Below, one piece after another: positions 1 through 50,504 of a stretch of DNA of 50,504 nt. The notes beneath the pieces were generated by a model, which saw only the letters and a list, made by a program, of their open reading frames with translations, was not told the DNA's origin and ran no database searches. The DNA lies in IMG/VR virus record IMGVR_UViG_3300042924_004437, positions 1-50,504 of that record; one strand, given 5' to 3'. This stretch comes from a virus. Position 1 is the stretch's first letter; each line of letters starts with the position of its first letter. The position numbers and the translations under genes were made by a program.

Positions 1-2
1 CC

Positions 3-185
3 TCCAACACGGCCTTCTGGGTCGAGACCGACGCGCCGGAAGGCCTCAAGCTCGCGATGCGTCGCGGCCTCGAGAAGTCGATGGAAGGTGACTTCGAAAC
101 CGACAGCATGCGCTACAAGGCAACCGAGCGTTATGCCTTCGGGTGGACTGACCCCCGTGGCGTGTTCGGCACGCCGGGCATCTAA
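3..185 (+). CDS. probable major capsid protein, C-terminal 60 residues (5' part outside window)
   Basis: An open frame enters from the left edge and stops with TAA at 183-185. The visible 60 residues end in ERYAFGWTDPRGVFGTPGI, a tail I associate with podovirus-type major capsid proteins. Position supports this: a strong terminator follows directly, as is common after highly expressed capsid genes, and the portal gene lies at the other end of the window, giving the order portal, scaffold, capsid if the ends join. The family assignment is inferred from a fragment; another virion protein of the head module remains possible. Confidence 0.6.
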   Translation, partial: SNTAFWVETDAPEGLKLAMRRGLEKSMEGDFETDSMRYKATERYAFGWTDPRGVFGTPGI

Positions 186-209
186 GCCCTCGGGCTCAGA
201 CGCAATGAG

Positions 210-241
210 GCCCCCGGAGTTTCGGCTCCGGGGGCTTTTTT
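210..241 (+). terminator. Rho-independent terminator after the capsid gene
   Basis: A perfect 10-bp stem (GCCCCCGGAG at 210-219, CTCCGGGGGC at 226-235) with a six-base loop TTTCGG is followed by six T residues. It lies 25 bases after the capsid stop codon. This is the clearest intrinsic terminator in the window. Confidence 0.93.
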
Positions 242-351
242 GTTGAAGTGACGTGTGATACAGTGCCGCGAACTGGGCAAACCCCAGCTTGTCAGACCGG
301 CCCAGCGGACGATGCACAGACTGACAGGCGACTTGTGCATAAGGACTGATC

Positions 352-771
352 ATGGCTTCGACCACATTCTCCGGGCCGGTCACCTCGACCGCTGGCTTCA
401 TCGGCAACATCAGCGGCACCGTCACCGGCAACGTCACTGGCAACGTCACCGGCGACGTTACTGGCGACCTGACCGGCCGCGTATTTGGCACTGTCGGCAC
501 CCGCTCGGGCGCTGGCGCGGTGCCGATCACCTCGGGCACCGTCCGCCTGACCACGACTGCCGCCGACGCCCTGACGTTGGCCAACGGCGCGAATGGCCAG
601 CTCCTGACCATCGTGATGGTCGTTGACGGTGGCGACGGCACCCTGACGCCGACCACGAAGACCGGCTACACCACGATCACCTTTGGTGATGTGGGCGACA
701 GCGTGACGCTCCAGTATTTCACCACGCTGGGCTGGATGATCGTCAGCAACTACGGCGCAACAATCGCGTAA
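352..771 (+). CDS. small virion protein with NVTG repeats
   Basis: The 139-residue protein starts at ATG 352, preceded by AAGGACTGATC. Residues about 16-42 are a run of short glycine/threonine repeats (NISGTVTGNVTGNVTGDVTG) typical of phage beta-structured fibres or decoration proteins. The C-terminal half (about 45-139) looks like a compact beta-sandwich with many T, V and G residues. No signal peptide or membrane segment is seen. It stands alone between the capsid terminator and an inverted repeat, so it probably has its own promoter in 242-351, although I found no convincing one. A head decoration or fibre role is inferred only. Confidence 0.6.
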   Translation: MASTTFSGPVTSTAGFIGNISGTVTGNVTGNVTGDVTGDLTGRVFGTVGTRSGAGAVPITSGTVRLTTTAADALTLANGANGQLLTIVMVVDGGDGTLTPTTKTGYTTITFGDVGDSVTLQYFTTLGWMIVSNYGATIA

Positions 772-778
772 TTGGCAC

Positions 779-820
779 GAGAGCAGGCCGGGCGAATGGA
801 AGTGCGCTCGGCCTGCTCTC
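779..820. repeat. 12-bp perfect inverted repeat, stem-loop between virion genes
   Basis: GAGAGCAGGCCG (779-790) and CGGCCTGCTCTC (809-820) are exact inverse complements around an 18-base loop. The structure fills most of the 69-base gap between two virion genes. It has no T-tract, so a classical intrinsic terminator is unlikely; mRNA 3'-end protection, processing or attenuation are alternatives. Confidence 0.75.
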
Positions 821-840
821 TAGCATAGAAGGACACGCCC

Positions 841-1158
841 ATGCGCCAGATCGTTCTGACCCAGACGGGAGCCGGCAACGGCACGACCGCGCCCCTCGAC
901 ATCCACGGCCGGCCGGACATTTCACTGCAGGTCGTCGTCACCGGCACCGTGAACTGGACGGTGCAGCAGACCCTCGACAACCCGCAGACCGTCACCTCTC
1001 CGACGTGGTTTAGCCACCCAGATCCGAACATGGTCTCCCAGACCGTGAACCGGCAGGGCAACTACGCCTACGTGCCGGCGGCTGTCCGCGTTGTCGTCAA
1101 CAGCGGCGCAGGCAGCGCCACGCTGACCATCATCCAGTCCGGCGACAACAGGGCGTAA
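841..1158 (+). CDS. hypothetical small virion protein
   Basis: The 105-residue protein has ATG 841 with AGAAGGACACGCCC upstream serving as ribosome site. It is rich in V, T, N and Q with alternating hydrophobic residues (beta-strand pattern, for example SLQVVVTGTVNWTVQQ), with no cysteine and no membrane segment. It ends two bases before the next start and lies in the head/fibre module. A head-decoration or neck accessory role would fit, but no family is recognised. Confidence 0.6.
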   Translation: MRQIVLTQTGAGNGTTAPLDIHGRPDISLQVVVTGTVNWTVQQTLDNPQTVTSPTWFSHPDPNMVSQTVNRQGNYAYVPAAVRVVVNSGAGSATLTIIQSGDNRA

Positions 1159-1160
1159 GG

Positions 1161-3041
1161 GTGAGCACCGGCCTCTACAGCGGCGTCTCAGGCCTCGCAC
1201 TCGGCACCGGCCTGTACAAGGGCGCGCAGGGGCTGTGGGGCGGATCGAGTGGCCTGATCGATCAGTTCGGCGCGACGCTGTCGCTGAACTTCCTAGCCGG
1301 CGCGCCGCTGGACAGCCGCATCACGTTCAGCCGCACGACGAACGCCACGCTGGTCGATAGCACCGGGCGGGTGACCTACGCGCCGAACAATCAGGTGCTG
1401 CGGTCGGAGGAGTTTGACAACGCGGCTTGGACGAAAACGCGCTCCAGCATCACGGCTAACGCTACAACCTCGCCCGATGGTACAACGAACGCGGATAGAT
1501 TTGTCATCGACACTACGGCGGCAACCAACCATGCAGTTGGTCAGTCTGCTTCAGTAACCAGCGGGACAACTTACGCGCTCACCGTGTTTGCTAAAGCCGA
1601 TCAGTTTAGCCAAATCAATTTGCGATTTTCGGCTCAATTTCCAGCCGGAAACGTTTACTACGATTTAAATAGTGGGACTGTTAGCTCAGCCGGGTCTGTT
1701 GTTTCGGCCTCCATGACATCATTTGGCAACGGCTGGTGGCGGTGCGTACTTGTGATGACCGCCAACGCAACCGGCGCGTCAGCGCCCCAAATCTTTCTTG
1801 CTCAAGGCAATTCGATCACCATAGCGACGGCTGACGGCACCAGCGGCCTGTTCATCTGGGGCGCGCAGCTTGAAGCCGTCACCTACCAGACGCTGCCCTC
1901 GACGTATGTGCAGACGGTCGCTTCGGCCTACTACGGCCCGCGCTTTGACTACGATCCGGTCACGCTGGCCGCACGTGGCCTGCTGATTGAAGAGCAGCGG
2001 GTCAACAGCATCCGCAACAGCATTGGTGTGGGCGCTGTAGCTGGTACGCCGGGGACTGCGCCTACGAACTGGTCGGTATCTACTACTGGTTCTGGGATTA
2101 CGCGCGAAATCGTCGGTACGGGGATGGAAAACGGCGTTTCGTACATCGATATAAAGTTTTCTGGGACTCCGACTATAGCCCTTGCATTAAGTATTGGGTT
2201 TGACGGCACAAATAATATTGCGGCAACAAGCGGTCAGACGTGGACTGAGAGCGCGTATGTAAAATTGCAGGCGGGTTCTTTCGTTGGAACGCAAACAACT
2301 TTAAGTATACTAGGGACTGACGGTACAATCGGAACTGAAAGTTTTGGAAGTGCAAACATCACAAGCACTTCTTCAAATCTTGCGGCGTCTCGGCTATCTT
2401 TTACGGCTACCCTTGCTAACGTGTTGACAACCTTCGTGCAGCCACGCCTGCGTATTGGCACAACAATTGGAGTGCCATTTGACATCACCCTCCGCATTGG
2501 CCTGCCGCAGTTGGAACTGGGCGCGTTTGCCACCAGCGTTATCCCCACGGCAACGGCACAGGTCACCCGCGCGGCTGACAACGCGTCAATGACGGGAACG
2601 AACTTCTCTAGCTGGTATAACGCCAGCGAGGGGACGGTTGTTGCCAATTTTGGCCCCTTTTTCCGCACGACGGGCAATCCGGGTGTGGTACAAATTGATG
2701 ATGGGGCCGCAACCAACACTATTCGAACCTATGCAGGGTCTGTTGTTTCTCCAGTGTTTGCTGTGAGCGTTGGCGGCGTCACACAGGCATTTTTAAATGC
2801 AGGTACTATTAATACAAACGCAAATACAAGCATAGCTGGAGCTTACGCGCTGGATAATTTTGCAAAGTCAATCAACGGCCTTGCGCCAGAAACAGACACT
2901 TCTGGAACGGTTCCAGTTGTAAACAGAATGCTGATTGGATCAGGAACTGCGGGGGTGAATTACCTGAACGGCTACATGCGCTCCATCACCTACTACCCGC
3001 AGCGTCTGGCCGACGCGCAGCTACAGGCGCTCTCGGTATGA
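1161..3041 (+). CDS. tail fibre / spike-like protein with lectin-type domains
   Basis: The 626-residue protein has a GTG start at 1161, two bases after the previous stop. After a Gly-rich leader (1-30) come segments I know from phage head-spike or tail-fibre proteins: LNFLAGAPLDSRITFSRTT with FDYDPVTLAARGLLIEEQR near residues 258-276, and carbohydrate-binding-like beta-sandwich stretches at about 75-240 and 285-455. The C-terminus (GYMRSITYYPQRLADAQLQA) resembles the end of concanavalin-A/LamG-like domains. A receptor-binding or glycan-binding virion role is inferred. Internal stretches (about 1430-1850, 2080-2440 and 2640-2960) are visibly AT-richer than the flanks, suggesting domain exchange. 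Confidence 0.75.
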   Translation: MSTGLYSGVSGLALGTGLYKGAQGLWGGSSGLIDQFGATLSLNFLAGAPLDSRITFSRTTNATLVDSTGRVTYAPNNQVLRSEEFDNAAWTKTRSSITANATTSPDGTTNADRFVIDTTAATNHAVGQSASVTSGTTYALTVFAKADQFSQINLRFSAQFPAGNVYYDLNSGTVSSAGSVVSASMTSFGNGWWRCVLVMTANATGASAPQIFLAQGNSITIATADGTSGLFIWGAQLEAVTYQTLPSTYVQTVASAYYGPRFDYDPVTLAARGLLIEEQRVNSIRNSIGVGAVAGTPGTAPTNWSVSTTGSGITREIVGTGMENGVSYIDIKFSGTPTIALALSIGFDGTNNIAATSGQTWTESAYVKLQAGSFVGTQTTLSILGTDGTIGTESFGSANITSTSSNLAASRLSFTATLANVLTTFVQPRLRIGTTIGVPFDITLRIGLPQLELGAFATSVIPTATAQVTRAADNASMTGTNFSSWYNASEGTVVANFGPFFRTTGNPGVVQIDDGAATNTIRTYAGSVVSPVFAVSVGGVTQAFLNAGTINTNANTSIAGAYALDNFAKSINGLAPETDTSGTVPVVNRMLIGSGTAGVNYLNGYMRSITYYPQRLADAQLQALSV

Positions 3042-3277
3042 TCGACCTCTATCTCTCCGCACTCACCGAAAAGGCAATGACCGCCGCGCTGGCCGCTGCG
3101 GGCATCATCAACGACGAGGGCTTCCCGGTGGCGGGCGTCACGCTGGATCACATCGGTGAGATCGAGGGTGCTACCGGCTGGCACACCAACCTGCGTCTGG
3201 TGGAAGATATCGACACCTCGGCGCTTCTCGGCTACATCATAGACACCCCGGCCACGCCGTACCGGGTCTGGGCATAA
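3038..3277 (+). CDS. small protein coupled to the upstream fibre gene
   Basis: The 79-residue acidic protein begins at ATG 3038, overlapping the fibre stop by four bases (ATGA), so translation is probably coupled. It is a soluble mixed alpha/beta sequence with no cysteine or membrane helix. Small proteins directly behind fibre genes are often fibre chaperones or assembly factors, but I recognise no such family here; the role is inferred from position only. Confidence 0.6.
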   Translation: MIDLYLSALTEKAMTAALAAAGIINDEGFPVAGVTLDHIGEIEGATGWHTNLRLVEDIDTSALLGYIIDTPATPYRVWA

Positions 3278-3289
3278 GGGCAGGCGCGC

Positions 3290-4873
3290 ATGGCTAACGT
3301 CAAGATTACCGATCTTCTCGCCGCTACTGTTCCGCTGGCCGGCACCGAGCTGTTCGAGACGGTACAGACCAGCGCCAGCAAGAAGGTGACGGCGGCCCAG
3401 ATCGCCGCCACCTACTCCACCAGCGCGAGCAACGTGCTGCCCGTGGCCAACGGCGGCACCGGCCGTACGGTCGGGAGCTACTCGGTCTTCTCGCTGGAAA
3501 TCCACGTCAGCAAGGACGGGAACGACACGACGGGTGACGGCACGCTGATCAACCCGGTTCTGACGATCGTCAAGGCGTTGACCTTGGTGAGCGCGGGCCG
3601 GAACACCGTGATCGTACACCCCGGCACGTACACCGAGAGCCCGACGGTGAGCTCGGCCAACGTGACGATCACCACCAGCGAACTGACGGGCGCGAACACC
3701 CAGATCAGCGGGACGCTGACCCTGTCCGCAGCGGCCCGCGTGTCCGGCCTGAAGATGAGCAACCTGACCATCACGGGCAGCGGCAACACGTACATCTCGA
3801 ACTGCACCGTGGACACGCGGGTCATCAAGTCCGGCTCGAACTACGTTGAGATCATCGACAGCGAGCTGCTATGCTCCTCGGGCGTGCAGATTTCGGGCAC
3901 CGGAACGGTCTCCATCGTGGGGAACAAGTGCCGGGATGTGGCTGTGTCCAACGCCAGCGCCGTTGTCTTGCTCAAGGATTGCTTCCAAGTCCTCACCGCG
4001 AGCGTCACCGCCGGGACTTTGAACTTCGACGGCTGCGCCATTTATGCCCTGAGCCCGGCGACCAACGCCGTGACATCGAGCGTCGGCACCTTCGTCACGC
4101 TGGCGAACAGCTTCGTCCTGAACTCCGCCGCGAACAACCCGGAGCGCGTGAGCTTGGGCGGGGCGTACAGCATTCTGAACCTCGTCTACGACAAGGCCAA
4201 CTCGACCTTCACCGGCACCAACCTGAACGCCGTTGACTATTTCAGCGTCGTCAATGCCGACACGGTGGTGTCAACGGCGGCGACCGTGGGCACCCTGACG
4301 CTGACGAACGACCTGACCGTGGCCAATGGCGGCACGGGCGCGTCCACGCTCACGGGCTACGTTAAGGGCACGGGCACGACGCCGATGACGGCGGCCGCCA
4401 CGATCCCATTCGCGGACGTGGACGGGCGCGCGTACATCTCGTCGTTCAGCACCGCAGATCAAACCGGCAACGTGTCTTCCGCCACAGCAGTTTCGTTCAG
4501 CGACGGCTTGACTGGCACTGGGATCAACATCGTCTCCAGCACTCAAATCACGTTTGCGGCGGCGGGCACGTACATGATCGCGCCGAGTTTTCAGTTTAAG
4601 AACACGGATACCAACGATCACGACGCGACGTTCTGGTTCAGGAAGAGCGGCACCAACATCGCCAATTCTGCCAGCATCGTGAACATTCCCAAGGCCGCCG
4701 ATGGCGGCGCGACATTCGCTCAGATCGTCTTCTTTGAGACCGTGACGGCAGGCCAGAATATCGAGATCATGTGGCTGCCTGAGAACGCGGCGGTGACAAT
4801 CGATGCCCTCCCGGCGGGCGCGATTGCTCCGGCGGTTCCGTCTGTCATCCTTGTAGCGCAGAGGGTTGCCTGA
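3290..4873 (+). CDS. tail fibre with beta-helix and C-terminal jelly-roll-like domain
   Basis: The 527-residue protein starts at ATG 3290. The N-terminus (1-50) carries the ITDLLAATVPLAGTELFETVQ head found on many phage fibres, followed by a VANGGTGRT linker. Residues about 70-300 (HVSKDGNDTTGDGT, then HPGTYTESPTV and repeated N/T ladder residues) match a right-handed parallel beta-helix of the pectin-lyase type. The last 130 residues read like a C1q/TNF-type jelly roll, a common fibre trimerisation or binding tip. A second VANGGTGAS linker separates them. A virion-attached receptor-binding role is inferred. Confidence 0.75.
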   Translation: MANVKITDLLAATVPLAGTELFETVQTSASKKVTAAQIAATYSTSASNVLPVANGGTGRTVGSYSVFSLEIHVSKDGNDTTGDGTLINPVLTIVKALTLVSAGRNTVIVHPGTYTESPTVSSANVTITTSELTGANTQISGTLTLSAAARVSGLKMSNLTITGSGNTYISNCTVDTRVIKSGSNYVEIIDSELLCSSGVQISGTGTVSIVGNKCRDVAVSNASAVVLLKDCFQVLTASVTAGTLNFDGCAIYALSPATNAVTSSVGTFVTLANSFVLNSAANNPERVSLGGAYSILNLVYDKANSTFTGTNLNAVDYFSVVNADTVVSTAATVGTLTLTNDLTVANGGTGASTLTGYVKGTGTTPMTAAATIPFADVDGRAYISSFSTADQTGNVSSATAVSFSDGLTGTGINIVSSTQITFAAAGTYMIAPSFQFKNTDTNDHDATFWFRKSGTNIANSASIVNIPKAADGGATFAQIVFFETVTAGQNIEIMWLPENAAVTIDALPAGAIAPAVPSVILVAQRVA

Positions 4874-6018
4874 TGCCCGGCGGCTTCGCCTTCGATCTCA
4901 ACGCAATGCGGGCGCGTGACGAGATCAACGACGCCCTGAGCGTGTCTCAGCGGCCGAATGTGGGCCAGATGCCGGCGGATCCGGGCCTCCTGCAGCGGTT
5001 GTCACAGCGCGTGAACGTGCAGGCCACGCCGCAGATGCAGCAAATGAACGTAAATGCGCCTCTGGGCGGCGGTTTTAGCGCCAATCTGGGCGTCGGACGC
5101 ATGGGCGCGCAGCCAAACATGCCCGCGATGCGGCCGCAGGTGACGAATGTGGGCGTTGGCTACCAGTCTCCCGGCTTTTCGGCCGATGTCGGCTACAATC
5201 CGGCGCAAAAAGGCGTCGGAGCGGGTGTTCGACTGCCCTTTAAGCGCGGCGGCCACGTCAATGGCGACGATTTCGTCGTAAAACGCGACGAATACGCCTC
5301 TGGGGGCGGCGCGTGGACGCGCAAGGAGGGCAAGAACCCCGAGGGTGGCCTCAACGCCAAGGGTCGCGCCTCGCTGAAGGCGCAGGGGCAGGACATCAAG
5401 CCGCCCGTGAGCGCAAAACAGGCCGCCAAGTCACCCAAGTCGGCCGCGCGGCGCAAGAGCTTCTGCGCCCGGATGGGTGGCATGGAAGGCCCGATGAAGG
5501 ACGACAACGGCAAGCCGACGCGCAAGGCGCTGGCGCTGCGGAAGTGGGACTGCAAGGCCGAGGGCGGCATGATCGAGGTCACCGGCCGCAGGGAGGCCCC
5601 GGATCTGCTGTCCATGCAGGCACTCGAGGATTTCCGCATGCCCGCGCAGGGCAGTGGTGGCGGTGGTGGCGGCCAGCGCATAGCGCCCATGCCTGCCCCG
5701 CAGCAAGGCCCGGCCCGGATGCCGCTGGCCAGCACGGCAGGCTACGTTGGCCCGACGTTGCGCGGTGACCGCTTTCAGGTGTCGGCTGGCCCCGGCCGGC
5801 GCGGTTCCATCGGCATTGGTGGCCGCCTGCAGTTCGCCGAGGGCGGCGAGTCGCGCGTCAACGAGGCGGGCAACTACACCAAGCCGGGCATGCGGAAGTC
5901 GCTGTTCAACTCGATCAAGGCTGGCGGCAAGGGCGGCGCGCCGGGGCAGTGGTCTGCCCGCAAGGCGCAGATGCTGGCGCAGCAGTACAAGGCCAAGGGC
6001 GGCGGCTACCGTGATTAA
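4873..6018 (+). CDS. Gly/Lys-rich protein with DUF6321-like segment
   Basis: The 381-residue protein overlaps the previous stop by one base (TGATG). The N-terminal half is Met/Gln/Gly-rich. Around residues 150-235 it carries WTRKEGKNPEGGLNAKGRAS and ARRKSFCARMGGMEGPMKDD followed by KALALRKWDC, which I recognise as the DUF6321 pattern of phages and large viruses. The C-terminus (about 325-381) has a related basic motif (RVNEAGNYTKPGMRKSLFN). The highly basic, flexible character suggests nucleic-acid association inside the virion, but no function is established. It heads a run of three lysine-rich genes. Confidence 0.7.
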   Translation: MPGGFAFDLNAMRARDEINDALSVSQRPNVGQMPADPGLLQRLSQRVNVQATPQMQQMNVNAPLGGGFSANLGVGRMGAQPNMPAMRPQVTNVGVGYQSPGFSADVGYNPAQKGVGAGVRLPFKRGGHVNGDDFVVKRDEYASGGGAWTRKEGKNPEGGLNAKGRASLKAQGQDIKPPVSAKQAAKSPKSAARRKSFCARMGGMEGPMKDDNGKPTRKALALRKWDCKAEGGMIEVTGRREAPDLLSMQALEDFRMPAQGSGGGGGGQRIAPMPAPQQGPARMPLASTAGYVGPTLRGDRFQVSAGPGRRGSIGIGGRLQFAEGGESRVNEAGNYTKPGMRKSLFNSIKAGGKGGAPGQWSARKAQMLAQQYKAKGGGYRD

Positions 6019-6268
6019 GAAGTCGCAGCAGAGCCTCAAGGCGTGGACGAAGCAGGACTGGCGCACCAAGTCCGGCAAACCGTCAACGCAGGGCCCGGAT
6101 GCGACAGGCGAGCGGTACCTGCCCGCCAACGCGATCAAGTCGCTGTCGGTCAAGGAATACGCCGCGACCACCCGCGCAAAACGAAAGGCGACTGCCGCTG
6201 GCAAACAGTTCGCCAAGCAGCCGAAGAAGGTTGCGGAAAAGACCGCCAGTTTTCGTGTGAAGGGATAG
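6011..6268 (+). CDS. small basic protein, DUF5872-like
   Basis: The 85-residue protein uses a GTG start at 6011 that overlaps the preceding stop by eight bases; the same frame is open further upstream but would run antiparallel to good coding sequence. The sequence pattern KKSQQSLKAWTKQDWRTKSG, GERYLP and KQFAKQPKKVAEKTA fits DUF5872, a basic family seen in phages and giant viruses. There are no membrane segments or cysteines. It probably works with the neighbouring lysine-rich proteins; the molecular role is unknown. Confidence 0.75.
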   Translation: MIKKSQQSLKAWTKQDWRTKSGKPSTQGPDATGERYLPANAIKSLSVKEYAATTRAKRKATAAGKQFAKQPKKVAEKTASFRVKG

Positions 6269-6272
6269 GGCA

Positions 6273-6821
6273 ATGGACGGCTTCAAAGACAGCACCAAGA
6301 TGAAGTACATGGGCGGCGGCATGGTCGGCGGCTATGCCAAGGGCGGCATGGCCAAGGGCGAGGCCAAAGTCGGCAAAGTCATGGGCGAGTTCAAGAAGGG
6401 TGAGCTGCACAGCGGCTCGAAGGAAGGCCCGAAGGTCAAGAACCCGAAGCAGGCGGTCGCCATCGCCATGAGCGAGGCGCGCAAGGCCGGCATGAAGGCC
6501 CCGATGAAGAAGGGCAACGGCGGTGACGTGAAGATGCCCTCGCCCGCCGAGAGCGCAGCCAGCGGCAACCGCATGTCGGAGATGGAGGCCAAGGAAGAGC
6601 GCATGCTGATGCGGCGCGCTCCGGGCGTGGGCTCCATGACTGAGCGCGAGAAGCGCGAGATGAAGAAGCGCGTGCCGGCCACGCGCCGCGAGCCGATGCT
6701 GCCGCCGGTGGGTGCCAGCGCGGCCAGCGGCAACCGCATGTCGGCGCAGGAAGGCGCTGAGATGCGCGAGATGCTGCGCCGCAAACAGGGTGGCCTCGCC
6801 GCCATGCCGAAATGTAAGTGA
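6273..6821 (+). CDS. lysine/methionine-rich protein with DUF6496-like motif
   Basis: The 182-residue protein starts at ATG 6273, four bases after the previous stop. Residues about 38-75 (MGEFKKGELHSGSKEGPKVK followed by NPKQAVAIAMSEARKAG) match the DUF6496 signature. The remainder is low-complexity, charged and Met-rich, with the element SAASGNRMS appearing twice (about residues 95 and 150), suggesting internal duplication. It is the third member of the basic cluster. A virion core or DNA-binding role is inferred from charge only. Confidence 0.72.
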   Translation: MDGFKDSTKMKYMGGGMVGGYAKGGMAKGEAKVGKVMGEFKKGELHSGSKEGPKVKNPKQAVAIAMSEARKAGMKAPMKKGNGGDVKMPSPAESAASGNRMSEMEAKEERMLMRRAPGVGSMTEREKREMKKRVPATRREPMLPPVGASAASGNRMSAQEGAEMREMLRRKQGGLAAMPKCK

Positions 6822-6871
6822 ACGCCGCCCGGTTTCGTGGTAGGGCAGTGATCAGGACAGGAGTGTAGACC

Positions 6872-7273
6872 ATGGCAAACGCATTGTACCCGAAGTGGAA
6901 GGAGCAACTGCTCCAGTTCACTGCCAACAACAACCTGAGCGCAGGGACGGTGAAGGTCGCCTTGGTCACGGCCGGCTACACCTACTCGTCGGCGAACCAG
7001 TTCTACAGCAGCGTCAGCGCCTCGGTGGTTGGCACTCCGCAGACGATCGGCTCGAAGACGTTCACCGACGGCGTGTTCGACGGCGGTGATGTCACCTTCA
7101 CGGCCGTCACGGGCTCGCAGGTGGTGTCGCTGGTGATCTACATCGACACGGGCAGCGCGGCCACGTCGCCGCTGGTGGCCTTCCTCGACACGGGCGTGAC
7201 CAACCTGCCGGTGACCCCGAACGGCGGCGACATCACCATCACGTGGAACGCCTCGGGCATCTTCGCTCTCTAA
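6872..7273 (+). CDS. conserved phage virion protein, beta-rich
   Basis: The 133-residue protein starts at ATG 6872 with CAGGAGTG upstream. The opening ANALYPKWKEQLLQ and the closing LPVTPNGGDITITWNASGIF resemble a small structural protein often found near fibre genes in podoviruses and siphoviruses; no biochemical function is known to me. Alternating strands and no Cys or membrane helix suggest a beta-barrel or sandwich. The preceding 50-base gap holds only the ribosome site. Confidence 0.65.
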   Translation: MANALYPKWKEQLLQFTANNNLSAGTVKVALVTAGYTYSSANQFYSSVSASVVGTPQTIGSKTFTDGVFDGGDVTFTAVTGSQVVSLVIYIDTGSAATSPLVAFLDTGVTNLPVTPNGGDITITWNASGIFAL

Positions 7274-7292
7274 CTGAGGGGGCGCACGGCCC

Positions 7293-9635
7293 GTGGTCAC
7301 CTACTATATCGACTTTGAAGGGGGCAACGACGCCAGCGCAGGCACGTCGTTTGCCACGCGATGGAAGACGATCACCAATGGCGCTACGGCTGCGCGGATT
7401 GCGCCGGGTGATGAGATCAGGATCATGGCATCGCCCGATCCGACAAGCATTGGCAGCGCAACATGGACTGGCGGCGGGCGTCCGGGGTCGGTAGGCATTT
7501 CGTCGTCCACGAACGCCACGCCTATCGTCATTACAACCTCCGGCGCGCACGGTCTGGTGACGGGCGATTATGTCGTCGTTACGGGCCACAATACCAACAC
7601 AAACGCCCGTGGCGTGTGGAAGGTTGGCACCACACCCACCGGCACGACGTTCCAAATCCTTCAGATTGACGGCACCAACACGACCGGCAACGGTGTCGGT
7701 GGCGCAACTGGAAACGTCACCAAAGCCAACAACCTCGTCGTCAAGACGGCCTCGCCGTTGGTACAGAATATCGCCCTGTGCGGCGGTCTGGGGCAGAAGC
7801 CTGCGTGGACAGCCGTTGGGGGCAACATAGCATCCCAGAACACAACAAACTGGAGAGAAGGCAATTCCTCCGCCAACATTCAAGTTGTTGCGGCTTTCAC
7901 AACGGGCAAGGCGGCCTACTACACACTGCCCGCAACCCTTGATCTTTCGGCCTATCAACAGGTAACGTTCTGGGTGTGGCAGAACTCAGGGACACTGACC
8001 ACGGCTGGACAGGTCTATGTGGCTCTTTGCACCGACACCATTGGCGACACGGTGGTTCATCAGTGCGACGTGCCTGCGCTGGGCGCAAATGGTGTGTGGG
8101 TGCCGGTAACAGTCAATCTTGGCACCAATTTAAATGCTGCCATCCGCTCCGTCGCGTTCTACGTTGTTACTGATCTTGGCGGGCAGGTTTTCTTACTTGA
8201 CAACATCGTGGCGTGCAAAGCCGCCTCGTCTGCCGACAGCGTGACGCTTCAATCGCTGGTCTCCAAGAGCGACGGCACGGGCGACGAGGCGTGGTACGCC
8301 ATCCAGAGCCTCAACAACGATGTCATAATGCTGGCCAACGCCAACGTCGAAAACAGCCAATCCACCAACATTAAGGGCTACAACGGCGCTACAGGAACGG
8401 TCACCTCCTACAAGCGCGAGACGGTCAAGACCGCAATCGCTGCTACCACCAACGCCGATATATCAATCCTTACCGACAGTGGCACCAGCGGCAACCTCAT
8501 TACCTACAGCGGCGGTTGGAACCGCACGGACATGTCCACTCAGACAGGGCAGACGTGGCTTGACGGGCAAAACGGTCTTGGTCGCGGGCTGAACACGCTC
8601 TCGGCTAGGCAGTTTGTGTCTATAGATCGGCTGAACTTCTGCCGCTACAACGTCGGGTTCTTACCGACCCCCGGCTCTTTTTTCTCCGTAAACATAAATT
8701 CCATATATTGCACCGCGAATACGTCTGACGGCCTTTTTTCTGGCGTAGGGGACGCTAATGTAACCTTCGGGTCGGTGTGGGCCAATAATAATGGAGCTGG
8801 TGGTGTAGGACTAAGCGGGGTAGGCTCATCTATTACCGAATTAAAATTAGCTGCCAACAACGCTACTATTGGCTTATCGTTTCAAAGCGGCAAATACCAA
8901 ACCGTTGGCTCTGTAGTTGGAGGAAACAACGGCACGAGTGGTTCAAACGCAGATATAGCTTTTATTACTTGCAATAACTGCACAGTAGGAACGGCAACGC
9001 TAACCAATGGTAATTTGAGCTCGACTGGAATTTCGGCGTCACAATCTTTCAACAATTCTGTTAATGGCGGTAGCACTACTGGCCACCTTCAGGGTGTATT
9101 TTCCTTTACCATTAGCGAACTGTACCTAAACAACTTCACGATTAACGAGGCTACGGAGGTTGCCTCCTCCGGCGTAACGGGCCTCGTATACGTCAACCGC
9201 CTCGACGACACCGACAACAACAGTTGGGTGTTTCAATCCGGCATCGGCACCGTCAACCAGCAGACCGCAGTCGTGGACAGCCCCGCGACAACGTCGTGGC
9301 GGATGCGTCCGACTTCAGGCACCACCTCCGCGCTTATACCTGTATTTCTCAAACTGGGTACGGTGGTCTGCGCCGCCAGCAGCGCCGTCACCGTCACGGC
9401 CCGTATGCAGCGCAGCAACACCGGCCTGACCATGCGCTTGATCTGCCCCGGTGGTCAAATCACTGGCGTCTCGAACAACGTGAGCAGCGACATGACGGCG
9501 GCGGCAAACACTTGGGAGACGGTGACCATCACGTTCACACCGACGAAGGCCGGCGCGGTGGATATCTACGCTCACGCGTTCGGAGGCTCAACGTTCTCCG
9601 GCTATGTCTGCAACCTCACAGCGACACAGGCATAA
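7293..9635 (+). CDS. large fibre / beta-helix virion protein
   Basis: The 780-residue protein uses GTG 7293. The N-terminus YYIDFEGGNDASAGTSFATR with TRWKTITNGATAARIAPGD is the start of a parallel beta-helix of the kind found in phage spikes and polysaccharide depolymerases. Asn/Thr ladders continue through about residue 640. The C-terminal 120 residues form a separate beta-sandwich-like unit. No catalytic residues can be assigned by eye. A stretch from about 8690 to 9130 is distinctly AT-rich (codons such as AAT, TTA, ATA), unlike its flanks, pointing to recent exchange of the distal helix. Confidence 0.72.
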   Translation: MVTYYIDFEGGNDASAGTSFATRWKTITNGATAARIAPGDEIRIMASPDPTSIGSATWTGGGRPGSVGISSSTNATPIVITTSGAHGLVTGDYVVVTGHNTNTNARGVWKVGTTPTGTTFQILQIDGTNTTGNGVGGATGNVTKANNLVVKTASPLVQNIALCGGLGQKPAWTAVGGNIASQNTTNWREGNSSANIQVVAAFTTGKAAYYTLPATLDLSAYQQVTFWVWQNSGTLTTAGQVYVALCTDTIGDTVVHQCDVPALGANGVWVPVTVNLGTNLNAAIRSVAFYVVTDLGGQVFLLDNIVACKAASSADSVTLQSLVSKSDGTGDEAWYAIQSLNNDVIMLANANVENSQSTNIKGYNGATGTVTSYKRETVKTAIAATTNADISILTDSGTSGNLITYSGGWNRTDMSTQTGQTWLDGQNGLGRGLNTLSARQFVSIDRLNFCRYNVGFLPTPGSFFSVNINSIYCTANTSDGLFSGVGDANVTFGSVWANNNGAGGVGLSGVGSSITELKLAANNATIGLSFQSGKYQTVGSVVGGNNGTSGSNADIAFITCNNCTVGTATLTNGNLSSTGISASQSFNNSVNGGSTTGHLQGVFSFTISELYLNNFTINEATEVASSGVTGLVYVNRLDDTDNNSWVFQSGIGTVNQQTAVVDSPATTSWRMRPTSGTTSALIPVFLKLGTVVCAASSAVTVTARMQRSNTGLTMRLICPGGQITGVSNNVSSDMTAAANTWETVTITFTPTKAGAVDIYAHAFGGSTFSGYVCNLTATQA

Positions 9636-9638
9636 GCG

Positions 9639-9824
9639 ATGTACGAGATCATCGACAGGGAAGAAGACACCGCCGGCAAGTGGCGCATCCGCGTAGCCGT
9701 CAACGGCCAGACCGTGGCGTTTAAGTTCCAGTCAGACCCCACAGACGAGGAAGTGCAGGCCGAGGCTGCGCGTTACGACGCGATGATGCAGGAGCAGTCA
9801 GATGCCGCTCCCAACACGGACTGA
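9639..9824 (+). CDS. small acidic hypothetical protein
   Basis: The 61-residue protein starts three bases after the fibre stop. It consists of an apparent beta-hairpin half (KWRIRVAVNGQTVAFKF) and a short acidic helix (TDEEVQAEAARYDAMMQEQ). It overlaps the next gene by 23 bases in another frame. No family is recognised; a fibre accessory is possible from position. Confidence 0.55.
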   Translation: MYEIIDREEDTAGKWRIRVAVNGQTVAFKFQSDPTDEEVQAEAARYDAMMQEQSDAAPNTD

Positions 9825-10659
9825 TGTCCTAACCCTTGATTTTACCGGCTACGGGCAACCTGCTGCCTACATCGAAGCCAAGACGCTCAGCCCGTCTTCG
9901 GCAACGCTTGACTATAGCGTAGCCGCGCAACCTGTTTACGGCCTGTCCCCCGGCACGCCGACGCAGAACCTCTCGCCTGACCTCTTCACCAACACGAACA
10001 CGTTCTACGCGGCCACGATAACGGCGGGCGCTGTCAATCTGTCGCCTGCGCTCTTCACCAACACGAACACGTTCTATGCGGCCACGATCAGCAGCGCGGT
10101 TACGCTGCTGCCTGCGCGCTTCGACAACACGAACACGTTCTATGCGGCGTCAATCAGCACGGGCGCGGTCAACCTCTCGCCTGCGCTCTTCACCAACACC
10201 AACACATTCTACACGGCAACGCTCAACAGCACGTATGCACTGCTGCCGGCGCTGTACACCAACACGAACACGTTCTACGCGGCCACGATCACCGTCGGCC
10301 CGGCCAACCTCTCGCCGCAGCTCTACGTCAACCCAAACACGTTCTACGCGGCCGCCATTGTTCCGGGCGCGGTCAACCTCTCCCCGGCCCTGTTCACCAA
10401 CACGAACACGGTCTTCCCGCCCTCCGTCCGGTCGGTCAACCCGCTGCAGCCGCCGCTGCTGGTCAACCTCTCGATCTTCTACTCGGCGACGATCAGCGGC
10501 GGCAGCCCGGTGCCGATCCCGTTCAATCCATTCGAACGCCGCCAGAACATGATCGTTGAGGAGCTGCCGCGCCAGTCCATGACTGTGCAGGAGCTGCCGC
10601 GCCGGTCTATGATCGTGCAGGAGCTGCCGCGAAAGAACATGGAGCCCAACGGCGTATAG
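9802..10659 (+). CDS. tandem-repeat virion protein (22/23-residue FTNTNTFYAATI repeats)
   Basis: The 285-residue protein begins at ATG 9802 inside the preceding gene. After about 45 residues it becomes eight consecutive units of 22 or 23 residues built on LSPALFTNTNTFYAATI. These are followed by three 11-residue units (MIVQELPRRS type) at about 247-280 and a TAG stop. Unit spacing at DNA level alternates mostly 69 and 66 bases. The pattern suggests a solenoid or beta-rich rod. The basic/Leu C-terminal repeats could be an anchoring motif. The function is unknown; a thin fibre or neck whisker is conceivable. Confidence 0.65.
   Translation: MPLPTRTDVLTLDFTGYGQPAAYIEAKTLSPSSATLDYSVAAQPVYGLSPGTPTQNLSPDLFTNTNTFYAATITAGAVNLSPALFTNTNTFYAATISSAVTLLPARFDNTNTFYAASISTGAVNLSPALFTNTNTFYTATLNSTYALLPALYTNTNTFYAATITVGPANLSPQLYVNPNTFYAAAIVPGAVNLSPALFTNTNTVFPPSVRSVNPLQPPLLVNLSIFYSATISGGSPVPIPFNPFERRQNMIVEELPRQSMTVQELPRRSMIVQELPRKNMEPNGV
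9991..10473 (+). repeat. coding tandem repeat, eight units of 66 or 69 bp
   Basis: The motif AACACGAACACGTTCTA or its derivatives begins at 9991, 10060, 10126, 10195, 10261, 10330 and 10399, with a degenerate eighth unit at 10465, giving intervals of 69, 66, 69, 66, 69, 69 and 66. Near-identity between distant units suggests expansion by recombination or ongoing homogenisation. Confidence 0.85.
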
Positions 10660-10688
10660 TTTACACCAGCGCCTCTGTTTGGTATAAC
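10660..10688 (+). promoter_or_regulatory. strong sigma70-like promoter
   Basis: TTTACA (10660-10665, 5/6 to the -35 consensus) and TATAAC (10683-10688, 5/6 to the -10 consensus) are separated by exactly 17 bases. It starts immediately after a TAG stop and precedes the adaptor-like gene at 10753. The predicted transcript starts near 10695 and has a stem-loop in its leader. It is the best consensus promoter seen in the window. Confidence 0.75.
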
Positions 10689-10703
10689 CGAGAGGCCAGA
10701 GAT

Positions 10704-10723
10704 GCTCGCCCCACGTGGCGAGC
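10704..10723 (+). repeat. leader stem-loop downstream of the 10660 promoter
   Basis: GCTCGCC (10704-10710) pairs with GGCGAGC (10717-10723) around a six-base loop CCACGT. No T-tract follows, so it is more likely an mRNA 5'-stabilising or regulatory hairpin than a terminator. Confidence 0.55.
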
Positions 10724-10752
10724 TGCTGCCCTGAACCAGCGAGCACCCTCTT

Positions 10753-11739
10753 ATGGCCTATTCCGGCACAGTATCGCAGACGACCTTCGACACGCGCCGC
10801 GTGATCGAGAACGCCACGCGTCGCTGCAAGCTGCCCGCGCAGTCCCTCACCGCCGAGCACGTGAGCATCGCGAACGACGTGCTGTACCTGCTGCTCTCGG
10901 ATCTCGCCAACCAAGGCGTGCCGCTCTGGTGCGTGCAGGAGACGCTGTACCCGCTCTATGAGGGCGTGCCGATCATCGTCACCGAGAAGGGCACCGTTGA
11001 CATTCTCAACACCAACCTGCGCTCGCTGCAGGAGGTGACTGGCACCAACATCGACACGTCCACGACCCGCATCACGCAGTTCACCAGCACCACGCCCGTC
11101 ACGACCGTCGGCATCCGCTGGTCGGCACCGGCCGTGCCGATCGAGTTTTCGCGCTCCAATGACGGGGTGACGTGGACTATACTCCAAGCCGAAGTGCCTC
11201 AAGCGTCAGCCGGAGAGTGGACTTGGTACGATCTGTCCAGCGTAGTTGCAGCCACATACTTCCGCGTGCGGGCCACCAGCGGCACCCTCGGCTTCAGTCA
11301 GGTGTACCTCGGCAACACGCCGACGGAAATCCCGCTGGCCCGCCTGAACCGCGACGACTACACCAACCTGCCCAACAAGCAGTTCCAGAGCAATCGCCCG
11401 CTGCAGTATTGGCTCGATCGACAGTCCCTCTCCCCCGTGATGAACCTGTGGCCGGTGCCGAATATCGCCGCCACTGTCATGCAGGTCGTGGTCTGGTCGC
11501 ACCGGCACATCATGGACGTTGGAACGATGACGCAGGAACTTGAGGTGCCGCAGCGCTGGTACGAGGCAATCGTGTCCATGCTCGCCGCCAAACTGGCGAT
11601 GGAGTACGTCGAGGTCGATGCCAGCATGATCCCGCTGCTCGACCAGAAGGCGCAGCAGGCGCTCTACATCGCGCAGGCCGAGGAGCGCGACAACAGCCCG
11701 ATGATGATCGCGCCCAACATCGCCGTGTACACGAGGTAA
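10753..11739 (+). CDS. head-to-tail adaptor-like protein (P22 gp4-type) with inserted beta-sandwich
   Basis: The 328-residue protein starts at ATG 10753. Helical N-terminal (1-90) and C-terminal (about 195-328) parts, with FQSNRPLQYWLDRQ, MNLWPVPN and VPQRWYEAIVSMLAAKLAME, resemble podovirus adaptor or DNA-stabilisation proteins that bind below the portal. Between them (about 105-190) lies a discoidin-like beta-sandwich (TVGIRWSAPAVPIEFSRSND, then YFRVRATSGTLGFSQVYLG). This is a probable surface decoration or sugar-binding insertion. A second, simpler adaptor-like gene lies at 17694, so the division of labour is unclear. It is the first gene after the 10660 promoter. Confidence 0.68.
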   Translation: MAYSGTVSQTTFDTRRVIENATRRCKLPAQSLTAEHVSIANDVLYLLLSDLANQGVPLWCVQETLYPLYEGVPIIVTEKGTVDILNTNLRSLQEVTGTNIDTSTTRITQFTSTTPVTTVGIRWSAPAVPIEFSRSNDGVTWTILQAEVPQASAGEWTWYDLSSVVAATYFRVRATSGTLGFSQVYLGNTPTEIPLARLNRDDYTNLPNKQFQSNRPLQYWLDRQSLSPVMNLWPVPNIAATVMQVVVWSHRHIMDVGTMTQELEVPQRWYEAIVSMLAAKLAMEYVEVDASMIPLLDQKAQQALYIAQAEERDNSPMMIAPNIAVYTR

Positions 11740-11743
11740 GCGC

Positions 11744-11983
11744 ATGCCGATCTTCCTCGACACCCGTGGCAAGAGCACGCTGGCAATCGGCATCTGCGGA
11801 CGCTGCAGCCGCAAGTTCTCCATGACCGAACTCCTGCCGGATCCCAACTATCCGGGCCTGCTGGTGTGCGACGCTGATCGCGACGACTACGACCCGTATC
11901 GCCTGCCGGCGCGGCAGCCGGAGAAGATCTCGCTACGCTTCGCGCGGCCGGACACACCCCTCGACCCCGGGGGCGCGGTATGA
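11744..11983 (+). CDS. small Cys-containing virion-module protein
   Basis: The 79-residue protein starts at ATG 11744, four bases after the adaptor stop, with GAGGTAAGC as ribosome site. It has ICGRCSRKF and LLVCDADRDDYDPYRLPARQ, giving a CxxC and a lone Cys that could form part of a metal site; a fourth ligand is not obvious. Small proteins of this type commonly follow this adaptor in related phages, by my recollection. The function is unknown. Confidence 0.65.
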   Translation: MPIFLDTRGKSTLAIGICGRCSRKFSMTELLPDPNYPGLLVCDADRDDYDPYRLPARQPEKISLRFARPDTPLDPGGAV

Positions 11984-12090
11984 AGATCCTCGAGACCTCT
12001 GGCGTGCTCCCCACGTCTCGTGGAGGCGCTGGCGATGGCTCGCGCGCTGTCGCCAGCGCTCTTTCTTCTATTGACAGAGGAACTTTCTGA
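11980..12090 (+). CDS. 36-residue micro-protein bridging two genes
   Basis: The frame from ATG 11980 overlaps the previous stop by four bases (ATGA) and ends with TGA at 12088-12090, sharing one base with the ATG of the next gene. This perfect coupling on both sides argues for translation. The sequence MKILETSGVLPTSRGGAGDG, continuing to SSIDRGTF, is not recognised. Its DNA includes an inverted repeat (GCTGGCGA and TCGCCAGC). It may function as a translational relay rather than as a protein. Confidence 0.5.
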   Translation: MKILETSGVLPTSRGGAGDGSRAVASALSSIDRGTF

Positions 12091-14759
12091 TGGCCCAGAG
12101 CGGCTTCACACCCATTCAGCTCTACCGGGCGGTCACGCCCACTTTGGTGCCCTCGGCGGGCAACCTCGCGGCCGGCGAGCTGGCGATCAACCTCGCCGAC
12201 GAGAAGCTGTACTTCAAGAACGCCAGCGGCGTCGTCAAGCTGCTGGCGGACTCTGCCGTAACCGGCACCGTCACCTCGGTGGCCGCGTCGGGTGGCACGA
12301 CTGGCCTGAGCTTCACCGGCGGCCCGATCATCTCGAACGGCACGCTGACCCTCGCCGGCACCCTTGTCGCCGTCAACGGCGGCACAGGTCAGTCTTCGTA
12401 CGCCGTCGGCGACATCCTCTTCGCCTCGACGACTACGGCCCTATCCAAACTGGCTGACGTTGCCACGGGCAATGCACTAATTTCGGGCGGCGTGGGCGCC
12501 GCACCGTCCTACGGCAAGATCGGTCTGACGACGCACGTCAGTGGCACTCTGGACGTGGCCAACGGCGGCACGGGGCAGACGACCTACACCAACGGTCAAC
12601 TGCTGATCGGCAACACCACCGGCAACACGCTGGCCAAGGCCACGCTGACTGCTGGCACGAATATCAGCATCACCAACGGTGCCGGCGCGATCACCATCAA
12701 CGCCACGGATCAGTTTGTCGGCACGGTCACCTCGGTGGGTGGCACTGGCACAGTCAGCGGTATCACGCTCACGGGCACTGTGACGACTTCGGGCAGCCTT
12801 ACGCTTGGCGGAACGCTCTCGGTCACGCCGTCAAACTTCGCCTCGCAGACGGCGAATACGTTTCTCGCGGCCCCCAATGGCGCGGCGGGCACACCCACGT
12901 TCCGCGCGATTGTCGCGGCTGACGTACCGACATTGAACCAGAACACGACCGGCACGGCGGCGAACGTCACCGGCACCGTAGCCATCGCCAACGGCGGTAC
13001 CGGGGCAACGACGACGGGGGCAGCACGCACCGCACTTGGCGCGACCACGCTGGGCGGTAACATCTTCGTCATCCCCAACCCCAGCGCGGTCACGTTCCCG
13101 CGCTTCAACGCCGACAACACCGTCTCCGCGCTGGATGCCGCCTCGTTCCTCACGGCTATCGGCGCAGGCTCGGGCAGCGGCACCGTCACCTCGGTGAGCG
13201 GCACTGGCACGGTCAACGGCATCACGCTCACTGGCACCGTGACTTCGTCGGGCAGCCTGACGCTGGGCGGTACCCTTAGCAACGTATCCCTAACCTCGCA
13301 GGTTACGGGTACGCTGCCTGTAGCTAATGGAGGCACCGGTGCCACTGACGCCGGCACCGCCCGCTCCAACCTGAGCGCGGCGGCATCGGGGGCTGTGGGC
13401 TCCAGCGGCCTGACGATGAACACGGCCCGCATGCTGGGCCGCACCACGGCCAGCGCCGGGGCCATCGAAGAGATCAGCATCGGCACCGGCCTTTCACTGT
13501 CGGCCGGCACTCTGTCGTCCACGGCGTCTGGCGGCACCGTGACGAGTGTGGATGCCTCGGGCGGCACGACTGGTCTGACGTTCACCGGCGGCCCGGTTAC
13601 TGGGTCGGGAACGCTGACGCTGAGCGGCACTCTGGCAGTCGCCAACGGCGGCACGGGAGGCACGACGCAGAGCGCCGGGCGAGCCGGTCTAGGCGCGACC
13701 ACTGTCGGCGAAAACCTCTTCACCCTCGGTAACCCAAGTGCGATACGCTTCCTGCGCGTCAACGCCGACAACACGGTCAGCGCACTTGACGCGCCGAACT
13801 TCCGCACGGCCATTGGTGCGGGCACGGGATCCGGCACGGTCACCAGCGTTGACGCATCGGGCGGCACGACTGGCCTGAGCTTCAGCGGCGGCCCGGTCAC
13901 TGGCTCAGGAACGCTGACCCTCGCCGGCACGCTCGCCGTTACGAATGGCGGCACCGGTGGCACGTCGCAGAGCACTGCGCGATCAGGTCTGGGTGCCACG
14001 GCGGTCGGGGCCAATTTCTTCACGCTGACCAACCCAAGCTCGGTGACCTTCGTCCGCATCAACGCGGACAACACAATCAGCACCCTCGACGCGCCGACTT
14101 TCCGCACGGCCATCGGCGCGGGCACCAGCTCGACCACGGGCACGGTCACCTCTGTCAGCGGCACCGGCTCAGTCAACGGCCTGTCTCTGTCCGGCACGGT
14201 TACCAGCACCGGCAACATCACGCTCGGGGGTACGCTTTCCGGCATTGCCAACAGCGCGCTGACTAACTCCGCCATTACCATCAACGGATCGTCTATCTCG
14301 CTTGGCGGCTCGGTTTCAGTCGGCACGGTCACCTCGGTCAGCGGCACTGGTTCGACCAACGGCCTGTCCCTCTCCGGCACGGTTACCGGCAGCGGCAACA
14401 TCACACTGAGCGGTAGCGTCACTTCGGTGGCCACCTCGGCAACCATCGACGGCGTCACCATCGGTTACCGCAGCATCCCCCGCTCGACCACGAGCGGCAC
14501 CGCAGTGGTGGCTGATGTCGGCAAGTGCATCGCGGTCACTGCGGGTATCACGATCCCGAACAGCACCTTTGCCGCCGGGGACGCCATCTCTATCTACAAC
14601 GATAGCGGGTCGTCCGTCACGATCACGGCAGGGGTAACTACTCTGCGCCTTGCGGGGACAACCACTACAGGCAACCGCACGCTGGCCGCGCGCGGCTTGG
14701 CTACCGTCTGGTTCAACAGCGCGACTGAAGCGGTCATCTCCGGCGCGGGGGTCAGCTAA
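12090..14759 (+). CDS. large tail fibre with GTVTSVSGTG repeats
   Basis: The 889-residue protein overlaps the previous stop by one base. The N-terminal 60 residues (FTPIQLYRAVTPTLVPSAGN, LADEKLYFKNASGVV) are a typical phage fibre attachment head. The body repeats GTVTSVSGTGTVNGITLTGT and VANGGTGATT with TARTALGAT-type units at least six times, making a long beta-structured shaft. The C-terminal about 100 residues form a compact domain with no recognisable enzyme motif. Extreme repetition makes internal deletion or expansion likely. A host-binding role is inferred. Confidence 0.8.
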   Translation: MAQSGFTPIQLYRAVTPTLVPSAGNLAAGELAINLADEKLYFKNASGVVKLLADSAVTGTVTSVAASGGTTGLSFTGGPIISNGTLTLAGTLVAVNGGTGQSSYAVGDILFASTTTALSKLADVATGNALISGGVGAAPSYGKIGLTTHVSGTLDVANGGTGQTTYTNGQLLIGNTTGNTLAKATLTAGTNISITNGAGAITINATDQFVGTVTSVGGTGTVSGITLTGTVTTSGSLTLGGTLSVTPSNFASQTANTFLAAPNGAAGTPTFRAIVAADVPTLNQNTTGTAANVTGTVAIANGGTGATTTGAARTALGATTLGGNIFVIPNPSAVTFPRFNADNTVSALDAASFLTAIGAGSGSGTVTSVSGTGTVNGITLTGTVTSSGSLTLGGTLSNVSLTSQVTGTLPVANGGTGATDAGTARSNLSAAASGAVGSSGLTMNTARMLGRTTASAGAIEEISIGTGLSLSAGTLSSTASGGTVTSVDASGGTTGLTFTGGPVTGSGTLTLSGTLAVANGGTGGTTQSAGRAGLGATTVGENLFTLGNPSAIRFLRVNADNTVSALDAPNFRTAIGAGTGSGTVTSVDASGGTTGLSFSGGPVTGSGTLTLAGTLAVTNGGTGGTSQSTARSGLGATAVGANFFTLTNPSSVTFVRINADNTISTLDAPTFRTAIGAGTSSTTGTVTSVSGTGSVNGLSLSGTVTSTGNITLGGTLSGIANSALTNSAITINGSSISLGGSVSVGTVTSVSGTGSTNGLSLSGTVTGSGNITLSGSVTSVATSATIDGVTIGYRSIPRSTTSGTAVVADVGKCIAVTAGITIPNSTFAAGDAISIYNDSGSSVTITAGVTTLRLAGTTTTGNRTLAARGLATVWFNSATEAVISGAGVS

Positions 14760-15178
14760 TGAGCGGCATCCAGATGGCGCTGCTCGGGAGCGGTGGTAGC
14801 GCGCCGACGTTCCCGTTGCCTACCCCAACCAATGTTTCGGTAACCGACACTGCTCCAGTTGAAGCGGGTTACAGCCTTCGAAGCGACGGCGTCGTATCGA
14901 AAATCGAAAATGGTTTGGAGACCACTATCGGAAACTGGATTGTCCCAAATACAACGGCTTCTAGTTACGAGGTCAAGGCAACTCTTGTCTCTGGTTCCGT
15001 CTCCACTGGAACGACGGGAAGCTATCTTAGCCTCGGAACCACTCGCACGTGGGGCGTGGCAGCGAACACCTCTGGGACAAATCAGGGCTGCACATTGACT
15101 ATCGAAGTGCGTCTCACATCCGGCCCCGGCCCGGTGGTCGCAACCGCAACGGTGACTTTGTACGCGGAGTATTTCTGA
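14759..15178 (+). CDS. beta-rich protein following the fibre
   Basis: The 139-residue protein overlaps the fibre stop by one base (TAATG) and shares one base with the next ATG (TGATG). A short leader with GSGGSAPTFPLPTPTN precedes a beta-sandwich-like region (about 25-139). It is less GC-rich than its neighbours (codons such as AAT, ACA and TCT), hinting at separate acquisition. A fibre tip or fibre cap is plausible but unproven. Confidence 0.6.
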   Translation: MSGIQMALLGSGGSAPTFPLPTPTNVSVTDTAPVEAGYSLRSDGVVSKIENGLETTIGNWIVPNTTASSYEVKATLVSGSVSTGTTGSYLSLGTTRTWGVAANTSGTNQGCTLTIEVRLTSGPGPVVATATVTLYAEYF

Positions 15179-15531
15179 TGCTTGAGCAACTCATCAGCCG
15201 GGTCTTCTACGCCCGCAACCTCGCCCACTTTGACCACTGGCGGACGAAGTCCTTCAGCCAGCACATGGCGCTGGCCACGTTCTACGATGAAATCATCGAG
15301 GCGCTCGACGCGCTGGTCGAGGCGCATCAGGGCCAGTATGGCCTGATCGGCAACATCCCCGCGCCGGGCGACACCGCAGGCGACAGCCTGAAGATCCTCA
15401 AGGCCGACGCCGCGTGGATCGAGAAGAACCACGAGGAAATCTGCGGCGGCAACCGCGCGATCGCCAACCTGATCGACACCGTCACGGGCATCTACCTCTC
15501 CACCATCTACAAGCTGGAGAACCTGAAGTGA
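15178..15531 (+). CDS. Dps/ferritin-like helical protein, DUF5856-like
   Basis: The 117-residue protein starts at ATG 15178 coupled to the previous stop; an upstream in-frame extension lies wholly within the preceding gene and is rejected. The helical sequence with RTKSFSQHMALATFYDEIIE, LVEAHQGQYGLIGN and EKNHEEICGGNRAIANLIDT resembles the phage DUF5856/Dps-like family, four-helix proteins with H/E/D residues in ferritin-like positions. Whether it binds metal or DNA cannot be judged here. It directly precedes the lysis cassette. Confidence 0.65.
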   Translation: MLEQLISRVFYARNLAHFDHWRTKSFSQHMALATFYDEIIEALDALVEAHQGQYGLIGNIPAPGDTAGDSLKILKADAAWIEKNHEEICGGNRAIANLIDTVTGIYLSTIYKLENLK

Positions 15532-15689
15532 GCGACGACGTTAACCTCCGGCTGACCACGCACGAGGCCGTCTGCGCCGAGCGCTGGCGCGAGACCATCC
15601 TGCGGATCAAGCGCCTCGAGGCGGTGATGATCGGCTGCGCGGGCGGCATCATTGCGCTGCTCGCGGCAATTGCGTTCAAGGTGTCCTGA
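15528..15689 (+). CDS. 53-residue single-span membrane protein of the lysis cassette
   Basis: GTG 15528 overlaps the previous stop by four bases (GTGA). It has a charged amphipathic N-terminal half (THEAVCAERWRETILRIKRL) followed by one C-terminal membrane helix (VMIGCAGGIIALLAAIAFKV). This helix-then-anchor layout is like XhlA-type lysis accessories. As the first gene of the lysis cassette it could assist or regulate the holin; that role is inferred. Confidence 0.6.
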   Translation: MSDDVNLRLTTHEAVCAERWRETILRIKRLEAVMIGCAGGIIALLAAIAFKVS

Positions 15690-15690
15690 C

Positions 15691-16137
15691 ATGAGCTTCT
15701 GGGATCGTTTCGAGAGCACCCGCGACGGCATCGAGGACACGGTCGAGTTCACGATCCGCATGGCCGTTGTCACGCTGGCCTGCGTCGTGCTGGTCGTCGT
15801 GGTCGCGCTGGTCATCGGCATGTTCGCGCCTAACAACGTGGTGGACAGCGACAAGGTCTTCGAGATCGTCGGCCCTGCCTTCAACATGGTCATCGGCGCG
15901 TTCGTCGGCCTGCTGGGCGGCCTGAGCCTCAACGCCAACGCGCGTGATAAGAAGCCGGAAGAACCCGCTCCGGTCGAGCCGCTGCCTGCGCCAGAGCCGC
16001 CTGCCGCTGTGGCCGACGATGACGACGATGACATGGCCCCGTGGGAGAAGTACCGCAACGACCTGCGCTATGACGCCAACGGCGACGGCGTGGTCGATGA
16101 GAGCGACTTTCCTGACTGGCGCAATCCGGGGGCGTAA
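15691..16137 (+). CDS. holin-like membrane protein with a C-terminal EF-hand loop
   Basis: The 148-residue protein starts at ATG 15691, two bases after the previous stop. It has two hydrophobic segments, about residues 24-45 (VVTLACVVLVVVVALVIGMF) and 59-80 (IVGPAFNMVIGAFVGLLGGL), as in class II holins. A Pro/Glu-rich linker and an Asp run follow. Residues 128-139 are DANGDGVVDESD, matching the calcium-binding EF-hand pattern D-x-N-x-D-G-x-x-D-x-x-D. An acidic calcium loop on a holin-like protein is unusual. Its neighbours are another membrane protein and the endolysin. Holin identity is inferred from context and topology. Confidence 0.62.
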   Translation: MSFWDRFESTRDGIEDTVEFTIRMAVVTLACVVLVVVVALVIGMFAPNNVVDSDKVFEIVGPAFNMVIGAFVGLLGGLSLNANARDKKPEEPAPVEPLPAPEPPAAVADDDDDDMAPWEKYRNDLRYDANGDGVVDESDFPDWRNPGA

Positions 16138-16298
16138 TGGCTGGCAACCTCTCCACCGTTGAACTGATCGGCCAGCTTTGGCCGATTGTTCTGGCGTTCA
16201 TCTCTTTGACCATCATCCTCGCCAAGATGGATGTGCGTCTTGCCGTGGTTGAGGAGAAGATCAAGGCGCTGTTCGAGCTATGGAATAAGAACAAATGA
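16137..16298 (+). CDS. 53-residue single-span membrane protein before the endolysin
   Basis: ATG 16137 shares one base with the holin-like stop (TAATG), and the stop overlaps the endolysin start (ATGA). One membrane helix (QLWPIVLAFISLTIILAKMD region, residues about 13-31) is followed by a short amphipathic helix (VVEEKIKALFELWNKNK). Size, topology and position fit an antiholin, pinholin or accessory lysis protein; which one cannot be decided from sequence. Confidence 0.65.
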   Translation: MAGNLSTVELIGQLWPIVLAFISLTIILAKMDVRLAVVEEKIKALFELWNKNK

Positions 16299-16909
16299 GC
16301 CTTGTAGACCTCCAGAAAAAGATTGGCGTCACCGCTGACGGTGCGTTTGGTCCGGGCACGCTCAAGGCTGCTGCGGCCTACTACAAGCTGAACAAGAGCC
16401 GCGCCGCGCACTTCTTTGCCCAGACGGCGCACGAAACCGGCGGCTTCAAGGCGTTCAGTGAGAACCTGAACTACGGCGCGAAGGGCCTGCGCGGCATCTT
16501 CGGTAAGTATTTCCCCACCGAAGCCATGGCTAAGGCGTATGAGCGCCAGCCGCAGAAGATTGCCAACCGCGTTTATGCCAGCCGCATGGGCAACAGTGTC
16601 GAGGCGTCTGGCGACGGGTGGAAGTACCGTGGGCGCGGTGCGCTCCAGTTGACGGGCAAGGCAAACTATCAGGCGTTTGCAGACTACATCGACCGCCCAG
16701 ACGTGATGACCAACCCTGATCTAGTGGCCGGCGAACTTTGTTTTGAAAGCGCCCTGTGGTTTTTCGACAAGAACAAGCTCTGGGGCATCTGCGACCAAGG
16801 CATCAACGACGCCGCCATCCTTGCGCTGACCAAGCGGATCAACGGCGGCACCCATGGTCTGGATGACCGCATGGCGAAAACGAAGAAGTTCGCCGGGTGG
16901 CTGGCGTGA
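16295..16909 (+). CDS. endolysin, GH19 chitinase-like muramidase
   Basis: The 204-residue protein starts at ATG 16295. TAHETGGF with Glu47 and FSENLNY with Glu56 are the paired acidic residues of phage GH19 endolysins. KYRGRGALQLTGKANYQAF (about 110-128) and ALTKRINGGTHGLDDR near the C-terminus complete the fold signature. The first 28 residues (LQKKIGVTADGAFGPGTLKA) also resemble a peptidoglycan-binding repeat. It cleaves peptidoglycan glycan strands. No secretion signal is visible, so release would depend on the adjacent holin-like proteins. Confidence 0.9.
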   Translation: MSLVDLQKKIGVTADGAFGPGTLKAAAAYYKLNKSRAAHFFAQTAHETGGFKAFSENLNYGAKGLRGIFGKYFPTEAMAKAYERQPQKIANRVYASRMGNSVEASGDGWKYRGRGALQLTGKANYQAFADYIDRPDVMTNPDLVAGELCFESALWFFDKNKLWGICDQGINDAAILALTKRINGGTHGLDDRMAKTKKFAGWLA

Positions 16910-17169
16910 ACGTCAACTGGGGCGACATCCTGAAGGGCGCTGTGCCCATCCTGATCGCCTGCATTGCGTGGCTGCTGGGTCAGGTGAACACGTTTGAGAC
17001 CCGGCTGACCAAGATTGAGGCGGCGATGCCTGTCCTGATCACGCCGGATGGCGTACCCACGGACAGCCCGCTTTCGGCAAGGGCCAGAGGGGAATTGCGT
17101 GAGCATCTGACAACCGAGATCAACGACCTGAAGGTGCGCGTCGGGGTCATCGAAAGCAAAGCTAAATGA
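16906..17169 (+). CDS. membrane-anchored coiled-coil protein of the lysis cassette
   Basis: I chose GTG 16906, which overlaps the endolysin stop by four bases (GTGA); GTG 16897 in the same frame is an alternative adding three residues. The 87-residue protein has one N-terminal membrane span (ILKGAVPILIACIAWLLGQV) and then a predicted coiled-coil periplasmic or cytoplasmic part. It resembles an inner-membrane spanin or XhlA-type protein, yet a better Rz candidate follows, so it may be an accessory subunit. Function inferred. Confidence 0.6.
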   Translation: MNVNWGDILKGAVPILIACIAWLLGQVNTFETRLTKIEAAMPVLITPDGVPTDSPLSARARGELREHLTTEINDLKVRVGVIESKAK

Positions 17170-17612
17170 TCCCCAACCCGATCATGCTTTACGCGGCGGC
17201 AGGCGCTCTCCTCGTCGGTGCCGTCGCAGGATACAAAGTCCGCGATTGGCAGTGTGACGCGGCGTATGCAAAGGCTCTGGAAAAGGCGGGAAAGCAACGT
17301 GCTAAAGCCGACATCATCCTCGACAAAAAGGCCGCAGAATATGAAGAAACACGCGCCGCTGCCGATGTGCGCTCCGTCGAGCGGACTAACACCATTCGTG
17401 AGATTTACCACACGGTGCCTGCCGCTGCTGCCAGTTGCGCTCCTCCTGACGACGCTGTCCGGGTGCTCCTCGAAGTCATCGGTAATCCAGACACTGAAGC
17501 CGCCGCCGGCCAATCTGGCGAGCCCGTGTTCCCAGTTAAACAACCCGCCCAAGCCCTTCCTCGACCCAGCCCGGCTGCTGTGGGAAAAAGACCTGATCGA
17601 GCGGAGGAATGA
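17166..17612 (+). CDS. Rz: Rz-like inner-membrane spanin
   Basis: The 148-residue protein starts at ATG 17166, overlapping the preceding stop by four bases. A signal-anchor (MLYAAAGALLVGAVAGYKV, residues about 7-25) precedes a charged helical region rich in A, K, E and R (about 28-80), the usual i-spanin layout; the C-terminal third is Pro-rich. Together with the embedded lipoprotein gene at 17341 it would link inner and outer membranes and complete lysis of a Gram-negative host. Symbol assigned by architecture, not by similarity search. Confidence 0.7.
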   Translation: MIPNPIMLYAAAGALLVGAVAGYKVRDWQCDAAYAKALEKAGKQRAKADIILDKKAAEYEETRAAADVRSVERTNTIREIYHTVPAAAASCAPPDDAVRVLLEVIGNPDTEAAAGQSGEPVFPVKQPAQALPRPSPAAVGKRPDRAEE

Positions 17613-17679
17613 CTGCGCGGAGAAACACCGGCTGACCATCGAGGCGTGGCGCGAAGCTAGTCAATTGCCGCAAAAGTGA
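17341..17679 (+). CDS. Rz1: Rz1-like outer-membrane lipoprotein spanin, embedded in Rz
   Basis: This frame lies +1 relative to Rz and runs 67 bases beyond it. From ATG 17341 (MKKHAPLPM) it encodes 112 residues with a hydrophobic stretch LPLLPVALLLTTLSGC; the LSGC lipobox places the acylated Cys at codon 17464. An internal ATG at 17365 is an alternative start. After the Cys come Pro/Ser-rich residues, typical of Rz1. Overlapping out-of-frame Rz1 within Rz is a classical spanin arrangement. Confidence 0.75.
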   Translation: MKKHAPLPMCAPSSGLTPFVRFTTRCLPLLPVALLLTTLSGCSSKSSVIQTLKPPPANLASPCSQLNNPPKPFLDPARLLWEKDLIERRNDCAEKHRLTIEAWREASQLPQK

Positions 17680-17693
17680 TATAAGGACATCCC

Positions 17694-18347
17694 ATGGCCA
17701 CGACGATGACCTTCACGACGCTCCAGCAGGACGTGCGGCGCTATCTTGAGCGCGGCACGACCTACGCGTCCGACCCCGTCGTTTTCGAGCAAATCCCGCG
17801 CCTGATCAATCTGGCTGAGCGGCGCATCGCGCGCGAGCTCAAGATCCAAGGCTTCATCAACGTCGTCAGCGGCACGCTGCAGAGCGGCGTGGCCGTCTAC
17901 CCCAAGCCCGACCGCTGGCGCGACACGGTGAGCATCAACATCGGCACCGGCAATCAGAACAACACGCGCAATGTGCTCTTCTCGCGCGCCTACGAGTATC
18001 TGCTGAGCTACTGGCCGGATCGCACCGCGACTTCTCAGCCGATCTTCTACAGCGATTACGACTACACGCACTGGCTGATCGCGCCAACGCCCAACGCGGA
18101 TTACCCCTTCGAGGTGCTGTACTACGAGCTGCCGCCGCTGCTGGACGACGTGGTGCAGACCAACTGGCTCACCGACTACGCGCCGCAGCTCCTGCTTTAC
18201 GGGACGCTGCTCGAGGCCACGCCGTTCCTGAAGAACGACGAGCGCATTCCGGTGTGGCAGAACATGTATGATCGGGCGGCGTCTATGCTCAATGGCGAGG
18301 ATCTAGCCAAGATCCTCGACCGTTCGGCCGTGCGTAAGGAGGCTTGA
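17694..18347 (+). CDS. head-tail adaptor protein, SU10-adaptor-like
   Basis: The 217-residue protein starts at ATG 17694, after ATAAGGACATCCC. The features TTLQQDVRRYLERG, FEQIPRLINLAERRIARELK and the C-terminal LLLYGTLLEATPFLKNDERI with NMYDRAASML match the helical phage adaptor family placed beneath the portal. The central beta part (about 55-150) fits the inserted region of such adaptors. It opens the second structural block after lysis. Together with 10753 the phage has two adaptor-like genes. Confidence 0.75.
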   Translation: MATTMTFTTLQQDVRRYLERGTTYASDPVVFEQIPRLINLAERRIARELKIQGFINVVSGTLQSGVAVYPKPDRWRDTVSINIGTGNQNNTRNVLFSRAYEYLLSYWPDRTATSQPIFYSDYDYTHWLIAPTPNADYPFEVLYYELPPLLDDVVQTNWLTDYAPQLLLYGTLLEATPFLKNDERIPVWQNMYDRAASMLNGEDLAKILDRSAVRKEA

Positions 18348-18348
18348 G

Positions 18349-19557
18349 GTGACGAACACCTACACACAGATTTTCGGCGGCACGACGATCTACCCCTCGG
18401 ATGTGTCGTATCTGGCGCTTGCGCTGACGGCCGACATCACGTTGGAGTGGCCACTCGAGAGCAACGTCACGAACGCGCCGGCCGCGCGCATCATCGACGT
18501 GACGCCCACCGGCGCATACTCCATCTTCCTGCCGCCCGCCGATCAAACGGGCACCGGCCAGACCATCCTGTTCAACAACCTCGGGCCGTCCACCATCACG
18601 GTCAAGAACAGCGTGGGCGGCACGCTCCTGTCCATCGGGCAGGGCGAGCAGTGGCAAATCTACCTGACCGCCAACACCACCGCCGCCGGCACGTGGCGCA
18701 CGTTTCGCTACGGCGCGTCCACGGCGCAGGCGCAGGCCTCGACGCTGGCCGGCTTCGGTCTGACGGCTACTGGCTCGACGCTGTCGCAGTCCACGCCCGT
18801 CACGCTCTTCAACAGCAACTACACCGCCGGTGCGCCCGATCGCGCCAAGATGTTTGTCTGGACGGGCGCACTCGGCATCCTGACGCTGCCCACCGCGTCT
18901 TCGGTCGGCAGTGATTGGTTCATCGCCGTCCGCAACGGCGGAAGCGGCAATCTCACCATCGATCCGCAGGGCCTTGAGACGATCAACGGTGCGGCGTCCC
19001 TGACGCTCACGCCCGGCGACAGCGCCACGGCGGTGACGGATGGCACCAGTTGGTACACGCTGGGCCTCGGCCAGAGCGCTCTGTTCGCCTTCGACTACAC
19101 GTCTATCAACCTCGCCGGTCTGAGCGGCAACTACACGCTGTCGGGTGCGGAACTGAACCGCGTCGCCTACGAGTTCACGGGCGCGCTGGCGGGCAACGTC
19201 GAGATCGTTGTGCCGCAGACGACCCAGCAGTACTGGGTGGCGAACAACACGACGGGTGGCTCCTTCACGCTGCGCGTCAGGACAAACCCCCAGACGCCGG
19301 GTGTCTTTGTCGCTCGCGGCAGCCGAGCCATTCTCTACTCTGACGGGAGCGTCGTGGTGAACGCCGAGACGGCAAGTCTCGCGGTGCCGATCGCCGTCAG
19401 CGACGGCGGCACAGGCGCGATAACGGCGGGCCAAGCGCTGATTAATCTGGGCGGCACGTCGGTGGGCATTGGCGTGTTCACGGCGCTCACGACCAACGAT
19501 GCGTGGACGACGCTGGGCGTGGCTCCGGCGGGCACCGTCAACGGCGGCACCTTCTAA
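18349..19557 (+). CDS. beta-rich tail structural protein
   Basis: The 402-residue protein uses GTG 18349, one base after the adaptor stop, with AAGGAGGCTTGAG as a strong ribosome site. It is built of two or three similar beta-sandwich units (PPADQTGTGQTILFNNLGPS; GNLTIDPQGLETINGAASLT; NVEIVVPQTTQQYWVANNTT) ending in a fibre-like VSDGGTGAITAGQALINLGG linker and a short tail. Lying between adaptor and hub it is probably a tail or fibre-anchoring protein. No enzyme motif is seen. Confidence 0.65.
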   Translation: MTNTYTQIFGGTTIYPSDVSYLALALTADITLEWPLESNVTNAPAARIIDVTPTGAYSIFLPPADQTGTGQTILFNNLGPSTITVKNSVGGTLLSIGQGEQWQIYLTANTTAAGTWRTFRYGASTAQAQASTLAGFGLTATGSTLSQSTPVTLFNSNYTAGAPDRAKMFVWTGALGILTLPTASSVGSDWFIAVRNGGSGNLTIDPQGLETINGAASLTLTPGDSATAVTDGTSWYTLGLGQSALFAFDYTSINLAGLSGNYTLSGAELNRVAYEFTGALAGNVEIVVPQTTQQYWVANNTTGGSFTLRVRTNPQTPGVFVARGSRAILYSDGSVVVNAETASLAVPIAVSDGGTGAITAGQALINLGGTSVGIGVFTALTTNDAWTTLGVAPAGTVNGGTF

Positions 19558-21183
19558 GTGGCGGAGAAAATCGTCCAGATACGGTCGCAGGCGGGCATCA
19601 AGCGCGACGGCACCAAGTTCGAAGGCGATAACTACGTCGACGGGCAGTGGGTGCGCTTTCAGCGCGGCCTGCCGCGCAAGATCGGCGGCTACCGCGCGAT
19701 CAGCAAGTATCTGCGCGAGGTCAGCCGCGCGATGCACGAGTTCACGCAGAACAGCCTGACCTACGTGCATAGCGGCTCGGCCAACTTGCTTGAACGCTTC
19801 TACATCGACAACGGCTTCAACACGTCGATCATCACCAACCGGACGCCTGTAACGCTGGCGGTTGACCCGAACAATATGTGGCAGTTCGACGCCATCGCCG
19901 CGCCGGGCCTTGGCGGCATGCAGCTCGTGGCGCAGGTCGCGCCGAACCTCGAGTGCATCTGCAACGCGGACGGCGGCCAGCTCTTCTTCGGCGACTTGTT
20001 TGGCACCGCGCCGCTGCAGCCGGTGACCAACCTGCCGACCGGCTACAGCCTGTCCGGCGGTGTGGCCGTGCTGCACCCCTACACGTTCATCTTCGGCAAC
20101 AACGGCTACGTGGCGTTTTCGGTGGCGGGCGATCCCACGGACTACACCAGCCTCGGCTCTGGCGCGGCCAACGTCGCCTCGCAGAAGATCGTGCGCGGCA
20201 TCGCCCTGCGCGGCGGGCCGGGCAACTCCCCGTCCGGCCTGTTCTGGTCGGCGGACTCGCTGGTGCGCGCCTCCTTCATCGGGGGCGACGCCATCTTCCA
20301 GTTTGACACGATCAGCACGCAAAGCTCGATCCTCGGCGCGAACACGGTCATCGAGTATGACGGCATCTTCTACTGGGTGGGCACTGACCGCTTCCTGATG
20401 TTCAACGGCGTCGTGCGCGAGGTGCCGAACGACCTCAACCTGAACTACTTCTTCGACGGCCTCAACCAGTCGCAGCGCCAGAAGGTGTTCGCGATGAAGG
20501 TGCCGCGCTACGGCGAAATCTGGTGGTGCTACCCGCGCGGCGAGGCCGTCGAGCCGTCGCACGCCGTCATCTACAACGTGCGCGAGAACACGTGGTACGA
20601 CTGCGAGCTGCCCAACGGCGGGCGCAGCGCGGCCGTGTCGCCCACGGTCTTCTCCAAGCCGATCATGACCGGTGTGGTGCCGACTGCGGCGGGGGAAGAA
20701 ATTCGCGTCACCGAGGCAACACCGGCCGACACGCGTATTACGGAAGGCAGCGACACGCGTATCACGCAGGAAAGTGGCGCGGATCAGTACCGCCTGTGGC
20801 TGCATGAGGTGGGCGTGGACGCCATCGACGGCATCAACATCCAGCCCGTGCTGAGCTACTTCGAGACGGGCGATCTGTCGCTGCCGGTGATGGGGCAAGA
20901 GAACAAGGCGCTGCAGGTGCTGATGGTCGAGCCCGACTTCGTGCAGAGCGGCGACATGACCATGCAGGTGACCGGCCGCGCCAACGCGCGAGCGCCCGAG
21001 GTATCAACGGAGCCGCACACCATCTACGAGACGCCGCCGACGCCGCAGGATCAGGTCGTCTACTTCAAGACGCAGCGCCGCGAGTTGCGTTTCCGCTTCG
21101 AGAGCAACGCCATTGGCGGCGACTATCAGATGGGCTTGATACTGGGGCACCTGCAGCCCGGCGACGGCACGGTGATCGGATGA
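19558..21183 (+). CDS. tail hub / DNA-stabilisation protein, P22 gp10-like
   Basis: The 541-residue protein uses GTG 19558 immediately after TAA. The N-terminus QAGIKRDGTKFEGDNYVDGQ with VRFQRGLPRKIGGYRAI, the repeated propeller-like blades (YGEIWWCYPRGE, NVRENTWYDCELPNGGRSAA) and the late YFKTQRRELRFRFESNAIGG are the pattern of podovirus head-closure/hub proteins of the P22 gp10 type. Two short RITEGSDTRITQESG repeats interrupt it near residues 393-403. It would seal the packaged genome beneath the adaptor. Assignment by motif recall. Confidence 0.75.
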   Translation: MAEKIVQIRSQAGIKRDGTKFEGDNYVDGQWVRFQRGLPRKIGGYRAISKYLREVSRAMHEFTQNSLTYVHSGSANLLERFYIDNGFNTSIITNRTPVTLAVDPNNMWQFDAIAAPGLGGMQLVAQVAPNLECICNADGGQLFFGDLFGTAPLQPVTNLPTGYSLSGGVAVLHPYTFIFGNNGYVAFSVAGDPTDYTSLGSGAANVASQKIVRGIALRGGPGNSPSGLFWSADSLVRASFIGGDAIFQFDTISTQSSILGANTVIEYDGIFYWVGTDRFLMFNGVVREVPNDLNLNYFFDGLNQSQRQKVFAMKVPRYGEIWWCYPRGEAVEPSHAVIYNVRENTWYDCELPNGGRSAAVSPTVFSKPIMTGVVPTAAGEEIRVTEATPADTRITEGSDTRITQESGADQYRLWLHEVGVDAIDGINIQPVLSYFETGDLSLPVMGQENKALQVLMVEPDFVQSGDMTMQVTGRANARAPEVSTEPHTIYETPPTPQDQVVYFKTQRRELRFRFESNAIGGDYQMGLILGHLQPGDGTVIG

Positions 21184-21413
21184 TCGACCCGCGCGGCATG
21201 ACGTTGATTGATTGGGCCGATAGCGTTATACTGTCGGTCGGTGATGCGTGGGCGTTTGGTCGGCTTGACGACGAGAACGACTGGCAAGATTGGGCGGTAG
21301 CCTTCTTGAAGGCGTCGCCCTTTTCAACACGCGCCGTGCCCGATCCGTATCAATTCGATGACTGGCGCGAGTGGGCAATGCGGGTCTACCCGATGCTTGA
21401 GGGACAGGGCTAA
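21180..21413 (+). CDS. small acidic Trp-rich protein
   Basis: The 77-residue protein starts at ATG 21180, overlapping the hub stop by four bases (ATGA), and ends sharing a base with the next ATG. It has six tryptophans (DWADS, AWAFGR, DWQDWAV, DWREWAM), an acidic helix-rich composition and no cysteine. The coupling suggests it acts with the hub or ejection proteins. Unrecognised family. Confidence 0.6.
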   Translation: MIDPRGMTLIDWADSVILSVGDAWAFGRLDDENDWQDWAVAFLKASPFSTRAVPDPYQFDDWREWAMRVYPMLEGQG

Positions 21414-23851
21414 TGCGGTACGGCGAAGACAACTACGAGAACAACTTCCTCGACGACTTCTCCGGCTACGGCGGCTACGGCGGCTACGGCGGCTACGGCG
21501 GCCTGCCACCGGTCACGACGTACACGCCACCGGTCGCGACGTACACGCCGCCTGCCGCAACGTACACGGCTCCGATGGGCGGTCTTACGGCTGCGCCCTA
21601 CAGCCCCCCGGAGTTAACGCCTGAGTTCCTCGCCGAATTGCAAGCATCCGCCGCCCTGATGAAGCAGAAGATAGAGGCGGCGTCTGACCCCAACCGCAAC
21701 GCCGCCTTCGACAAGTATGTTGCCGATCAGGCCGCGAAGGGCGTTGAGGTCGCCTCGACCTATACTGGCGGCGGTGGCCCGCTTGGCAGTGGCGGCGTAC
21801 TCGGCGTAACTGATTTCGCTCCGGCTTTTGATCCCGCGAACCCGGCAGGCACCACGGGGCAGGTCGTTCGCTTTGATCCGGGGCGAATGAACGCGCCGGT
21901 CGTTTTCCAGCCCGGCCAACAGTATGTGCTGACCGATGCCTCCGGCGAGAATGTCGTGGGCCGCGCCTCTTCGGTTGAGGAACTACAGAAGCTCGCCGCC
22001 GCGCAGGGGAACATGCCCTACGGTTTCCAGTTGTATCAGGCCGATCAGCAAGGGAACTACAAACCCGGCACGCAACTTTTCGGTGAGACAGATCCGCGTA
22101 CTAAAGGACTTATGGGGGCTATTGTAAATTACGGATTACCAATTGTAGCAGGTATTGCTACTGCAGGAGCCAGTTTTCTACCTGCATTAGCGGCCTCTGC
22201 CGCCGCGTCAGGTGCCTCCAAATTAATGACAGGATACACACCAGAAGACGCAGCAAAAGCCGCAGCGATTGCGGCTGCTACAAGAGGCGTGCTAAAAGGC
22301 ACTGGCCTTGAAGACAGCATTGGTGGTCTATTATCAGCAAAAGGCTCTGTTGTAGGCAACGCCGTGAACCCCGGTTTCTACGTTCCCGGAACCGTTATTC
22401 CAAAATTTGTGGCCCCCACGCTTTCCGGTCTGGGCAGCACGGTTGGTACTCTTGCGGCCGCACCTGTGGCGGGCGAAATTCTTGTTCAAGGCGCGCGCAA
22501 CGCCGTCAGTCCTGCGCTGGCTTCCGCAATCACCGGCGGTTTGACCAGTCTCGCCCCCGCTGTATTCGACCCTAGCAGCATCCCGCAGTTTCAATCTCCC
22601 GACGTGAGCAACGCGGAAACCTCGCAGCAAGAAGCAGAAGCGTTGGCTGAGGCGGATCGCATTAAACGCTTTGAAGCTGAAGCAGCCGCTGCTGCTGCTG
22701 CCGCTGCTGCTGCCGCTGCCAACACTGGTGCGCTTCCTGCTACGACAGCAACTACCGCTGAGCCAGAAGCGTTGGCTGAGGCGGATCGTATTAAACGGTT
22801 TGAAGCTGAAGCAGCCGCTGCGGCCGCTGCCGCTGCTGCTGCCGCTGCCAACACTGGTGCGCTTCCTGCTACGACAGCAACTACCGCTGAGCCAGAAGCG
22901 TTGGCTGAGGCGGATCGTATTAAACGGTTTGAAGCTGAAGCAGCCGCTGCGGCCGCTGCTGCTGCTGCTGCTGCCGCTGCCGGAGGAGCTGGGAGCGATA
23001 CCAGCAATACCAGCACCGACAAGAAGGACGGCGTACTGTCCAAGATCAACCCGGTGCGTGCGGGCCTATCGGCGTTGGCCGGCCTCGTGTCCTTGCTGGC
23101 TGGCGGCGGCGGCGGCGGGGGCGGCAGGGGTGTAGCCACGGGCAACGCCGGTGCCGGCACGCGCGCCTCGCTCGATCCGATCTTCAGCGCGAAGCTGCCG
23201 GCGGCCAGCCCCCAGTACTCGGGCATGTCCCTCGCGCCCCGCGACATGCGCGGCGTGGACTTCGCGCGCTACGGCTACGGCCCCGGCGCGTCGTTCTTCG
23301 AGAACGTGCCGCGCAACCCGGAAGAGTACAGGGCGGCTCTGGCGGCCAACACCCCCACCGCGCGGCCTTCGGGCGCGTTAAACCTGCCGCCGATGCCAAT
23401 GCCCCAGACGCAGGGCGGCACTACCGCAGACCCCACTGCCGCCGCCACCAGCCTCATCCGCACGTACATCCCGTCCGCCACGGACGCGGAGATCACGGAG
23501 TTCTTGGCGACCGAGGAGGGCATGCAGTTCCTCGCCAATTTCGGCGTGCCCGTTCGCCGCGCACGCGGTGGCTCCATGCGCGGCAAGGGCACCTCGCGCG
23601 GCAGTTACGCCGTCAAGGGAGCCGGCACCGGCCGCAGTGACGAGATCCCCGCGCTGCTGAGCGACGGGGAGTATGTCATGGACGCCGAGACGGTCGCCAT
23701 GCTAGGCGACGGTTCCAGCGAGGCGGGCGCAAAGCGCCTCGATGACTTCCGCATCAACGTCCGCAAACACAAGGGCCGCAACTTGGCCAAGGGCAAGTTT
23801 AGTGCTAATGCTAAACGGCCCGAGAAATACCTCGCCGGAGGCCGCGCATAA
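21413..23851 (+). CDS. ejection-type virion protein with Gly-Tyr head and three Ala-rich repeats
   Basis: The 812-residue protein starts at ATG 21413. Residues about 17-30 are (GYG)n followed by TYTPPVAT repeats. Residues 220-310 form hydrophobic Ala/Gly helices able to enter membranes. Three 43-residue repeats (EALAEADRIKRFEAEAAAAA type) cover about 409-525. The C-terminus GAGTGRSDEIPALLSDGEYV followed by MDAETVAMLGDGSS is a motif I know from phage internal virion proteins. A region near 22085-22360 uses AT-rich codons unlike its flanks. A role in genome ejection is inferred. Confidence 0.68.
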   Translation: MRYGEDNYENNFLDDFSGYGGYGGYGGYGGLPPVTTYTPPVATYTPPAATYTAPMGGLTAAPYSPPELTPEFLAELQASAALMKQKIEAASDPNRNAAFDKYVADQAAKGVEVASTYTGGGGPLGSGGVLGVTDFAPAFDPANPAGTTGQVVRFDPGRMNAPVVFQPGQQYVLTDASGENVVGRASSVEELQKLAAAQGNMPYGFQLYQADQQGNYKPGTQLFGETDPRTKGLMGAIVNYGLPIVAGIATAGASFLPALAASAAASGASKLMTGYTPEDAAKAAAIAAATRGVLKGTGLEDSIGGLLSAKGSVVGNAVNPGFYVPGTVIPKFVAPTLSGLGSTVGTLAAAPVAGEILVQGARNAVSPALASAITGGLTSLAPAVFDPSSIPQFQSPDVSNAETSQQEAEALAEADRIKRFEAEAAAAAAAAAAAAANTGALPATTATTAEPEALAEADRIKRFEAEAAAAAAAAAAAAANTGALPATTATTAEPEALAEADRIKRFEAEAAAAAAAAAAAAAAGGAGSDTSNTSTDKKDGVLSKINPVRAGLSALAGLVSLLAGGGGGGGGRGVATGNAGAGTRASLDPIFSAKLPAASPQYSGMSLAPRDMRGVDFARYGYGPGASFFENVPRNPEEYRAALAANTPTARPSGALNLPPMPMPQTQGGTTADPTAAATSLIRTYIPSATDAEITEFLATEEGMQFLANFGVPVRRARGGSMRGKGTSRGSYAVKGAGTGRSDEIPALLSDGEYVMDAETVAMLGDGSSEAGAKRLDDFRINVRKHKGRNLAKGKFSANAKRPEKYLAGGRA
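22637..22982 (+). repeat. three tandem 129-bp coding repeats with poly-alanine
   Basis: Units start at 22637, 22766 and 22895, an exact 129-bp period. Each encodes EALAEADRIKRFEAEAA plus a run of 12 or more alanines from mixed GCT/GCC/GCG codons and a TGALPATTATTAEP linker; the third lacks the linker. The second and third units are almost identical, so the last duplication is recent. Confidence 0.9.
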
Positions 23852-24723
23852 TGTCCGTTTCGACTTTCGTGGATGAAGGCCTGCCGGCCAACGCCAACCC
23901 CTACGCCTCGACCGAACAGTCGCTCCTGCCGGGCTACTACACGGACGCGGCGATGCAAGTCCTTGCCAACCAGCAGGCGGTCTCTGCGCGACCAACGCCC
24001 ATCTATCCGGGGCCGCGCATCGCCGACTTCACGGCCATGCAGAACATGGCCTTCGACCAGACGCCGGGCGCGGCGAATGCCTACCAGCCGTACTTGGCGC
24101 AGGCCGGGCGCAACACCGCCGACGTGACGCAGCAGTTCATGAACCCCTACACCAGTCAGGTCGTTGACCGGATTGGTCAGATGGGCACGCGCGCCCTCAA
24201 CGAGCAAATCCTGCCCGGCATCGAAAGCTCGATGATCCGCGCCGGCCAGTTCGGCGGTACGCGGCAGGCCGAGCTGATGGGTCGCGCCGTGCGCGAGGCC
24301 ACCGAAGGCATCTCGGCGCAGCAGTCGCAGGCGCTGGAGCGTGGCTACGCGCAGTCGCTGGGCGCGGCCCAGCAGGAGCAAACGCGGCAGGGCGGGTTGG
24401 CCTCGCTGGCGCAGCAACTCGGCCTGCGGGGCGTGGACGCACTGCAGACGGCGGGCGGCCTGCAGCAGGGCCAGACGCAGCGCAACCTCGACCTTGCCAC
24501 GTCCGACTTCGAGCGGCAGTTCGCTGACCCGCAAAGGAACATCGATGCCATGATCAAGACGCTGCAGGGTGTCGGAGGCGCAATGCCGAAGAGCGTCCTG
24601 AAGAAGGGTTACGGCACGGAGCCCACGGACGTTCCGGCGTCGGGGCTGGAGACGGCCGGGGCAACCGCCCTCACCTTCCTCGCTTTGATGAGAGAGCTTG
24701 GTCTTTTCCCCACAAAACCCTGA
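23851..24723 (+). CDS. internal virion / ejection protein
   Basis: The 290-residue protein starts at ATG 23851, one base shared with the previous TAA. It is Gln/Ala-rich with helical repeats; QQFMNPYTSQVVDRIGQMGT, IESSMIRAGQFGGTRQAELM and GYAQSLGAAQQEQTRQGGLA resemble a conserved podovirus virion protein encoded between hub and large ejection proteins. The C-terminal 20 residues are hydrophobic (TAGATALTFLALMREL region). There is no enzymatic signature. A tail-lumen or ejectosome component is inferred from neighbours. Confidence 0.65.
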   Translation: MSVSTFVDEGLPANANPYASTEQSLLPGYYTDAAMQVLANQQAVSARPTPIYPGPRIADFTAMQNMAFDQTPGAANAYQPYLAQAGRNTADVTQQFMNPYTSQVVDRIGQMGTRALNEQILPGIESSMIRAGQFGGTRQAELMGRAVREATEGISAQQSQALERGYAQSLGAAQQEQTRQGGLASLAQQLGLRGVDALQTAGGLQQGQTQRNLDLATSDFERQFADPQRNIDAMIKTLQGVGGAMPKSVLKKGYGTEPTDVPASGLETAGATALTFLALMRELGLFPTKP

Positions 24724-24736
24724 CGGAATTGGTCAC

Positions 24737-25375
24737 ATGGAAGACGAAGAAGACTTCACCAGCCCACTCGACTTCGCCAGCCTCTCGGGGATGGCGCGGC
24801 AGGCCGACGCGCAGGTTCAGACGCAGATCGAGAACTACCGCAAAATGCTCGCGGCGGGCACGAAGCGCATGCGCGAGCAGCGCATCGGCCCGTCCAGTAC
24901 CGAGCGTTTGCTCGCCCTCGCTCAGGCCCTCGGCTCACCCACGCGCACCGGCAAGTTCGGTGAGCGCATAGGCTTGATCGCCGGCACCCTCGGCGGCCAA
25001 GAGAGCGCCCGGCGCGAGGCGGAGCTGGCCCGCGCAGACACGCTGGAGAAGCTCGGCCTGAAGAGCGCGGAGTTCGATGTGGAAGCCGCGCAGACGCGTG
25101 CGAACAGGCTATCGACTTTGGCGGCGCGGCAGTTGGCGGCGGAGCAAGCAGCGGCTGCCAGAGGCGGCGTCGGCGTGGTTGTCGGGGCGGACTTCATCCC
25201 CCGCAATAAACGCACCGGCGCAATCATCAAGGAAGCGCCGGCTAACGTAGTGTACACGCTGCAGGACTATATAAACGACCCGGAACAGACGCCCGAAGAC
25301 AAGCGCGCTGCCTTGCGTAACTTCGACGGCACGTACGGCTTCGGTGCAGCCCAAATGTATCTCGGAGGTAAGTGA
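24737..25375 (+). CDS. helical virion-associated protein
   Basis: I chose ATG 24737 (MEDEEDFTSPLDF), 13 bases after the previous stop, giving 212 residues; TTG 24698 in the same frame would overlap the upstream gene by 26 bases and add 13 residues. The protein is strongly helical with heptad-like A/E/R/L content (SARREAELARADTLEKLGLK, LSTLAARQLAAEQAAAARGG), suggesting a coiled coil. SSTERLLALAQALGSPTRTG is a motif often seen in phage ejection modules by my recollection. Function unknown. Confidence 0.62.
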   Translation: MEDEEDFTSPLDFASLSGMARQADAQVQTQIENYRKMLAAGTKRMREQRIGPSSTERLLALAQALGSPTRTGKFGERIGLIAGTLGGQESARREAELARADTLEKLGLKSAEFDVEAAQTRANRLSTLAARQLAAEQAAAARGGVGVVVGADFIPRNKRTGAIIKEAPANVVYTLQDYINDPEQTPEDKRAALRNFDGTYGFGAAQMYLGGK

Positions 25376-26106
25376 TGCCCCGTCGTCCACCACCCACCTT
25401 TGGCGATGCGCCTGCAGGCCAAAACCGTTCAGCACAGCTCAAAGAAAGCGTAACTGCTGCCGATTTGGTTGCAAAGTACGCCGCTATTGAAAATGAGCGC
25501 GAGCGGTTGCGACTGGAACGTGAACGTCTTGCGCGCATGGAAAAGCCGCAGAGCCTCGGCGAAAAGCTGCGCGAGCAGTCCGTACTCAAGTCCGGCGAGG
25601 CTCTTACCGGCGCCGCTACGACTGCGCGCACCAAGCTGCCCACCCTCGCCGATCAGGCGCAGGCGGCGTTTGCGGGCGCGCAGGAACTTGTGACGCACCC
25701 CGGCTTTGAAGCCAGTGTCGGCGGGCCAAACCCGTTCAAAGGCGGCTTTGGCTTCCTTGGCACGTTCCCCGGATCGCGCGCCCGCGACTTCACCAGTCGC
25801 CTCGACAACGTAAAGGCGCAGGTGTTCATGCAGGCCTTCGAAACGCTCAAGGGCGCGGGCGCCATCACCGAACCTGAAGGCGAGGCCGCCACGAAAGCAC
25901 TGGCCAATCTTGACACCTCGGTGAGCGAGGAACAGTTCAAGAAAAACCTGCAAATCTATCTTGACACTATCAAGCGCGGGTATGAGCGCACGAAATCGAT
26001 GTCGGACATCCAGCCGATTCCGTATTCGCGGGAAATGCTTCTTGCTGAGAAAAACAGGCGTCTCCGTGTAGACGTTAATCCTGTCCCCTCGTCGGAGCGG
26101 CGATAA
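25375..26106 (+). CDS. coiled-coil virion protein of the ejection module
   Basis: ATG 25375 is preceded by GGAGGT at 25364-25369 and overlaps the previous TGA by one base. The 243-residue protein has an N-terminal coiled coil (ERERLRLERERLARMEK, about residues 40-60). A conserved segment HPGFEASVGGPNPFKGGFG, FPGSRARDFTSRLDNVKAQV and FMQAFETLKGAGAITEPEGE (about 102-165) recurs in phage internal proteins. There is no membrane helix. It sits directly before the largest ejection-type protein. Confidence 0.65.
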   Translation: MPRRPPPTFGDAPAGQNRSAQLKESVTAADLVAKYAAIENERERLRLERERLARMEKPQSLGEKLREQSVLKSGEALTGAATTARTKLPTLADQAQAAFAGAQELVTHPGFEASVGGPNPFKGGFGFLGTFPGSRARDFTSRLDNVKAQVFMQAFETLKGAGAITEPEGEAATKALANLDTSVSEEQFKKNLQIYLDTIKRGYERTKSMSDIQPIPYSREMLLAEKNRRLRVDVNPVPSSERR

Positions 26107-28328
26107 TGGCAACAAACCCGCGCGCTCCGAGTGACACGTTCAACCCGAAGACGGGGGCCTTGCAGGTCACCATCGGGACACCGGCTGAGATCAAGGCGCT
26201 CACCGACGACGAACTGGACGCCCTACTCGGCCAGTACGACACGATGGACGCTGAGCTAAGCAAGCTCAGCGAAGAAGACATTGACACCATGCTGGCCGCG
26301 TCACCGGAGGCCAAAGATATCGGCACGCCGCCCAACGTGGCCCCGAAACTGACGCCAATGAGCACTGGCGAACTCGTGGCTGGCGGTGCGCGCGAGCTGG
26401 CTGGCGGAGCCCTGTTTGAGTTTGCCGACGAGGCTGAAGCAGCCGCACGTGCGCCGTTCTCAGACAAAAGCTACGATGAGCTGGTGCGCGAAATCCGCCA
26501 AAGCCGTGCGCGCTTCAGCCAACAACAGCCGGAAGCCGCCATGGGCCTGAACGTGGCCGGTGGCATCGGTTCTATGTTCCTGCCCGGTGCCGGCCTTGCT
26601 GGGCAAATTCTGCGCGCCGGAACTGGCATTGGCAAGCTGTCGACGCCGCTGTTGCGCACAGCCGCCACGAGTGCCGTGGAAGGAGGCATCGCCGGTGTAG
26701 GCGCTGGCGAGAACCCTGAAGAGCGCCTGACCATGGGCCTCACTGGCGGCGCACTGAGTAGCATCCTCGGCGGCGGCATGTACGGTCTAGGACGCGGTTC
26801 GCAGTTCGTTCGTGATGTACGCGATGCGCGCCGCGACACTGGCGCGAACGCCGAGGCCATTGCCGCTGACTTGCTTGCGTCACGCGTGCCAGTCCCCGAC
26901 GCATTGCGCCAGCAAATGACCCGCGACGCGCAACTGGGCACTCCGACGACATTGGCAACCGCCACGCCGGAACTTGCCAACCTGTCTGATGTGGTGCTGC
27001 GCACGCCCTCAGACGCACGCGAGGCACTGGCTGAAACAGTCGCGCGCCAGCAGTCTGGCGCACCGGGCCGCGCGCAGCAGGCGCTGCGGACTGCGCTGCC
27101 TACGCCGGACTATTTCGCCTCGATGGATCAAGTCGTAGGGGCGCTGCGCGACAACGCCAAAGGTTTGTATAGCGAGGCCTACGCCGCCGCGCCAGAGATC
27201 CGCGACCAGCGCATTCTAAACGCGCTGAATGAACCGGACATTCAGTCAGCGTACGCCGACGCTATCAAGAACTCCAAGCGCGAGATGGCGGCGGCTGCGC
27301 TGGATGGCGAAGACCCAGCAAAGTACGCCATGAAGGAGTTCATGGATCTGAAGTTTGCTGATGATGGCAGCTTCATTGGTGCCAGTTTCACCGGCAAAAT
27401 GGTGCCTGATTTGCGCTCGCTTGATCAGATCAAGCAGGCACTTGATCGCCGCATCACCGGCCTCTATGCCAGCGGACAGGGCGGCGACGCCACGGCGCTG
27501 CGTAAACTCCGCGACAAGTTCGTCAACCGCCTCGATCAGGTGGGGCCGGCCGAGTACAAGGTTGCTCGCGGTCAGTACAAGGGCGACAGCGAGATCCGCG
27601 ACGCGCTCGAGTTGGGTCGGAAGGCGGTGGCCAGCAACATGCGTTGGCAGGAGCTGGCCAAGACTATGCGCGAGGCGTCTCCCGGCGAGCAGGCCGCGTT
27701 GACCACCGGCTTCATGCAGAACCTGATGCAGCGGTTTGAAGACACGACGGCGCGGCGCAACTTTGCGCGCGAGATCGTGGACAACGACAATCTGCGCAAC
27801 AAGCTGCGCTCCCTTGTACCCGCTGCCGAGTTTGACGTGCTGCAGGCCGCACTGAGGCGCGAGGGGGAGCTGTACGAGCAGACCGGGCGCGTGCTGACTG
27901 GCAGCCAGACCTTTGGCCGTGCGGCCGAGGCTCAGGCCATTGAGGACGCCGTGGCGCGCGGTGACATATCGCCGGCAGTCGATCTGATGCTTAATCCAAC
28001 GCCGGGCAACTTCTTCAAAAAGACACTGCAGACGTTGAGCAACATGCGCAACGCGAACGTCTCGCGATCGACGTACACGCAACTGGCTAGGATGCTCAAC
28101 ACGTCAACGCCGCAGGAGGCAGAAGCCATTCTGCAGCAGTTGGAGCGCGCTGCGCCAATACGCGCCCGTCGCGAGCGGGCGTTTGAGCAGCGGGCCACGC
28201 AGGCCGGCGGTGCCGGCGCGCGGATCATCGCCCCGTCCCCGGAAACGGAGCGCGAAGAGAAGCCATTCGAGCTGCGTATTCCAACGCTGTCTGACGGTCT
28301 GTCCACCATGCCCGGAGGCCCGCGATAA
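26106..28328 (+). CDS. large internal virion / ejection protein
   Basis: The 740-residue protein starts at ATG 26106, sharing one base with the previous TAA. After a 95-residue acidic leader comes FADEAEAAARAPFSDKSYDE, then LNVAGGIGSMFLPGAGLAGQ and further Gly/Ala hydrophobic stretches to about residue 230, which could insert in membranes. The remaining 500 residues are helical and charged. The same F-x-DEAEA / AGG / LPG head is found on the next gene, indicating a shared delivery domain. By analogy with podovirus internal proteins it would exit with the DNA and aid passage across the envelope; inferred. Confidence 0.65.
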   Translation: MATNPRAPSDTFNPKTGALQVTIGTPAEIKALTDDELDALLGQYDTMDAELSKLSEEDIDTMLAASPEAKDIGTPPNVAPKLTPMSTGELVAGGARELAGGALFEFADEAEAAARAPFSDKSYDELVREIRQSRARFSQQQPEAAMGLNVAGGIGSMFLPGAGLAGQILRAGTGIGKLSTPLLRTAATSAVEGGIAGVGAGENPEERLTMGLTGGALSSILGGGMYGLGRGSQFVRDVRDARRDTGANAEAIAADLLASRVPVPDALRQQMTRDAQLGTPTTLATATPELANLSDVVLRTPSDAREALAETVARQQSGAPGRAQQALRTALPTPDYFASMDQVVGALRDNAKGLYSEAYAAAPEIRDQRILNALNEPDIQSAYADAIKNSKREMAAAALDGEDPAKYAMKEFMDLKFADDGSFIGASFTGKMVPDLRSLDQIKQALDRRITGLYASGQGGDATALRKLRDKFVNRLDQVGPAEYKVARGQYKGDSEIRDALELGRKAVASNMRWQELAKTMREASPGEQAALTTGFMQNLMQRFEDTTARRNFAREIVDNDNLRNKLRSLVPAAEFDVLQAALRREGELYEQTGRVLTGSQTFGRAAEAQAIEDAVARGDISPAVDLMLNPTPGNFFKKTLQTLSNMRNANVSRSTYTQLARMLNTSTPQEAEAILQQLERAAPIRARRERAFEQRATQAGGAGARIIAPSPETEREEKPFELRIPTLSDGLSTMPGGPR

Positions 28329-29221
28329 TGCGCTCCACCGACTTTCCCTTCGCCGTGACGCCGCGCCGCTTCGACAAGGGCGGCCCGTCGTTCGCTGATC
28401 GCGCTCGCACGGTCGCGAAAGGCGCGATGTTCGCCGGGAACGACGAGGCGGAGGCGTTCTTGCGCGCCTTAATGCAGCTCAACCCAGATGCTTACGCAAG
28501 CGAGGTGGCGAACATTCGGAAGGAGCAGAAGGCGTACGAGGACGCCAATAAGGCGGAGTCGTTCGGCCTTGAGATGGCTGGCGGTCTCCTGCCGGCGCTG
28601 CTGCCGGGCGGTCAGGGCGTCGCTGCCACTCGCATGGCGGCGCTGGCGGCCAAATCGCCTCTCGCCGCGCGCATCGCCCCTGTGATCGGTGAGGCGGGGC
28701 TGTACGGCGTTGGGGCGGCAGACAGCATGGCAGACATCCCGCGCAGCATCGGCGAAGAGATGCTGTTTGGTCTGGGCATGTACGGCGCTGGCGCTGCCCT
28801 CGGGCCGCCCCTCAAGAAGCTCGGAGTGAAGGCCGCCAACGCGGTTGGCGACCGGGTGCTGGGGCCGAGGGTCGAGAACCTTATGTACAGCGATAAGATC
28901 GGCGGCCCTCAGTACAAGCCGGGCGATACACTGCCGGCTTATGGCGTGCGGAACATCTTCAGGCCGGCCGAGTTGGACGACATCGTGAGCTCCGGTTTCA
29001 TGCGGCCGCCGCCCGATAGGGCAAGAAACACAACGCGGAAATACTTCACGATGACCGACGCGGAGGTGCCGTCCGCTGCCAATCAGCAAGCCATGCACAT
29101 TCGCGTGCCGTCGAGCCGCATCCCGCAGGGTCGCGCGGTGCGCGCCAAGGATGTGGAAATCTGGGACAATGAGGCGGGCGAGTTCCGCAAGCTGCTCGCC
29201 GTGAAGAGGAAGAAGAAATGA
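28328..29221 (+). CDS. possible injected effector: delivery-type head plus unidentified C-terminal domain
   Basis: The 297-residue protein shares one base with the preceding stop. Residues about 38-95 (FAGNDEAEAFLRALMQLNPD, SFGLEMAGGLLPALLPGG) match the delivery-type head of the upstream 740-residue protein, followed by hydrophobic Ala/Gly segments to about residue 165. The C-terminal 110 residues (IFRPAELDDIVSSGFMRPPP, KYFTMTDAEVPSAANQQAMH, IRVPSSRIPQGRAVRAKDVE) form a distinct small domain I cannot name; its layout would suit a compact toxin or nuclease. It ends AVKRKKK, the same tail as the next protein. Confidence 0.55.
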   Translation: MRSTDFPFAVTPRRFDKGGPSFADRARTVAKGAMFAGNDEAEAFLRALMQLNPDAYASEVANIRKEQKAYEDANKAESFGLEMAGGLLPALLPGGQGVAATRMAALAAKSPLAARIAPVIGEAGLYGVGAADSMADIPRSIGEEMLFGLGMYGAGAALGPPLKKLGVKAANAVGDRVLGPRVENLMYSDKIGGPQYKPGDTLPAYGVRNIFRPAELDDIVSSGFMRPPPDRARNTTRKYFTMTDAEVPSAANQQAMHIRVPSSRIPQGRAVRAKDVEIWDNEAGEFRKLLAVKRKKK

Positions 29222-29225
29222 GCCG
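29196..29225 (+). repeat. 30-bp direct repeat at effector gene junction, copy 1
   Basis: The 30 bases running from TCGCCGTGAAG to GAAATGAGCCG are identical here and at 30230-30259. They encode the end of one gene (AVKRKKK stop), an A/G-rich ribosome site and the first codons of the next (MSR). Exact junction repeats can act as recombination seams for swapping effector genes. Confidence 0.9.
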
Positions 29226-30255
29226 CGCGTCGCGCCTGCTTGATTTAGTTACGGAGTTCGCGGTTCCGCGCCAGAAGCCGATCGCCACCAAATCAGCGGC
29301 CAAAGTGGCGGCGCAAGCAAAGGCACCGCTGGCTGTTAAACCGCCCGGCATGGTCGCCTATCACGGCAGCCCGCACCGCTTTGACCGCTTCGACATGAGC
29401 AAGATCGGCACAGGAGAAGGCGCGCAGGCGTATGGCCACGGGCTGTATTTCGCGGAGAGGGAAGCGGTGGCGAAGGCATACCGTGACGCACTCGCGGAAA
29501 TGCGCGTTGGCTTTAAGGTTAATGGCAAACGCATAACGCCCGGCGCAGGCGATCTGACGCCTGAAGAAGAGGCGGCCCGCTTCGTAATTGGTATGAGCGG
29601 TTTTGACAATCCGCAGAGCCGAGGCGCTGGCACAACGCTGTCGGCCCCCAAAGCTGTTCGTGAAGCGTTTCTCTCGGTGCCTTACAACCGATTTGAAAAC
29701 GACAAGGACAAGATTGCGCGCATATTGGCTGAGTGGCGTGCCAGCAAGGTCGCCTTCGACAAGGCGAGCAAAGGCTCCATGTACCAAGTCCGCATTGACG
29801 CCGATCCGGCTGATTTTCTGGACTACGATGCGCCGTTGAGCGGGCAGCCGCAGCAAGTACGCGAAGGCGTGGCGCGTGCCATGTCGCGTGGTGATCCTCT
29901 ATTGAGCGACCTGTTTGGCGATCTGAGCGATCCTAACGCGATGCAATTGGCGGGGTTGTTTCCTAAGTCAAGCGGCGCGCAAGTTTACAACACCATCACG
30001 GCCAAGGATCGGGCGGCCGCCACGCAAGCACTGCGCGAAGCCGGCATCCCCGGCATCAAGTACCTAGATCAAGGCAGCCGCTCCGTAGGTGACGGCTCAC
30101 GCAACTTCGTTGTGTTCGACGACAAGTTGGTGAGTATCCTCAAGCGATACGGCTGGGCTCCGGGCATGGCTATTCCCGCCGCCGCCATGGAAGAGTATGA
30201 AGCCGAGCAAGAATTTGCCCGTGGCGGCTTCGCCGTGAAGAGGAAGAAGAAATGA
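29218..30255 (+). CDS. ADP-ribosyltransferase-like effector (ART-PolyVal type)
   Basis: The 345-residue protein starts at ATG 29218, four-base overlap with the previous stop. Residues 46-80, with VAYHGSPHRFDRFDMSKIGT, then GEGAQAYGHGLYFAE, carry the HG-S and G-x-G-LYF elements of ADP-ribosyltransferases found in polyvalent phage proteins. Near 282-312, GIPGIKYLDQGSRSVGDGSR and NFVVFDDKLVSIL complete the fold. It would transfer ADP-ribose from NAD to a host target, as T4 Alt does after injection. The leader MSRASRLLDLVTEF recurs on the next gene, and the basic AVKRKKK end recurs on the previous one. Substrate unknown. Confidence 0.75.
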   Translation: MSRASRLLDLVTEFAVPRQKPIATKSAAKVAAQAKAPLAVKPPGMVAYHGSPHRFDRFDMSKIGTGEGAQAYGHGLYFAEREAVAKAYRDALAEMRVGFKVNGKRITPGAGDLTPEEEAARFVIGMSGFDNPQSRGAGTTLSAPKAVREAFLSVPYNRFENDKDKIARILAEWRASKVAFDKASKGSMYQVRIDADPADFLDYDAPLSGQPQQVREGVARAMSRGDPLLSDLFGDLSDPNAMQLAGLFPKSSGAQVYNTITAKDRAAATQALREAGIPGIKYLDQGSRSVGDGSRNFVVFDDKLVSILKRYGWAPGMAIPAAAMEEYEAEQEFARGGFAVKRKKK

Positions 30256-30259
30256 GCCG
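30230..30259 (+). repeat. 30-bp direct repeat at effector gene junction, copy 2
   Basis: Identical to 29196-29225. The two copies bracket exactly the ADP-ribosyltransferase-like gene, so recombination between them would delete or replace that gene while keeping the flanking reading frames and coupling intact. Confidence 0.9.
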
Positions 30260-31502
30260 AGCGTCACGTTTTGCCGATCTGATCTCGGAGTACGGCAAAG
30301 CCGCTGTGGACGAGGTGCTGTCCGCCCTCGGCCGCGACGCCGAGCCGGCGATGGTCGCAAAGGCCGTGGCGCAGCGCGCGAAGGCTGCAGCGCCGGAGAA
30401 GCCGAAGGCACCCGCCATTGTGAAAAAAGTGGCGGGCGCGGATAAGCGCGCCGCTTCTGGTGCCAAGTACGACGTTGAGGCTGTCGGCAAGCGGTATCCA
30501 ACGACCGTTCCGCCGGAGCTGGCCATCGATAAAACGACCGGCAAGGAGTTCCTCCAGAAGGTCAACTCGCCCGAAGCGGAGGCCGTCAGCAAGGCGCGGC
30601 GGGCCGCGCAGTCTGATATTTCGGGGGGTAACTTCACGCCGTACTTCGACCCAAGCGCTCGTTTTTACGTAGATCCAGTTCCGTACAACTTGCAGGGCAA
30701 CACTCTGACGGACGCCATGCCGAAGCGGCCGGACACCATCGCCAAGTACGAGGCGCTGGCCAATGCGCCCGAGGGGCTTGCTCGTCTGGAGGCGGCGTAT
30801 CTTCGCGGCCGCGAAAATCCTGATGCGTCGCAGTGGTACGCCATGGGCCAGCTCGAGGACGCCTTTCGCCAGCAGTACGGCGACGAGATGGGTCGTGCGA
30901 TGTTCAAGGCACGCTTCGCCGATGCCATGGCGGCCACGACTGGTGGCGCTGATCCAACATCAAACTTGCTCATGGCAAAGTACGCCAACTTCGTGAAGGA
31001 GGCCGGCCAATCGCTGCCGGAGAAGTCGTACGACCTGCCTTTCCCGATTGGCGGCCGCTACGCGTCAGGGAACATCGCGATGTATGACCGGCTTCTCGGC
31101 GAGAAAGGAGCTGGTCTCACCACGGCCAATCCGAAGCGGTTTAACTTCTCCGGCAACTTCCTCGGCGACATCAACCGCGCCACCATCGACGAGCAGATGT
31201 CCGGTCTCTTCCAGCCCGGCATGATGATCCCACCGGGAGACAGCTACGGCGTCTACGAAAGTGCGCTTGGCAACCTCGCCCGCCAGTATGACGTGGCCCC
31301 GGCCGAGTTCCAAGACGTGGCATGGGCCGGCGGTAAACTGGAAAAAACGCCAAACTATCGCCCGCAACCCATGATCCAGACGATCAACGAAGCCATTGAG
31401 CGCACGGCTCGTGTCACTGGTCTGTCGCCAGAAGAAGTGGTCGCCGAAGGTCTGGTGGGCGCTAGGCGTCCCGTGTACGCGGAAGGCGGCTTGGTAGAGT
31501 GA
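30252..31502 (+). CDS. possible injected effector, DUF7178-like
   Basis: The 416-residue protein starts at ATG 30252, four-base overlap (ATGA). The first residues MSRASRFADLISEYG parallel the preceding ART protein. The C-terminal region with NPKRFNFSGNFLGDINRATI, DEQMSGLFQPGMMIPPGDSY and FQDVAWAGGKLEKTPNYRPQ (about 290-380) matches what I recall as DUF7178, a family seen in phage polyvalent proteins; the activity is unknown. It ends VYAEGGLVE. Its 3' end overlaps a small leftward gene by 41 bases. It closes the rightward late transcript. Confidence 0.62.
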   Translation: MSRASRFADLISEYGKAAVDEVLSALGRDAEPAMVAKAVAQRAKAAAPEKPKAPAIVKKVAGADKRAASGAKYDVEAVGKRYPTTVPPELAIDKTTGKEFLQKVNSPEAEAVSKARRAAQSDISGGNFTPYFDPSARFYVDPVPYNLQGNTLTDAMPKRPDTIAKYEALANAPEGLARLEAAYLRGRENPDASQWYAMGQLEDAFRQQYGDEMGRAMFKARFADAMAATTGGADPTSNLLMAKYANFVKEAGQSLPEKSYDLPFPIGGRYASGNIAMYDRLLGEKGAGLTTANPKRFNFSGNFLGDINRATIDEQMSGLFQPGMMIPPGDSYGVYESALGNLARQYDVAPAEFQDVAWAGGKLEKTPNYRPQPMIQTINEAIERTARVTGLSPEEVVAEGLVGARRPVYAEGGLVE

Positions 31503-31635
31503 TGTCTTCGAGAAGGGCGGCGATTTCGTTCATGAAATCGCCGTCCGGCCACTTGTCGTCTTGATACAAATCTTCGGCGCGTAAACGCAGTTGCACGACA
31601 GCCGCTTCGATGCGGCACAGCAAACCAGCTTCCAT
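31462..31635 (-). CDS. 57-residue hypothetical protein, last gene of the leftward operon
   Basis: ATG at 31635 is preceded on the minus strand by GAGAGGAGCAAGTG, a strong ribosome site, and the frame stops with TAG at 31462-31464. The start shares one base with the TGA that would end an extended version of the upstream gene. The acidic helical sequence (MEAGLLCRIEAAVVQLRLRA, YQDDKWPDGDFMNEIAALLE) is unrecognised. It overlaps the rightward effector gene by 41 bases tail-to-tail. Confidence 0.62.
   Translation of the reverse strand: MEAGLLCRIEAAVVQLRLRAEDLYQDDKWPDGDFMNEIAALLEDITLPSRLPRTRDA
31518..31543. repeat. 10-bp inverted repeat at the convergent ends of late and early transcripts
   Basis: CGGCGATTTC (31518-31527) and GAAATCGCCG (31534-31543) form a perfect stem with a six-base loop GTTCAT, just past the stop of the rightward effector gene and within a small leftward gene. 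It lacks T-tracts on both sides, so a bidirectional terminator is only suggested by position. Confidence 0.55.
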
Positions 31636-31712
31636 CACTTGCTCCTCTCAATGATCCGCTGGCCGAAGAAGACGATCTTCTCGCCGTCGTAGACCGCGCT
31701 GCGCTGCCCCGG

Positions 31713-31883
31713 CTAGAAGTTCCACGGCGTGGCGTCGTATTGCGCCGCAACGGCGCGCGCTGTGCGCTTACCGTCAACCTTGTGTTCGCAAATGAAGTGG
31801 CGGCGCCCGTTGGACAGGACGCTGATGATCAGCCTCCCATCAAAACGCTTGGTTGGGGCGGTGTAGTCTGCGATGCGTTGCAT
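31713..31883 (-). CDS. 56-residue hypothetical protein ending at an amber codon with open continuation
   Basis: ATG 31883 follows CAGGGAGACAACACC on the minus strand; the longer frame upstream runs through leader hairpins and is rejected. The product (MQRIADYTAPTKRFDGRLII, HFICEHKVDGKRTARAVAAQ, YDATPWNF) stops at TAG 31713-31715. The same frame then stays open for 25 codons (31637-31712) with protein-like sequence (AVYDGEKIVFFGQRIIERSK) and ends at TGA 31635-31637, which overlaps the next ATG. This suggests either amber read-through or a recent nonsense mutation. Confidence 0.62.
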   Translation of the reverse strand: MQRIADYTAPTKRFDGRLIISVLSNGRRHFICEHKVDGKRTARAVAAQYDATPWNF

Positions 31884-31904
31884 GGTGTTGTCTCCCTGTG
31901 TGGT

Positions 31905-31917
31905 GGGGCAGTGCCCC
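31905..31917 (-). promoter_or_regulatory. leader hairpin GGGGC-NNN-GCCCC, copy A1
   Basis: The five-base stem with a three-base loop sits 22 bases upstream of the amber-interrupted gene and is followed on the minus strand by CACCACACAGGGAGAC, then the start. It is one of four copies, each in front of a small gene. Confidence 0.6.
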
Positions 31918-31924
31918 GGTTGGT

Positions 31925-31946
31925 GGGCCGGCGCTATGGCCGGCCC
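31925..31946 (-). repeat. GC-rich hairpin after the 61-aa gene, copy A
   Basis: GGGCCGG (31925-31931) and CCGGCCC (31940-31946) form a stem just downstream of the 61-residue gene's stop at 31954. No T-tract follows on the minus strand. It may mark an RNA end or processing site, and is conserved in the second copy. Confidence 0.55.
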
Positions 31947-31953
31947 TGTTGGT

Positions 31954-32139
31954 TCAGGCAGTGACGTTAAAGTTACGAAGATACCCAGCGCGGTACTCTT
32001 CAAGCTCGACCTTGACGATGCTGTCTAAAACGCCAAACTGGCGCGTTACACCAGCACGCTCAAGCCGGTCGGCAATGTCCCCTGCATCTTCAATCAACCA
32101 TGCTTCTATTTCGGCAAAAGTGGCGGCTGGTTTTGTCAT
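31954..32139 (-). CDS. 61-residue protein, duplicated copy A
   Basis: ATG 32139, preceded on the minus strand by GAAAGGGACTAAGCAA. The protein (MTKPAATFAEIEAWLIEDAG, DIADRLERAGVTRQFGVLDS, IVKVELEEYRAGYLRNFNVT A) is identical to that at 35717-35902. It is acidic and mostly helical, with no Cys and no membrane segment. Amino-acid identity despite seven synonymous DNA changes indicates selection on the protein. It has its own promoter-like sequence at 32185-32213. It could bind a host enzyme early in infection; no family is recognised. Confidence 0.8.
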   Translation of the reverse strand: MTKPAATFAEIEAWLIEDAGDIADRLERAGVTRQFGVLDSIVKVELEEYRAGYLRNFNVTA

Positions 32140-32158
32140 TTGCTTAGTCCCTTTCGGT

Positions 32159-32171
32159 GGGGCAGCGCCCC
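32159..32171 (-). promoter_or_regulatory. leader hairpin GGGGC-NNN-GCCCC, copy A2
   Basis: GGGGC 32159-32163 and GCCCC 32167-32171 around a three-base loop lie between the promoter-like element at 32185-32213 and the start of the 61-residue gene, so the hairpin would sit close to the 5' end of that transcript. Confidence 0.6.
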
Positions 32172-32184
32172 GGTTGGTCTGATT

Positions 32185-32213
32185 GTTATGGGGCCATTAG
32201 TCCTAAAGATCAA
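32185..32213 (-). promoter_or_regulatory. leftward sigma70-like promoter of the duplicated cassette, copy A
   Basis: On the minus strand TTGATC (32213-32208) and CATAAC (32190-32185) are separated by 17 bases. Both hexamers and the spacing are conserved at 35947-35975 although bases in the spacer differ, which supports function. It would start a short transcript just before the leader hairpin. Confidence 0.6.
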
Positions 32214-32222
32214 CAGCTATTT

Positions 32223-32429
32223 TCACGGCCTCCAGCCGGTGAGCAGCGCCTCAATCGCCACGGATGCCGGGCCGCTGATCTCGCGATCGCCTGCCTCCCA
32301 GCGGCGCACAGAACGCTTGCCGTCGCCACCCATGCGCAGCAGGACTGCCAGCTCGTGCTGCGTCAACCCCAGTGCCCGGCGGGCGTCACGGACTTCGTTC
32401 GGGCTCATCGCCCGCAACTCTTGTGTCAT
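32223..32429 (-). CDS. HTH XRE-family DNA-binding protein
   Basis: I chose ATG 32429, seven bases after AAGGA; an in-frame ATG at 32462 would add 11 residues and overlap the upstream gene. The 68-residue product has the helix-turn-helix DARRALGLTQHELAVLLRMG followed by KRSVRRWEAGDREISGPASV, a Cro/CI-type fold with the turn near residue 25. It probably regulates early genes, possibly the promoter directly downstream at 32185-32213. It is one of two such regulators; the other is at 42705. Confidence 0.8.
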   Translation of the reverse strand: MTQELRAMSPNEVRDARRALGLTQHELAVLLRMGGDGKRSVRRWEAGDREISGPASVAIEALLTGWRP

Positions 32430-32452
32430 GTTGTATTCCTTGTTGTCGATGG

Positions 32453-32989
32453 TCACTCGCATGACCAGATTTCGCTGGAGCGCTTAAGCTGCGGCCAGCC
32501 CTGATCGACGGTGAAACTGCGCTCCTCAAACAGGAGATTGTTTGTCGGCACGATGGTCAGCCGATCGCGGTTGGTGCGGATGAACATGAACTCCTTGCCC
32601 TGCGACGGTTCATGCGTGAACGCATCACCCTGCGGCACCGCCGTGAACAGATACTCACCGGCCTCCCCGCTCTTCACCCGGACACGCAGCCCGTCCAGAT
32701 AGTCATACACCAAAAGCGAGAAGTCCCTGCCATAGCAGTCCCAGATCTGAGCCTGCGGCAGCGTCCAGTCGGTGCATGCCGGATCGGCGCTGAACGCGAG
32801 GGCGTGTGGGGGCAGATTTCTGAACACCGCGCCACACTCAAGCATGACAGTGCAGCCCCACGCGCGGCCCGGATGGCTGTGCAGGCCGAACCATACTGCC
32901 GGTTCATACCCGGTGCCGCCCTCGCGGATGAACGATCGATCAACCCAGACGTAGTAGTGCCGGGGCAGCGATGCGCTAGAACTGCTCAT
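32453..32989 (-). CDS. conserved hypothetical protein
   Basis: The 178-residue protein starts at ATG 32989, overlapping the upstream stop by four bases. It is Trp/Phe/Tyr-rich with phrases HYYVWVDRSFIREGGTGYEP, AVWFGLHSHPGRAWGCTVML and KEFMFIRTNRDRLTIVPTNN. This looks like a compact alpha/beta enzyme or binding fold, and I recall related unnamed proteins in other GC-rich phages. Cysteines are scattered with no clear metal site. It lies in a small-protein region that often carries host-takeover or anti-defence genes. Confidence 0.7.
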   Translation of the reverse strand: MSSSSASLPRHYYVWVDRSFIREGGTGYEPAVWFGLHSHPGRAWGCTVMLECGAVFRNLPPHALAFSADPACTDWTLPQAQIWDCYGRDFSLLVYDYLDGLRVRVKSGEAGEYLFTAVPQGDAFTHEPSQGKEFMFIRTNRDRLTIVPTNNLLFEERSFTVDQGWPQLKRSSEIWSCE

Positions 32990-33159
32990 GCGTCTTCCAT
33001 TTTGTTGATCTCGAACCGAAACCGCTCGTCACGGATGCCCCAGATGTGGGTGCGTTCCATGTACTGGGCTTTGAGCTTGACCAGTCGGTCGTTGACGGCG
33101 TCCAGTTCAGCCTGCAGCCGATCGCGCTGGGCGAAGGCCTCGCGTGCCTCGGCGATCAT
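32986..33159 (-). CDS. 57-residue coiled-coil protein
   Basis: ATG 33159 overlaps the upstream stop by four bases, and its own stop overlaps the next ATG at 32989. The sequence MIAEAREAFAQRDRLQAELD with AVNDRLVKLKAQYMERTHIW is a heptad-patterned helix (about residues 1-35) with a basic tail. Double coupling on both sides supports translation. A dimeric adaptor or inhibitor is possible; no family is recognised. Confidence 0.68.
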   Translation of the reverse strand: MIAEAREAFAQRDRLQAELDAVNDRLVKLKAQYMERTHIWGIRDERFRFEINKMEDA

Positions 33160-33413
33160 CTGCGCACGCCCTTGCGGCCGAAGCGGCCAGTCTTGGGGTC
33201 GCGAAAAAAGGCCTGCTTGAGGGTGTCCTCCAGCCGTTCGAGCTTGGAGCGCAGGACGCGGATGACCAGCTCATTGGTCGCGGCCTCGGAGGCTTTGGTC
33301 TCGGCCTTGCTGAGCTTGAGGTACAGGGCCTCGATCTCGCGCTTCTGACTGGCGGCGAGCCACTTGGCCTCGCGCAGTGCGCCCCATGGGTTAATGATGT
33401 CACTGATGCTCAT
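33156..33413 (-). CDS. 85-residue helical hypothetical protein
   Basis: ATG 33413 is preceded on the minus strand by CAGGAGGAACCA. The N-terminus MSISDIINPWGALREAKWLA and a long coiled coil through residue about 70 (KREIEALYLKLSKAETKASE) are followed by a basic tail FFRDPKTGRFGRKGVRR. The INPWGALR opening is familiar from small phage proteins but has no known function. The basic tail suggests nucleic-acid contact. Confidence 0.68.
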   Translation of the reverse strand: MSISDIINPWGALREAKWLAASQKREIEALYLKLSKAETKASEAATNELVIRVLRSKLERLEDTLKQAFFRDPKTGRFGRKGVRR

Positions 33414-33452
33414 TGGTTCCTCCTGTTGCTGAGTAGGATGTGGTAATCGTGG

Positions 33453-33695
33453 TCACTGGTCAGGGTCCTTGTGCGCGCCTCCTGCGGTGGCCATCAGATG
33501 CAAAACCCGATGCCCGCCGGCCCCGTTCTCATACACCTCGACGCGCGTCCTGCCGTCTTGAGCATAGATGCGGTGGTAGTGGCCAGCCTCGCGCAGGGCG
33601 TCGGGAAGGTTGGTGCATTGCCCGCCCGCGATAGGCGGCTGCCGGCCCGGCGGCTGCGTCACCTCAAAAGTGAAGCGTCCTGCGACTGTCGTCAT
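33453..33695 (-). CDS. 80-residue hypothetical protein
   Basis: ATG 33695 overlaps the upstream stop by four bases (ATGA); a much longer frame upstream is a shadow of the neighbouring genes and is rejected. The sequence RFTFEVTQPPGRQPPIAGGQ, CTNLPDALREAGHYHRIYAQ and DGRTRVEVYENGAGGHRVLH looks like a small beta-alpha-beta domain. No family is recognised. Confidence 0.65.
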   Translation of the reverse strand: MTTVAGRFTFEVTQPPGRQPPIAGGQCTNLPDALREAGHYHRIYAQDGRTRVEVYENGAGGHRVLHLMATAGGAHKDPDQ

Positions 33696-34096
33696 GCCGG
33701 TTGCCCCTGTTTCAGGTTGACGCGGCCCCGCGCCCGGCCGTTGGCGCGGGCAGCCTCGTAGACGGTCGGGCGTTGCGCCTTGAGCGCCGCCGTGCAGCGC
33801 GCCACTGAGCCCCAGCCGTAGTCGTGGGCCAGCTCGCTGAGCGTCCGGTTGCCGATGTCGCGGCTGTCGGATGGCAGCGTCGGCATGGTGCCGGGCGGGC
33901 GTGGCGGGTTGTGGGTGCGACGCGGCGGGGCGTTGACCTCCTCCACGGCGCGCTGTGCGGCCCGCGCCTGCACCTGCACCTGTTGCGACTGGCGCATCTG
34001 CGCGAGCAGCTTCTCGGTGACGTGGATAGGCTCGCGGCGGCCGTCGGCAAAGAGCCAGTAGAAGCGACGATTGTGGATGATGGGTCTGCGTGTCAT
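33692..34096 (-). CDS. hypothetical protein, possible DNA-binding
   Basis: The 134-residue protein starts at ATG 34096, overlapping the upstream stop by four bases. It is basic, with a short beta opening (RRPIIHNRRFYWLFADGRRE), a helical Gln/Ala region and Pro-rich linker, then RTLSELAHDYGWGSVARCTA followed by LKAQRPTVYEAARANG, which reads like a small helix-turn-helix. Function unknown; transcription or antitermination roles are conceivable. Confidence 0.62.
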   Translation of the reverse strand: MTRRPIIHNRRFYWLFADGRREPIHVTEKLLAQMRQSQQVQVQARAAQRAVEEVNAPPRRTHNPPRPPGTMPTLPSDSRDIGNRTLSELAHDYGWGSVARCTAALKAQRPTVYEAARANGRARGRVNLKQGQPA

Positions 34097-34422
34097 GCGT
34101 CATCCTCTTCGGGATCGTGGCCGTACCGCTCGCGATAGACCTTCAAACCGAACAGCAGAAACTGCGTGAGGTCTGGCGGCTCTTCATTGCGCTCATCAAA
34201 GAACTCGGCGTAGGGAATGCGATAGGTGTAATGTTCGCCGTTGTCGGCGAAGGCGTCCTCAAGGAAGACGACGATGTGGCCGTCCATGAGATAGATTTCG
34301 AGGCGCTGCTTACGCAGCCACCGCGAGACGGCTTTGTTGATGAGCGTCTCAACGTCATCGAGATTGACGTGGAAATCGATGTCGCCCTTAGTCGTCTTGG
34401 GATCGGGGTCAACGTATGTCAT
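34093..34422 (-). CDS. 109-residue hypothetical protein
   Basis: ATG 34422, preceded on the minus strand by AAAGGAGCACTGAGCT. It is acidic with alternating strand and helix (HVNLDDVETLINKAVSRWLR, LEIYLMDGHIVVFLEDAFAD, YRIPYAEFFDERNEEPPDLT). It has no Cys or membrane helix. It is coupled to the next gene by a four-base overlap. Compact acidic proteins in such arrays are often enzyme inhibitors, but there is no direct sign here. Confidence 0.65.
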   Translation of the reverse strand: MTYVDPDPKTTKGDIDFHVNLDDVETLINKAVSRWLRKQRLEIYLMDGHIVVFLEDAFADNGEHYTYRIPYAEFFDERNEEPPDLTQFLLFGLKVYRERYGHDPEEDDA

Positions 34423-34436
34423 AGCTCAGTGCTCCT

Positions 34437-34553
34437 TTACCAGTCGATGTCCTCGAGATCTTGCGGGGTGGTGGGCGGCCGCCGGACGATGATCCAGACG
34501 GCCGTGGCCATGAGTGCGAGGATGGTCAGGGCCAGCCAGTTGTTGCTTGTCAC
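34437..34553 (-). CDS. 38-residue single-span membrane micro-protein
   Basis: GTG 34553 overlaps the upstream stop by four bases (GTGA). The product MTSNNWLALTILALMATAVW followed by IIVRRPPTTPQDLEDIDW has one membrane helix (residues about 6-22) and a short cytoplasmic acidic tail. Coupling to the preceding membrane protein suggests they act together, for example in superinfection exclusion; this is inference. Confidence 0.58.
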   Translation of the reverse strand: MTSNNWLALTILALMATAVWIIVRRPPTTPQDLEDIDW

Positions 34554-34747
34554 CTGGACGTCCTTTCCAGTGCCCAGAGGGGTGCACAGCGCTCGCCTGC
34601 GGGCGTGTCCACCAGCACCATCTGGTGGTCCTGACAGTAAGCCTCGGCGCGCTGGCGGGCCTTCTCCTCCCATGCGGATGCCCACAGCAGCAGGCCGACG
34701 CAGGTAAGGAGAAAACAGGTTAAGCCGATCAGTGTGCGGTTAGTCAT
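34550..34747 (-). CDS. 65-residue membrane-anchored or exported small protein
   Basis: ATG 34747 overlaps the upstream stop by eight bases; the longer frame upstream is an out-of-frame shadow of the acidic gene. MTNRTLIGLTCFLLTCVGLL is a signal-anchor followed by a charged helix and AYCQDHQMVLVDTPAGERCA with two cysteines that could form a disulphide in the periplasm. Together with the next 38-residue membrane protein it looks like a small envelope-directed pair. Confidence 0.62.
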   Translation of the reverse strand: MTNRTLIGLTCFLLTCVGLLLWASAWEEKARQRAEAYCQDHQMVLVDTPAGERCAPLWALERTSR

Positions 34748-34979
34748 CGTCGTTGTCCTCCTCATCTTCGTCCTCGTCTTCGTCGTCGTCGTCTTCGTCC
34801 TCGTCGCTGTCCTCTGCGCCGAACAGCGCTTCCAGCCGGGCCTGACGCTCGGCACTGATGCGGTCGCGCTCGGCCTGCGGCAGCGCCCTCCACGCGGCGT
34901 CCTCGGCGGCGATGATCTTGCGCTCTGCCTCGACGCGGCGCTCTTCCTCTTCCTTGTACAGATCCCAGATGTTGGTCAT
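34740..34979 (-). CDS. acidic-tailed hypothetical protein, possible DNA mimic
   Basis: ATG 34979 is preceded on the minus strand by CAACAGGAGAACACCA. The 79-residue protein has a charged helix (YKEEEERRVEAERKIIAAED, about 8-50) and then a C-terminal tail of about 22 residues made almost only of Asp and Glu. Poly-acidic proteins in phage early regions can mimic DNA and inhibit DNA-binding defence enzymes; here that is an inference from composition alone. Confidence 0.62.
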   Translation of the reverse strand: MTNIWDLYKEEEERRVEAERKIIAAEDAAWRALPQAERDRISAERQARLEALFGAEDSDEDEDDDDEDEDEDEEDNDDD

Positions 34980-35161
34980 TGGTGTTCTCCTGTTGCAGAG
35001 GCGATCACATCGGTTACGGCCGTCAGCAGCCGCATGGCGTCGTTCGCCTCGGGCTGGCCGTCGTCGCCGTCGATCACGTCGGCGTAGCGGTCAAGATAGT
35101 CGGCGCACTCTTGCAGAGCGGCCAGCAGGTCAGCATATCGCGCCACTGGCATGTACTTCAT
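34976..35161 (-). CDS. 61-residue acidic helical protein
   Basis: ATG 35161 overlaps the upstream stop by four bases, and its own stop overlaps the next start. The sequence MKYMPVARYADLLAALQECA with DYLDRYADVIDGDDGQPEAN is helical and acidic with one Cys. A longer frame upstream overlaps the next gene and is rejected. Unrecognised. Confidence 0.65.
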   Translation of the reverse strand: MKYMPVARYADLLAALQECADYLDRYADVIDGDDGQPEANDAMRLLTAVTDVIASATGEHQ

Positions 35162-35412
35162 TTGATCTGCTCCTTGATGAGGACGGCCTCGGCGACGATC
35201 TCGGTCGCGATGGCCGTGATTGCTGCGAGGCGGTCGTAGTGCGCCTGCCGATCGGCCACGCACTGGTCGTTGTCGCCGGGGTAGTCCCGGCCGTTGGGCG
35301 TCACCTGCTGCAGCGCCTTGATGGCGGCCTGCAGGGTGTCGTAGGCGGCGATGCGCGGCTGGATCAGGTCGTCCGCGCTGCTGCCGTTGATGTTGAGCGT
35401 GGGGCGGATCAT
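35158..35412 (-). CDS. 84-residue conserved phage protein
   Basis: ATG 35412 overlaps the upstream stop by four bases (ATGA). The opening LNINGSSADDLIQPRIAAYD and the following LQQVTPNGRDYPGDNDQCVA with ADRQAHYDRLAAITAIATEI are a pattern I recall from many small phage proteins (two helices joined by a PxGRDY loop). No function is known. The stop overlaps the 61-residue gene downstream. Confidence 0.68.
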   Translation of the reverse strand: MIRPTLNINGSSADDLIQPRIAAYDTLQAAIKALQQVTPNGRDYPGDNDQCVADRQAHYDRLAAITAIATEIVAEAVLIKEQIK

Positions 35413-35648
35413 GCCGCCACCTGCGCGGCAATGCGGCTGATGCTGCGGCAGGCGGCGATGGCCTCGCGGCGGGCGGCCTCGCGCGGCCCCCACTGTAGCC
35501 AGTCGGTCGTGGGGTGGAGCAGTGCCCACGCGGCGCTGCTGATCGAGCGCGTCATGGGGCACAGGGGCTGCGGTGGGCCAGCGGTCTCGGCCGGCTTGCT
35601 GTCGCGCCATTCCTGCTTGGCGATGTCTTCCTTGAGCCATGCGTACAT
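35409..35648 (-). CDS. 79-residue hypothetical protein behind leader hairpin B1
   Basis: ATG 35648 is preceded on the minus strand by CGGGAGACGACCA and the GGGGC/GCCCC leader hairpin. The product (MYAWLKEDIAKQEWRDSKPA, PPQPLCPMTRSISSAAWALL, AARREAIAACRSISRIAAQV) is helical with three cysteines and several tryptophans. Unrecognised. The ribosome site matches the GGGAGAC found after two other leader hairpins, suggesting shared translational control. Confidence 0.65.
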   Translation of the reverse strand: MYAWLKEDIAKQEWRDSKPAETAGPPQPLCPMTRSISSAAWALLHPTTDWLQWGPREAARREAIAACRSISRIAAQVAA

Positions 35649-35667
35649 TGGTCGTCTCCCGTTTGGT

Positions 35668-35680
35668 GGGGCAGTGCCCC
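35668..35680 (-). promoter_or_regulatory. leader hairpin GGGGC-NNN-GCCCC, copy B1
   Basis: GGGGC 35668-35672 and GCCCC 35676-35680 precede the 79-residue gene starting at 35648, with CGGGAGAC in between as ribosome site. Confidence 0.6.
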
Positions 35681-35687
35681 GGTTGGT

Positions 35688-35709
35688 GGGCCGGCGCTGT
35701 GGCCGGCCC
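35688..35709 (-). repeat. GC-rich hairpin after the 61-aa gene, copy B
   Basis: GGGCCGG (35688-35694) and CCGGCCC (35703-35709), the counterpart of the hairpin at 31925-31946, eight bases beyond the 61-residue gene's stop. Confidence 0.55.
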
Positions 35710-35716
35710 TGCTGGT

Positions 35717-35902
35717 TCAGGCAGTGACGTTAAAGTTACGAAGATACCCAGCGCGGTACTCTTCAAGCTCGACCTTGACGATGCTGTCTAAAACGCCAAA
35801 CTGGCGCGTTACGCCAGCACGCTCAAGACGGTCGGCAATGTCCCCTGCGTCTTCGATTAACCATGCTTCTATTTCGGCAAAAGTGGCGGCTGGCTTGGTC
35901 AT
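35717..35902 (-). CDS. 61-residue protein, duplicated copy B
   Basis: ATG 35902 follows CGGGAGACACACA on the minus strand. The protein is identical in all 61 residues to the one at 31954-32139, while the DNA differs at seven third-position or silent sites. This copy has the better ribosome site (GGGAGAC rather than GGGAC). Retention of two identical products argues for a dosage or timing need early in infection. Function unknown. Confidence 0.8.
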   Translation of the reverse strand: MTKPAATFAEIEAWLIEDAGDIADRLERAGVTRQFGVLDSIVKVELEEYRAGYLRNFNVTA

Positions 35903-35921
35903 TGTGTGTCTCCCGTTTGGT

Positions 35922-35934
35922 GGGGCGCTGCCCC
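35922..35934 (-). promoter_or_regulatory. leader hairpin GGGGC-NNN-GCCCC, copy B2
   Basis: GGGGC 35922-35926 and GCCCC 35930-35934 between promoter 35947-35975 and the 61-residue gene. Its three-base loop is GCT on the plus strand against AGC in copy A2, so the stem is conserved while the loop is changed. Confidence 0.6.
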
Positions 35935-35946
35935 GTTGGCCTGATT

Positions 35947-35975
35947 GTTATGGGACCGTTCGTCCTAAAGATCAA
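35947..35975 (-). promoter_or_regulatory. leftward sigma70-like promoter of the duplicated cassette, copy B
   Basis: Minus-strand TTGATC (35975-35970), 17-base spacer, CATAAC (35952-35947). The spacer differs from copy A at several bases while both hexamers are unchanged. Confidence 0.6.
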
Positions 35976-35998
35976 CAGGGAAAATGCAGTGCCGCGAA

Positions 35999-36346
35999 TT
36001 ATTTTATCGTGGCAGCGAATGCGTCGACCTGAGCTTGCGCATTCTCTGAGCCGGGGCACACGATGCAGGTGTGGCCGAGGCTCTCCAGATACTCGATCCA
36101 GTCGGTCTGCTCGGGCGAGACGCGGCCGCCCTTCTGACGCTTCATCTCGATCCACAGCCGCCAAGCCGGCACGAAAAGATCGGGAACGCCAGCCGATACG
36201 CCCTCGGCCTTGAGCTTGGCGCCGGCCGTCTGAGAGCGATAGCCGCCGTTGGGGATGGCGAAAATCCGCACCGGCCCATATTTGCGCCGGAACCAGCGCA
36301 CGAAATCACGCTGCTCCTCATGCTCGGTTGGAAAAGTTTCCGTCAA
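35999..36346 (-). CDS. VRR-NUC family nuclease
   Basis: I chose TTG 36346 because GGAGGT lies six bases upstream and the codon overlaps the preceding stop (TTGA); this gives 115 residues. FAIPNGGYRS (29-38), GVPDLFVP with Asp56, and WIEMKRQKGG with Glu67 and Lys69 are the PD-(D/E)xK core of virus-type replication-repair nucleases. Such stand-alone VRR-NUC proteins are structure-specific or nicking endonucleases often placed beside phage helicases, as here with 36552. Likely roles are recombination, repair or host DNA breakdown. Confidence 0.85.
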   Translation of the reverse strand: MTETFPTEHEEQRDFVRWFRRKYGPVRIFAIPNGGYRSQTAGAKLKAEGVSAGVPDLFVPAWRLWIEMKRQKGGRVSPEQTDWIEYLESLGHTCIVCPGSENAQAQVDAFAATIK

Positions 36347-36555
36347 AACGGCACCTCCCTCGCCTGCACATCGTATGGATCGTGTTCCCGCCAGTCCGGG
36401 CAGGCGCTTGGTGCCTCTTGGAACTCGGCGGGCGGCGTTGCGTCGTGCTTGTGGCAATGGTTGGTTTCCCGGTGAAAATAGTTGCAGTCCCAACATAGTT
36501 TAGGGCGCCCGCATTCCCAAGCAATCAGCGCGGCTGGCTTTGTTGCCATACTCAT
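36343..36555 (-). CDS. 70-residue zinc-binding-like protein
   Basis: ATG 36555 overlaps the helicase stop by four bases (ATGA); ATG 36549 is an alternative. RPKLCWDCNYFHRETNHCHK HD contains CxxC and CHxH-type ligands (about residues 20-37), a plausible single zinc site, with one further Cys near residue 52. It is wedged between a DEAH helicase and a VRR-NUC nuclease with couplings on both sides, suggesting a cofactor for one of them. The exact fold is unknown. Confidence 0.65.
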   Translation of the reverse strand: MSMATKPAALIAWECGRPKLCWDCNYFHRETNHCHKHDATPPAEFQEAPSACPDWREHDPYDVQAREVPF

Positions 36556-38135
36556 TCCCACAGTCTCCCGATGATGCGATGATATTTGCCATCGCGTTTG
36601 TATGTGATGCCCGCTGGCGGCCTTGAGGCATTCATCACGGCAGCAGCGCCGTCGAGCGTAATACCTTGCCTCAACTGCGCGCCAGCACTGCTGGCAATGA
36701 TGCCAAGCGTCGCCACCGCCTTTTCACCGGCGTAACCGCCGTGCGTGACCGGAAAATATTCCTCGACCAGCGGATCGCTCAGGCCGCCATAGTACGACAC
36801 GGCCAGCATTTCCTTGCCACTGGCGCGGCTCGTGTGCTTGCGCCACCTCCACTCCGTAACCGTCATCTCCTGCACATCGACGCCCATGATGTCGTCGTGG
36901 TGCAGCTCCAGCTTGGGCTTCTCGGGTTCTGGGAACGGCGTATCACAGGTCGGGCAGATCTTGGCGCTGATGTGTACCAGCTCGTTGCAGGCATCGCAGA
37001 CTTTGACCGGTGCCTCGCCGTTGCCCTTGCCTGCCTTTTTGGGCGGCTGCACAGCGGTGATCGGCCCATGCGCCTGCACCACCCCCGCAAAGTCCAGCAC
37101 CAAGCAGTGATCGGTGTGGCTCTTCACGCGCATCCCGCGGCCAGCCATCTGGACATACAGGCTGGCGCTCATCGTCGGCCGCAGCATGGCAATCAGATCG
37201 ATGTCGGGATAGTCGAACCCGGTCGTGAGGACGTTTGCGTTTGTCAGCGCCCGCAGGCGGCCGGCCTTGAAATCCGCCAGTATCTGCTCGCGATCGGCCT
37301 TTGGCGTTGTGCCCACCACGCAAGCCGCCGGGATTCCGCGTTGGTTCAGCAGCGCCGCGATTTGCTCGGCATGGTGGACGCCGGCGCAAAAAAACAGCCA
37401 CGCCTTGCGCCCCTCCGCCCGATCGATCACCTCGTCAACCACGGCGACGTTGTTCTCGTCGGTATCGATCGCCGCCTGCAGCTCGCTCTCGATATACTCT
37501 CCGCCCCGCTTGTGGACGCCGCTCACGTCGAACGTGGCATTGGTGGGCTTGCTACGCAGGGTGGAGAGAAACCCTTTGTAGATCAGTTCCGCGATCGACA
37601 CCGGCTCGATCATGGCGTGGAACAGGGCCGGTGCGTCGGTGATCAGCCCGTGGCCCAGCCGGTATGGCGTGGCTGTCAGGCCCACGACGCGCAGCGCCGG
37701 GTTGATGGCGGTGAGATCGGCCAGCAGGTGACGATAGCTGCCCTCGTCTTTGTGCGACACCAGATGGCACTCATCGATGATGACGAGATCAATGTGGCCC
37801 AGTTGCTGCGCCTTACTCCGCACCGATTGAATGCCGGCGAACGTGATTGGCTCGCCGAGGCGCTTGCTTCGCAGCCCGGCGGAATAGATGCCCATCGGCG
37901 CGTTAGGCCAATGTTCGCGCATTTTGGCAGCATTCTGCTCAATAAGCTCTTTGACGTGGGTCAGCATCAAGACGCGCGTCTCCGGCCAGTTTTGAAGCGC
38001 ATCTTTGCACAGCGCCGCCACGATGTGGCTTTTGCCGGAGCCGGTTGGCAGCACCAGACACGGGTTGCCGGCGTTGCCCGCAGCGAACCAGCCATACAGC
38101 TGGTCGATGGTGTGCTGTTGATAGTCACGGAGCAT
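36552..38135 (-). CDS. DEAD/DEAH-box superfamily 2 helicase
   Basis: ATG 38135 with GGAGG six bases upstream is preferred over a longer frame; the product has 527 residues. LPTGSGKSH (Walker A, about 29-37), IIDECHLVS (motif II), VGLTATPYR (motif III) and YVQMAGRGMR (motif VI) define an SF2 helicase of the UvrB/SSL2-like phage type. A four-Cys ribbon (VCDACNELVHISAKICPTCD) follows near residues 385-405. It probably unwinds DNA during replication or recombination with the neighbouring nucleases. Typical length for the family. Confidence 0.92.
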   Translation of the reverse strand: MLRDYQQHTIDQLYGWFAAGNAGNPCLVLPTGSGKSHIVAALCKDALQNWPETRVLMLTHVKELIEQNAAKMREHWPNAPMGIYSAGLRSKRLGEPITFAGIQSVRSKAQQLGHIDLVIIDECHLVSHKDEGSYRHLLADLTAINPALRVVGLTATPYRLGHGLITDAPALFHAMIEPVSIAELIYKGFLSTLRSKPTNATFDVSGVHKRGGEYIESELQAAIDTDENNVAVVDEVIDRAEGRKAWLFFCAGVHHAEQIAALLNQRGIPAACVVGTTPKADREQILADFKAGRLRALTNANVLTTGFDYPDIDLIAMLRPTMSASLYVQMAGRGMRVKSHTDHCLVLDFAGVVQAHGPITAVQPPKKAGKGNGEAPVKVCDACNELVHISAKICPTCDTPFPEPEKPKLELHHDDIMGVDVQEMTVTEWRWRKHTSRASGKEMLAVSYYGGLSDPLVEEYFPVTHGGYAGEKAVATLGIIASSAGAQLRQGITLDGAAAVMNASRPPAGITYKRDGKYHRIIGRLWE

Positions 38136-39945
38136 TGAAAGCCTCCACTGCTGCAATGCGCTCTCCAATCCAGCGCATCACCGGCACCGCCATGCTGTTG
38201 CCCAGCGCCTTGTAGCGCGGGCCGTCAGGGCAATCCTCTGAGCCTTTCTTGCGCCACGGGATGGCGGTGTAATCGTCGGGGAAGCCTTGCAGGCGCTCGC
38301 ACTCGCGCGGGGTGAGGCGGCGGACGGCGGATGCAATCGCTACAGATGCGTAATGCCGACGCGTTAAAGTTGGATTGACGCCGCTTGTGTCTGGAGTTGT
38401 AAAAGACATATTAGCTTCAAACGCCACCGTAGGCGGATGCGCGCCTGCCGCCAGTGGGTGGCACGGATCACCGGCTTGCGGGTTGCTGTAGTTGTGCGGG
38501 CTGCTGATCTGGGTGGTGTCAAAGGCGATGGCTGGCAAAGGATGCCCACCACCTGTTGGGCTGCCTTTCATGATCGGCCCCGTTGGCTCCCACGGCTCAT
38601 GACCGTTGTTTTCATAGTCAACGCCGCCAATTAAGGTAAACGGCGTGACGACGAAGTCGCCGCCCTGATTGCCACTCACTGGGCCTCCCGCCATGATCGG
38701 CTGCGCCACCTCAGTCTCGCGGGCCTTGTAGTCCTTGCCGCTGTTCATCGGCATGATGGAGTAGGCCACGGCTGGCATATTGCCGCCGCCGTCTCCACCC
38801 TTGCGGATAGTCGGGCAGATGTTGTCACCTGCGTCAGCTCCGTGGTCGCCCTTGCTGAAGGCGATATAGTTGGTCTGCTTCATGCCAGACGAAGCGGCCA
38901 GTGCGCCAACGATCTGGCCATCCCCGTTGATGTAGCGCACCTCATCGCGGGTGTTCTGGGCAAAGGCGATGATCTGCTTAGGGTTCGTACTTTCCAGCGT
39001 AGGCATGACATGGCGGTGTTCGCCCGTCCCGCCGTGGATGTTGTTGTACCGCCCGGGGTGATCATAGGCCACTGCGTGGCTGTGACCGGCTTGTAACGTG
39101 TACGCCGGATCGCCCGCATTACCCACACCGACACCCTCTCGGCTGCTGTTTGAGGTATCAGCACCGCGCAGTCCAAGTTGCGTGTTGATCGGATACGCCA
39201 CGTCAGGCACGAACAGCGGGCAGCCTGCGTTGACGTGCTGGTTGTTCTGTCCCCACTTGCTGGCGAAGTCAGTGTCGAGGGTGCAGGCCACACTCGCGGG
39301 CCAGCCTACAGCAGGTCGCTCCCCTCCGGCATCGCCACGCTCTCCAGCGCCCGTTGCAGCGCCGCTGGCAGCGTCTTGCCGCGCTTCTCGGCTCGGCGCA
39401 GGATGCCCTGACATGCTGTGGCGCTCAAAAAGAACCGCTGCGGCAGGTCGCCAGTCTCCAAGGTATCCGACAACGAACACACGACGGCGGCGCTGGGCCA
39501 CTCCGAAGTACTGAGCGTCAAGCACTCGGTAGGCCCACCCATACCCGAGTTCGCCCAAGCCCCCGAGTATGGAACCAAAGTCCCGTCCGCCGTTGCTTGA
39601 CAAGACGCCGGGGACGTTCTCCCAAACCACCCATCTGGGCCGCTTTCGGTCAGCAAGCCTAAGAAACTCAAGGGCCAAGTTGCCACGGTCGTCATCCAGT
39701 CCGCCTCTGAGGCCAGCGACGCTGAACGACTGGCAGGGGGTTCCTCCGACAAGAAGGTCAATTGCTCCATATTGATCTGCTCCTATGGTGGTGAAGTCGC
39801 CGTGCAGTGGCACGGTTGGATAGTGATGCGCCAACACGGCGCGCGGAAATGGCTCAATCTCACTAAAAAAAGCAGGCTGCCAGCCAAGCGAATGCCATGC
39901 GGCGGTTGCGGCTTCGATGCCGCTGCAAACTGATCCGTATTTCAC
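38125..39945 (-). CDS. DNA (cytosine-5) methyltransferase with long repeat-bearing insertion
   Basis: GTG 39945 overlaps the upstream stop (GTGA) and has GGAGG in front. Of 606 residues, the first 160 carry motif I (GSVCSGIEAA), motif IV with catalytic Cys71 (GGTPCQSFSVAG), ENV at 109-111, and QRRRRVFVVG. Motifs IX and X (RRLTPRECERLQGFPDDY, YKALGNSMAVPVM) are at the end. Between them are about 360 residues with at least five degenerate units of the type PTI-x-GG-x-G-x-x-PAVA, replacing the usual shorter target-recognition region. It probably protects phage DNA against host restriction; no cognate nuclease is seen. Confidence 0.92.
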   Translation of the reverse strand: MKYGSVCSGIEAATAAWHSLGWQPAFFSEIEPFPRAVLAHHYPTVPLHGDFTTIGADQYGAIDLLVGGTPCQSFSVAGLRGGLDDDRGNLALEFLRLADRKRPRWVVWENVPGVLSSNGGRDFGSILGGLGELGYGWAYRVLDAQYFGVAQRRRRVFVVGYLGDWRPAAAVLFERHSMSGHPAPSREARQDAASGAATGAGERGDAGGERPAVGWPASVACTLDTDFASKWGQNNQHVNAGCPLFVPDVAYPINTQLGLRGADTSNSSREGVGVGNAGDPAYTLQAGHSHAVAYDHPGRYNNIHGGTGEHRHVMPTLESTNPKQIIAFAQNTRDEVRYINGDGQIVGALAASSGMKQTNYIAFSKGDHGADAGDNICPTIRKGGDGGGNMPAVAYSIMPMNSGKDYKARETEVAQPIMAGGPVSGNQGGDFVVTPFTLIGGVDYENNGHEPWEPTGPIMKGSPTGGGHPLPAIAFDTTQISSPHNYSNPQAGDPCHPLAAGAHPPTVAFEANMSFTTPDTSGVNPTLTRRHYASVAIASAVRRLTPRECERLQGFPDDYTAIPWRKKGSEDCPDGPRYKALGNSMAVPVMRWIGERIAAVEAFNAP

Positions 39946-40949
39946 GCCACTACCTCCGCTTCAGGGAACACCCGCTTCACATTCTCAACTTCTTCGGTCC
40001 CGCACACGGCCGGGTTCGCCAGTATCTCGCGGCTCTTATATGCAGTCGCGCTGTTCTCAATCACGCGATCGCCGATGCGCCACATGACGCTGTGACCGTC
40101 CTCGCTGGGGATCATTGGCCACGGCACCAGATCAGGGTGGATAATGTGATCATCGCAGCCGGTGTGCTGGAAATCGACCGGGATATTGTCGGCCTCGTGC
40201 CGCTCGCAGCGCCAAGTGCTATCCTCTTTCGCCGTCGCATGCGCACATGTGCGGCAATTCACTTCCTTCGTCGGTTGTGATTTGTGGCACAGCTCATGCG
40301 CCGGGCAGAAGCGGCACTGGTACCAGCTGGGATCGGTGCTGATGGGTGGTGGCATGCGATCCGCCAGTGCGATGCGCCGGCCGCGCTCCACCGCTCTGGT
40401 GGCAACGTCGGCGTTGTAGCGAACACGCTCGATATGGAGCCGGTCATCGTCCTTGCAGACCGCCACATAGAGCGCGCGGTCAATGTTGGTACCGTGCATG
40501 TAGACCTGCATCTGGACGAAGTGCATCGGCTTAGATTTCTCAACGCCTTTGGCCGCCATGTCGTCAAAGCTCTTTTTCGAATGCGTCTTGAACTCGGCAA
40601 CGTGGCGCTTTGTCGGCGCCTCTGGCACGCCGCTCTCAATGACGCCGTCAAGGCTGCCGGAGACGTGACTGCCAAAATTGACCCGTTGCTGGCTCGATCG
40701 CACGTCTATCCCGACGTTGCGTAGGTCACGTATGATGACTGCCTCCTCGTGCTGGCCGCGACGGAACAGGCGCAGGATACGTCCCTCAAACGCCTCCACC
40801 ACGGCCCAGCGGAACGACAGCCACAGCCATCGATCGCAAGGGTGGCCCAGCAGGCTGCACCCCAGATGCGGGCGCGGCTTCTCGCTCTGCGATTTATGAT
40901 ATTGGTCGATCAGGTGCGGTATGGTATTTATCGGCTCGGGCAATTTCAT
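39942..40949 (-). CDS. PD-(D/E)xK nuclease, Cas4/RecB-like
   Basis: The 335-residue protein starts at ATG 40949. GSLDGVI with Asp101 and HVAEFKTHSKKS with Glu119 and Lys121 form the nuclease core, and MHFVQMQVYMHGTNIDRALY is the following conserved helix of this family. C-terminal cysteines (WYQCRFCPAHELC, about 209-221; VNCRTCAHA, about 230-238) could hold an iron-sulphur or zinc cluster as in Cas4. It likely generates single-stranded ends for the Sak4-like annealing system. Its stop is coupled to the methyltransferase start. Confidence 0.85.
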   Translation of the reverse strand: MKLPEPINTIPHLIDQYHKSQSEKPRPHLGCSLLGHPCDRWLWLSFRWAVVEAFEGRILRLFRRGQHEEAVIIRDLRNVGIDVRSSQQRVNFGSHVSGSLDGVIESGVPEAPTKRHVAEFKTHSKKSFDDMAAKGVEKSKPMHFVQMQVYMHGTNIDRALYVAVCKDDDRLHIERVRYNADVATRAVERGRRIALADRMPPPISTDPSWYQCRFCPAHELCHKSQPTKEVNCRTCAHATAKEDSTWRCERHEADNIPVDFQHTGCDDHIIHPDLVPWPMIPSEDGHSVMWRIGDRVIENSATAYKSREILANPAVCGTEEVENVKRVFPEAEVVA

Positions 40950-40979
40950 TGACCTGTCTCTCGCTGCTGCGGTTGAGGC

Positions 40980-41015
40980 GTCCCCCCGGCTCCAACCCCA
41001 AAAGGCCGGGGGGAC
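40980..41015. repeat. 11-bp inverted repeat between DUF669 and nuclease genes
   Basis: GTCCCCCCGGC (40980-40990) and GCCGGGGGGAC (41005-41015) around a 14-base loop in the 74-base gap. No T-tract lies on the leftward exit side, so it is more likely an RNA processing or pausing structure than a full terminator. Confidence 0.65.
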
Positions 41016-41023
41016 AAACTCAC

Positions 41024-41530
41024 TTACTTAGCCCAAGGCGGCTTGGCGCTTGCGCTGGCTGGCGCGCCCGATGCGGAACCCGACGCCTTCGGCATCGCCG
41101 CCGTTGAGCCGCCGATCGCCTTCCAGCCCGCGATCTCATTGCGGTCCTGCGTGTAACCGTTGGCGATGTCCTTGGGGCTCGCCTTCTTGATGCGCACCTT
41201 GATGCAGACATTGCCGCCGATCAGCTCGTCGGAATCCTGCACCCGTTGCAGGCCAATGGCGCGCATCAATTCACCCAACTGCTCGCGGCCGATGCGTTCG
41301 GCCTCGACGCTGGGGTTGCGGATGTTCAGGCTGCCGAAAATGACCCGGCCCTGCTGCGTCGGCCCAGTGATGTCGTAGCGGACATCGATCTTGGTGCCGG
41401 TGCCAGCCTTAGTCTGACCGACATCGGCCTTCGTGATCGTGGCGTCATACCAGCCTTCAGGCAGCAGGTCATAGCTGCGCTCAGGCTGCGGCAGGTTGTC
41501 GACGACAAAAGTTTCTTCGAGGAATGCCAT
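41024..41530 (-). CDS. DUF669 family protein, single-strand-binding-like
   Basis: The 168-residue protein has ATG 41530, with AAGGAG formed by the end of the upstream gene. LLPEGWYDATITKADVGQTK, GTKIDVRYDITGPTQQGRVI and FGSLNIRNPSVEAERIGREQ fit DUF669, a family next to phage recombinases and thought to act like an SSB. The C-terminus is a flexible Ser/Ala/Pro tail ending PPWAK. It probably coats ssDNA for the Sak4-like protein at 41910. Confidence 0.8.
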   Translation of the reverse strand: MAFLEETFVVDNLPQPERSYDLLPEGWYDATITKADVGQTKAGTGTKIDVRYDITGPTQQGRVIFGSLNIRNPSVEAERIGREQLGELMRAIGLQRVQDSDELIGGNVCIKVRIKKASPKDIANGYTQDRNEIAGWKAIGGSTAAMPKASGSASGAPASASAKPPWAK

Positions 41531-41535
41531 GTCAA

Positions 41536-41913
41536 TTACTCCTTGGTGATGGTGAACGAGGGACGGCCCGGTGTGGCCGTTATTGCGTCAAGCAGTGGGG
41601 TTGTGATTTCCGGCTTGGCTGCTTTCCAAGCGAAGGCGTTGATTTCCGGTTTCCACCGGAACAGGCTTGCAAGATGGTCGCTCAGGCCGTTCTCCGCCGC
41701 CAGCTCTTGCAGCTTGTCGGCGTTGATCTTGCGGTTGATGCGGCCCTCGATCTTGACCTTGTACGTGTCCGCATCAAAGTTGAGGGTGCCCTCCAGCGTT
41801 TCGGCCACGCCAAAGGTCTTGACCATCGCATCCTCAAGATCGCGGCGGGTCTTGGTCGCGGCTGTCTCAGCCGCCTTGGCGTCCAGCCACTGCTGGTAGA
41901 TCGAGGCGGTCAT
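41536..41913 (-). CDS. conserved recombination-module protein (possibly DUF7173)
   Basis: ATG 41913 overlaps the Sak4-like stop by four bases; a longer upstream frame is a shadow. The 125-residue product has a helical opening (SIYQQWLDAKAAETAATKTR) and a conserved core EGTLNFDADTYKVKIEGRIN, then ADKLQELAAENGLSDHLASL and FRWKPEINAFAWKAAKPEIT. I recall this protein beside phage Sak4/DUF669 genes, perhaps as DUF7173. Its function is unknown; a recombinase accessory is likely from context. Confidence 0.68.
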   Translation of the reverse strand: MTASIYQQWLDAKAAETAATKTRRDLEDAMVKTFGVAETLEGTLNFDADTYKVKIEGRINRKINADKLQELAAENGLSDHLASLFRWKPEINAFAWKAAKPEITTPLLDAITATPGRPSFTITKE

Positions 41914-42587
41914 GCTGCACCGCCAATCTTGGCGATGACGGCACCGAGATCCGGCGCCTCCCACGTGTCCAGCTTGCCCGAGCGGTCCTTGGCCAGCCAC
42001 GCGCCGTCGCCGTCGCACATCAGAGCGCGCTGGGTCACGCCGTCGGCGTCACGTTCGACCCGAAGCGCCAGCACCTCGTCGAAGAAGTACGGCAGCCCCT
42101 GCGTCAGCGACTTACCGGGCATGCCCGGATTGTAGAGCAGCTTGCCCATCTCATCCTGCGACTTCTCCAGCTTGGCACTCATGTAGATGTGCTTGCCGGG
42201 CAGGTCGCGGAACGCGCGGATGAGTTCCTGCATGGTGGTGTTCAGTTCACCATATGCCGCGCGGCCGTCCTTGTTCTTGCGCAGTTCGTGGGCCAGCACG
42301 ACCTCGGCGACCTCGCTGATGCTGTCCAGCGCCACGCTCTGATATGATGCCGCCTCGGTCGACGACTTGGCCCACTCATACGCCTCACGCAGATCATCCA
42401 TGCCGGTGATCTCAATGTAGGGAAGGTCGGCGTCTTGGATTGACAGCAGACCACCCTCCGCCGACAACACCACCGGGTTCGGTAGCGTGCGGATCAGGCT
42501 CGTCTTGCCGGCGCCAGCCTGCCCGTAGCAGAGCAGCTTGACGCCGTTGGCGGACAGTCCGCCCGTCTGTTTCAGATTGATTGCCAT
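41910..42587 (-). CDS. Sak4-like RecA-fold ATPase, annealing/recombination
   Basis: ATG 42587 with CGGAGAGCCATT upstream; 225 residues. YGQAGAGKTS (21-30) is Walker A; residues about 75-100 (YQSVALDSISEVAEVVLAHE) hold the Walker B-like LDS element; GKHIYMSAKLEKSQDEMGKL follows. This is the short RecA-like Sak4 / AAA_24-type protein of phages that promotes single-strand annealing with an SSB partner. It is the first gene of the leftward operon, with the SSB-like and nuclease genes downstream. Confidence 0.85.
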   Translation of the reverse strand: MAINLKQTGGLSANGVKLLCYGQAGAGKTSLIRTLPNPVVLSAEGGLLSIQDADLPYIEITGMDDLREAYEWAKSSTEAASYQSVALDSISEVAEVVLAHELRKNKDGRAAYGELNTTMQELIRAFRDLPGKHIYMSAKLEKSQDEMGKLLYNPGMPGKSLTQGLPYFFDEVLALRVERDADGVTQRALMCDGDGAWLAKDRSGKLDTWEAPDLGAVIAKIGGAA

Positions 42588-42704
42588 AATGGCTCTCCGT
42601 CGTTAGCACCTGTCGGACCATCCAGTCGGTGCGTAAAAGGGTCTTTACAGCGCCTATCGTGCGGTTGTAAACCCCCCAATGTGCAAAAATCAACGGGGTC
42701 GAAA
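42588..42704. promoter_or_regulatory. divergent control region with TTTACA/TGTAAA dyad
   Basis: This 117-base gap separates the leftward Sak4 operon from the rightward regulator and primase genes. TTTACA (42644-42649) and TGTAAA (42666-42671) are inverse complements 16 bases apart. A minus-strand TTGATT (42693-42688), 18 bases, TACAAC (42669-42664) is a modest leftward promoter candidate. The dyad is a plausible operator for the Cro-like protein encoded just to the right. Hexamer matches are weaker than at 10660. Confidence 0.5.
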
Positions 42705-42887
42705 ATGCTCACACTGGAACAGATACGAACTGCGCTTGACGATCGTAATGTCGAAAAGGTTGCGGAGCGCACGGGCATCCATCGCAACACCATCGGGGCG
42801 ATCCGCAACGGCACGAACGCCAATCCGACATATGCGACGATGAAAGCGCTGTCTGACTATCTGACTGCGGCCACCGTCGATGGTTGA
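42705..42887 (+). CDS. Cro/CI-like HTH regulator
   Basis: I chose ATG 42705 (CGGGGTCGAAA upstream), 60 residues; an earlier ATG-less extension adds only non-homologous residues. LTLEQIRTALDDRNVEKVAE, RTGIHRNTIGAIRNGTNANP and TYATMKALSDYL are a complete lambda-repressor-type helix-turn-helix with recognition helix near residues 29-37. At the divergent region it probably controls leftward early versus rightward replication transcription. It overlaps the primase gene by eight bases. No lysogeny genes accompany it, so a Cro-like role is favoured. Confidence 0.85.
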   Translation: MLTLEQIRTALDDRNVEKVAERTGIHRNTIGAIRNGTNANPTYATMKALSDYLTAATVDG

Positions 42888-44907
42888 CCTCACCAACATA
42901 TTGGGTGGCCCGTGGTCACCGCCGAAAGTGGCGCAGCCTGATCCACCGGCCGTGCAGCTGCTGGATGCCATGCAGCGATCGGGACTAACGCCGCCGCGTG
43001 AGATTGTCCTCGATGGCAAGCTGCACCGCTTCAACTCCGGCACGAAGGGAAGCCCCGGCGCCGGCGACAAATCCGGCTGGTACGTGGCCTACTCGGATGG
43101 CATCCCCGCCGGCCGTTTCGGCTGCTGGCGCGCTGGCATCGAATCGACGTGGCGCGCAGACGTGGGCCGGAACTTGACCCCGGCCGAGGAAATGGCCCAC
43201 GCCCGCCGCATGAACGAGGCCAAAGCCGCCCGCGATGCAGAGACGGCTCGTACCCGCGAGACCGCCGCCAACACCGTCGAGGCTATCTGGGTCGGTTGCA
43301 TGGGCGCCGATCCGGCGCATCCCTATCTGGCGCGCAAGGGCGTCGCCGTGCATGGCTCCCGCGTCACGGGCGATGGCCGGCTGGTCGTGCCGCTCTATAC
43401 GCCAGACGGGCATCTGGCGTCGCTCCAGTATATCGATGTGGACGGCGGAAAGCTGTACCACTCCGGCGGCCAGACTGGCGGCTGCTATTGGATCGTCGGG
43501 ACGATGGATGAGCCGGGCACCGTCTACATTGCCGAAGGTTTCGCCACGGCCGCGACCATCCACGAAGTCACCGGGCGCCCCTGCGTCGTGGCCTACTCGG
43601 CCTCCAACCTCGTACCCGTCACCGGCTCGATACGCGAGCTGGTTGGGATCGCGGCGCCAATCACGATCGTGGCAGACAACGACACATCCGGCACGGGCCA
43701 GAAATACGCCGATCAGGCCAGTGCCAAGCACGGCGCGCGGGTCGTCATGCCCCCCATCCCCGGCGATGCGAACGACTACGTGCAGGCGGGGCATGATCTG
43801 AGGGCGCTGCTGAACCCGCCGCCTGCAGTCACAGATTGGCTCACTCCGGCCGATGACTTCTGCCTCGAGCCCGCGCCGATCAAATGGCTGGTCAAACACT
43901 GGCTGCAAGAGCAAGCCCTCATCATGGTGCACGGCCCGTCAGGTGGCGGCAAAACTTTCGCCGTGCTGGACTGGAGCCTGCACATCGCGTCGGGTCGCAC
44001 CGACTGGCATGGCCATCGCGTCAAGCCCGGCCCAGTGGTCTATCTGGCCGGCGAGGGCCATCACGGCTTGCGCAGCCGCGTTGCCGCGTGGAAGCAGCAC
44101 CACAAAGCCGGCACACTGGACATGTGGATTTCCAAAACCGGCACGGACCTGAACACGCCAGAGGGCTATCAGCGGGTGGTCGATGCCATTCGCGCGCTGC
44201 CACACCCACCCAGCCTCATAAACGTCGACACGCTGCATCGCTTCCTGTTCGGCGATGAGAATAGCTCCGTCGACGCCAAGACCATGATCGACGCCTGCGC
44301 GGCTCTCATGCGGGAGTTCAACTGCTCTGTGCTGCTCGTCCACCACACCGGCGTTGCCGATGAGGCCCAACACCGGGCGCGCGGATCGTCCGCATGGAAG
44401 GGCGCGCTCGAGATCGAGATCAGCGTCGTCCCCGCCAAAGGCGACACGCCAATCCAGATCGTGCAGCGCAAGTCCAAGGACGCAGAAGAGGCCGAGCCGA
44501 TCTTCGCAAACCTCCAGTCCGTTGCCATCAACGGCTGGCTGGATGAGGATGGCGAGCCGGTTACCAGCGCCGTGCTTGTAACCGCAGAGGCACCCCCAGA
44601 GCGGAAAAAAGAATCCAAATTGGATACATGGCGCAAGATGTTCGAAAGCGCGTGGTTCGATTCCGGCGCCGAAATCGCCAACGGGAAGCCATTTGTGTCG
44701 CGATCGGCGCTGCTCGATTACCTCAAAATCAAGCTGGATTTGAGCGAGGCATATGCCCAGCAGTACCTCAAACCAAGCGTCACCGACAAGCTGATCGGGG
44801 TGCTGACCTTGGCCGAAATTGTGGAGAAAAATGGGGTCGGATTTGCCGTAATTTGCCAAAAAACGGCGGACAACATGATGATGGCCCGAAATGGCCAAAA
44901 AGCCTAG
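42880..44907 (+). CDS. primase-helicase (TOPRIM plus RecA-like ATPase)
   Basis: The 675-residue protein starts at ATG 42880. The N-terminal part (about 45-85, FNSGTKGSPGAGDKSGWYVA) resembles phage/plasmid primase heads. TOPRIM elements are VYIAEGFATAATI (about 215) and IVADNDTSGTG (about 263). The RepA/DnaB-like ATPase has GPSGGGKTF (about 353) and SLINVDTLHRF (about 446). A winged-helix-like tail follows. It would make primers and unwind DNA at the phage origin; the adjacent repeat-rich gap at 44908 is a candidate origin. TAG stop. Confidence 0.9.
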   Translation: MVDLTNILGGPWSPPKVAQPDPPAVQLLDAMQRSGLTPPREIVLDGKLHRFNSGTKGSPGAGDKSGWYVAYSDGIPAGRFGCWRAGIESTWRADVGRNLTPAEEMAHARRMNEAKAARDAETARTRETAANTVEAIWVGCMGADPAHPYLARKGVAVHGSRVTGDGRLVVPLYTPDGHLASLQYIDVDGGKLYHSGGQTGGCYWIVGTMDEPGTVYIAEGFATAATIHEVTGRPCVVAYSASNLVPVTGSIRELVGIAAPITIVADNDTSGTGQKYADQASAKHGARVVMPPIPGDANDYVQAGHDLRALLNPPPAVTDWLTPADDFCLEPAPIKWLVKHWLQEQALIMVHGPSGGGKTFAVLDWSLHIASGRTDWHGHRVKPGPVVYLAGEGHHGLRSRVAAWKQHHKAGTLDMWISKTGTDLNTPEGYQRVVDAIRALPHPPSLINVDTLHRFLFGDENSSVDAKTMIDACAALMREFNCSVLLVHHTGVADEAQHRARGSSAWKGALEIEISVVPAKGDTPIQIVQRKSKDAEEAEPIFANLQSVAINGWLDEDGEPVTSAVLVTAEAPPERKKESKLDTWRKMFESAWFDSGAEIANGKPFVSRSALLDYLKIKLDLSEAYAQQYLKPSVTDKLIGVLTLAEIVEKNGVGFAVICQKTADNMMMARNGQKA

Positions 44908-45064
44908 CGTATCTACGCGTACTTTTTGAAAAGATACGGTGGAAGTCATTGAAATACAAAGGAAAGTGGTTGTGGCGTATCTTAGATCGTATCTTCACCG
45001 GGGCAGGGCGAGTCAGCGTACCGTATCGTACTCCCCCCCTAAGGGGGGATACGAAAAGTACGCT
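44908..45064. other. candidate replication origin: CGTATC repeats and nested palindrome
   Basis: The largest non-coding gap (44908-45110, 203 bases) follows the primase gene. CGTATC occurs directly at 44908, 44976, 44988 and 45022 and inverted at 44933-44938 and 45048-45053. AGCGTAC (45015-45021) and GTACGCT (45058-45064) enclose the last direct/inverted pair and a CCCCCC/GGGGGG stem, forming a nested palindrome of 50 bases. The stretch 44920-44975 is AT-richer. Iteron-like repeats plus a dyad next to a primase suggest an origin; a regulatory hairpin is the alternative. Confidence 0.5.
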
Positions 45065-45110
45065 ACGAGCGGTACGTTTCGAGACGGGCTGAAGTGGGGT
45101 GGAATTGGGC

Positions 45111-45389
45111 ATGAAAATTGATCAGGTCTTGGGGGAGCGTGGCACCCGATATGGGACGTTCGTGGAGTCGGCGCTCGTCGCCCAAAACGTCAAGGCCGCG
45201 ATGCGGCATAGCGCGGGCTGGCACAGTCTCCCAGCCGATGCGCGTGAGGCGCTCGAGATGACGGCGACGAAGGTCGCGCGCATCCTGTGCGGCGATCCCC
45301 TCTATGTCGATTCGTGGCGCGACATTGAGGGATATGCTAAACTGGTCGCAGATCGGCTGGAGAGCAGCCAAAGCATGGTGGAGGATTGA
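45111..45389 (+). CDS. DUF6378 family protein
   Basis: The 92-residue protein starts at ATG 45111; upstream GTG 45099 is less likely. RGTRYGTFVESALVAQNVKA, WHSLPADAREALEMTATKVA and RILCGDPLYVDSWRDIEGYA are the complete DUF6378 pattern, a helical phage family with conserved acidic residues of unknown activity, sometimes compared with MazG-like folds. It lies between the candidate origin and the terminase genes. Confidence 0.85.
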   Translation: MKIDQVLGERGTRYGTFVESALVAQNVKAAMRHSAGWHSLPADAREALEMTATKVARILCGDPLYVDSWRDIEGYAKLVADRLESSQSMVED

Positions 45390-45391
45390 TC

Positions 45392-45838
45392 ATGGCGCAG
45401 GGTGTGAACATTCGCAGCGCACAGCTGGCTGATCTCATCATTGAGGAACTCACGTCAGGCAAGCCGCTGCGGCAAATCTGTCGCGAGCAGAGCGTTGGAA
45501 AAAGCGCGGTGTACGATTGGCTGGATGATGACGCGGAGTTCCTCGGACGCTTCACGCGCGCGCGCGAACGCGGCGGTCACGAGATCGCCGACCAGTGCAT
45601 CGAGATCGCCGACGATCAAGAGGAGGATCCCGCCTCGCGCCGGGTGCGCGTTGAGACGCGGCTGAAGCTGCTGGCGAAGTGGCATCCTACTCGGTACGGC
45701 GAACAGTCAAAGCTGGCGCTGACCGGCCCGGACGGCGGCGCGATCAAAACTGAGGCGGTGGGCGTGTCGGCGGACGACATGCGTAAACTGACTGAGGCGC
45801 TGCTGCAGCGGCCGACGATCAAGGGAGACGGCAAGTGA
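45392..45838 (+). CDS. terminase small subunit
   Basis: The 148-residue protein starts at ATG 45392 with GGAGG seven bases upstream. The helix-turn-helix LADLIIEELTSGKPLRQICR EQSVGKSAVYDWL (about residues 10-45), then FLGRFTRARERGGHEIADQC and ASRRVRVETRLKLLAKWHPT, match the small terminase family that recognises the packaging site and regulates the large subunit. It stands directly before the large terminase. A cos or pac site is likely nearby but is not identifiable by eye. Confidence 0.88.
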   Translation: MAQGVNIRSAQLADLIIEELTSGKPLRQICREQSVGKSAVYDWLDDDAEFLGRFTRARERGGHEIADQCIEIADDQEEDPASRRVRVETRLKLLAKWHPTRYGEQSKLALTGPDGGAIKTEAVGVSADDMRKLTEALLQRPTIKGDGK

Positions 45839-46041
45839 TAGCGATGTTGCACATCCTTGAGAGGGACCTCGACGACGATCCCGATCCCATTGACGGCAGC
45901 TGGGAGTTCGTCGGGTTGGTGAAGTGGGCGATGGAGATACTGAGCGCCGAGGGGCCCGGTGTCTTCTATTGCGAGAGTGATGACACCTACCTGATCGTCT
46001 GTCTCAATGGCGTATTGGGTTCTTGCATCACGGTCCAATGA
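45835..46041 (+). CDS. small acidic protein between the terminase genes
   Basis: GTG 45835 overlaps the small-terminase stop by four bases (GTGA); ATG 45844 is an alternative. The 68-residue sequence is very acidic at the start (ILERDLDDDPDPIDGSWEFV) and beta-like at the end (GVFYCESDDTYLIVCLNGVL). Unrecognised. Its overlap with a possible upstream start of the large subunit shows tight packing; a packaging accessory is conceivable. Confidence 0.58.
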   Translation: MIAMLHILERDLDDDPDPIDGSWEFVGLVKWAMEILSAEGPGVFYCESDDTYLIVCLNGVLGSCITVQ

Positions 46042-46057
46042 CCCCCATTGTGGGTGG

Positions 46058-47521
46058 GTGAGCGTCGACACCGCCATACTGAGCCAGCTCAACCCGCAGC
46101 AGGCTGCCTTCCTGTTCTGGCAAAACCGCTGGACTAATACGGCGCGCGACAATCAGATTCCTGAGTTTGTGGCGCCGGGCGGTTTCGTAGAGATGGGCTT
46201 CTTGGCAGGGCGCGGCTTTGGTAAGACGCGCGTGGGAAGTGAATGGTTGGGCCGTGTGACCTACCTTGATCCTAACGGCTTCGACAGCGCGGTCATAGCA
46301 CCCACCTATCAGGACGTCCGCTTCACCTGCTTCGAGGGCGAGTCCGGCCTGTTGTCCGTCATCCCGCCTGAGCTGGTCAAGGCGTACAACAAGAGCGACC
46401 TCGTCATTGAGATGTTCAACATAGCCGGCGGCGTCAGCTCAATCCGTGGCTTCACTGCAGAAAAGCCCGAGCGTTTGCGCGGGCCCCAGCATTGTCGCAT
46501 ATGGGCAGACGAACTGGCCGCATGGCAGTACGATGAGGCGTGGGATCAAGCGATGTTTGGGTTGCGGTTGGGCGAGCGGCCGCAGGTGCTGTGGACGACC
46601 ACGCCCAAGCCCAAGGAGCTGGTGCGCAAGCTCGTGGCCAAGAAGCCGGGCCGCGTGATTGTCACCGGCTCAACGTACGACAACCGCGCCAACCTGCCCG
46701 ATTCGTTCTTCGACCAGTTGGCGGTCTACGAGAACACGACGCTCGGCCGTCAAGAGCTACACGGCGAGCTGTTGGATCCAGAGGAGCAGGGTATCATCAA
46801 GCGATCGCAGTTCAGGCTATGGGCGCACGACAAGCCGCTGCCGCGCTTCGATCTGGTGATTATGAGCCTCGACACGGCGTTCACTGAGGCCACCACCGAC
46901 AAGCGATCGGGCGATGCTGACCCGACAGCCTGCACGGTGTGGGGGGTTTTCCATCATGAGAAACGCAACAACGTGATGCTGTTGGACTGCTGGGAGGAGA
47001 GATTGGGGCTCCCGGATCTGTTGCGCCGTGTGCGTCGTGAACTCAACACTGCATACGGTGACGACGACGACACGGCGCTGATCAAGCCGCTGTTCGGCAG
47101 CGGCAAGCCGACCACGTCCGGCCGCAAGCCGGACATCCTGCTGATCGAAGACAAGGGCTCAGGCATCAGCCTGCGCCAGATGCTGGAGCGCGAGGGCATC
47201 GAGGCCTACGCCTACAACCCCGGCCGCGCCGACAAGCTCACCCGCCTGCACATCGTCAGCCCGATCTTCGCACGCAAGATGGTGTGGCTGCCCGAAAGCG
47301 CCAAACATTTGGGCCAGCCACGCAACTGGGTCGACCCGCTGCTGCACCAGCTGTGCAGCTACACCGGGCCCGGCAGCATCAAGCACGACGACTTCGTCGA
47401 CTCGACTTCGCAGGCGCTCAGGCTGATGATGGACAAGCGCCTACTGGATGCGGTACAAGCCAAAAAAGATGAGCCGTCTGGGCCTCCGCCCAAGCCGGTT
47501 GCCAATCCGTACGCTGTCTAA
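46058..47521 (+). CDS. terminase large subunit
   Basis: I chose GTG 46058 (487 residues); the same frame is open back to ATG 46007, inside the previous gene. Walker A is GRGFGKTR (51-58), Walker B lies in CRIWADELAAWQ, and the RNase H-like nuclease has VIMSLDTAFTEATTDKRSGD, DILLIEDKGSGISLRQML and KHDDFVDSTSQALRLM with the expected Asp residues. It drives ATP-dependent DNA packaging into the prohead and cuts the concatemer. The portal gene follows nine bases later. Confidence 0.95.
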   Translation: MSVDTAILSQLNPQQAAFLFWQNRWTNTARDNQIPEFVAPGGFVEMGFLAGRGFGKTRVGSEWLGRVTYLDPNGFDSAVIAPTYQDVRFTCFEGESGLLSVIPPELVKAYNKSDLVIEMFNIAGGVSSIRGFTAEKPERLRGPQHCRIWADELAAWQYDEAWDQAMFGLRLGERPQVLWTTTPKPKELVRKLVAKKPGRVIVTGSTYDNRANLPDSFFDQLAVYENTTLGRQELHGELLDPEEQGIIKRSQFRLWAHDKPLPRFDLVIMSLDTAFTEATTDKRSGDADPTACTVWGVFHHEKRNNVMLLDCWEERLGLPDLLRRVRRELNTAYGDDDDTALIKPLFGSGKPTTSGRKPDILLIEDKGSGISLRQMLEREGIEAYAYNPGRADKLTRLHIVSPIFARKMVWLPESAKHLGQPRNWVDPLLHQLCSYTGPGSIKHDDFVDSTSQALRLMMDKRLLDAVQAKKDEPSGPPPKPVANPYAV

Positions 47522-47530
47522 GGAGCGGGC

Positions 47531-50131
47531 ATGGAAGACGATGACGATCTGCCCGAGACCGAAGTGGTCGATCTGGGCGAGGCCGACGACGAGGACGTGA
47601 TCGACACGCCCGACGGCGGCGCCATCGTCCGACTGGACGACGATGACGACCTCGCACCGCGCAGCGACGACTTCCTCGCCAACCTCGCCGAGGAAATGCC
47701 CGAGAGCGAGCTGCAGACGCTGGCGCAGTCGTACCTCGACCTGATCGGCAAGGACAGGGAGGCGCGCAAGAAGCGCGACGAGCAGTACGAGGAGGGTTTG
47801 CGCCGCACCGGTCTGGGCGACGACGCGCCCGGCGGCGCGCAGTTCAACGGCGCGACCAAGGTCGTCCACCCGATGCTGACCGAGGCCTGCGTGGACTTCG
47901 CCGCCCGCGCCATCAAGGAGCTGTTCCCGCCGCAGGGGCCGGTCAAGGACATGATCCCCGGCGAGGTGACGGCCGACAAGGTCAAGAAGGCCAAGCGCAA
48001 GACGACGTTCATGAACTGGCAGCTCACCGTCCAGTCCAGCGAGTTCCGCGCCGAGCTGGAGCAGCTCCTGACGCAGGTGCCGCTGGGCGGCGCGCAGTAC
48101 ATGAAGGTCACGTGGAAGGAAGACCGCAACCGGCCTGAGTTCCTGTTCGTCGCGATCGACGACCTGTACCTGCCGTTCGCTGCAACCAACTTCTACACCG
48201 CGCAGCGCAAGACGCACGTGCAGTATCTTACGGCCGTGGACTACCAGCGCCGCGTCAAGAGCGGCATGTACCGCGACGTGGATCTCGGCCCGGTCAGCAT
48301 GGAGCCCGAGTACAGCGTCGCCGAGAAGGCGAACAACAAGATCGAGGGCCGCGAGGAGACCAGCTACAACGAGGATGGCCTCCGCACCGTCTACGAGGTG
48401 TACACCATCGCCGCGATCGAGGACGACGAGGCGCTGCCGTACATCATCAGCATCGACAAGCCGTCGGGCAAGGTGCTCAGCATCTACCGCAACTGGGACG
48501 AGCTGGACGAGGCGCAGGAAGAGCTGCAGTGGTTCGTCGAGTTCCCCTTCGTGCCGTGGCGCGGCGCGTACCCGATCGGCCTGCCGCACATGGTCGGCGG
48601 TCTGGCGGCCGCCGCGACGGGCGCACTGCGCGCCCTGCTCGACAGCGCGCACATCAGCAACAGCCAGACCATGCTCAAGCTCAAGGGCGGCAGCAAGGGC
48701 GGGCAGAGCCTCGAGATCCAGCCGACGCAGGTGATGGAGATCGAGGGCGGCATGGCGGCGGACGACATCCGCAAGCTGATCATGCCGCTGCCGTACAACC
48801 AGCCGTCGCCGGTGCTGTTCTCGCTGCTCGGCTTCTTGGTCGATGCGGGCAAGGGCGTCATCCGCACCAGCATGGAGGACATCGCCGACGGCAACGCCAA
48901 CGCGCCGGTCGGCACGACGCTCGCCAAGATCGAGCAGGGCATGGTCGTGTTCAGCGCCATCCACGCCCGCCTGCACAACTCGATGCAGAAGCTGCTGTCG
49001 ATCCTGCACCGCCTCAACGCCATGTACCTCGACGACGAGGAGACGGACGCCGAGCTGGGCGAGGAGCTGGCCACGCGCGCCGACTTCGAAGGCCCGCTCG
49101 ACGTGGTGCCGGTCAGCGACCCGAACATTTTCTCGGAGGCGCAGCGCTTCGCGCAGGTGCAGGCCGTGGCCCAGCGCGCGGCCGCGCTGCCGCAGCTCTA
49201 CAACTTGCGGAAGGTCGAGGAGCGCATCCTCGACACGCTCAAGATCCCCAACGCCAAGGAGCTGCTCAACCCGGCGGTGGAGCCCAAGGAGCGCAACGCC
49301 GTCAACGAGAACGTGGCGGCGACCATGGGCCAGCCGATCGTGGTCTTCCCCGAGCAGGATCACATCGCCCACCTCAAGACGCACTTGGCGTACATGCTCT
49401 CGCCCGCGCTGGGCATGAACCCGCTGATCGCGCCGACGTACCTGCCGATGATCCTGAACCACATCCGGGATCACCTCGCGTCGTGGTACGCCTACAGCGT
49501 GTTCGAACTGGGCACCGAGGCGACGGGCGAGGACATCGGCGACGTGCTGAAGGCGATCAAGGATCCCGACGACAAGCGCGCATTCGACGCCATGCTGGCC
49601 GAGGCTTCGCAGACGGTGGTGCAGCAGGCCGGCAACGTGTTTGCGTCGCTGCCGCCCGTCATCCAGCAGGCGCAGCAGGTCATGCAGTCGCTCGCGCCGC
49701 AGCCGCCCATGGATCCGAACACGCAGGCGGCCATGGAGCAGCTCAAGCTGCAGGCGCAGCAGATCCAGCAGCGCGCCCAGTCCGACGCGCAGCGCATGCA
49801 GCTCGATGCAGCGAAGACGCAGCAGCAGGCCCAGACTGATCAGGCCAAGCTGCAGCTCGACGCGGCCAAGACGCAGCAGCAGGCCCAGAACGATCAGGCC
49901 AAGCTGCAGATCGAGCAGGCCAAGCTGCAGCTCGACGCGCAGCAGGGGCAGGCGAGCATCGCCTCCGCCCAGCAGATCGAGCAGATCGAGAACCAGCGCA
50001 AGCTGTCCGAGATGCAGGTACGTCAGGCGATGAACACGCAGGACAACCTGACGGCCATGGAGCTGGCCAAACTCGAGGTCGAGACGGGCGAGCGCTTCGG
50101 CGTCAGCACCGGCACCGGCATCAACCCGTAA
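47531..50131 (+). CDS. portal protein
   Basis: The 866-residue protein has ATG 47531 preceded by AAGGAGCGGGC. The N-terminus is acidic. TGLGDDAPGGAQFNGATKVV HPMLTEACVDFAARA, FPPQGPVKDMIPGEVTADKV and GLPHMVGGLAAAATGALRAL mark the P22/SU10-like portal family that forms the dodecameric DNA gate. Residues about 715-830 form a Gln/Ala coiled coil with near repeats (LQLDAAKTQQQAQ), probably the long internal barrel seen in such portals. Larger than the 725-residue P22 portal because of that tail. Confidence 0.92.
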   Translation: MEDDDDLPETEVVDLGEADDEDVIDTPDGGAIVRLDDDDDLAPRSDDFLANLAEEMPESELQTLAQSYLDLIGKDREARKKRDEQYEEGLRRTGLGDDAPGGAQFNGATKVVHPMLTEACVDFAARAIKELFPPQGPVKDMIPGEVTADKVKKAKRKTTFMNWQLTVQSSEFRAELEQLLTQVPLGGAQYMKVTWKEDRNRPEFLFVAIDDLYLPFAATNFYTAQRKTHVQYLTAVDYQRRVKSGMYRDVDLGPVSMEPEYSVAEKANNKIEGREETSYNEDGLRTVYEVYTIAAIEDDEALPYIISIDKPSGKVLSIYRNWDELDEAQEELQWFVEFPFVPWRGAYPIGLPHMVGGLAAAATGALRALLDSAHISNSQTMLKLKGGSKGGQSLEIQPTQVMEIEGGMAADDIRKLIMPLPYNQPSPVLFSLLGFLVDAGKGVIRTSMEDIADGNANAPVGTTLAKIEQGMVVFSAIHARLHNSMQKLLSILHRLNAMYLDDEETDAELGEELATRADFEGPLDVVPVSDPNIFSEAQRFAQVQAVAQRAAALPQLYNLRKVEERILDTLKIPNAKELLNPAVEPKERNAVNENVAATMGQPIVVFPEQDHIAHLKTHLAYMLSPALGMNPLIAPTYLPMILNHIRDHLASWYAYSVFELGTEATGEDIGDVLKAIKDPDDKRAFDAMLAEASQTVVQQAGNVFASLPPVIQQAQQVMQSLAPQPPMDPNTQAAMEQLKLQAQQIQQRAQSDAQRMQLDAAKTQQQAQTDQAKLQLDAAKTQQQAQNDQAKLQIEQAKLQLDAQQGQASIASAQQIEQIENQRKLSEMQVRQAMNTQDNLTAMELAKLEVETGERFGVSTGTGINP

Positions 50132-50144
50132 CGAGGAGACTGAA

Positions 50145-50282
50145 ATGAACGACACCAAGGGCAAGCCGGTCGGTAAGGACGGCGTCAAGATGCACAAGCG
50201 TCTGGCAATGGGCGAAGCCGTTGAGACCGGTGCCGGCAAGGGCGCGATGGGCGGCAAGAACTCGCCGAAGACGCCTGCATGA
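50145..50282 (+). CDS. 45-residue basic Gly/Lys protein after the portal
   Basis: ATG 50145 with GAGGAGACTGAA upstream; the stop overlaps the next start by four bases (ATGA). The sequence MNDTKGKPVGKDGVKMHKRL then AMGEAVETGAGKGAMGGKNS is flexible and basic. A similar Lys/Gly style occurs in the DUF6496-like gene at 6273. It is possibly a minor head protein or packaging cofactor; unrecognised. Confidence 0.65.
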   Translation: MNDTKGKPVGKDGVKMHKRLAMGEAVETGAGKGAMGGKNSPKTPA

Positions 50283-50473
50283 GGATTGAGGTTCTGCTGC
50301 AGCGTCTGGAGCAATCGCAGGCCGATCTGGCACGCGATGCGCTGGAGCAGCCTCAAGGCCGCGATCTTTTCGAGTACGGGAAGGTCGTCGGCATTTACGC
50401 TGGTCTCGAGCTGGCCAAGACCGTGTTGATCGACATGGTCGCGGAGAAAGAGCGAAAAGACCGTAATCTCTAA
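50279..50473 (+). CDS. 64-residue helical protein before the scaffold position
   Basis: ATG 50279 is coupled to the preceding stop. The helical sequence MRIEVLLQRLEQSQADLARD, LFEYGKVVGIYAGLELAKTV ends in a charged tail KERKDRNL. No membrane segment is strong enough to call. The place between portal and the expected scaffold/capsid genes suggests a head assembly function. Confidence 0.65.
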   Translation: MRIEVLLQRLEQSQADLARDALEQPQGRDLFEYGKVVGIYAGLELAKTVLIDMVAEKERKDRNL

Positions 50474-50495
50474 CCACTTGAGCGGAGGAGCACCC

Positions 50496-50504
50496 GTGCA
50501 AGAA
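50496..50504 (+). CDS. first three codons of the next gene (truncated by window end)
   Basis: GTG CAA GAA begins at 50496 after a strong ribosome site GGAGGAG (50484-50490) five bases upstream. Only MQE is visible. From the gene order the product is probably the scaffold or a head protease preceding the capsid gene whose end lies at the left edge. Confidence 0.5.

Follow-up and report, generated by a model that had tools for sequence, protein, structure and literature searches.

A variable iteron array adjoining a phage primase-helicase gene as a probable replication origin

Genes and repeats at the locus

The DNA analyzed here (hereafter the window) is a stretch of 50,504 nucleotides of the virus record IMGVR_UViG_3300042924_004437 in IMG/VR. 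It contains a primase-helicase gene, the start of which is overlapped by the gene of a small Cro-like transcriptional regulator, and an array of short repeats that begins directly behind the stop codon (Table 1). The gap holding this array had initially been annotated as non-coding and as lying between the primase-helicase and the packaging genes, which was confirmed: a small gene (45099-45389) follows and precedes the terminase small-subunit gene, which starts ~0.3 kb downstream of the array. Elsewhere in the window, the DNA of the portal gene region (47593-49435) is 77% identical to that of the Caulobacter phages RW, KcrB, RLK and GB2A, and the replication helicase is only ~35% identical to theirs, so that the histories of the structural and the replication modules differ. 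On the minus strand a 606-aa C5-cytosine DNA methyltransferase (38125-39945) adjoins a Cas4-type exonuclease and a helicase, and a protein encoded at 32453-32989 matches a phage family annotated as ferredoxin (PHROG 3704, E=5.6e-15).

Table 1. Features of the primase-helicase locus and of the adjoining repeat array; positions are those of the window.
Feature	Position	Strand	Basis or remark
Small Cro-like transcriptional regulator, overlaps start of primase-helicase gene	42681..42887	+	PHROG 18104, E=3.6e-13
Primase-helicase, 675 aa, proposed initiator	42880..44907	+	TOPRIM primase, RepA/AAA_25 ring helicase, C-terminal winged helix
DNA coding for C-terminal winged-helix domain (residues ~578-675), proposed iteron reader	44611..44904	+	AlphaFold2, co-variation with the word
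DNA coding for recognition helix (residues 623-630)	44746..44769	+	Model and association with the word
Iteron array, proposed replication origin	44908..45064	.	Repeat positions and comparison with relatives
Iteron CGTATC, first base directly 3' of stop codon	44908..44913	+	
Degenerate iteron GCGTAC	44917..44922	+	Relatives have a copy of the word here
AT-rich stretch, candidate unwinding element	44920..45000	.	AT content of 80-nt windows
Iteron CGTATC, inverted	44933..44938	-	
Iteron CGTATC, first of middle direct pair	44976..44981	+	
Iteron CGTATC, second of middle direct pair	44988..44993	+	
Word-independent GGGGCA(A) element	44999..45009	+	Kept in most relatives
Degenerate outer iteron GCGTAC, left arm of dyad	45016..45021	+	
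Iteron CGTATC, left of hairpin	45022..45027	+	
Central hairpin TCCCCCC(CTAA)GGGGGGA	45032..45049	.	Arms vary in relatives yet stay complementary
Iteron CGTATC, inverted, right of hairpin	45048..45053	-	
Degenerate outer iteron GCGTAC, right arm of dyad	45058..45063	-	

All six copies of CGTATC (four direct, two inverted) from which the initial annotation had proposed an origin are present within 146 bases. The sequence is not dense elsewhere (16 copies in the remaining 50.3 kb, against an expectation of 14.5 over the entire window), and at that background 0.046 copies would be expected per 146 nt, far below one, as had been claimed. For CGTATC itself, a word picked after the fact, the cluster has P ~1e-11 in 146 nt. 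When any 6-mer is allowed, however, six copies per 150 nt were reached in one of 30 second-order Markov simulations of the contig, and five other 6-mers of the real window likewise reach 6-7 per 150 nt. Hence the single-genome statistic is weak, over-representation in one genome was rejected as proof, and the decisive evidence is comparative.

The dyad AGCGTAC...GTACGCT is real and measures 50 bp (45015-45064), with a C7/G6 stem instead of the C6/G6 stem first described; its GCGTAC arms are degenerate iterons at the outer positions, and a third such copy lies near the start of the array. The stretch at ~44920-45000 belongs to the top 0.04% of the contig's 80-nt windows in AT content. A change in cumulative GC skew near 45 kb, suggested as a check on the origin, was recovered only as a local minimum (44,532), the global minimum of the contig lying at 24,243; with the completeness of the contig unknown, global skew was set aside as evidence for the window.

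The array in related phages

Scans of IMG/VR and of genomes yielded 191 distinct loci at which the gap behind the primase-helicase gene could be read; these loci are related to each other, often lie on fragmentary contigs and come from mostly unknown hosts. An array was scored as present when the top 6-mer occurred at least five times, counted over both strands, in the 200 nt after the gene; this was the case at 165 of 180 scored loci, compared with 17 of 1840 control tiles taken from the same loci. The comparison of the gap among related phages, by which the initial proposal was to be judged, speaks for it, as arrays with the same layout were found directly after the same gene at ~180 homologous loci. 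At a few loci, L078 and L249 among them, no recognisable array was found near the gene. Six distant relatives (L302-L304, L306, L307, L310) have very different recognition helices and the repeats GGGGGT (7-10 copies) or CTAACA (7-8 copies).

The layout comprises, in order, outer inverted copies of the repeated sequence (hereafter the word), a middle direct pair, the element GGGCA(A), forward words, a hairpin with the core CC(TTTA/TATA)GG and reversed words. Independent of the word, GGGCA(A) occurs in 119 of 153 distinct gaps (~0.08 expected per gap); in most relatives, as GGGGCA(A), it separates the middle iterons from the hairpin. Among the 126 gaps with the hairpin core, 110 show at least two forward words to its left and at least two reversed words to its right, and the copies facing the wrong way amount to four in total.

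The word itself is CGTATC in close relatives of the window and GGTAAC, GGAAC, TGACCC, TGGACA, CCCCCT, CGTAAC, CGCAAC, GGGACA, CGCCCC, TGCCCC, GGCCCC, CGGACC, CGTACC, GGTACT, GGTACA or one of several rarer sequences elsewhere. Words were classed by program, and some classes were then joined manually; GGAAC, for example, pools GGGAAC and CGGAAC. All copies within one phage change jointly, and a tree built from residues 1-575 of 165 proteins requires, by parsimony, at least 60 changes of word.

The arms of the hairpin are complementary at their positions 1, 2 and 3 in 95, 92 and 82% of cases, as against 40, 30 and 25% when partners are shuffled, and all four Watson-Crick combinations are in use; this comparison covers 38 distinct arm pairs next to the core, which were de-duplicated only and not corrected for the tree. 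The dyad, which the initial annotation had expected to be conserved, is kept in layout and complementarity but not in its letters.

Four named phages with complete genomes carry an array in the same place: the Alteromonas phages PB15 and XX1924 (GGTTCA, 13 and 12 copies), Idiomarinaceae phage 1N2-2 (GGTACA, 11 copies) and Salicola phage CGphi29 (GGGACA, six copies). In each of them it is the strongest short-repeat cluster, tied with another 6-mer in CGphi29, it is situated ~1-3 kb or less from the cumulative GC-skew minimum (1N2-2 being read as a circle) and its region is AT-rich (top 0-0.4%). Since genes change direction beside the primase gene, GC skew is confounded by gene orientation. Two criteria for an iteron origin are fulfilled, namely a short-repeat cluster found once per genome and adjoining the initiator gene, and, in the window and the four named phages, an AT-rich stretch for unwinding that lies within the array or next to it. 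None of the four records has an origin annotated at the array, and no account of it in this phage group was found in open-access full text, subscription papers not being covered. The SpTIGR TIGR-Tas locus (PMC12045711) comes from the same phage CGphi29 (L386, NC_020844).

The C-terminal domain and its association with the word

The helicase part of the protein belongs to the RSF1010 RepA family (PF13481, E=7e-37; 1g8y, E=7e-7), and the combination of TOPRIM-type primase, helicase and C-terminal winged helix in one chain corresponds, in architecture only, to the P4-alpha type. Membership in the P4 alpha family was rejected, since the helicase matches RepA/AAA_25 and no P4 protein is among the PDB sequence or fold matches listed. 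A Pfam search with the ~100-aa C-terminal domain gave no match, and a PDB sequence search nothing meaningful. AlphaFold2, supplied with an alignment of 73 sequences, predicted a confident winged-helix fold (mean pLDDT 87.7), with which the model of the full-length protein agrees; the third helix of the domain model, which includes residue 628, is the recognition helix. Foldseek retrieved only generic winged-helix regulators from the PDB (best E=0.038), so that the domain could not be tied to a solved origin-binding domain. In BFVD it matched the Prim_Pol replication protein A0A6J5RWR5 of an uncultured phage (TM 0.90 over the domain, 36% identity); the domain thus occurs on an unrelated primase too, and these models suggest that it may move between unrelated primases.

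Where the core of the protein (residues 1-575) is 95-100% identical, mean identity of the domain (residues 585-665) is 0.92 between phages with the same word and 0.63 between those with different words. The pair L014/L006 is 99.3% identical in the core and 33% in the domain, and its words are GGCCCC and CGTATC, respectively. Scored by column over pairs matched for core identity, association with the word is led by residues 628, 634, 625, 629 and 631 and averages 0.33 for residues 620-645 versus ~0.00 for residues 1-575; plain mutual information over columns is less clean because of shared ancestry. Single residues stand out: the closest GGTAAC/GGAAC pairs have Q628 and V628, respectively, in 11 of 11 cases, and on tree-independent pairs six to seven of seven agree and none is opposite. 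In L199 (GGTAAC) and L098 (GGAAC), whose domains differ only at 628, 634, 635 and 661, the word has changed though the domain is still 95% identical. As far as comparison of sequences can tell, the word co-varies with the C-terminal domain, chiefly with recognition-helix residues 625-634, and not with the first 575 residues.

This association also carries predictive power. When whole lineages were left out (n=115; only comparators with <75% core identity), the word was predicted correctly in 67% of cases from the nearest recognition helix, in 11% from the nearest core and in 7% from a random comparator. In a later set of 85 usable loci, which were fetched afterwards, predictions from a helix with an identity of >=0.75 and from the core disagreed in 28 cases, and the helix was right in 28 of 28 and the core in 0 of 28; many of these loci are close relatives, and the independent cases are fewer. 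The misses L347 and L335 have CGTACC instead of the predicted CGGACC, and S in place of Y at 634, like the CGTACC class. In L247 and L248, which carry an insertion and are the same contigs as L318 and L317, the predicted TGCCCC array is present, displaced ~140-380 nt downstream of the stop codon. For very divergent helices (identity below ~0.7) the word could not be predicted. That the primase-helicase reads the word is inferred, with strong indirect support from co-variation and prediction.

In three pairs (L006/L014, L015/L022, L139/L114) DNA identity drops near residue 577 and does not recover until ~210-260 nt after the stop codon, so that the tract of low identity covers domain and array alike: the two were exchanged jointly, as one block of ~500 bp.

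Function of the array and comparison with known systems

Taken together, the gap is in all likelihood (probability roughly 0.87) an iteron-type replication origin recognised by the primase-helicase encoded directly upstream, where both binding and replication activity are inferred. The origin proposed by the initial annotation is thereby strongly supported through comparison, namely by the array beside the gene, by co-variation of word and domain and by the named phages, and replication itself has not been demonstrated.

The most serious competitor, which we consider improbable without dismissing it, holds that the same C-terminal domain binds the array as a transcriptional operator of the downstream or the primase genes and that the origin is elsewhere. 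Co-variation indicates only that the domain reads the word and not what binding would effect, and initiators often regulate transcription as well; however, the array follows its own gene instead of preceding it, stays in place while the downstream gene differs among relatives, and is accompanied by a single weak promoter-like match and no called terminator in the region. Its AT-rich stretch, two-way iterons and central hairpin fit origins better, and the reader is a primase-helicase.

That the array might be a packaging (cos/pac) site, or the shared origin and packaging control site also considered in the initial annotation, is very improbable: the proximity of the terminase small-subunit gene in the window is not general, since downstream genes differ between relatives and the terminase genes are 5-6 kb away in PB15 and XX1924, where the array remains with the primase gene, and the word changes with the primase-helicase. 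That the array serves the small Cro-like regulator as operator can hardly be upheld, although such proteins bind short inverted repeats and the regulator gene always adjoins the primase gene, as the regulator does not co-vary with the word (its identity is equal whether words agree or differ, and L014 and L006 possess near-identical regulators with an identical HTH core yet different words), by which the regulator was refuted as reader of the word. Equally remote is a structured RNA or terminator, for which the strong hairpin of the window (folding z ~ -3), its compensated arms and weak sub-threshold Rfam matches (whalefall-1, mir-6644) could be adduced, but no terminator was called, no Rfam match at the gathering threshold was obtained in 20 relatives, and folding leaves unexplained why one shared word follows the recognition helix of a protein. 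The whalefall-1 match (44991-45052, minus strand; 20.3 bits versus a gathering threshold of 37) is probably a chance likeness of GC hairpins.

If the array is an iteron-type origin, several initiator molecules would bind the iterons via the winged-helix domain and melt the AT-rich stretch between them, after which the RepA-type helicase ring could load and the fused TOPRIM primase would lay the first primers, possibly at the single-stranded hairpin, as RSF1010 RepB' does at ssiA/ssiB. As the reader is encoded next to its target, the domain could be swapped together with the origin as one cassette of ~500 bp, or both could shift jointly by a few point changes, and many origin types would result that are expected not to work with each other's initiators.

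A more far-reaching reading remains tentative, and we put it at somewhat less than an even chance: that the word is a hypervariable 'password' of the origin under diversifying selection, that helix and word follow a simple recognition code (Q628 with GGTAAC and V628 with GGAAC; Y634 with CGGACC and S634 with CGTACC), and that winged helix and array form a module portable between unrelated replication proteins. Possible drivers within the same conjecture are the evasion of nucleases directed at the origin, of satellites or of decoy origins, or the avoidance of cross-talk between co-infecting relatives.

For a large, mostly uncultured phage group an initiator, its DNA-binding domain and its target are hereby proposed at once, and origins as well as origin-compatibility groups become predictable from protein sequence. 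With more than 20 protein-DNA specificities matched by nature on a scaffold that hardly varies, some of them in near-identical pairs that differ at a few residues, two questions become directly testable: how winged-helix recognition helices come to read other DNA words, and which forces make phages alter their origin again and again.

On our best reading, an iteron origin bound by the C-terminal domain of its own initiator is of a known kind, exemplified by P4 alpha, RSF1010 and RepA of the PLE satellites, and new is its hypervariable, decodable variant. In phage P4, alpha unites a TOPRIM-type primase, a helicase and a C-terminal winged helix that binds the origin repeats in one chain (PMC4234260). 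The same three-part polypeptide with a winged-helix tail is encountered here, with binding inferred, but it differs in its RepA/AAA_25 helicase, in an origin that follows the gene immediately and has a central hairpin, and in the hypervariable word; the fold matches listed do not include the P4 domain. RSF1010 possesses iterons, the RepA helicase and the priming stem-loops ssiA and ssiB (PMC4234260), and has in common with the present system a RepA-family helicase (1g8y) and iterons with small stem-loops; its RepA, RepB' and RepC are separate proteins, with RepC reading the iterons of oriV, whereas here a single chain carries a winged-helix tail as the proposed reader. A hairpin with compensated arms is present, and its use as a priming site of the ssi type is conjectural. 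The crenarchaeal plasmid pRN1 displays a small regulator gene, the primase-helicase ORF904 with a C-terminal winged helix and an essential stem-loop directly downstream (PMC4234260), and thus the same gene order and a stem-loop whose letters vary while pairing is kept; ORF904, however, combines an archaeo-eukaryotic primase with an SF3 helicase, iterons are lacking, and specific binding to the stem-loop region was not detected there.

With regard to variability, a counterpart in module exchange is offered by PLE satellites, in which the RepA_N DNA-binding domain co-varies and is swapped with the origin, works only in the cognate combination, and an origin-directed nuclease was proposed to drive the swap (PMC8263062). 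There, too, the DNA-binding domain of an initiator and the origin are swapped as a module, but two module types stand against at least 20 words here, including shifts tied to single residues. Iterons of geminiviruses (5-6 nt) are conserved in position and pattern and very diverse in sequence, and diversifying selection is thought likely (PMC12548392); the conserved layout with diverse letters is shared, whereas Rep acts in rolling-circle replication of single-stranded DNA viruses of plants, and protein and replication mode are unrelated. Phage lambda, in turn, is blocked by extra copies of its cognate origin (PMC4488673). By analogy, the cases of PLE, lambda and geminiviruses offer selective reasons why the word might constantly change.
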